From assembly GCA_902567115.1 (NCBI GenBank), contig CACFLF010000004.1:1-36060 (forward strand): 36,060 nucleotides of DNA. The letters are read 5' to 3'. This document shows, one piece after another, positions 1-36,060 of this stretch. The notes beneath the pieces were generated by a model. The model was given only the letters and a program-made list of their open reading frames with translations, searched no databases and was not told the origin of the DNA. Position 1 is the first letter of the stretch. Every line of letters starts with the position of its first letter. A program made the position numbers and the translations under genes. Source of the DNA: an uncultured Alphaproteobacteria bacterium. Lineage in GTDB: Bacteria; Pseudomonadota; Alphaproteobacteria; Methylaequorales; Methylaequoraceae.

Positions 1-413
1 ACTGCTTCCTTGACAGGTTTTCCTAAAAACTTTTCAGCAGTTTCTTTCATTTTTTGCAAAATCATGGCACTTATCTGACTGGGGGAATATTTCTTGTCGT
101 CAATTAAAACCCAAGCATCATCATTCTCACCTGCGACTATTTTGTAAGGCAAAACATCGGAGTCTTTTTTAACTGAGGGATCATCCATTCTTCTACCAAC
201 TAATCTTTTGATGGCAAACAATGTTTTTTCCGGATTCGTTACGGCTTGTCTTTTCGCGGATTGACCTACCAGTTGCTCATTATTTTCAGCAAATGCAACC
301 ATCGAAGGTGTTGTTCGAGAACCTTCCACATTTTCTATAACTTTTGGTTCTTTGCCATCCATGATGGCGACGCATGAATTTGTTGTACCGAGGTCTATGC
401 CTATAACTGTCAT
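1..413 (-). CDS. dnaK: Chaperone DnaK (Hsp70), N-terminal part; gene runs off the left window edge
   Basis: Reverse strand from the CAT at 411-413 translates to [78 protein letters not shown]..., the diagnostic Hsp70 N-terminus. Not in the ORF track because it is truncated. Confidence 0.97.
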
Positions 414-644
414 ATTGTGCTCCTTTTCTTCCTAGTTCTTATGGACAGAATTAACATTTAACCCTAAAAGGCATTAAACATTAATTGTTAATAAAGCTAT
501 ACTTTTTATATTATAAGTAGCTACTTCAAATCAAGAAAAAAAACCAAAAAGTGAGAAAATATGTTATAGATGCTTGTAATTTTGATTGTTTCCTGAGAGA
601 TTGCAAAATTAAAATCCTGCTTTGAAAATTTGGTGTTCAAAAAT

Positions 645-1241
645 TTATTTCTCTTCCTGGTTTTTTCCTGAAGAAACAACAACCATTGCTGGTCTTAAGA
701 GTCGTTCTCCTATCATAAAACCTTTTGCTAACTCTTCAATTATTGTTCCCTCCGGTTTATCACTATTCTTTTTGGAAACTGCTTGGTGTATTTCTGGGTT
801 AAACTTCTTCTCCAGTGATTCAAAACGAACAACACCATTTCTTTCAAAAATCTCATAGATTTCTTTTTCAACTGCTTCAAGGCCTATAACAAGATTTTTT
901 AACATTACGTTTTCCCCTAAATTTTGTCTCGGTATTGAACTAAGGGCCCTTTGAAAGTTGTCAGTCACACTTAATAATTCCGTAGAAAAATTTCTTATTG
1001 CATACTTTAAATTTTCTTGAGACTCCTTGTCGTGCCTTTTTCGCAAGTTTTCATTTTCAGCTAACTCTCTAAGGAGCTTGTCTTCAGCTTCTTTTAGTTT
1101 AATTTTCAAATCTGCAATAACTTTTTGATTGTTAGCTTCAGAGCTGTGTTGATTTTTAGAAGTTTTTCCTTCTTTTTTTAATTCTTTTTTGTCAAATGTT
1201 TTGTCCATTTTTTTTTCATTTTCTGTAGTGGATTTTTTCAT
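645..1241 (-). CDS. grpE: Nucleotide exchange factor GrpE
   Basis: GrpE-like coiled coil plus beta domain (ELAENENLRKRHDKE..., LLSVTDNFQRAL, EKKFNPEIHQAVS, GFMIGERLLRPAMVVVSSG); lies between hrcA and dnaK on the same strand. Confidence 0.95.
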   Translation of the reverse strand: MKKSTTENEKKMDKTFDKKELKKEGKTSKNQHSSEANNQKVIADLKIKLKEAEDKLLRELAENENLRKRHDKESQENLKYAIRNFSTELLSVTDNFQRALSSIPRQNLGENVMLKNLVIGLEAVEKEIYEIFERNGVVRFESLEKKFNPEIHQAVSKKNSDKPEGTIIEELAKGFMIGERLLRPAMVVVSSGKNQEEK

Positions 1242-1261
1242 ATTGCCTCCTTAAAGTTGTA

Positions 1262-2362
1262 TTATTTAATCTCAAATTTTTCACCGATTAATTTTGCAGT
1301 ATAATCAACTACAGGAATAATCTTAGCATAATTTATTCTCATGGGACCTATTACTCCTATGGCTCCAATTATTTCTTTTTTTTTATTTTTAAAGGGGCTA
1401 ATAATTGTCGAACATCCAGTTAGACCAAACAAATTGTTTTCGGAGCCAATAAAGATTTGTAGTCCCTCTGCTTGAAGTGTTTCATCTATGACACCAACAA
1501 GATTTTTTTTATTCTCTAACTTTTCAATTAATAATCTTACATCTTCAAGTTGCTCCATCACTTTTACATCATCTAATAGTTTCGACGTGCCCGTTACAAT
1601 TAATTTATTTTTTTTGCTTGCATCGTCCCAGCATGCGAATCCTTGGTCAATAAGGTTTTTGGTAACTTTATCTATAGTTCTTCTGTCATTTTTAATTTGT
1701 GAGCTTATAATTTCTCTACTTTCCTTCAGAGTTTTTCCCTTTATAATTGAATTTAAATAATTTGTTGTTTCTATTAACAATGAGGAAGGCAATCCTTTGG
1801 GCACCTCAATAATTCTATTTTCAATTATTCCAGAGTCTGTTACCAAAATAACAAGAGCTTTTTCATTGCTTACTGGTACAAACTCAATGTGTTTTATATA
1901 ACCCTCTAACTTTGGGGCTAAAACTATTCCTGCACAGTCTAATAAGCCTGATAATAAAGAACTCGTTTCACTAAACATTTCCTCTACGTTCTGAGTTTGA
2001 TTGTTTATTACCTTTTGTATTTCTGTACATTGATTATTGGTTATTCTCCCAACCTGTAACAAACCATCAACAAAAAATCTCAAACCTAAATCTGTTGGAA
2101 CCCTTCCTGAGGATGTATGATTGGCTCTTAAAAGTCCAGCCTCTTGCAAATCAAACATTACATTTCTGACTGACGCCGCTGAAAGCTTTTCTCCCATTTT
2201 AATTGATAATTTTCTTGAACCAACAGGTTTTCCATCCTTTAAAAAGTCATTCACAATCAACTTAAATATCTGCTTTGATCTTTGGTCTAAATCAAAAATA
2301 TATGACTTTTTAACATCAATTGTTTTTTTTTTTAATAATTTGGGATTGTTTTTCTTTGTCAT
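1262..2362 (-). CDS. hrcA: Heat-inducible transcription repressor HrcA
   Basis: N-terminal winged helix (IVNDFLKDGKPVGSRKLS...LSAASVRNVMFDLQEAGLL...SSGRVPTDLGLRFFVDGLL) and C-terminal GVIGPMRINYAKIIPVVDYTAKLI are typical of HrcA. Confidence 0.96.
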   Translation of the reverse strand: MTKKNNPKLLKKKTIDVKKSYIFDLDQRSKQIFKLIVNDFLKDGKPVGSRKLSIKMGEKLSAASVRNVMFDLQEAGLLRANHTSSGRVPTDLGLRFFVDGLLQVGRITNNQCTEIQKVINNQTQNVEEMFSETSSLLSGLLDCAGIVLAPKLEGYIKHIEFVPVSNEKALVILVTDSGIIENRIIEVPKGLPSSLLIETTNYLNSIIKGKTLKESREIISSQIKNDRRTIDKVTKNLIDQGFACWDDASKKNKLIVTGTSKLLDDVKVMEQLEDVRLLIEKLENKKNLVGVIDETLQAEGLQIFIGSENNLFGLTGCSTIISPFKNKKKEIIGAIGVIGPMRINYAKIIPVVDYTAKLIGEKFEIK

Positions 2363-2404
2363 ACTTATTAAAAATACATAACTTCAACTAAGGTATATTT
2401 TGAC

Positions 2405-3121
2405 GTGCGAAAATTCAATAGGAAAAATCATGAATCGAGAAAGATTTCCATAGAGGTTGACATAAATAAAAATGCAGACGGTTCATGTATTATTTGTTAT
2501 GGCTTGACAAAAGTGATATGCACGGCGAGCATCGATGAAGACGTCCCAAAATGGTTGAGAGAAAAAAAAACCGGATGGATCACAGCGGAGTACGGAATGC
2601 TTCCAGGATCAACTAATTCAAGAAATAAGAGAGAATCAAAGGTTGGCAAACAATCTGGAAGAACTGTTGAAATACAAAGATTAATAGGAAGGTCCTTAAG
2701 ATCAGTTGTAGACTTGGAAAAACTAATGGGATACCAAATTATTGTTGATTGTGACGTTCTTCAAGCAGATGGTGGAACCAGAACTGCAAGCATAACTGGC
2801 GGTTATGTAGCTTTATGTTTAGCTATAAAAAAGTTTGTACAAAAGGGTTTAATAAAAAAAAATCCAATAAAGGATTTTGTTGCTGCTATTTCCTGTGGAA
2901 TAGTAAACGAAAAAATTTTAGTTGATCTTGATTATGATGAAGATTCAGCGGCTCAAGTCGATGCAAATTTTGTTTTATCGAAAGAATCGGGTTTTTCAGA
3001 AATTCAAATATCCGGCGAGGAAAATACATTTAATTTGAATTCTGTAACGGAGATGATTGATAAGACTGAAAAATCTATGAAAAATATTTTTAAAATTCAA
3101 AAAGATGCGATTAAATCATAA
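2405..3121 (+). CDS. rph: Ribonuclease PH
   Basis: WITAEYGMLPGSTNSRNKRE, GRTVEIQRLIGRSLRSVVDL and DCDVLQADGGTRTASITGGYVAL motifs; GTG start. Confidence 0.97.
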   Translation: MRKFNRKNHESRKISIEVDINKNADGSCIICYGLTKVICTASIDEDVPKWLREKKTGWITAEYGMLPGSTNSRNKRESKVGKQSGRTVEIQRLIGRSLRSVVDLEKLMGYQIIVDCDVLQADGGTRTASITGGYVALCLAIKKFVQKGLIKKNPIKDFVAAISCGIVNEKILVDLDYDEDSAAQVDANFVLSKESGFSEIQISGEENTFNLNSVTEMIDKTEKSMKNIFKIQKDAIKS

Positions 3122-3716
3122 ATTTTGCGTGGGCGACAAAATTGTAATAGCAAGCCACAATGAAGGAAAAATTAATGAATTTAAAACACTTCTTGCTGAT
3201 TACAACTTACAGATAATAACCTCAAATGATATCGGAATTAAAGATGTTAAAGAGACAGGAAAGTCTTTCCAGGAAAATTCATTAATTAAGGTTAAAAGTA
3301 TTCCTGAAGAGTATATTGCGATATCTGATGACTCTGGGTTGAGTGTGACTAGTCTGGGAGGTAGGCCAGGAATATACTCATCAAGATTTCAAAAAAATTG
3401 TGGTGGATGGTTCGAAGCAATGGAAAGGCTATATTCAGAGGTTAAAGCAAAAAAAAATAAAGATTTTTCAGCAAAATTTACATGTTGTCTTTCTATAAAA
3501 TTTTCTAAGGATTTAATTTATTCATATAATGGTGAAGTTAAAGGGAAAATAGTCTGGCCACCTAAGGGAACAAACGGCTTCGGTTATGACCCATTTTTTC
3601 TTCCTGACGGTTACAAAAAGACTTTTGCCGAAATGGCACATTCCGACAAAATATTTATTGACCATAGAAGTATTGCTCTTAAAAAACTAATCAAATTACA
3701 TTTAAGCGACAGTTAA
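3105..3716 (+). CDS. rdgB: RdgB/HAM1 family non-canonical purine NTP pyrophosphatase
   Basis: IVIASHNEGKINEFKTLL, AISDDSGLSVTSLGGRPGIYSSRF and GTNGFGYDPFFLPDGYKKTFAEM motifs. Confidence 0.95.
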   Translation: MRLNHKFCVGDKIVIASHNEGKINEFKTLLADYNLQIITSNDIGIKDVKETGKSFQENSLIKVKSIPEEYIAISDDSGLSVTSLGGRPGIYSSRFQKNCGGWFEAMERLYSEVKAKKNKDFSAKFTCCLSIKFSKDLIYSYNGEVKGKIVWPPKGTNGFGYDPFFLPDGYKKTFAEMAHSDKIFIDHRSIALKKLIKLHLSDS

Positions 3717-5559
3717 AAACCTCTTCAGTTTTTTTATTCTTTTTTATTCTTTTAAGGTAGATTTCTCGTTGCAAAAAACCTGATTTAATTTTACTTTTCG
3801 TAAATTCGCCGTTAAAGACAGAATTTGTTTTGTCTTTTTCGCTCATTATTTTGTAGCTTTCAACTAAATCTAAAAGATCATGCATATGGTAATTAAATGA
3901 CATTGGGTCTTTAGAAAAAACGTTTTTGAAATTTTGAATAAATTCCTCATCCTTATATTTTAAACTTGAAGCATAAAATGTCCCTTTGAATAAGTTGTCT
4001 TTTTTATTAGTATCCTCCCATAAACTAGTACCATAAATGTTAGAGTTTTCAGAGTTAATGTCATAGAAAGCTAAATGAGATAAAATCTCAAGAAGTCTAT
4101 CTCCCTCTGATGCAATAATTATTGAATCAAAAGGGGATCCAAGTGTTAACATCCTTTCTAGAGATTTAATTTCACTATTTTTAAATTCTTCATTCAAGTC
4201 GCTATTATTTTTAATTTTCATTATTTCATTTTCTAATTGCAGTTTCCTCTCATTAAATCGACTAATTTTTTTTACGTTATCATTTAAATCAGTATTTCCA
4301 TCTACCTCTAAAAAGTCGATATTAATCCCCAGCATACCAAAATCATTTACGTAGTTTAAAAAACTGTTTCTGATTACATACCCGTATTTATCGGCATGAT
4401 GAATCAGTAAAACATCTTTGCTATCATTTTTAGCAATATGTTTTGTTATACAAGATATTTGATCATTAGGATTTTGTCCCGAGACAATTATGTTTTCAGA
4501 TACATTATTTAAATCAGGAGAGAGGCTAAAAAAAGTTAACCTTTTTTTATTTTTGAAATGTTCTTTTACCTCTCTTGTTTCATCAGAAAAAATGGGGCCT
4601 ATGAAAGTTTTCACATTATTTGTTATCCCTTGTTCTGCAGCATTGACTGCTCCTCTTGCTGTGCCTTTAGTGTCAAAAATTTTAAAATTTAGTTGATTAG
4701 GTCTAAGTAGCATACTGTATCTTAAAGAATTTATAACTAAATTGCCTGCTGCACTTTTCTCGCCAGTTAATGGCAGGAGCAAACCTACTAAATTATCTTT
4801 TTCTATTTTTTTTTCTTTCAATTCTGGTTTCTTAAGATTTAAAAATGCATAACCAGAAGTTTTCTTTTCTGATTCGTTTGCTTCATAATCATCTCTATTA
4901 TCCGTAAAACTTTCATCCTCAATTTCTTCGGCTGCAATCTCTGGGTCTTCAAAATCTTGACTTATAAAAACGTTGGAAAACGAATCTCTATCAACAGAGT
5001 CTTTATCGTTGATATCCCCTGAGCTAACTTCACTGAGTTGAGAGATTTTATTTTCTTTCTTTTTATCAGCTTCCATTTCGATTTTTTGAATAGTCGAACT
5101 ATTTGAAGATTTTTTATCGTCAAAACCTTCTTCATCATCAACAAAAAATTTAGTAAAAAATGAAACTATCTTACTTTCCGTGTCTCTAGTTTGTCCCATT
5201 TCTTTGATACGTAAAACTCTACTCTCGTTTGAGTTTTTTTTATCTAAAGTTTCTTCTTTCTTTATTTTGTCTTCATTTAATTCAAATGACATTTGATCTT
5301 TCTGAACTTCTTTTTTACTTTGTTCTAATTGTTCTACAGTTGAAGATTCTTTAACCTCTTTTTTTTTAATATCTAAGGGTTCAGAAACTTTCTCTTCTTC
5401 TTCATAATCTTTTTCTACTTCATCAGTTTCTGAAAAAAGTTTCTCTTTAAGAATGCTTACGGATTGATTGATTTGGCAGCCCGACACAATAAAGAGTACT
5501 AAAAATAAAAATAATCTTAAATTACACAGATTAGATATCTTCGTATATGATGCTTTCAT
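3691..5559 (-). CDS. LpoA-like penicillin-binding protein activator (periplasmic-binding fold lipoprotein) with a long acidic/charged linker
   Basis: Lipoprotein signal MKASYTKISNLCNLRLFLFLVLFIVSGC; C-terminal NLVGLLLPLTGEKSAAGNLVINSLRYSML...TFIGPIFSDETREV resembles the LpoA/LppC type-1 binding fold. ATG at 5559 preferred over the track's TTG at 5565. Confidence 0.75.
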   Translation of the reverse strand: MKASYTKISNLCNLRLFLFLVLFIVSGCQINQSVSILKEKLFSETDEVEKDYEEEEKVSEPLDIKKKEVKESSTVEQLEQSKKEVQKDQMSFELNEDKIKKEETLDKKNSNESRVLRIKEMGQTRDTESKIVSFFTKFFVDDEEGFDDKKSSNSSTIQKIEMEADKKKENKISQLSEVSSGDINDKDSVDRDSFSNVFISQDFEDPEIAAEEIEDESFTDNRDDYEANESEKKTSGYAFLNLKKPELKEKKIEKDNLVGLLLPLTGEKSAAGNLVINSLRYSMLLRPNQLNFKIFDTKGTARGAVNAAEQGITNNVKTFIGPIFSDETREVKEHFKNKKRLTFFSLSPDLNNVSENIIVSGQNPNDQISCITKHIAKNDSKDVLLIHHADKYGYVIRNSFLNYVNDFGMLGINIDFLEVDGNTDLNDNVKKISRFNERKLQLENEIMKIKNNSDLNEEFKNSEIKSLERMLTLGSPFDSIIIASEGDRLLEILSHLAFYDINSENSNIYGTSLWEDTNKKDNLFKGTFYASSLKYKDEEFIQNFKNVFSKDPMSFNYHMHDLLDLVESYKIMSEKDKTNSVFNGEFTKSKIKSGFLQREIYLKRIKKNKKTEEVFNCRLNVI

Positions 5560-6157
5560 GTTCAAAAAAATAACTCTAATAATTGTTATTTATATATTTA
5601 TACATAACAAAGCTTTTAGCAATATAAATAGAGATAGAATTCTAAATTATCTAGAGAGTTTTTCTTCCTTAAGCTCAAAATTTATTCAAATTAATAATAA
5701 TGGAGACATATTGTCCGGCAAAATCTTTGTGTCTCGTCCAGGCAAGTTTAGAATCGAGTATGAACAAATTCCTCTTCTATTAATTTCAGACTCCAAACGT
5801 CTAGCTTCTGTAAATAAGGATCTCAAAAGCATAAACTTTCACAGGAAAAATGAAAATCCGCTTAGTATTCTTCTTTTTAAGAAATTAGATATGAATGAAG
5901 TTAAAATATTAAAATTAATTGAAAATGAAAGTACATTGTTAGTAGAGATTTCGAGCACTAATTTTGAAGACAAAGGTATTATTGAAATTTTATTTGAGAC
6001 TAAACCTTTTAGAATGAAGAAATGGACTGTGTTTAAAACAGATAAAACAAAAACAGAAGTATTTTTTGATAACCTCCAACTAAATAAAAACTTGCCTTCA
6101 AAACTATTCAACATCGAATTAGAAGATCCAAGAAATATTCCATTTCAAATATACTAA
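5558..6157 (+). CDS. lolA: LolA-like outer-membrane lipoprotein carrier protein
   Basis: Signal peptide MFKKITLIIVIYIFIHNKAFS followed by INRDRILNYLESFSSLSSKFIQINNNGDILSGKIFVSRPGKFRIEYEQIPLLLISDSKRLASVNKDL, a LolA pattern. The upstream start in the track (5468) lies inside the opposing gene. Confidence 0.85.
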   Translation: MFKKITLIIVIYIFIHNKAFSNINRDRILNYLESFSSLSSKFIQINNNGDILSGKIFVSRPGKFRIEYEQIPLLLISDSKRLASVNKDLKSINFHRKNENPLSILLFKKLDMNEVKILKLIENESTLLVEISSTNFEDKGIIEILFETKPFRMKKWTVFKTDKTKTEVFFDNLQLNKNLPSKLFNIELEDPRNIPFQIY

Positions 6158-6816
6158 CCACGGTTTAAATAATACTTTTTATTAATCTGAATTAAAGTTC
6201 TTGGTTGATTGGGGTCATCTTCGATTTTTTTTCTAAGCCTGTATATTAGTGATTCCATGGTGTGTGTTTCTAATTTTGCGACATGCTCCCAAACATTCTT
6301 AAGAATTTCATTTTTGGTACAACCATCATTTTTGTTTAAAATAAAGTTTATAAGTTTGTTTTCGAGATCAGTAAGTTTTATGGAGTCTCCATTTGTGTCA
6401 TTTATCAATTTAGCATTATGATGATCATACAGCTTATTTCCAAATTTTACGTTCAACTTTTCCTCACTAAAAGTTTTTTCTAAAGTTTTAATGTATCTTA
6501 GTAAATCATTAAACATTAAAGGATGATTCAATGTCTTAAAATTAAAGTTTTCTGTTGGAGGTTTGATTTTTTTATTCATAATAAATATACAATTTGAGCT
6601 ATTTTGATTTTTCTTTAAAAGAGAAGTAATATTACGTAGTTCATTTTCTGAAGTAATTTCAAATATTATTATTGAATTTTGAAAGTTTGACTTTTTGAGA
6701 GATTTGAAATCTTTTTCTAAATTAATTTTAAAACCTTCTTTTTTTAAAAGTTTTTGAAGTTCAAAAAAGAGTAAATTTCTTTTAAAAATAGCTATAAGAT
6801 TTTTAACTTTTGTCAT
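6154..6816 (-). CDS. OmpR/PhoB-type winged-helix response regulator with degenerate receiver domain
   Basis: C-terminal LTDLENKLINFILNKNDGCTKNEILKNVWEHVAKLETHTMESLIYRLRKKIEDDPNQPRTLIQINKKYYL is a Trans_reg_C domain; the N-terminal half resembles a receiver but lacks the usual acidic residues. Confidence 0.8.
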   Translation of the reverse strand: MTKVKNLIAIFKRNLLFFELQKLLKKEGFKINLEKDFKSLKKSNFQNSIIIFEITSENELRNITSLLKKNQNSSNCIFIMNKKIKPPTENFNFKTLNHPLMFNDLLRYIKTLEKTFSEEKLNVKFGNKLYDHHNAKLINDTNGDSIKLTDLENKLINFILNKNDGCTKNEILKNVWEHVAKLETHTMESLIYRLRKKIEDDPNQPRTLIQINKKYYLNRG

Positions 6817-6828
6817 ATTCTTTTTATA

Positions 6829-7338
6829 GTGGCAAATCTAAAAGTTTTTAAAACAAAAAAAATAAATATTGGCGTATTAGTTTATGATAATATTCAGAGC
6901 AAATGCTTTGTGGGGTCAAGTGGTATCGGAAAAAAAACACGTGAAGGAGATAAAGTTACCCCAATAGGAACTTTTGTTTTTTCGGAAGTTTACTATCGCC
7001 CAGATAAGGTGAAATATTTAAAAACTTGCCTTCCATTAAAAAAGATTAATAAAAGCTCTTTTTGGTGCGTTGATCCAAAAAGCAGATTTTATAACAGCTT
7101 TCAGACAAAAAAAAATTACGTATGCGAAGACCTTTACAGAGATGACGATCTTTATGACATATTCATTACATTTAATTACAACTTAGGTAAGATTAAAAAA
7201 TTTAAGGGTAGTGCAATTTTTTTGCACTGTAGTGATACGTCCAAAGACTACACAGATGGTTGCATTGCGCTAGAGAAAGAAATACTTCTGAAACTTCTTC
7301 ATTCAATTAAATCTTATTCAAAATTATTAATTCTTTAA
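6829..7338 (+). CDS. L,D-transpeptidase (YkuD) family protein
   Basis: GSSGIGKKTREGDKVTPIGTFVF and IFLHCSDTSKDYTDGCIALEKEILLKLL (catalytic H...GC pattern); GTG start. Confidence 0.85.
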   Translation: MANLKVFKTKKINIGVLVYDNIQSKCFVGSSGIGKKTREGDKVTPIGTFVFSEVYYRPDKVKYLKTCLPLKKINKSSFWCVDPKSRFYNSFQTKKNYVCEDLYRDDDLYDIFITFNYNLGKIKKFKGSAIFLHCSDTSKDYTDGCIALEKEILLKLLHSIKSYSKLLIL

Positions 7339-8009
7339 TTTCTCTCGCCAAAAATCCCAGTTCCAACTCTTACGAAAGTTGCTCCATGTTCAATTGCTGA
7401 TTCAAAATCATTAGACATTCCCATGCTTGCATGCATAAGGTTTAGCTGGTCGCATAAATTTCTTAGTTTTTTAAAAAAAGGAGCGGGTGGTTCACCAAGT
7501 GGAGGAATGCACATCAATCCTATGATGTTTAGTTTAAGATCATTTGAACACCATTTAAAAAACTGTTGTGCCAGGTTTTCTTCTATTCCACTTTTCTGTT
7601 TTTCACCTCCAATGTTGACTTGAATAAAGAATTTTTTTTTTAAATCTGTTTTCTCGCCTAAATATTTATTTAATTTCAAAGCTATTTTCTCTCTATCAAC
7701 AGTCTGAATTACATCAAAGATATCTAAAGCTAAACTAGCTTTATTTGATTGAAGAGGCCCTATAAGATGTAATTCAATTTTCTTTTCAGAGTTTTCCCTC
7801 TTAAGGTCCATCCATTTTAATTGAGCTTCTTGAACTTTATTTTCTCCAAAAAGTTTGTGACCTTTATTGATTAAAATTTGAATTATCTCTTTTGGAAACT
7901 GCTTAGAAACGGCTATTAACTTAGTTTCACAATATTTTCTATCTAAATTTCCATTGCAAAAGCGTATTTGTTTCAAAATTTCATCATAATTTGATAATAT
8001 TTTATTCAT
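7335..8009 (-). CDS. YggS/PROSC family PLP homeostasis protein
   Basis: KLIAVSKQFPKEIIQILINKGHKLFGENKVQEAQLKW, LHLIGPLQSNKA, FIQVNIGGEKQKSGI and LMCIPP...GMSNDFESAIEHGATFVRVGTGIFG motifs. Confidence 0.96.
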   Translation of the reverse strand: MNKILSNYDEILKQIRFCNGNLDRKYCETKLIAVSKQFPKEIIQILINKGHKLFGENKVQEAQLKWMDLKRENSEKKIELHLIGPLQSNKASLALDIFDVIQTVDREKIALKLNKYLGEKTDLKKKFFIQVNIGGEKQKSGIEENLAQQFFKWCSNDLKLNIIGLMCIPPLGEPPAPFFKKLRNLCDQLNLMHASMGMSNDFESAIEHGATFVRVGTGIFGERN

Positions 8010-8604
8010 GAGTATGTATTACCAAAATAAAAAAAATTCCACAATTCCTAAAGAATGGTTTTTTTTCAACCCCGAAAATTTATCAGATAGTAAAAAATTA
8101 AATCATTTATCAAAAAACGTAGGTGTAGTATTCTTTAATAAAAATTTAAACGTTTACAATTTTCTAAAAAAAATTGAACCATGTATAAAGTTTTGTAGAA
8201 AAAAAAAAATTAAATTTGTTATTCCTTTTTCGAAATTTTGGTGTAGTAAGTATCACGCATTCGGAATGATGATTGAAATAAATAAAAAATCAAAAAAATT
8301 TCATTTAACAAAAAATAAATACAAAAATTATTTTACTGTAGCAAAGGTACATAACCTCAAAGAAGCTTTTTTAGCGAAAAGTTTTATTGATTTAATATTT
8401 CTCTCACCAGTTCTAAAAACTCATTCATATCCTGAAAAAAAACCTTTAAGCAACTATATTTTTATTTCTCTTTGTTTTTTTTTTAAAGAAGAGGTAATTT
8501 TTGCACTAGGGGGTGTAAATTACAAAAATTTTAAGTCTATGAAGAATAGGAATTTACACGGTTTTGGGGCAATCAGTTGTTTTGACAATAATGAAAAAAT
8601 ATAA
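8008..8604 (+). CDS. ThiE/TenI-like (thiamine phosphate synthase family) protein, divergent
   Basis: C-terminal [38 protein letters not shown]...[30 protein letters not shown] fits the TMP-synthase/TenI barrel pattern; N-terminal half is weakly conserved. Confidence 0.6.
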
Positions 8605-11116
8605 TCCAGAAATCATTGAGAAGAAGTGGCAAAACTATTGGGCAGAAAAACGGATATATAAATCCAAGGCAGATAGAACAAAAAAAAAATTTTATGTTCT
8701 AGAAATGTTTCCTTATCCTTCTGGAAAAATTCACATGGGACATTTAAGAAATTATACAATAGGTGATGTTACTGCAAGATTCTACAAACTTAATGGTTTT
8801 AATGTTTTACATCCGATGGGTTGGGATAGTTTTGGGATGCCGGCGGAAAATGCTGCCATAGAGAATAATGTAAATCCCAAAGAATGGACTGAAAAAAACA
8901 TTAAGAGTATGAAATCACAATTAATGAGAATTGGACTATCAATTGATTGGGAACGCGAAATATCAACTTGTGACGCAAGTTATTACAAACATCAACAAAA
9001 GATTTTTATAGAATTTTTCAAAAATGGGCTTGTTTATAAAAAGGATAGTTTTGTTAATTGGGATCCGATTGATAAGACTGTATTAGCAAATGAACAAGTA
9101 ATTGATGGAAAAGGTTGGCGATCTGGAGCAATCGTTGAGAAAAAGAAACTGTCTCAATGGTTTCTTAAGATTTCTAAATTTTCAGAAGAGCTTTTAAGTG
9201 ATTTAAATCAGTTAGAAAATTGGCCAGATAAAGTCAAATTAATGCAAAAAAATTGGATCGGAATGTCTGAAGGAGCTGAAATAAAATTCAGGGTGTCCCA
9301 ATTAAAATTATCAATTGACGTTTTTACAACAAGACCTGAAACAATCTTTGGAGCAAGTTTTATCGCATTATCAGTTGAACATCCCCTTTCGTCAAAATTT
9401 TTAGATGATGAAAAATTTTTAGAATTTAGGAACAAGTGTTTAAAAATGCAGGAAACAAAGGATTCTGTCCAAGAAAAAATTGGATTTCATACATCTCTTT
9501 TTGCTCAACATCCTTTTATTAAAAACCAAAAAATTCCAATATTTTTTTCTAATTATGTATTGATTAATTACGGAAATGGAGCAATTTTCGGATGCCCAGC
9601 TCATGACGAAAGAGATTATCATTTTGCAAAAGAATTTAACATTCCAATAAAGTGTATCATAAAAGACAAAGAAAAAGTACTTCCTTATTGTGAAACTAAT
9701 GAGGCAGATATACTAATAAACTCTGAATTCCTTAACGAAAAAAATATAAAAGACGGAAAAAAAACGATTGTTGAAAAAATTGAGAGGTTAAAAATTGGAA
9801 GAAAATGTGTAAAGTTCAGATTAAAAGATTGGGGTATATCACGACAAAGATATTGGGGATGTCCTATTCCTATAATTTACAGAAAAGACGGAGAAATACT
9901 GGCTGTAGAGGACAGTGAATTACCAATTAGGCTGCCAAATGATATTAAATTAAAGTCAACTGGAAACCCTCTTGAAAATCACCCGCACTGGAAAAAAACT
10001 AAATGTTCAAAAACTGGAATGGATGCAATTAGAGAAACAGATACTCTCGATACATTTTTTGATTCGTCATGGTATTTTTTAAGATTCTGTTCGCCAATAT
10101 CATCAAAGGAACCTTTTGAGGATGAAGACATTTCTTATTGGATGCCGGTAGATCATTATATCGGTGGGGTAGAGCATGCAATTTTGCATTTACTTTATTC
10201 TAGATTTTTTGTTAGAGCATTGAAGGTTTGTGGAAAGCAACTTCCTAAGGAGCCTTTCAAAAAACTTATAACACAAGGCATGGTCTGTCATGAAACTTTC
10301 AGCACAAAAGATAACAAATGGATAGAGCCAAAAAACGTTATAAAAGAAAAAGGAGCTTATTGGACTAATAAAGGCGGTAAAACAATAGAAGTTCTAAAGG
10401 GCAGATCAGAAAAAATGAGTAAATCCAAAAAGAACATTGTAGATCCTGATTCAATTGTGTTTACATATGGTGCAGATACTGCACGTCTTTTTATGATATC
10501 AGACTCTCCTCCAGAAAGAGACTTAGAATGGTCTTTAGACGGTATCAAAGCAATGAATAAATACCTAGAGAAAATTTATAGTCTACTTTCGTCAGAATTT
10601 AACTTTACAATTACCTTTCATAAAGACAAAAAAATGTTAGATAAAGAAAAAAGAGCATATGAATTTACTAATAAAACTATTTATACTTTTTCAGAGGATA
10701 TAAAAAACTATAGATTCAATAAAGCCGTAGCAAAATTACGTGAATTATCAAATCATCTTATTAAAGAAAAATTGGTAGGGGAAATATTTAATTATTGTTG
10801 GTCGATTTATTTAAGATTAATCTATATCATCACGCCACACTTTTCCCAGGAGTTAGTTTCTAAATCTGGATCTGATCAAATAATTGAAAATATGAAGTGG
10901 CCACAAGCCGACTTAAGCAAACCTTCAAATAACAAGGTAATTATGGTTGTTCAAATAAATGGGAAAAAAAAAGGTATTATTAAAGTAGATGAAAATATAA
11001 AAAAAGACAGATTAATTGAAACAGTAGTTGGAAGCCAAGAAAATTACAATATAAATATTAAGAATACAAAAAAAATAATATTTATACCTAATAAAATAAT
11101 TAACTTTGTTGTATGA
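8591..11116 (+). CDS. leuS: Leucyl-tRNA synthetase
   Basis: [22 protein letters not shown] (HIGH region), [26 protein letters not shown] and [16 protein letters not shown] (KMSKS). ATG 8591 ([17 protein letters not shown]) preferred to the track start at 8564. Confidence 0.98.
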
Positions 11117-11610
11117 AAATTAAAATAATTTTTAAAATTTTTGTTGTTTATTTTTTAAGTTCTTGTGCATACAAGCCTTTGTACAAAATGACAAATTTTT
11201 ATTATCCCCACAAGGTGAAAATTGTAATTAAGTCAAAAGAAAAATATGAGAACAATGCATCCACGATGAAATTACTTTTAGATGAAAGGCTTAATTCAAA
11301 AAGTTCTAAAGACTCTAATTTAAAGTTAGTCGTTTCAATTGAGCGGGTTGTGTCTAGTATGGGCATAAACAAGGATTTGAGTTCTGATGCACTTATGCTT
11401 GTAATTGAAGCTAGGTATGTTTTTCTTGATAAAAAAGGAGAATTAACCTCAGGCAGTTTAAGGAATACAGGAAGTTTTAACTATACAAATAACAATTATG
11501 CAAATATTGTTTCTATGGAGGATACTTCAAAAAAATTAGTAAGATCTTTATCTACTGATCTTGCTGATTTAATTCTCGCTTTGTCCATCAAGAGAAAAAT
11601 TAGTCCATGA
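11113..11610 (+). CDS. lptE: LPS-assembly lipoprotein LptE
   Basis: Lipoprotein signal ending SSCAYKPLY (typical SSCGFRPLY), size, and position between leuS and holA. Confidence 0.85.
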
Positions 11611-12638
11611 TTGTAAAGTTTGATGATTTTGAAAAAAAACCAGAAAGCTTTCGTTCATTTCGGTTTTTTTTATTTTACGGTCCGAATTACGGAAAAGTTT
11701 GTGATTGTGCCAATCTTATTAAAAGCTCTAAAAATGTTGAGCAAGACTACGAAGTAATAAACATTTTCTCAGATGAAATAAAAAAAGACGATCTATCGAG
11801 AATCTTTATTGAAAGCTCAACGCCAAATATTTTTAGTTCAAAAACTTTTTTGTGCTTTCATCTTAACAGTGAAAAAATCAGTAAAGAGATAACTTCAATT
11901 ATTTCAAAAGAAACTAATAAGGATTTAATTGTTGTCTTAAAATGTAATCAACTGAGTCCCCGATCTCCGTTAAGGTCTTTTTTTGAAAAAAACAATCATT
12001 CTATTTCAGTTGCTTGTTACGAGGAAAGTGAAAGAGAAAAATATATATATATTAAAAAATTTTTACAAAATGAAGGGGTAAAAGTTTCAGAGGCTCTAAT
12101 AAATTTGTTAACAAACAATCTATCAAATCAAAGACTGGAAATTAAAAGTGAGCTTGAAAAAATAATTATACTGCACAATAATGATCCAGAAAAAAAATTC
12201 ATGTACGACACTTTTTCTTTTTTATCAGACTCACTTAACAACGACGATACAAGGTTTATTTTTTCACTTGCATCCAAGGAGAAAAAGGGATTTGTTAAGA
12301 ATTTTAATAAATTTACGGACTATGGCTCCGATAATATGAAATTAATAACTTACCTTCTTGAGCACTTTTTTAGGCTACTTGTAATCAAGATTAAAGCTTA
12401 CGAAGGTATTGACGTTAGCAGTGCTATTAAACAACTAAAACCTCCTGTCTTCTTTAAAAATTTACCAGAATTTCGACAACAGCTAAAAATGTTTTCAATA
12501 AGTGAATTAAAGTTTGTCATAGAAAAACTATTGATTTCGAAGCAAGAATTTATGCGTGGCAAGTGGTCGTCTTCATCCACATTTATGTTAAATCTAATTC
12601 TTTTTTTAAGCTCAAAATTTTATCCAAAAAATTCTTAA
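11607..12638 (+). CDS. holA: DNA polymerase III delta subunit
   Basis: FFLFYGPNYGKVCDCANLI, position after leuS-lptE, and DNA_pol3_delta-like length and pattern. Confidence 0.85.
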   Translation: MIVKFDDFEKKPESFRSFRFFLFYGPNYGKVCDCANLIKSSKNVEQDYEVINIFSDEIKKDDLSRIFIESSTPNIFSSKTFLCFHLNSEKISKEITSIISKETNKDLIVVLKCNQLSPRSPLRSFFEKNNHSISVACYEESEREKYIYIKKFLQNEGVKVSEALINLLTNNLSNQRLEIKSELEKIIILHNNDPEKKFMYDTFSFLSDSLNNDDTRFIFSLASKEKKGFVKNFNKFTDYGSDNMKLITYLLEHFFRLLVIKIKAYEGIDVSSAIKQLKPPVFFKNLPEFRQQLKMFSISELKFVIEKLLISKQEFMRGKWSSSSTFMLNLILFLSSKFYPKNS

Positions 12639-13200
12639 CTTTTTTTTTTACTATTTTAATGTCTTCTTCCGTATCGATATCCAAAGAGATCCATTTTTCC
12701 TCAACAACTGAATAATCGGTTTGTGTTTTTTTTATGTGATTAAACTTAGCATTAGTCATATTTTTTCTTTTCAATACTCTTTTCTTTTGAACCTCCTCTG
12801 AGACGTGGGTTCGTATGATAAAGTCAAATTTTCTTTGAAGTTTTTTTTCAAATAACAGGGGGATATCTAAAAAGACGACTGGCTCATTACAGTTTTTCTC
12901 AAAAAACTTTTCTTTTCTTTCCCAAACTTTTGGGTGCACTATTTGCTCTAATATTTTTAATTCTTCTGTGTTAGAAAACACAAATTCTCCAAGTTTAGCT
13001 CTGTCAATTTTATTTTTTTTAATAAGACCTGAAACTTTAGATTTAAACTCTTTACTTATTTCGTTAATTAAGTCCTGTTTAAGCAAAGCCTTTTTGACCT
13101 CTTTGTCTGAATCAAAAACTTTAAAGCCAAGTTCTCTAATAATTTTCGTAATTGTTGATTTACCACTTCCGATATTTCCTGTAATTGCAATTTTAATCAT
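12583..13200 (-). CDS. coaE: Dephospho-CoA kinase
   Basis: IKIAITGNIGSGKSTITKIIRELGFKVFDSDKEVKKAL and VVFLDIPLLFEKKLQRKFDFIIRTHVSEEVQKKRVLKR motifs. Confidence 0.96.
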   Translation of the reverse strand: MIKIAITGNIGSGKSTITKIIRELGFKVFDSDKEVKKALLKQDLINEISKEFKSKVSGLIKKNKIDRAKLGEFVFSNTEELKILEQIVHPKVWERKEKFFEKNCNEPVVFLDIPLLFEKKLQRKFDFIIRTHVSEEVQKKRVLKRKNMTNAKFNHIKKTQTDYSVVEEKWISLDIDTEEDIKIVKKKVKNFLDKILSLKKELDLT

Positions 13201-14033
13201 TTTTTTAGTATTTTGATGATTTCATTGATGTGAGAATCCTCTGGCATTATTCCAAACCACCGATAAAATGATTCTGCAGCTTGCCGAGCAAGCATATAAA
13301 ACCCGTTTGTATTCTGTAGCTTATTATTAACTGCTAACCTCATAAGAGGAGTATGAGCTGGTTCATAAACTATGTCATAAACCAACGCTTTTTTGTTCAT
13401 TGAAGCAAGCTCGATAGCAAGAGGATTCTTTCCATTCATCCCGCATGATGTACAGTTTACAAGCAAGTCGACGTCATTCATAGAGTTAGAGCTTAGATGT
13501 GAAATTTCGAAAATTTTTTTTGCTTGAGTAAATTTATCAAAGTGCTTAATTAGCTTTACGCCTGAAGATTTTGTCCTATTAATTATTCTTATAATATTTG
13601 GACTTAAGTCTATTAAACTTGAAACAATTCCGTAGGCAGCTCCTCCTGCTCCTATACACATTACATTGGTATTGGAATTGATATTGAAACTTAAATCATT
13701 CTTTAGAGAGGATATAAATCCAATTCCGTCTGTATTTGCTCCAATTATCTTGTCTTTTTCCTTGTAAACGGTGTTTATTGCATTGCTTCGCAAAGCAGAT
13801 TCTTCCACTTCATCTACAAAATCTGTCATTATTTTTTTATATGGAATTGTAACATTCAAACCTTGGATGTTGCCATCTCTTACTTGCTGTATTAAGTCCT
13901 TAATTTCTGTTTTATCTACTTCTAGCTTATCGTAACTTGCATTGAGCGAATATTTTTTAATCCAACAATTGTGTATTACTGGTGATCTCGAATGTTTAAT
14001 CGGTTTGCCTATAACGTATAATTTATTTTCCAT
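13197..14033 (-). CDS. aroE: Shikimate dehydrogenase
   Basis: LYVIGKPIKHSRSPVIHNCWIKKY, GLNVTIPYKKIM, GANTDGIGFISSL, GAGGAAYGI and NTNGFYMLARQAAESFYRWFG motifs. Confidence 0.97.
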   Translation of the reverse strand: MENKLYVIGKPIKHSRSPVIHNCWIKKYSLNASYDKLEVDKTEIKDLIQQVRDGNIQGLNVTIPYKKIMTDFVDEVEESALRSNAINTVYKEKDKIIGANTDGIGFISSLKNDLSFNINSNTNVMCIGAGGAAYGIVSSLIDLSPNIIRIINRTKSSGVKLIKHFDKFTQAKKIFEISHLSSNSMNDVDLLVNCTSCGMNGKNPLAIELASMNKKALVYDIVYEPAHTPLMRLAVNNKLQNTNGFYMLARQAAESFYRWFGIMPEDSHINEIIKILKK

Positions 14034-14634
14034 GTTTGATCTTCTTTATTAAATCTTTTATTGGGAAACCTAAGATCGTTTCTCGATCTCCATCGATTAT
14101 ATTTAAAAACTTATGCTTTGAATTCTCTTCAATTTTATATGATCCAACAGTCGTAAGGACAGTTTTTTTGTTATTTTTCACATACAATTTTATATCATTT
14201 TGGGGAATATTTGCAAAAAACAATGATGCCGCTTTAACCTGTTGAAAGAAAAACTTTCCTCTTTGAATAACATAAATAGAACTATATAGTTTATGAATTT
14301 TATTTCTTAAAAATAATAATTTTTTCGTTGCCTCCTCGAGACTTTTTGGTTTACTGATTACTTTGTTTTCACATATTAGAATTTGATCTGAAGCAATAAT
14401 AATTTCATTAGGATAATTTTCTAAAACTGATAACGCTTTTTCTCTTGCAATTCTAACCGCCATTTCTTCTGGATTTGTTTTTTGTTTTTTGTATTTTTCC
14501 TCTTCTACATTATGTGGAACATTAATAACGTCCGAAAAATATTTATTCAACATTTTATTTCGCACTACACTTGACGAAGCGAGGATAACTTTTGAGAACT
14601 TTGTGTGTTTCTTCTTTTTTTCTCGTTCTACCAC
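14023..14634 (-). CDS. maf: Maf family nucleotide pyrophosphatase
   Basis: SKVILASSSVVRNKMLNKYF, IIASDQILICENKVISKPKS, VGSYKIEENSKHKFLNIIDGDRETILGFPI. The first ~46 residues of the track ORF (start 14772) do not look like Maf; an in-frame GTG at 14634 is a plausible start. Confidence 0.88.
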   Translation of the reverse strand: MVEREKKKKHTKFSKVILASSSVVRNKMLNKYFSDVINVPHNVEEEKYKKQKTNPEEMAVRIAREKALSVLENYPNEIIIASDQILICENKVISKPKSLEEATKKLLFLRNKIHKLYSSIYVIQRGKFFFQQVKAASLFFANIPQNDIKLYVKNNKKTVLTTVGSYKIEENSKHKFLNIIDGDRETILGFPIKDLIKKIKHGK

Positions 14635-14891
14635 TATTCTTTCTATTTTGTCCTTTTTTTGTCCACAAGTTGACAATGTGTACATATTTCTTAACACTAT
14701 AATAAACACTATTATGTTTTTTTTTTCCACTTTCTTCGTTTTTGTTTTCGTTGCCTTCCAACATTTTACCACATTTTTTCCACAAACTTATTACTTCATT
14801 TCCTGTTGGTAATCTGTTAATAAAGTTTATCAACTTAATTATATGTACAACAACAACAACAACCTTATTATTAATAAAACTTAAGTAGTAG
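14635..14891. other. Candidate chromosomal replication origin (oriC) in the maf-hemE spacer
   Basis: DnaA-box-like 9-mers on the same strand: TTGTCCACA (14659-14667) and TTTTCCACA (14776-14784), each one mismatch from TTATCCACA; TTTTCCACT (14723-14731) and TTTACCACA (14765-14773), each two mismatches. AT-rich stretch follows at ~14811-14890. Flanking genes diverge (maf-aroE-coaE leftward, hemE-hemH-hemJ-rho rightward). The Caulobacter and Rickettsia origins are described beside hemE. Confidence 0.65.
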
Positions 14892-15896
14892 ATGAAAATT
14901 GTTAACAGAATTCCCATTTGGTTTATGCGACAAGCAGGCAGATATCTCCCCGAATATATGGAAATTAGGGCAAAGAATTCTGACTTCCTAAAACTTTGTC
15001 TTGATCCTGACCTCGCCTCAGAAATATCACTTCAACCCCTAAAACGTTTTGATCTTGATTTTATTATTCTCTTTTCAGATATTCTTGTAATCCCTCATGC
15101 TCTTGGACAAGAGGTCACATTTTTAAAAAATCACGGCCCTCTTTTGAAAAGTATTTATTCCAAAAAGGATCTCGACTATAAGAACTTAAACAAAGCTCTA
15201 GACAAGATCTCTAATATTTTTGAAACCATAAAAATACTAAACTCAAAAAAAAAAAAAAAAAACTTAATTGGTTTTTGTGGAGGTCCATTTACCGTTCTAA
15301 ATTACATGATAGAGGGCGGTACATCTAAAACCCATAGTAAAATAAAAACATTCATAAAGAACAAGAAAGATGAAGCTAATGACATAATTAAAATAATTAC
15401 TGAGATTTCAATTGAATATCTAAAAAATCAAATTGAAAATGGGGCAAACTACGTTCAGATTTTTGAATCGTGGGCGGGGCTCTTAGAAAACGAAGAATAT
15501 ATAGATTTTATAATAAAACCAAATCAACAAATTAGCAAAGAAATAAGAGAATTCTCAAAACCAACGAAAATAATTCACTTTCCAAGAGGCTCACGGAAAA
15601 ACTATAAAATATTTACGGAAGAAGTGAAGTGTGATGTACTATCTCTAGATCAAACCTATCCAAAAGAATTGCTAAGCCTTCTTAGAGAAAAAAGAATAAC
15701 TGTTCAAGGAAATTTAGACCCGCAAGAACTATTAAAAGAGGGAGAACGGGTAGAAGAAAAAACGAAAGAAGTTTTAGAAAAATTCAAAAAAAATAACCAT
15801 ATATTTAACTTATCTCATGGGATATTACCGAAAACTAAAATAAGTAATATCGAGAAAGTAATAAAAGTAGTGAGAGATTATGAAACTTCCAAATAA
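14892..15896 (+). CDS. hemE: Uroporphyrinogen decarboxylase
   Basis: IPIWFMRQAGRYLPEYMEIRAKNSDFL, FDLDFIILFSDILVIPHALGQEV, GFCGGPFTVLNYMIEGG, FNLSHGILP motifs. Confidence 0.97.
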   Translation: MKIVNRIPIWFMRQAGRYLPEYMEIRAKNSDFLKLCLDPDLASEISLQPLKRFDLDFIILFSDILVIPHALGQEVTFLKNHGPLLKSIYSKKDLDYKNLNKALDKISNIFETIKILNSKKKKKNLIGFCGGPFTVLNYMIEGGTSKTHSKIKTFIKNKKDEANDIIKIITEISIEYLKNQIENGANYVQIFESWAGLLENEEYIDFIIKPNQQISKEIREFSKPTKIIHFPRGSRKNYKIFTEEVKCDVLSLDQTYPKELLSLLREKRITVQGNLDPQELLKEGERVEEKTKEVLEKFKKNNHIFNLSHGILPKTKISNIEKVIKVVRDYETSK

Positions 15897-16890
15897 ACAT
15901 CCTCGACTTCCGCAAAAAAAGACAGGAGTGCTTCTAATAAATCTAGGGACACCAGACTCAACAAAATGGTGGGATATAAGAAAATACTTAAAAGAGTTCT
16001 TGTCAGATAAAAGAGTCATAGAAGTGAACCCGATTTTGTGGCAGTTAATTTTAAACCTCTTCATTTTAACATTCAGGCCGGCGAAAACGGCGAAAGCGTA
16101 TCAGAAAATCTGGATGAAAAAACAAGACATGTCGCCTTTAAGATACTTCACGATAAAGCAGACGACACACTTGAAAAAAAGAATGAAGAATAAGTTTACA
16201 GAAATCGATTATGCAATGCGGTACGGAAACCCGTCGATAGCTAATAAATTGTCTGAATTAAAAGAGAAAGGGTGCCAAGAAATGATCGTATTACCTTTAT
16301 ACCCTCAATATGCAGCAGCAACGACGGCAACGGTATGTGACGAAGTGTATAGATCACTGATGAAAATGCGATGGCAGCCAAGTCTCCAAGTAATTCCACA
16401 TTATGAATCTGAACCGTTATATATAAAAGCACTAGCTGTAAGTATAAAGAAAGTACTAAAGGAAATTGATTGGACGCCAGATATTATAGTGGCGTCTTAT
16501 CATGGGGTACCAAAAAAATATTTTGACAAGGGAGATCCGTATCACTGCTATTGTCAAAAAACAACACGTCTATTACTTGAGCACATGAAAATTAAGATAC
16601 CAATAATTACGACGTTTCAATCTAGATTCGGGCCAGATGAGTGGTTAAAACCGTATACAGATGAAACCATTGACAATTTACCCAATGAAGGAAAGAAAAA
16701 AATTCTTGTAATATGCCCAGGATTTGCGTCAGATTGCGTAGAAACATTAGAAGAAATTTCTTTAGAAGCCAAAGAAAGTTTTTTTGAAAATGGCGGAGAA
16801 GAGTTTTTAACAGTACCGTGTTTAAATCACAATGAGGAACACATAGATCTACTGGAGTATCTGGTGAAAAAATATATAATCAAAAGATAA
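15880..16890 (+). CDS. hemH: Ferrochelatase
   Basis: GVLLINLGTPDSTKWWDIRKYLKEFLSDKRVIE, LPLYPQYAAATTATV, IVASYHGVPKKYFDKGDPYHCYC, TFQSRFGPDEWLKPYTDETI, CPGFASDCVETLEEI motifs. Confidence 0.98.
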   Translation: MKLPNKHPRLPQKKTGVLLINLGTPDSTKWWDIRKYLKEFLSDKRVIEVNPILWQLILNLFILTFRPAKTAKAYQKIWMKKQDMSPLRYFTIKQTTHLKKRMKNKFTEIDYAMRYGNPSIANKLSELKEKGCQEMIVLPLYPQYAAATTATVCDEVYRSLMKMRWQPSLQVIPHYESEPLYIKALAVSIKKVLKEIDWTPDIIVASYHGVPKKYFDKGDPYHCYCQKTTRLLLEHMKIKIPIITTFQSRFGPDEWLKPYTDETIDNLPNEGKKKILVICPGFASDCVETLEEISLEAKESFFENGGEEFLTVPCLNHNEEHIDLLEYLVKKYIIKR

Positions 16891-16892
16891 AA

Positions 16893-17330
16893 GTGGAAAT
16901 AAACTACTACAATATATTCAAATTTCTTCACATTGTTTTTTTTACAACATGGATGGCAGGTCTATTTTACTTGCCTCGATTGTATGTTTATCATTCAGGG
17001 ACCAAAAGAAATTCTCGAGAATATAAGATATTCATAACAATGGAAAAAAAACTGATTAAGTACATAATGAATCCATCAATGATTTTAACGTGGTTGTTTG
17101 GCGTACTACTTGTTTTGCACTTAGAGATTTACAATCAGTTTTGGTTAAATCTCAAATTCGTTTTAGTTTTTATCATGTCTGTTTTTCACATGTACTGTGC
17201 GAGAATAAGAAAAAATTTCGAGAATAACATCAATCAGAAAGAAGAAAAGTTTTTTAGGTGGATCAATGAAGTCCCAACAATCCTATTTTTAATAATTGTT
17301 TTTTTGGTGGTTTTTCAACCAAATATTTGA
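16893..17330 (+). CDS. hemJ: Protoporphyrinogen oxidase HemJ (UPF0093)
   Basis: FLHIVFFTTWMAGLFYLPRLYVYH and four predicted TM helices, directly after hemH; GTG start. Confidence 0.92.
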   Translation: MEINYYNIFKFLHIVFFTTWMAGLFYLPRLYVYHSGTKRNSREYKIFITMEKKLIKYIMNPSMILTWLFGVLLVLHLEIYNQFWLNLKFVLVFIMSVFHMYCARIRKNFENNINQKEEKFFRWINEVPTILFLIIVFLVVFQPNI

Positions 17331-17384
17331 CAACGTAATTGTAATGAAATATAAATAGTATTCCTCTAAATCTCCCATACTCAC

Positions 17385-18641
17385 ATGCACCTAAAAGACC
17401 TTAAATCAAAAACCCCTTCTGATTTATTAAAAATAGCAGAAGATTTAAAAATAGAAAATGCTGGAACCCTGAGAAAACAAGACATGATTTTCTCGATATT
17501 GAAACAAATGGCATTAAATAATGATGCTATCTATGGCGAAGGGGTTTTAGAAATACTTCAAGATGGTTTTGGGTTTCTTCGATCGCCCGATGCAAACTAT
17601 TTGCCAGGACCAGACGATATTTACGTATCCCCTTCACAAATAAAACAGAACAGCCTTAGAACTGGAGACACAGTAGAGGGAGAAATGCGTGCCCCAAGAG
17701 AAACAGAAAGATATTTTGCGATAACCAAAATAGACAAAATAAATTTTGAAGAAATTCAAAAAACTAAACAAAGAATAAATTTTGATAATTTGACCCCCCT
17801 ATACCCAGAGGACCAATTAAATATGGAAATAAATGATCCAACTATAAAAGATACAACAAACAGGGTTATGGACTTAATTACTCCTTTAGGGAAAGGTCAG
17901 AGAGCGTTAATTGTTGCGCCACCTCGTACCGGTAAGACAGTTATGCTACAGAACATTGCACATTCAATTACAACTAATCACCCAGAGGTCTATCTTATTG
18001 TTCTATTGATCGATGAAAGACCAGAAGAGGTTACAGACATGATTAGATCAGTTAAAGGAGAGGTAGTATCTTCAACTTTTGATGAACCAGCTGTTAGGCA
18101 TGTTGCTGTATCTGAAATGGTTATTTCAAAGGCCAAAAGATTGGTAGAACACAAAAGAGACGTTGTTATTCTTTTAGACTCGATAACGCGTTTGGCAAGA
18201 GCATATAATACCCAGGTTCCTAGTTCAGGAAAAGTTCTGACAGGAGGTGTAGATGCAAACGCATTACAAAGACCCAAGAGGTTCTTTGGTGCTGCGAGGA
18301 ATATTGAAGAAGGAGGTTCTTTGACGATAATTGGAACAGCTCTTGTAGATACGGGCTCAAGAATGGACGAAGTAATCTTTGAAGAATTTAAAGGGACAGG
18401 TAATTCTGAAATTATTTTGGACAGAAAACTATCTGACAAAAGAGTTTTTCCATCAATAGACGTAACAAAGTCAGGAACAAGAAAGGAAGAACTTTTGGTC
18501 TCAAAAGAAGATCTTTCAAAAATGTGGATTTTAAGAAAGATTCTCATGCCAATGGGGGTTACAGATTCAATGGAGTTTTTGCTAGAAAAAATTAAAAACT
18601 CAAAGAACAATGGTGACTTTTTCGAATCAATGAATTCTTGA
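17385..18641 (+). CDS. rho: Transcription termination factor Rho
   Basis: [83 protein letters not shown] motifs. Confidence 0.98.
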
Positions 18642-19414
18642 TGAAAATCATTAGTTGGAATGTCAATTCAATAAGAGCCAGAATTAATTATGTTAACGAA
18701 TTGTTGCAAACAGAAAAACCTGATTTTTTATGTTTGCAGGAAACAAAAATTATCGATAAGGAATTTCCAAACAAAAGTTTTACGGAGCTAGGTTATTTTT
18801 CATATTCGTTTGGCACACCTTCTTACAACGGCGTCGCAATTCTATCGAAAAAAAAACTCATTAACATAGAAAGACTAGATTTGTGTAACAAGCGAGATGC
18901 AAGAATTATATCTGCAGAAACTTCTAATTTTGATATAATGTCAGTTTACGTTCCTGCAGGGGGGGATACGCCGGATCCAAATATAAACCCTAAGTTTAGA
19001 CATAAGTTACTTTTCTTAGATGAGCTAAATCAACTATTAAAAACAAAAAAAAAAACCATTGTGTGCGGCGATTTAAATGTTGCGCCTCATGAAGATGATG
19101 TTTGGTCTCACAAGAGTTTGATAAATGTTGTAAGTCATACAGAGATTGAAAGAGAAAAGTTAAAAAAAATTTTAGAGGATTGTAACTTAATCGACGCAGT
19201 TAGACTCTTTCTTAATCCTCCGCAAAATATATACACATGGTGGAGCTACAGATCCCCAAATTATAAAATTAATAATCGAGGGAGAAGATTGGACCATATT
19301 TGGATCTCAAAGGAAATTAAAAACAAATTAGTAAATTCTAAAATTCTAGACAGCTACAGAAGTAAAGATAAACCATCAGATCACGTCCCTGTGTGCCTTG
19401 AAATGAAAAACTAG
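18641..19414 (+). CDS. xth: Exodeoxyribonuclease III
   Basis: [79 protein letters not shown] motifs. Confidence 0.97.
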   Translation: MKIISWNVNSIRARINYVNELLQTEKPDFLCLQETKIIDKEFPNKSFTELGYFSYSFGTPSYNGVAILSKKKLINIERLDLCNKRDARIISAETSNFDIMSVYVPAGGDTPDPNINPKFRHKLLFLDELNQLLKTKKKTIVCGDLNVAPHEDDVWSHKSLINVVSHTEIEREKLKKILEDCNLIDAVRLFLNPPQNIYTWWSYRSPNYKINNRGRRLDHIWISKEIKNKLVNSKILDSYRSKDKPSDHVPVCLEMKN

Positions 19415-19779
19415 GGTGATATAATTTTTCCCAATTTTTTTCCTCCTAAAATATGAATATGAAAGTGGGGAACTTCTTGACCGCCAAAATCCCCAATGTT
19501 TGATATGATCCTGTAACCCTTATTAAGATTTAAAATGTCTGCTATATTAGCTATAGATCTAATCATTGCCAAAATCGTTTTATCTCCTGAATTTCTTGAA
19601 AAATCGTCAAAGCTACAATATTCTCTCTTTGGGATAATAACTACATGGATAGGTGCCTGAGGGTTTATATCCTTAAATGCATAGACTTCGTCTGTTTCGT
19701 ATACAGGATCAGAGGGAATTTCCTTTCGTAGAATTTTCCCAAAAACATTGTCTTTATTGTAGTTTTTTATATCAATCAT
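19411..19779 (-). CDS. HIT family protein
   Basis: DNVFGKILRKEIPSDPVYETDEVYAFKDINPQAPIHVVIIPK and VPHFHIHILGGK (HxHxH). Confidence 0.96.
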   Translation of the reverse strand: MIDIKNYNKDNVFGKILRKEIPSDPVYETDEVYAFKDINPQAPIHVVIIPKREYCSFDDFSRNSGDKTILAMIRSIANIADILNLNKGYRIISNIGDFGGQEVPHFHIHILGGKKLGKIISP

Positions 19780-20062
19780 CTTTCATTCTTTTTTCGAGAA
19801 CCTTAATAACGTCGTCAAAAGAGCTTCCAGAATATTCAAGGAGTACAATTAGATGAAAAATTAAATCAGCGGACTCCTCGAGAAGTTCATACTTCTCTTG
19901 GGAAAGAAAAGCTGAAACTGTTTCAACAGCCTCTTCGCCAACTTTATTCGCGATCTTGACCTTTCCCTTTTTTACTAATTTTGAGACGTAAGAGTTTTCA
20001 GGCATTTCTAAGATTCTTTTTTTGACTATTTTAGAGAGAATTTCTAATGTTTCATTTTTCAT
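19772..20062 (-). CDS. hisE: Phosphoribosyl-ATP pyrophosphatase
   Basis: SYVSKLVKKGKVKIANKVGEEAVETVSAF...ESADLIFHLIVLLE; in the his cluster. ATG at 20062 preferred. Confidence 0.95.
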   Translation of the reverse strand: MKNETLEILSKIVKKRILEMPENSYVSKLVKKGKVKIANKVGEEAVETVSAFLSQEKYELLEESADLIFHLIVLLEYSGSSFDDVIKVLEKRMKDD

Positions 20063-20063
20063 A

Positions 20064-20834
20064 TTATATATCCAAGTTATCAATCCTGACGTTAATATTT
20101 TTTGATTTTAAATATCTTTTTACTTGTTTTATTGTGAGTTCTTTAAAATGGAAAACAGATGCGGCTAACACAGCAGAGGCCCCTCCTAATTTAATACCAT
20201 CAAAGAAATCTTTCAAACAACCAACTCCACCTGAAGCAATTACAGGGATATTCACAGCACTAGAAATAGTAGATGTTAACTCCAAGTCAAATCCGTTCTT
20301 TGTTCCATCTCTATCCATGGAGGTAAGAAGAATTTCGCCAGCCCCACGTTTTTCAATGTTTTTAGCCCAAGATATTGCATCAACTCCTGTATCAACTCTA
20401 CCCCCATTTATGTAAACATTCCAATTTTTTGATTTTTTTTTTGCATCAATTGCAACAACAATACATTGATTCCCAAATTTTTTAGAAGACTCATTTATCA
20501 AAGATGGATTTTTAATTGCAGCGCTATTTATAGAAACCTTGTCTGCCCCAGCCAAGAGGAACTTTTTTATGTCCAAAATATTTTTTACCCCCCCTCCAAC
20601 TGTAAGCGGTACAAAGCACTTTTCTGCCGTTTTTGAAATTACATCTATCATCGGTCTTCTTTTTTGATGTGTGGCTGTTATATCTAAAAAAGTTATTTCA
20701 TCTGCACCCTCGTCGCTGTATGCCTTTGCTTGTTCAACAGGGTCGCCTGCGTCTCTTAAAGATAGAAAATTAATTCCTTTTACAACTCTTCCCGCATCAA
20801 CGTCTAGACATGGAATAATTCTAATTTTTAACAA
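20064..20834 (-). CDS. hisF: Imidazole glycerol phosphate synthase subunit HisF
   Basis: [22 protein letters not shown]...LTVGGGVKN...KVSINSAAI...[17 protein letters not shown]...[13 protein letters not shown] start at 20834 inferred; the longer track ORF overlaps hisA. Confidence 0.95.
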
Positions 20835-20835
20835 A

Positions 20836-21561
20836 TTATGCCTCCAATATTTTAATAGCCTCTGAAACAGAAAATTTTTTTTCGTAAATTGCCTTTCCAG
20901 AAATAACACCTATCAAGTTTTTATTTTTAATTTTTTTTAATTTTGTTAAATCTTTTAAATCCGCCACGCCACCGGAGGCAATAATATTTAACTTTGTTAA
21001 ACTTAAAAGCTTCTTTAGTTGTGCAAAATTTGCACCTTCCATAAGACCGTCTTTTTCAATATCTGTAAAAATTATACTAGAAACCTTGGTGTTTTCGTAT
21101 ATTTTTAAGAAATCTTCAAAATTGATTTTTGATTCTTTTGCCCAGCCCTCAGTTGCAACAAATTCATTCTTAGTGTCAAGGCCTATGGCAATTTTTCCTG
21201 GAAACTTTTCGCATACTTTCTTAACGAAAGGAGGATCTTTAAGGGCAACTGTACCCAAAACAATCCTGTCAATATTATGATCTAATAATTTCTGTATAGT
21301 GCTTAATTGGCGTATCCCCCCTCCAACCTGAATTTTGGATTTAACAATATTTTTAATTCGTAATATTATATCCATATTCTTACTTTCACCGTTAAAAGCA
21401 CCGTCAATGTCAACAATATGAATCCATTTAGCGCCGGCTTCACAGAATTTTTTTGCCTGCATTATTGGGTCATTGCCATAAATTGTAAGTTTATCTAATT
21501 GTCCTTTTTTTAATCTTATGAATTGACCATTTTTAATATCGATAGCTGGGTAGAAATGCAT
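20836..21561 (-). CDS. hisA: ProFAR isomerase HisA
   Basis: [51 protein letters not shown] motifs. Confidence 0.96.
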
Positions 21562-21568
21562 TTTTTTA

Positions 21569-22222
21569 TCACTGTTCCAAAAAAGTTCTGAGAAAGGCAA
21601 GTCCAAAATAGTGACTTTTTTCAGGATGAAATTGAGTTCCGATAATATTTTCTTTTGAGATCATTGCAGTTATTTCTTCACCATAACACGACGTGATTAC
21701 TTTCTCATTCGCATTCTTATTTTTAAAATTATAGCTGTGAACAAAATACGCAGATAAATCATTAAGGTTTGTCACTTTCATCTTTTTTAGCAGACGCTTC
21801 GTGAATGCAGTCTCTTTTAAAAATTTAAGAGTATTCCAACCCATATGCGGAATTTTTAAGTTATTGTTTTGATTGTTGATTTTTTTAACTTCCCCACTTA
21901 TCCAGTCCAACCCAGCAAACTCACCGTTTTCAAAGCCTTTTGTCGCTAGCATCTGCATTCCAACGCAAATTCCAAGAAAAGGTTTTTTTTTTTCTAAAAC
22001 CATCTCTTCAAGATAACCCCGGACCCTGGTTTTTATTAAACCATTAAGACATGATTCAAATGCTCCAACTCCAGGCAAAATAATATGAGTTGATTTTTTT
22101 AAATGCTCAATTGAGGACGAGACTAATATTTTACAATCTCGTTTATCTGAAACAGTTTTAATTGCATTATGTACAGATTTTAAATTACCTGTGCCATAGT
22201 CAATGATTAATATATTTTTCAT
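21569..22222 (-). CDS. hisH: Imidazole glycerol phosphate synthase subunit HisH
   Basis: ILIIDYGTGNLKSVHNAI, LPGVGAFESC, FLGICVGMQMLA, GTQFHPEKSHYFGLAFL motifs. Confidence 0.97.
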   Translation of the reverse strand: MKNILIIDYGTGNLKSVHNAIKTVSDKRDCKILVSSSIEHLKKSTHIILPGVGAFESCLNGLIKTRVRGYLEEMVLEKKKPFLGICVGMQMLATKGFENGEFAGLDWISGEVKKINNQNNNLKIPHMGWNTLKFLKETAFTKRLLKKMKVTNLNDLSAYFVHSYNFKNKNANEKVITSCYGEEITAMISKENIIGTQFHPEKSHYFGLAFLRTFLEQ

Positions 22223-22576
22223 TTATCTGCTTTCAGTTAAAAACTGTATAATCGCATCCTCCTTTGAATTTGCAACTATATGTTTAAGTGGCTTGAATTT
22301 CCTTTTAATTAACTTTTGAATGTATAAATCTCTTGCAAATTTTCCCCAAAATAAGCTTGAGGCAATTGAAGATAAAACAAGAAAATATTTTAGATCGTGG
22401 ACTGATAAAATAAAATTACAGTAGCTGAGAAATGCTATTCCAATTGCTGAATACACCCAAAGTTTTCTAAAAAGTCCCCAAATTGGTCCAAGAAAAAATG
22501 CAAGAATAGAAAAACCAGTTTTAACTACAATTAAATCTTTATCTAGGCTGTTTTTAAGAATACAGAAAGTGATCAT
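22223..22576 (-). CDS. DUF2628-like small membrane protein
   Basis: VVKTGFSILAFFLGPIWGLFRKLW fits the DUF2628 pattern; sits between hisB and hisH. Confidence 0.75.
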   Translation of the reverse strand: MITFCILKNSLDKDLIVVKTGFSILAFFLGPIWGLFRKLWVYSAIGIAFLSYCNFILSVHDLKYFLVLSSIASSLFWGKFARDLYIQKLIKRKFKPLKHIVANSKEDAIIQFLTESR

Positions 22577-22596
22577 TCAAAAGCTCCTCAAACTTA

Positions 22597-23184
22597 TTAC
22601 AAAGATCCTTTAGTTGAGGGGATCTCGTTTGTTCTTTCAAAGTCAATGGACACAGCCTCTCTAAGAGCTCTAGCCAAACCTTTGAAGCAAGATTCTATGA
22701 TATGATGATTATTTTCTCCATATAAATTTTCTACATGTAATGTTATTCCAGAGCTTTGAGAGAAAGCCTGAAACCACTCTTTAAAAAGCTCAGTATCCAT
22801 TTCACCTAATTGAGAAATTGTAAATTTTACTTTCCAAACTAAATATGGCCTGTTAGAACAATCAACAACAACTCTTGATAAAGTTTCGTCCATGGCAGAT
22901 AATGCTTGGCCAAACCTTTTTATTCCTTTTCGCTCTCCTAGCGCCTTATTAAGAGCTTCCCCAAGTGCTAATGCACTGTCCTCTGTCGTGTGGTGAAGAT
23001 CAACGTGTAAGTCACCTTTAGCTTTAATTGAAATATCTATCAGGCTGTGTTTGGAGATCTGATCCAGCATATGATCAAGGAAACCTATGCCAGTTTTAAT
23101 ATCGCTTTTACCTTTGCCATCTAAGTTTACTCTAACTTCTATGGTTGTTTCTTTCGTTTTTCTGTTTACAGAATATTTTCTCAT
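22597..23184 (-). CDS. hisB: Imidazoleglycerol-phosphate dehydratase
   Basis: [48 protein letters not shown] and [22 protein letters not shown] motifs. Confidence 0.98.
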
Positions 23185-23255
23185 ATGAAATGTTTTTGAA
23201 TATCAATTCCTGAATATATAGATTATAATAAATTTATCAATGAGGCTCTAAATTT

Positions 23256-23807
23256 ATGAATCACAAGAATTTAAATGAAAAATGGTATGGTACAACTGTA
23301 GTTTCTGTTAGGAGGGATTCTGAAGTTGTTATTGCCGCTGACGGTCAAGTAACACTTGGCGATACAGTGATGAAGGCAAATGCGAGAAAAGTTAGATCTC
23401 TTGCTGGAGGAAATGTAATTACTGGATTTGCCGGGGCAACGGCAGATGCATTTTCACTTTTTGAAAGATTAGAATCGAAATTAGAAAAGCATTCAAATAA
23501 TCTTATGAGATCATGCGTTGAGCTCGCTAAGGACTGGCGGACAGACAGGTATCTTAGAAGGCTAGAGGCAATGATGCTTGTTGCAGACAAAGAAGTAAGC
23601 TTAATACTTAGCGGTACAGGAGATGTTCTTGAACCTAAAGATGGATTGATGGCTATAGGATCAGGTGGAAACTTTGCATTAGCCGCTGCAAGGGCAATGT
23701 TCGATTCTAAGCTCAAACCAGAGGAAATAGCAAAGAAAAGTCTTGAAATTGCAGCAGAACTATGTATCTACACCAATAATAATATTATTGTTGAAAAAAT
23801 CAAATGA
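23256..23807 (+). CDS. hslV: HslV (ClpQ) peptidase subunit
   Basis: [36 protein letters not shown]...[17 protein letters not shown] motifs. Confidence 0.98.
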
Positions 23808-25114
23808 CATCATTCACTCCCAGAGAAATTGTATCCGAACTAGATAGATTTATTGTAGGACAAAAAACAGCAAAACGAGCCGTGGCAATTGCGCTAAGGA
23901 ATAGGTGGCGAAGACAACAAATAAAAGGATCACTTAAAGACGAAGTTTTACCTAAAAACATTTTAATGATTGGACCCACAGGCGTAGGAAAAACAGAAAT
24001 AGCAAGAAGATTAGCAAAACTCGCAGACGCACCCTTTATAAAAGTTGAAGCAACAAAATTTACTGAAGTTGGTTACGTGGGCAGAGATGTTGAGCAAATA
24101 ATCAGAGATTTGCTTGAAGTATCAATAACTAATAATAGAGAGAGCTTAAAAAATGAGATAAAAGCCAAAGCCGAAGTCAATGCTGAGAAAAGAGTAGTGG
24201 ATGCTTTGGTAGGCACTTCAGCCTCTAACCAAACAAAAGAAAAATATAAAAAAATGCTGAGAGCTGGGGAATTAGACAACCAAGAGATAGAGATTGAAGT
24301 ATCATCAAAGAGCTCCTCTCCGTTTAAGTCAATGGAAATTCCAGGCATGCCTGGTGGTTCCATGGGTATGATAAATTTAGGAGAAATCTTTGGTAAAGGT
24401 TTTGGTCAAAAAAAAGAAAAGAGAAAACTCTCTGTTAAAGAATCTCACGAAATTCTTTTGGATGAAGAGTCAGAGAAACTAATTGACCATGATAATTTAA
24501 TAAAAAGAGCAGTTTTTAATGTTGAAAACGACGGGATTGTTTTTATCGATGAAATAGACAAGATTTGTGGAAAAAATTCTGGGACTTCAGGTGAAGTCAG
24601 TAGAGAAGGTGTACAAAGAGATTTATTACCTCTTATCGAAGGCTCAACAGTTTCGACCAAATATGGTTCAGTTAAGACTGACCATGTCTTATTTATAGCT
24701 TCAGGTGCATTCCATGTTGCCAAACCCTCTGACTTACTCCCCGAACTACAAGGTCGTCTTCCAAATAGGGTTGAGCTAAAGGCGTTGGGGAAAGATGATT
24801 TTATTAGAATATTAAAGGAGCCGGAAAATAATCTGATAAAACAGTATGTAGAGCTCATTTCTACAGAAGGTGTAAATCTAAACTTTTCGGAAGATGCTAT
24901 ATCAGAGGTTGCTTCGATTGCTACTAGAGTTAATGATGAGGTTGAAAATATAGGAGCAAGAAGACTTCACACAATTTTAGAAAAGATTCTTGAGGATATA
25001 AGTTTTGCAGCGTCTGACAAGAAATCAGACAAAATAGATATTGACAAGAAGTATGTTGTTGATCAAATTGGCGACATTTATAAAGACACAGATTTAACAA
25101 AATTTATTTTGTAA
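23804..25114 (+). CDS. hslU: HslU (ClpY) ATPase subunit
   Basis: [87 protein letters not shown] motifs. Confidence 0.98.
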
Positions 25115-25610
25115 GCTTTTTCAAATAAACAAGAAATGCACCCTCACCCCCCATATTTGATGGAGCGTGATCAAACCAAACTATTTTTTTTGACAATGCC
25201 AATGAAGTTAACCAAACTGGTATTTTTTCCTTTAATACTCCAGTTCCTTTCCATCTATCCTCAACAAACAACCTTTTCCCTTTTCCAGTTATTATTAATA
25301 AAAGTCTTTGGTTATGTTGTGAATTGTAATTTACAAACTCATAGACCATTTTTTTAGAATCTGTAATAGTATTCCCATGAAGATCAAGTGAAGCAGAAAT
25401 TCTGATTCTCTTCTTCTGAATTTTTCTTAAAATATTTTTTTCTAGAGACCCCCAACTTTCAGAAGCTTTGATATCCATGAGATCAATGTCTTTGTTAGTA
25501 TTTTCTTTTTTCGCTGTTTCTAATGTTTTATTTTGTTTACGTATTATTTTTTTTTGATCTTTTAATGGATTTACTGTTTTTTTAAAATGTTCCCAGTCTT
25601 TGTTATTCAT
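25104..25610 (-). CDS. Smr-domain protein
   Basis: [21 protein letters not shown]...[10 protein letters not shown]...[20 protein letters not shown]. Confidence 0.92.
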
Positions 25611-26636
25611 TCAATCACTATAAGGAATAAATGCATGTAGATAAATTTTTTTTTTCAGGACTCCTGCCTTTTTCTCAGCAACCTCCCCTCTTCCAAAAAA
25701 TAAATCAGCTCTATTTGGACCAATAATGGCTCCACCAGTATCTAAAGAAATAACTGGTAAAATAGATTCATTTTTTTCCATCTGAACGAAAAAAGGCAAA
25801 CCCAAGGGGTAAATATTTTTATCAACGGCCACACTTAAATTTGGCTCTAAAGGAGTTCCAAATGCTCCGACCGGATTTTTATCTATTCCAAATGACATTT
25901 CTTTAAAAAAAATAAATCTTTTATTCTGATGAAGAATTCCTTTAGATAAAGTTGGATTTGCTCTCAGCCAATTTTTTATTGTGAATAAGTTTACATTATT
26001 TTTATTTATGTGGTTTTTTTTAATCAGTATTCTTCCTATTGATTTGTAGTCCATGTTGTTGTTTCCATTATATACGAGTTTTACCTTTTCTTTGTTTGGT
26101 AACTCTCCAATTCCTGACCCTTGTATGTGAAGAAAAAATAAATTTATATTATCATCCGTCCAAAAAATAACATCTTTTTCTCTAAAATTTTTTTCTATGA
26201 AACTTCGAGGTTTTTTTGTGTAGAAGTTATTTTTTTTCAGTATGGGAAATTTATAAATATTGTCTCGATTTCGAGAGACCTTAATAATTGGTTCATAGTA
26301 CCCAGTTAACAATCCAGATTTTTTCTGAATCTTTTTAAATTTAAAATTATTTATAAGAAATTTTTTAAAATCTTTTGCTGATTCTTTTTTCTCAAGAATC
26401 AAGCACTTTTTTTTCCATTCAGTTGGTTTGCCAAATTTATGCTTAAATATTTTGTTTAAATTTTCGTAAAATTTACTTGAATTACAAACATTTCGGAAGT
26501 GATTGGAGAAAAGAGCTAACTGTGTGTCGCTTAATTCTAAAATTTGTTTATTAGAAATTTTGGATGAAAATGCCTGGTTATTTAAAAAAAAAACAAGAAA
26601 ATAAATAAGTAAAAATTTGATCTTAATTTTCTTCAA
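25611..26636 (-). CDS. mltA: MltA-type murein transglycosylase
   Basis: GLLTGYYEPIIKVSR, FFLHIQGSGIGELP, NPVGAFGTPLEPNLSVAVDKNIYPLGLPFFV, DTGGAIIGPNRADLFFGRGEVAEKKAG motifs. Confidence 0.95.
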   Translation of the reverse strand: MKKIKIKFLLIYFLVFFLNNQAFSSKISNKQILELSDTQLALFSNHFRNVCNSSKFYENLNKIFKHKFGKPTEWKKKCLILEKKESAKDFKKFLINNFKFKKIQKKSGLLTGYYEPIIKVSRNRDNIYKFPILKKNNFYTKKPRSFIEKNFREKDVIFWTDDNINLFFLHIQGSGIGELPNKEKVKLVYNGNNNMDYKSIGRILIKKNHINKNNVNLFTIKNWLRANPTLSKGILHQNKRFIFFKEMSFGIDKNPVGAFGTPLEPNLSVAVDKNIYPLGLPFFVQMEKNESILPVISLDTGGAIIGPNRADLFFGRGEVAEKKAGVLKKKIYLHAFIPYSD

Positions 26637-27303
26637 TTTCCTCTAGACTCCAATTTGGATCGTTACTTTTTAAGTTTTTGGAAAATGTCCAGATTTCTTT
26701 GATTTGTAAAATTTGGTTGTTGTCGCCGTCAATGACCTCGTCATTAGAGTTTTTTGTAACTTGTACTTGCTCTGATTCAAATAGAAGTTTGAAATAAGCA
26801 ACATACTTTTTTTCTATAGCAACACTTTTAATTACAGGGTTTTTTACACTTATAACTGTAATTTCAAGCTTTTCTTTTTTCTTTGCTCTCAGATTTATTT
26901 GATCTTCAAATGTTTTATAGATATTTTTACTTACTAATTTTTCCAAGGCTTTAAGATTATTTGCAGAATACTCTGTCAAAATATATTCAAAAGCTTTTTT
27001 GGCACCATCGCAAAAAGAACTAACTTCAAATTTATCGTCTATTTTTAAGATTTCATTAATTGCGGTATTTATTTTTTTATTTGAATGAAGATTTTTTTTA
27101 GCACCATTGCTTGACTTGACAATCTTTTGATCAGAGATAGAGTCGGGTTCAGACTCGTTGAATGTATTTTTTCTCTGAGTAAATTTTTCAACGATGTCGC
27201 TTTCATTACCGGTTTTTTTCCCAAGCACGTTTCGCAACCTATTAATTATAAAAACTGCAATCATTGCTAAAATTAATATGTCAATGTAGGGGATGTTATT
27301 CAT
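26623..27303 (-). CDS. Tim44/TimA-like domain protein
   Basis: N-terminal TM (YIDILILAMIAVFIINRLRNVLGKKTG) and Tim44-like C-terminal domain (FCDGAKKAFEYILTEYSANNLKALEKLVSKNIYKTFEDQI); adjacent to mltA and secB. Confidence 0.92.
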   Translation of the reverse strand: MNNIPYIDILILAMIAVFIINRLRNVLGKKTGNESDIVEKFTQRKNTFNESEPDSISDQKIVKSSNGAKKNLHSNKKINTAINEILKIDDKFEVSSFCDGAKKAFEYILTEYSANNLKALEKLVSKNIYKTFEDQINLRAKKKEKLEITVISVKNPVIKSVAIEKKYVAYFKLLFESEQVQVTKNSNDEVIDGDNNQILQIKEIWTFSKNLKSNDPNWSLEEIEEN

Positions 27304-27385
27304 TTTAACTCTATCTAATTATTTTATGGCTTGATGTTATGTTTTTATGTATTATAAGTCTTTCTATTTAAAAAGTAACTTAAAT

Positions 27386-27844
27386 ATGGCTGAAAAAAAA
27401 AAAAATTCAAATTCTAATAATATTAATTTAAAATTTTTGATAAACGCTCAATATCTTAAAGATTTATCATTTGAAAACCCTCAGGCGCCAGATTCTCTAA
27501 AAAACATAAAATCAAGTCCTACCTTTAAAATTGATGCTGACGTTAAGTCCAAAGAATTAAAAGATCACGGTAAAAATATATTTGAGGTTGAACTTTCAAT
27601 CAAATGTGAAACAAAATCAGAAGAAACAATTTTATTTTTAGTTGAAGGTGTTTATAATGGCATTTTTACAATTGAAAATGCTAATGAGGGAATATTAGAT
27701 AAAATCCTTCTGATAGAGTGTCCAAAATTTTTATTTCCATTCTTGAGATCTATAATAGCTAATTGTACAAGAGAGGCAGGCTTTCCTCCACTGATGATTG
27801 CCCCTCTCGATTTTATTGGCATGTATGAAAATAGAAAAAAATAA
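27386..27844 (+). CDS. secB: Protein-export chaperone SecB
   Basis: FLINAQYLKDLSFENPQAPDSL, FEVELSIKCET, LIECPKFLFPFLRSIIANCTREAGFPPLMIAPLDFIGMYE. ATG 27386 (MAEKKK) preferred over the track start 27347. Confidence 0.96.
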   Translation: MAEKKKNSNSNNINLKFLINAQYLKDLSFENPQAPDSLKNIKSSPTFKIDADVKSKELKDHGKNIFEVELSIKCETKSEETILFLVEGVYNGIFTIENANEGILDKILLIECPKFLFPFLRSIIANCTREAGFPPLMIAPLDFIGMYENRKK

Positions 27845-27883
27845 GTTGAAAATAAATTTTCGATTGTAATTTATATATTGGAT

Positions 27884-27929
27884 GAAATTTGATGCGGTTG
27901 GCATTCGTTCCAACCGTATCTCAAATTTT
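27884..27929. terminator. Candidate bidirectional hairpin terminator between convergent secB and the 27921..28565 ORF
   Basis: AAATTTgaTGCGGTTGG-cattcgtt-CCAACCGTAtcTCAAATTT: GC-containing inverted repeat with a G-T pair and small bulge, followed by T-rich sequence. Confidence 0.6.
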
Positions 27930-28565
27930 GTATGTTTTCTTTTTTGATTTGTTAATATCTAACCCAATTTTTTTGAAGCTTTCCGTAATCTCAACAGTTG
28001 TGTGACCTTGATTCCATTTCTTAATAAACTCTTTAACATTTTCTTGATTGAAACTAAGTTTTTCTTCCAGTTTTTTTTTATGAGACGTCTTACTTCCTGC
28101 AACTTTTTTGTTTAGTATCTCCCACACATCCCCAATTTCTTGAATTTCTTTCTCTTTTATAAAGTTTTCTATAATGAAATTAAGCCTTTTAATTTCATTT
28201 TCCAATCTTAGGTTTTCATTTTTTATATTATTCAAATGTTCTTTTATTTTCTGAAGGTCAGACTCTTTTATAACAGATATTTTGTGTTTAAATTTTTTGA
28301 AACAATCATCCAATCTCTCCAATATCAACTCCTTTAGTAACTTGATATCTAACTCATTATATTTATAGTGACTTTTGTCGCTTAATTTGGACAGTTTATC
28401 TAAAGATAGAAGGATTTGGTTTAGCCTTTTTCTAGATAAAACAGCAAAGTTACAAAGCTTAAATAATACCCTATCGTCATTAGACCATTGTTTTCTAGGT
28501 TTGTACCTGAATTTATTTAAAACTGACTGTGCCTTTGCAAAAGACACCTTAAACGCCTTATCCAT
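27921..28565 (-). CDS. Hypothetical coiled-coil-rich protein
   Basis: 214-aa ORF with lysine-rich helical sequence (KIKEHLNNIKNENLRLENEIKRLNFIIENFIKEKE); no family recognised. Confidence 0.65.
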   Translation of the reverse strand: MDKAFKVSFAKAQSVLNKFRYKPRKQWSNDDRVLFKLCNFAVLSRKRLNQILLSLDKLSKLSDKSHYKYNELDIKLLKELILERLDDCFKKFKHKISVIKESDLQKIKEHLNNIKNENLRLENEIKRLNFIIENFIKEKEIQEIGDVWEILNKKVAGSKTSHKKKLEEKLSFNQENVKEFIKKWNQGHTTVEITESFKKIGLDINKSKKKTYKI

Positions 28566-28681
28566 AATCTACTTAATTCCCAAATACTATATTTCTATAA
28601 TAATCAAGTGCAATTATATATTGTATCATTTTGAATACTATAATTTTTTTATTATATTATCTTTAATGGCAGTTTGAACGG

Positions 28682-29050
28682 TTATACCTTTTTACTAAGG
28701 CTTTTAAGGTCACTTTTGATCGTTGAATTTAGATTTGTAAGCCTCATGTAGGTCGATCTCAAAATTGCTTTAATGAAAAAAGATGTTTTATTATAGTCAT
28801 TTAGCAAGTTTTTCTTTGGAATCAGAAATGCCTTAGATTCTTTTAGAGCAACTGCAGTAACTGTTCTTTTAGTATTCAAGAGGATTGATAACTCGCCAAA
28901 TACTTCATTTTTATTAATAAACCCGACTCTTGTCCCTTTGTCAGATATGATTTCGACTTCTCCTTTAGTTAGAAGGTAGGCAAAGTCGGGCTCATCACCA
29001 ACCTTGTAAATTATTTTACCAGCTTTCCAAGAAATGTTTTCTTCACCCAT
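28682..29050 (-). CDS. Cyclic nucleotide-binding (CRP/cNMP-fold) domain protein
   Basis: GKIIYKVGDEPDFAYLLTKGEVEIISDKGTRVGFINKNEVFGELSILLNTKRTVTAVALKESKAFLIPKKNL matches the cNMP-binding beta-roll; no HTH domain. Confidence 0.9.
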   Translation of the reverse strand: MGEENISWKAGKIIYKVGDEPDFAYLLTKGEVEIISDKGTRVGFINKNEVFGELSILLNTKRTVTAVALKESKAFLIPKKNLLNDYNKTSFFIKAILRSTYMRLTNLNSTIKSDLKSLSKKV

Positions 29051-29119
29051 ATCCGAATACTCATTATTTAGAGATTATATCTGGATGATTATAAATGTAA
29101 ATTTATAACAATTTTTTAG

Positions 29120-29194
29120 TGGAGCGGGAAACGAGATTCGAACTCGCGACCCTCACGTTGGCAACGTGATGCTCTACCACTGAGCTATTCCCGC
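29120..29194 (-). tRNA. tRNA-Gly (anticodon GCC), with encoded CCA
   Basis: Reverse complement GCGGGAATAGCTCAGTGGTAGAGCATCACGTTGCCAACGTGAGGGTCGCGAGTTCGAATCTCGTTTCCCGCTCCA: 7-bp acceptor stem, D arm, anticodon loop TTGCCAA, GTTCGAATC T arm, CCA end. Confidence 0.98.
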
Positions 29195-29291
29195 AGATTT
29201 CCTGCCTATAGTATACTTTAATAAGTTTTTTTAAATAATAAAATTGTTTTTTTTTAAATAAGTCTTTAATTATTAACAAATTTGAAACATA

Positions 29292-29975
29292 TTGTATTAT
29301 ATGCTGTACAGTTTTGAACATACTCTGGAGGAGTTGCCTAAAACGATACCTCTCTTTCCTTTAAATAAAGTTTTGCTCTTACCAAGAGCTAAGCTACCCC
29401 TTAATTTGTTTGAAAACAGATATTTACACATGCTTGATTATGCTCTCGCTAATAATAGAATAATCGGTATGATCCAGCCAAAAGAAAAGGTTTTGAAAGA
29501 TTCTGATATTAAGAATCCGAAGCTTTACGACGTTGGTTGTTCAGGAAGAGTAACTGCATTTTCAGAAACCAATGATAGCAGGTACGAACTTATTCTTAAG
29601 GGTGTCTGTAGATTTAGAATTATTAAAGAAAAGAAGTTAACTAATGGATTCAGATCAGCAAACGTAGAGTGGGAAGAATACCGAAAAGATTTTGATGCTC
29701 TTAGTCTATTGGGACAAAAAAAGAGGAAAGATTTTGAATCGTTATTGAAGGTATTTCTTGAAAAAATTTCCATTAATGCAGACTGGGAGATGGTTCAAAC
29801 AACAAACGATGAAGACTTGGTTAATATGATCAGCATGTGCTGTCCTTTCGATGTGAGTGAGAAACAAGCACTTTTGGAAGCTAAGACACTTGATGAGAGG
29901 CTAGATGTTCTTACCTCTTTAATGCAAATGGGTTTAAACGATAACAAAATAGTTAGCTCTGGCACCCCATCGTGA
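29292..29975 (+). CDS. LON substrate-binding (N-terminal) domain protein
   Basis: IPLFPLNKVLLLPRAKLPLNLFENRYLHMLDYAL...GCSGRVTAFSETNDSRYELILKGVCRFRI; no ATPase domain. Confidence 0.93.
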   Translation: MYYMLYSFEHTLEELPKTIPLFPLNKVLLLPRAKLPLNLFENRYLHMLDYALANNRIIGMIQPKEKVLKDSDIKNPKLYDVGCSGRVTAFSETNDSRYELILKGVCRFRIIKEKKLTNGFRSANVEWEEYRKDFDALSLLGQKKRKDFESLLKVFLEKISINADWEMVQTTNDEDLVNMISMCCPFDVSEKQALLEAKTLDERLDVLTSLMQMGLNDNKIVSSGTPS

Positions 29976-30133
29976 GAGAAAATGATTTTGATAGAAAGTG
30001 GTTAGACCTGCTTGTTTGTCCCAAAACAGGGCAAGAATTAATATACGATAGTAAAAAAAAATTATTACTTACTAAAGATAAAAAGATCTCTTACGCGATT
30101 ACGGATGGTATTCCAAGACTTATTGATGACTAA
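29972..30133 (+). CDS. UPF0434/Trm112-like small protein (absent from ORF track)
   Basis: GTG start overlapping the upstream stop (GTGA); translates to (M)RENDFDRKWLDLLVCPKTGQELIYDSKKKLLLTKDKKISYAITDGIPRLIDD*, the LLVCPxTGxxL...YPIxDGIPxxL pattern. Confidence 0.92.
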   Translation: MRENDFDRKWLDLLVCPKTGQELIYDSKKKLLLTKDKKISYAITDGIPRLIDD

Positions 30134-30138
30134 CAACA

Positions 30139-30444
30139 ATGATCCCAAAATCTGTAACGTTAAATAGAAATAAAAAAAGTATTCAATTTGAGTATCCCAA
30201 TAACACCTTTCTTTTGCTTACTTCTTCATACTTGAGAGCCTGCAGTCCTTCTGCAGAAAATAAAGAAAAACTTAGTAAATCAGATGTCAGCGAGAGGAAA
30301 GAAGCTTTTAATTCTGTAATGATTAACAAAGTTGAAGCGGTTGGAAACTACGCTATTAGGATTACATTTGATGATGGACACAACACTGGTATCTTTAGTT
30401 GGGAGTATATTTATACTATCGGCTCTAGGCTTCGAGATTCCTGA
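30139..30444 (+). CDS. DUF971 (gamma-butyrobetaine hydroxylase-like N-terminal) protein
   Basis: SYLRACSPSAENK...VGNYAIRITFDDGHNTGIFSWEYIYTIG is the DUF971 signature. Confidence 0.92.
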   Translation: MIPKSVTLNRNKKSIQFEYPNNTFLLLTSSYLRACSPSAENKEKLSKSDVSERKEAFNSVMINKVEAVGNYAIRITFDDGHNTGIFSWEYIYTIGSRLRDS

Positions 30445-31615
30445 GTCCCATAGCAAACAACATACTTTGATTTTTAAGAAAGTTTGATTGAGAAAATATT
30501 TTTAGACCAGTTTTTCTAAAAAGACTTTTGAATTTTCCTGAACCAGAGAATAGACCATTTAAGCTGTGAGTTGCGTTTACAAGTAAGGTTTTATCCATGC
30601 TTCTCATACTCTCATATGACTTCATTAAACATAAATTGAATGGCTCAAGCCCAAGTTCCTTTGATTTTTCGAGAGTTTTAGACAAAGCAAATGCATCCCT
30701 CAATCCAAGGTTGAACCCTTGTCCGGCTATCGGATGTATTGCTTGGCATGCATCTCCAACTAAAATTATATTTTTCTTAAAGATATCATAGCAAGAAAAG
30801 ACATTTAATGGATATTTTTTTACTTCAGAAATGCTTATCAGTTTTCCAAAGAAATTATCATATTTTTTCTCAAACTCTTCTTTAAAATTATCTTTAAACG
30901 CTTTATCAGTAGCTACTGCGGTGTCAACAGTCCAAACAATTGAAGATTGATGTATTTTTGAATTACTGGCAGGCAATATTGCTAAAGGCCCAGTTGGAAA
31001 GAATCTTTCCAGAGCTACTCCATGATGTTTTTTTGAATGCGAAATATTGAATACAAATGCAGTTTGTTTGTAATCATGGTAATAATATTTGATGTTTGCA
31101 TGGTATCTAGTTCTGGAAAATCTTCCATCTGCTGCAACTAGAAGCTTGAAATATAAATCAAAATTTTTAGTTTCTATAAAGCTATTATCAATGTCTTCAT
31201 TATTTATGTTAATTATCTCTGTACCGTATTTAAATGAAACATATTTTGACTTTGAAACTTCGTTTAAAAGAATTGTTTTTATAAGTTTATTATCGACAAT
31301 AAAACCTAGTGGCCCTTCTCCGAGATTTTTATAATCAAAATTTATATCATGAGAACCCAATCCCTCTGAGACAAAAATCTGATTAATTGGTTGAAATTCA
31401 TTTTTTAATTTCTTCCAAATTCCTAGTTTTTTAAGGATTCTATAAGATCCTTGAGAAATAGCGGTTGTTCTATTATCTTGTTGAGCAAACAATAATCTTT
31501 TATCACTCTTATCAACAATGCATACTTTAATTTTTTTTTCTGCCATTAAAAGAGCAAATGTTAAACCGATCATTCCGGCGCCACATATAATTACTTCATG
31601 ATAATTTTTAGTCAT
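30425..31615 (-). CDS. UbiH/UbiF/Coq6 family FAD-dependent monooxygenase
   Basis: HEVIICGAGMIGLTFALLMAEKKIKVCIVDK, LLVAADGRFSRTR, ILVGDACQAIHPIAGQGFNLGLRDAFALSKTL motifs. Confidence 0.94.
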   Translation of the reverse strand: MTKNYHEVIICGAGMIGLTFALLMAEKKIKVCIVDKSDKRLLFAQQDNRTTAISQGSYRILKKLGIWKKLKNEFQPINQIFVSEGLGSHDINFDYKNLGEGPLGFIVDNKLIKTILLNEVSKSKYVSFKYGTEIININNEDIDNSFIETKNFDLYFKLLVAADGRFSRTRYHANIKYYYHDYKQTAFVFNISHSKKHHGVALERFFPTGPLAILPASNSKIHQSSIVWTVDTAVATDKAFKDNFKEEFEKKYDNFFGKLISISEVKKYPLNVFSCYDIFKKNIILVGDACQAIHPIAGQGFNLGLRDAFALSKTLEKSKELGLEPFNLCLMKSYESMRSMDKTLLVNATHSLNGLFSGSGKFKSLFRKTGLKIFSQSNFLKNQSMLFAMGLRNLEA

Positions 31616-31634
31616 AAATTTTTTAAATATGCTT

Positions 31635-31658
31635 TTAATTTAAATTAATTATAATTAA
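31635..31658. promoter_or_regulatory. Candidate bidirectional promoter/operator between ubiH-like and ftsK
   Basis: TTAATTTAAATTAATTATAATTAA: two overlapping perfect 14-bp palindromes; contains a TATAAT on each strand; 51-bp divergent spacer. Confidence 0.4.
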
Positions 31659-31666
31659 ACTATCGA

Positions 31667-33865
31667 ATGAATATTAAAATTAAAGAAAATTTAAAAAAAA
31701 CTGGGTTTTTCCTCTTATTCTTGGCACTAAGTATTTTCTTATTTATATCTTTAGTAAGTCAATCAAGTAGTGACAACACCTTGCTCAAATTTGACTCTTT
31801 ATCAAGTGGTTCAAAAAATATTTTTGGTTTTTTTGGAGCAGCTCTTTCAGATTTTTTAATCAACATTTTTGGTGTAAGTTCATATCTTTTCTGCATATTT
31901 TTTTTTAACAATGCTATTAAAGTATTTAGTGGAAGAAATTCTCATTGGGCCACCTGGAATTTTCTTCCATTTTCAATTCTTTTAACATGTTTTTTTGTCG
32001 AATATTTTAAGTTTAGCATTCAAAATTATAATTTCTCATCTGGCATCATAGGAATTGGTCTGAACTCTTACTTTGTCCACTTTTTTGGTAATTTAGACTA
32101 TGTTAACTATTTAATAGCCTCACTACTTACGATTTATTTTTTGTCAATATGCTTAACCTTTAGTATTGGTTTTAACCATATTAGAAAAATATTCTTTGTT
32201 TTTTTAAAGTATAGTTATTATTTCGTTTTCTTTCTTTGCAAGGCTTTAAAAATATCAATTAAGAAAGATTTGGACTTTTTTTCAGAACTGAAAGTTAATT
32301 CTAATAAAAAAGTTACAAATTTTAAGACAAAAAAATTTAAGAAAGCCGTTGTTTCTCAGGGCGCTTCAGATGATTACTCCTTTCCATCAATCGAGTTGTT
32401 AGAGATGGAAAGGAAGATTCCAGGAATAGAAGCTGAAAACAAGAAAAACGCTGAATTAAACACTTCATTACTCGCAAACGTTCTAAATGATTTTAAAATA
32501 AGTGGAGATATTACAAACGTACGACAAGGACCTATTGTAACCTTATTTGAATTAACTCCTGCGCCAGGAACTCTTTCGTCCAGTGTCATTCGTTTGTCTG
32601 ATGATATAGCAAGGTCAATGAGTGCTAAATCTACAAGAATTTCGACTATACCAGGAAAAGACGCAATTGGAATTGAAATTCCAAACAAACAGAGACACAC
32701 GGTTTTTCTTAGAGAATTAATTGATGATGAAGCATTTAAAAAAAATTCTTTTAAATTGCCTCTTGCCCTTGGAAAGGACATATTTGGTAATCCTGTAATT
32801 GTGGACCTTGCGAAAATGCCACATTTACTAGTTGCGGGTACCACAGGGTCTGGAAAATCGGTTGGTATTAATGCCATGCTTTTGTCTTTGCTTTATTGTT
32901 TACCTCCTGAAGAATGCAGATTGATTCTAATAGATCCTAAGATGTTAGAATTATCAATTTATCAGGATATTCCTCATTTATTAACCGAGGTTGTAACTGA
33001 TCCTAAAAAAGCAATAACCGCTCTAAAATGGACAGTAAAAGAGATGGAAAAAAGATATCAGTTGATGACACATTTAGAGGTTAGGGAGATTGATGATTAT
33101 AATAGAAAAGTAAAAAAAATTTTAGAAACAGGCCAGGTTGTCTTCAAAGAAATGCAAATTGGTTATGACTCTGAAACGGGTAAACCAGTCATGGAAAAAA
33201 AAGCCTTAGATTTAGCAATTTTCCCCAATATTGTAGTAGTTGTAGATGAATTAGCCGATTTAATGATTACATCAGGAAAAGAAATTGAAGGCGCAATACA
33301 GAGACTTTCACAGATGGCGAGGGCTGCTGGTATACATTTAATTGTTGCTACGCAACGCCCTTCTGTAGACGTTATTACTGGAACTATAAAGTCAAACTTT
33401 CCTACAAGAATAAGTTATAAAGTTGTAAACAAAATTAACAGCAGAACAATATTGGAGGAACAGGGTGCTGAACAATTGCTTGGTCAAGGTGACCTTCTAA
33501 TAACAATGCTTGGAGAGAGTTTATTAAGAGTTCATGGCCCATTTGTTAAAACTGAAGAGGTACAATCAGTTGTAAATCATCTAAAAAAGCAAGGAGAACC
33601 TGAATTTTTACAATCAGTAACCAAAGACGAAGAAGAATTGGAGAATTTCAATTTAGGTTTTAATAACACCCCGGACGAATTATACGATAAAGCAGTATCA
33701 ATTGTATGTAGGGAAAAGAAGGCTTCAACAAGTTTTATCCAGAGACACTTACAAATTGGCTATAATCGTGCAGCGAGAATAATTGAAAAAATGGAATCTG
33801 AAGGGATAGTAAGCCCTGCAAATCACGTTGGTAGAAGGGAGGTTTTAGTTGGGAAAGAAAGCTAA
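31667..33865 (+). CDS. ftsK: DNA translocase FtsK
   Basis: N-terminal TM segments, MPHLLVAGTTGSGKSVGINAMLLSLLY, VVVDELADLMITSGKEIEGAIQRLSQMARAAGIHLIVATQRPSVDVITGTIKSNFP, C-terminal gamma domain (ASTSFIQRHLQIGYNRAARIIEKMESEGIVSPAN). Confidence 0.98.
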   Translation: MNIKIKENLKKTGFFLLFLALSIFLFISLVSQSSSDNTLLKFDSLSSGSKNIFGFFGAALSDFLINIFGVSSYLFCIFFFNNAIKVFSGRNSHWATWNFLPFSILLTCFFVEYFKFSIQNYNFSSGIIGIGLNSYFVHFFGNLDYVNYLIASLLTIYFLSICLTFSIGFNHIRKIFFVFLKYSYYFVFFLCKALKISIKKDLDFFSELKVNSNKKVTNFKTKKFKKAVVSQGASDDYSFPSIELLEMERKIPGIEAENKKNAELNTSLLANVLNDFKISGDITNVRQGPIVTLFELTPAPGTLSSSVIRLSDDIARSMSAKSTRISTIPGKDAIGIEIPNKQRHTVFLRELIDDEAFKKNSFKLPLALGKDIFGNPVIVDLAKMPHLLVAGTTGSGKSVGINAMLLSLLYCLPPEECRLILIDPKMLELSIYQDIPHLLTEVVTDPKKAITALKWTVKEMEKRYQLMTHLEVREIDDYNRKVKKILETGQVVFKEMQIGYDSETGKPVMEKKALDLAIFPNIVVVVDELADLMITSGKEIEGAIQRLSQMARAAGIHLIVATQRPSVDVITGTIKSNFPTRISYKVVNKINSRTILEEQGAEQLLGQGDLLITMLGESLLRVHGPFVKTEEVQSVVNHLKKQGEPEFLQSVTKDEEELENFNLGFNNTPDELYDKAVSIVCREKKASTSFIQRHLQIGYNRAARIIEKMESEGIVSPANHVGRREVLVGKES

Positions 33866-34436
33866 GTATTTCATATTTTTACTTCTTTTCACTTTTTCAC
33901 AATCTTGCAGTCCTGTATCCTCCATCGTTTCAATGACTGCAAATGCCGGTATTTCGAGTAAGGGTTTTTCTGCTTCTGTTGATGACACATTTTTAAAGAC
34001 AAAAATTTTAACAAAGATATCAACCGAAAATTTATCTAACTTAACCGATATTTCCGTAAGCGTCTCATTGGGTGAAGTTTTACTTACTGGTTATTCCCAT
34101 GATCAGATCGGTAGACTTAAACTGGTTGAGAATGTTATGAAAACTGAAGGTGTTAAAAAAGTTTATAATGAAGTACAAATAAATCCAACTGTGACTTTTG
34201 CTGATAGAACGGAAGATGCGTTATTTGAGTCTAGATTAATGACAAGAATGTTATTCAAATCAGGAATAAATAGTAATAATTTTAGTCTCGACGTTGTATC
34301 TGGAAACGTATATATTATAGGGCTTGCGGACAATTTAGAAGAAAAAACAACTGTTGAACGATTCTTTTCCGAAATGGATGATATTCGAAAATTGATAACA
34401 ATAATTAATATAAAAAAAAAGGATGAGAAAACATAA
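33849..34436 (+). CDS. BON-domain lipoprotein
   Basis: Lipoprotein signal FIFLLLFTFSQSC and two BON-like repeats (DTFLKTKILTKI...ISVSVSLGEVLLTGYSHDQIGRLKLVENVMKTEGVKKVYNEVQI). Confidence 0.88.
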   Translation: MGKKAKYFIFLLLFTFSQSCSPVSSIVSMTANAGISSKGFSASVDDTFLKTKILTKISTENLSNLTDISVSVSLGEVLLTGYSHDQIGRLKLVENVMKTEGVKKVYNEVQINPTVTFADRTEDALFESRLMTRMLFKSGINSNNFSLDVVSGNVYIIGLADNLEEKTTVERFFSEMDDIRKLITIINIKKKDEKT

Positions 34437-35367
34437 AAACCTTAACGCTCTGTTTCAAATAGATAGTTTGTCTCAACTCAATCCTGAGACAGATTCGTCT
34501 TTAGATATCATAAAAGAAGGATTAAAACTTGGTTTGAATATTTGGATTACAAACCCAGATAATTTAACTTTTTATGATGGAAGAATTTTTTACACAGCAT
34601 TTGAAATTAAAGATCTAAGTTTAAAATTAAATAAATCAAAAAAAATCTTTTTAGAAGATTTTGACCTTTTTTTTATCCGCCAAGATCCGCCATTTGATAT
34701 GAAATATATTTCTAACTGCTATTTGTTAGAGCTTCACCAAAAATTTAACAAGAAACCTTTTTTTATAAATGATCCCACAGGAATAAAAAATTTTACGGAA
34801 AAAATTTTTCCTTTATATTTTCATAATCTTATGCCTAAAACCATGGTGTCATCTAGTGCAAGGGATTTAGAGTATATGTTTAAAAAACATAAGACACTAG
34901 TCATGAAACCTCTTTATTGCAAGGGTGGCGAAGACATATACAAATTTTCAAGAAAAGATGGAGATGCTCTGCGAACTTTCCAGATGTTGCTGTCTAAATA
35001 CAAATCACCAGTTGTTATACAAAAATTTATTGAAAAGGTGAAATATGGAGACAAACGTGTGATATTAATTAATGGAAAAGCAGTTGGAGCTGTTAATAGA
35101 ATTCCTCAAAGTGGTGCTTTTAAGGCAAATTTGCATTTAGGTGGAACGGCCTCCTCAACGAAGCTCACCAAAAAAGAAACTGATATATGCACCATGTTGG
35201 GAAGTGTTTTAAGAGAAAACAAACTGTTTTTTGTAGGTATTGACTTAATAGATCAAAAACTAACAGAAATCAATGTTACATCTCCAACTGGAATAGTTCA
35301 GTGCAGGGAATTGTACAATGTGAACGTATCCAAACTAATTTGGAGAGAGCTCATAAGTATAGTATAA
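34423..35367 (+). CDS. gshB: Glutathione synthetase
   Basis: FQIDSLSQLNPETDSSLDIIKEGLKLG, DLFFIRQDPPFDMKYISNCYLLE, VMKPLYCKGGEDIYK, GDKRVILINGKAVGAVNRIPQSGAFKANLHLGG, VTSPTGIVQC motifs. Confidence 0.97.
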   Translation: MRKHKNLNALFQIDSLSQLNPETDSSLDIIKEGLKLGLNIWITNPDNLTFYDGRIFYTAFEIKDLSLKLNKSKKIFLEDFDLFFIRQDPPFDMKYISNCYLLELHQKFNKKPFFINDPTGIKNFTEKIFPLYFHNLMPKTMVSSSARDLEYMFKKHKTLVMKPLYCKGGEDIYKFSRKDGDALRTFQMLLSKYKSPVVIQKFIEKVKYGDKRVILINGKAVGAVNRIPQSGAFKANLHLGGTASSTKLTKKETDICTMLGSVLRENKLFFVGIDLIDQKLTEINVTSPTGIVQCRELYNVNVSKLIWRELISIV

Positions 35368-35426
35368 ATCACAATACTATATATTTTTGTAAAGTTAAAT
35401 CTTTAAAATATTGTATATTACGCGTT

Positions 35427-36060
35427 TTACCATATATTATTTTTAAGAGTTTTAAGCATTTCTCTATGACTTTCTTCTTCTTCAGGCGAAATTGTAGCAC
35501 AAACAATTTTGTTATTTTCGTTGTTGAATGATTTAATTGTTTGTTTTGTATTTGATTCTATTTTGAGACTAAGAGTTTGTTGTTTTCCTCCCAGGAGTTC
35601 ATTGTAAACTTGAAGTAAAAGAAAAGAATCGGTTAATGCACCATGCTTTTCTCTACTTTCTAAGCTTATACCAAATCTTCTGCATAAGGCATTTAAGTTA
35701 TTTTTACTTCCTGGAAACTTTTTTTTTGCAATTTCTAAAGTACAAATTGTCGATTCGGTGTTAATTGGACTTTTGCCTGATCTTTTTAATGCATTATTGA
35801 TCATTGTGATGTCAAACTGCGCATTGTGAATAATTAATTGAGATTCCCCAACAAATGACATAAATTTCTCAATTTCGTCTTGAAATGTACTAAATTTTGA
35901 TAGAAATTCAGTGCTTAAACCGTGTATTCTCTCTGATTCGCTGCTTATTTCAATTTCGTCAGGTTTGTAATATTGGTGAAATTTATTTCCTGTAAAAATT
36001 CCGTCTATTAATTCTAAACATCCGATTTCAATTATTCTGTCTTTCTCAAAATCCAAACCT
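35427..36060 (-). CDS. dnaQ: DNA polymerase III epsilon subunit (proofreading exonuclease), truncated at right window edge
   Basis: GLDFEKDRIIEIGCLELIDG...FHQYYKPDEIEISSESERIHGLSTEFLS...LIIHNAQFDITMINNAL...HGALTDSFLLLQVYNELLGGKQ. The track's first M is a TTG (Leu) codon inside the expected ...TTGLDFEKDRIIEIG motif. Confidence 0.96.
   Translation of the reverse strand, partial: GLDFEKDRIIEIGCLELIDGIFTGNKFHQYYKPDEIEISSESERIHGLSTEFLSKFSTFQDEIEKFMSFVGESQLIIHNAQFDITMINNALKRSGKSPINTESTICTLEIAKKKFPGSKNNLNALCRRFGISLESREKHGALTDSFLLLQVYNELLGGKQQTLSLKIESNTKQTIKSFNNENNKIVCATISPEEEESHREMLKTLKNNIW

Follow-up and report, generated by a model that had tools for sequence, protein, structure and literature searches.

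The question raised by this locus was whether the spacer between maf and hemE is the chromosomal replication origin, oriC, as a sequence-only reading had proposed. The window, i.e. the whole stretch of 36,060 nucleotides that was analysed, is one of the contigs of a MAG (G000; 900 kb, 64 contigs, 60% complete) from a streamlined, small-genome alphaproteobacterium, and it ends 21 kb past hemE. The ORF list gave the gene order coaE–aroE–maf/hemE–hemH–hemJ–rho, which is common to the family and to many named alphaproteobacteria as far as the loci reach; the maf/hemE order itself is retained in 29 family genomes. The flanking genes do diverge, as had been claimed. The left one, maf, occupies positions 14023–14634 of the minus strand, as assigned from the ORF list, Pfam Maf (PF02545) and synteny in the 29 genomes, and the right one, hemE, occupies positions 14892–15896 of the plus strand (Pfam URO-D, PF01208; E-value 2e-100). 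The GTG at 14634 had been taken provisionally as the start of maf, which is plausible because the core of the Pfam Maf domain begins near 14592, and this codon is probably the start. The spacer thus delimited spans positions 14635–14891.

A place beside hemE is ordinary for an origin, since a hemE-linked origin is already known for the class. The precedents that had been cited, Caulobacter and Rickettsia, are borne out by the literature, in which both origins are hemE-linked and the flanking genes vary among known cases (PMC1914354). Like these, the present site lies directly upstream of hemE, within a neighbourhood of rho, hemE, maf, aroE and coaE, and comprises a cluster of DnaA boxes, an AT-rich stretch and a switch in skew. 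It differs in its other flank, which is maf here and COG1806 there, the latter not being universal; the ORF list contained no frame between maf and hemE that could be COG1806. A further difference from the Caulobacter Cori is that the spacer lacks both a full CtrA site and an IHF consensus but carries a (CAA)5-AT-TAG element. The search of the spacer for TTAA-N7-TTAA returned a single site with one mismatch, at 14691, which is at chance level, and IHF was scored by consensus, so that a degenerate site is possible.

All four DnaA-box-like 9-mers reported earlier were recovered on the plus strand from the sequence and a pattern scan, and their conservation in close relatives was followed in an alignment of the spacer from 13 genomes of the genus. 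Well kept were TTGTCCACA (14659–14667), which is mostly TTTTCCACA across the genus, and TTTTCCACT (14723–14731), which is retained in most of it. Roughly half of the species keep the box TTTTCCACA at 14776–14784 and the others have a TTATTAACA-like variant in its place, whereas TTTACCACA (14765–14773) is private to the source genome and probably incidental. Loss of the 9-mers from close relatives had been named as a finding that would count against the origin, and three of the four proved to be conserved in the genus. Two weak boxes were also located, namely TGTTAATAA in reverse orientation (14815–14823, minus strand), which barely varies in the genus alignment, and a proximal one, TTATCAACT (14827–14835, plus strand), with two mismatches. 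Single near-matches mean little, because one-mismatch boxes over the whole window are at chance level (37 found against 33 expected); what counts is clustering, and the spacer holds the sole run of four box-like sites within 130 bp in the window. Genome-wide counts of exact TTWTCCACA likewise failed to single out the spacer, whereas clustering did so. When 68 to 364 kb of contig per relative were scanned for at least three boxes per 130 bp on one strand, every relative had one such cluster 190–290 bp upstream of hemE. Clusters occurred once per contig in G007 (320 kb), G011 and G014, and twice in G020 (364 kb) and G002 (160 kb), the second one of G020 being at 293.9 kb.

Composition skew was assessed on the long contigs of relatives, given the fragmentation of the source replicon. 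The plus strand of the window had been described as T-rich to the left of the spacer and A-rich to its right; the change in AT skew at hemE is real (−0.18 to +0.20), but within the window it mostly tracks gene direction. Gene direction was corrected for by modelling the third-codon-position GC skew of each gene as leading or lagging. A skew minimum mapping elsewhere had been named as grounds for abandoning the origin, and in the relatives' contigs the GC-skew minimum or the strand-corrected switch was found at or near hemE. The cumulative GC-skew minimum on the 364-kb contig of G020 lies 7 bp from the hemE start, and the strand-corrected switch was placed at −57 bp (G014), +976 bp (G002) and −7.8 kb (G020) relative to hemE. 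The leading-strand effect is significant in each of these three genomes, with 0 of 2000 permutations reaching it. The same permutation test gave no significance for G007, G011 or the window alone, and the switches at −17.5 kb in G007 and at +995 bp in the window are each non-significant by themselves. A pooled fit over 677 genes had its optimum at −6 kb from hemE, with a range of about −7 to +1 kb; the interval from 0 to +1 kb was only 1.4 log units below this optimum, and a fall of 8.5 units followed between +1 and +2 kb.

These data bear on the alternative that the clustered boxes serve DnaA titration or regulation and that the origin is located elsewhere, e.g. near parS or at the dnaA locus. 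In several relatives, the minimum of the raw cumulative skew is found 8–28 kb to the right of hemE, and parS is on that same right-hand (rho) side. Where found in family genomes, parS is typically a pair of sites ~1.9 kb apart (about 1.92 kb), and the pairs that share a contig with hemE are 5–30 kb from it (G002, G007, G008, G009, G011, G014 and others); no parS was found in G000. However, the raw minimum tracks gene direction, whereas after strand correction the break coincides with hemE and the fit loses more than 8 log units beyond +1 kb. Save for the G020 cluster at 293.9 kb, there is also no other repeated box cluster there. As a switch point, the dnaA locus was rejected by 6–18 units, fitting worse by 6.4, 13.0 and 17.6 log-likelihood units in the three genomes with dnaA on the hemE contig. 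We therefore regard a titration or regulatory site as very unlikely. The location of the origin rests on the relatives' skew, the box cluster, the proximity of parS and the maf/hemE synteny in the 29 family genomes, which together uphold the earlier inference, and positions 14635–14891 are very probably the chromosomal oriC. This fixes the position of the origin for an uncultured lineage, as is needed by growth-rate estimates from read depth. In G000, dnaA, dnaN and recF are adjacent and on a separate contig from hemE (G000:C14; dnaA at L157:3732–5165), and the longest dnaA ORF begins with TTG.

In the 29 family genomes that have both flanks, conservation within the spacer is highest not at the boxes but immediately ahead of hemE, in a stretch that contains a CAA-AT-TAG element that the sequence-only reading had overlooked. 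That reading had recorded an AT-rich stretch running up to hemE, which is present, but this understated the region. It begins with a (CAA)5 array (14848–14862, plus strand), read as five TTG units on the minus strand and a candidate array for single-strand capture by DnaA. There follow an AT core (14865–14882), which is the putative unwinding region and overlaps the least stable 20-mer of the spacer (14865–14884, within the lowest 0.3% of the window), and AAG-TAG-TAG (14883–14891, plus strand), a trio-like repeat that ends at the hemE start codon. The succession of (CAA)5, an AT tract (often TATATATATA) and TAGTAG(TAG) is nearly invariant in all 29 genomes, and TAGTAG itself is present in 22 of them (31 occurrences against 1.6 expected). 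With rare exceptions, the exact CAA 15-mer is found once per family genome, at hemE, and the genomes that lack it have a one-triplet variant in the array, e.g. CTA or CCA. Two extra exact 15-mers were observed in the family, at L196 (G015:C9) and L197 (G031:C11), neither accompanied by the AT-TAG part; the (CAA)n matches away from hemE in G043 and G056 were dismissed as coding sequence. In most of the genus, the weak proximal box TTATCAACT is separated from the array by exactly 12 bp; although weak in most relatives, it is a perfect TTATCCACA in G011/L006. The arrangement of box, 12 bp, CAA array and AT core is extremely conserved, nearly unique and of defined polarity, with the proviso that all conservation and enrichment statistics given here are inflated by the kinship of the genomes.

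The composite was sought in 385 genomes of the class and was found at hemE, again between maf and hemE, in the own family and in two others, f23 (G053, G332, G409) and f139 (G200), for which HemE identity, where complete, is only 37–39%. In G200, a near-perfect box, TTATTCACA, precedes the array by 3 bp. The loci of these streamlined families (L285, L286, L284 and L293) have the composite with up to five TAG repeats. One open-access library of papers yielded no match joining CAACAACAAC with a replication origin and DnaA. Overall, this is an ordinary place for an origin, with an unusual, very conserved candidate unwinding element.

A different function would be that of a hemE promoter or 5′ leader, for instance an unstructured CAA translation enhancer, that merely adjoins the origin. 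In the genus, the element ends at the hemE start codon, and a promoter-like TGTACA-16-TATTAT overlaps it at 14844–14871, but such matches are no more frequent than chance would give (3 against 2.3) and it is the would-be promoter spacer, i.e. the CAA array, that is conserved, not the hexamers. The element is, moreover, essentially unique in each genome, the comparable arrays of other alphaproteobacteria sit 55–290 bp upstream of hemE and beside a DnaA box, and the 12-bp spacing from the box would be left unexplained. A promoter or leader is consequently an improbable account of the element as a whole, although AAG-TAG-TAG may be merely part of the hemE leader.

These arrays were studied upstream of hemE in 59 other alphaproteobacteria, for which all 16 X-N-Z triplet patterns were compared with dinucleotide shuffles. 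C-N-A was the top-ranked pattern (z=13; runner-up 6.1), and its arrays are preceded by a DnaA box in forward orientation (2.23 mismatches, with 3.47 expected; about 9 sd). Many of these bacteria have a box, (CTA/CAA/CCA)n and AT-rich DNA at the equivalent place, and only 24 of the 59 have three or more perfect triplets, or the equivalent, in an array. CTA, CAA and CCA are combined in one register, as in CGA CTA CAA CTA CTA CTA or CTA CTA CAA CAA CTA. Read on the opposite strand, such arrays are T-N-G, in which the TAG of the DnaA-trio alternates with TTG. A triplet array therefore accompanies a DnaA box in many alphaproteobacterial origins, and TAG-type and TTG-type units seem interchangeable, which would connect the DnaA-trio of B. 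subtilis with the TTGT motif of E. coli, usually treated as different.

From its motif, polarity and conservation, we infer that the element is a module for DnaA loading and unwinding, and a variant of the DnaA-trio or of the E. coli TTGT motif. The DnaA of G000 has canonical domains according to Pfam, including a canonical box-recognition domain. In the proposed mechanism, it would bind three plus-strand boxes (14659, 14723 and 14776) together with the weak proximal one at 14827, and would then extend 12 bp rightward onto the minus strand of (CAA)5, with one DnaA per TTG triplet. The AT core beside hemE would open for helicase loading, and two forks would depart, one through maf and the other through hemE. 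Capture of the TTG strand of the array by DnaA is the reading towards which we lean, on sequence grounds.

The module resembles the B. subtilis BUS in its order of box, short spacer, triplet array and AT-rich DNA, with the same polarity (PMC8287927, PMC10721633). A box, albeit weak, is found within 16 bp of the array (14827–14835), and its gap of 12 bp falls within the published peak of 10–13 bp for the box-to-array spacer (PMC8287927, PMC10721633). Unlike the TAG triplets there, which have a middle A, the TTG units here have a middle T, so that the five of them do not provide the three or more N-A-N triplets of the captured strand; this middle-A rule was measured in B. subtilis (PMC8287927, PMC10721633). 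In that species, the middle A of the TAG-type trios contacts Asn187 of DnaA (PMC10721633), which is Tyr in the DnaA here. At the residue aligned with Asn187, nearly all the alphaproteobacteria read have Tyr and one has Ser, and other classes have N, Q, S or A. Because of this Ser and the variation among other classes, Tyr187 as the cause of a TTG code was set aside as only a lead.

The E. coli DnaA requires TTGT and TTATT on the T-rich strand (PMC5742627), and the minus strand of 14827–14891 likewise has TTGT repeats and TTATT, 5′ of TGTGGA-type boxes and with the same polarity to them. In contrast to the E. coli ssDUE, TTG forms a perfect five-unit array on the box side here, and an IHF consensus site is absent from the spacer.

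The TAG repeats offer a route on the plus strand, along which DnaA would load from a reverse box at the hemE start in the manner of B. subtilis or T. maritima, with CAA as a distal extension. TAGTAG is strongly over-represented in the family, as given above, and is followed in most relatives by a reverse box, TATGGATAA, TGTTGATAA or TGTTAATAA (mean of 1.83 against 2.68 mismatches). In T. maritima, the eTrio consists of three TAG repeats that are essential (PMC10316083), and the two systems share a tandem TAG beside an AT-rich region; here, however, TAG is at the hemE start and on the strand opposite to that expected from the left boxes. The reverse box is also poor in G000 (TGTTAACAG). A class-wide inverted trio plus box on the right-hand side had to be discarded: beyond the three families, TAG shows no enrichment (31 against 30.2) and that of the reverse box is weak (2.71 against 3.07 mismatches), which limits this half to those families, whereas the left box and C-N-A array are class-wide. 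We thus consider loading from the right unlikely and retain capture of the TTG strand as the preferred reading.

It is likewise doubtful that AAG-TAG-TAG is a second capture site, facing the opposite way. The combined arrangement, in which two convergent capture arrays would flank the AT core on opposite strands, TTG x5 on the minus strand from the left boxes and TAG x2–5 on the plus strand from the reverse box at the hemE start, is of similarly low probability. Were it true, each strand would be captured separately and two oppositely directed helicases would be set up in one symmetric module; an alphaproteobacterial DnaA with Tyr at the Asn187 position would then read T-N-G, uniting the TAG code of B. 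subtilis with the TTGT code of E. coli.

Two further stretches deserve mention. Between 14776 and 14823, TTTTCCACA-AAC-TTATTACTTCATTTCCTGT...CTGTTAATAAA hardly varies across the genus and constitutes a second block of box plus triplets, upstream of the CAA array. It includes, 3 bp after box 14776, the trio-like TTATTACTT (14788–14796; AAG-TAA-TAA on the minus strand), which is conserved in the genus. AAG-TAA-TAA satisfies the published BUS rule of at least three N-A-N triplets, but 188 of 300 shuffles do too, and such a match is therefore no evidence in AT-rich spacer DNA. Lastly, hemE contains an in-frame run of 18 A (15245–15262; six Lys codons) that is missing from 11 relatives of the genus and is either a slippage-prone tract or an assembly error.
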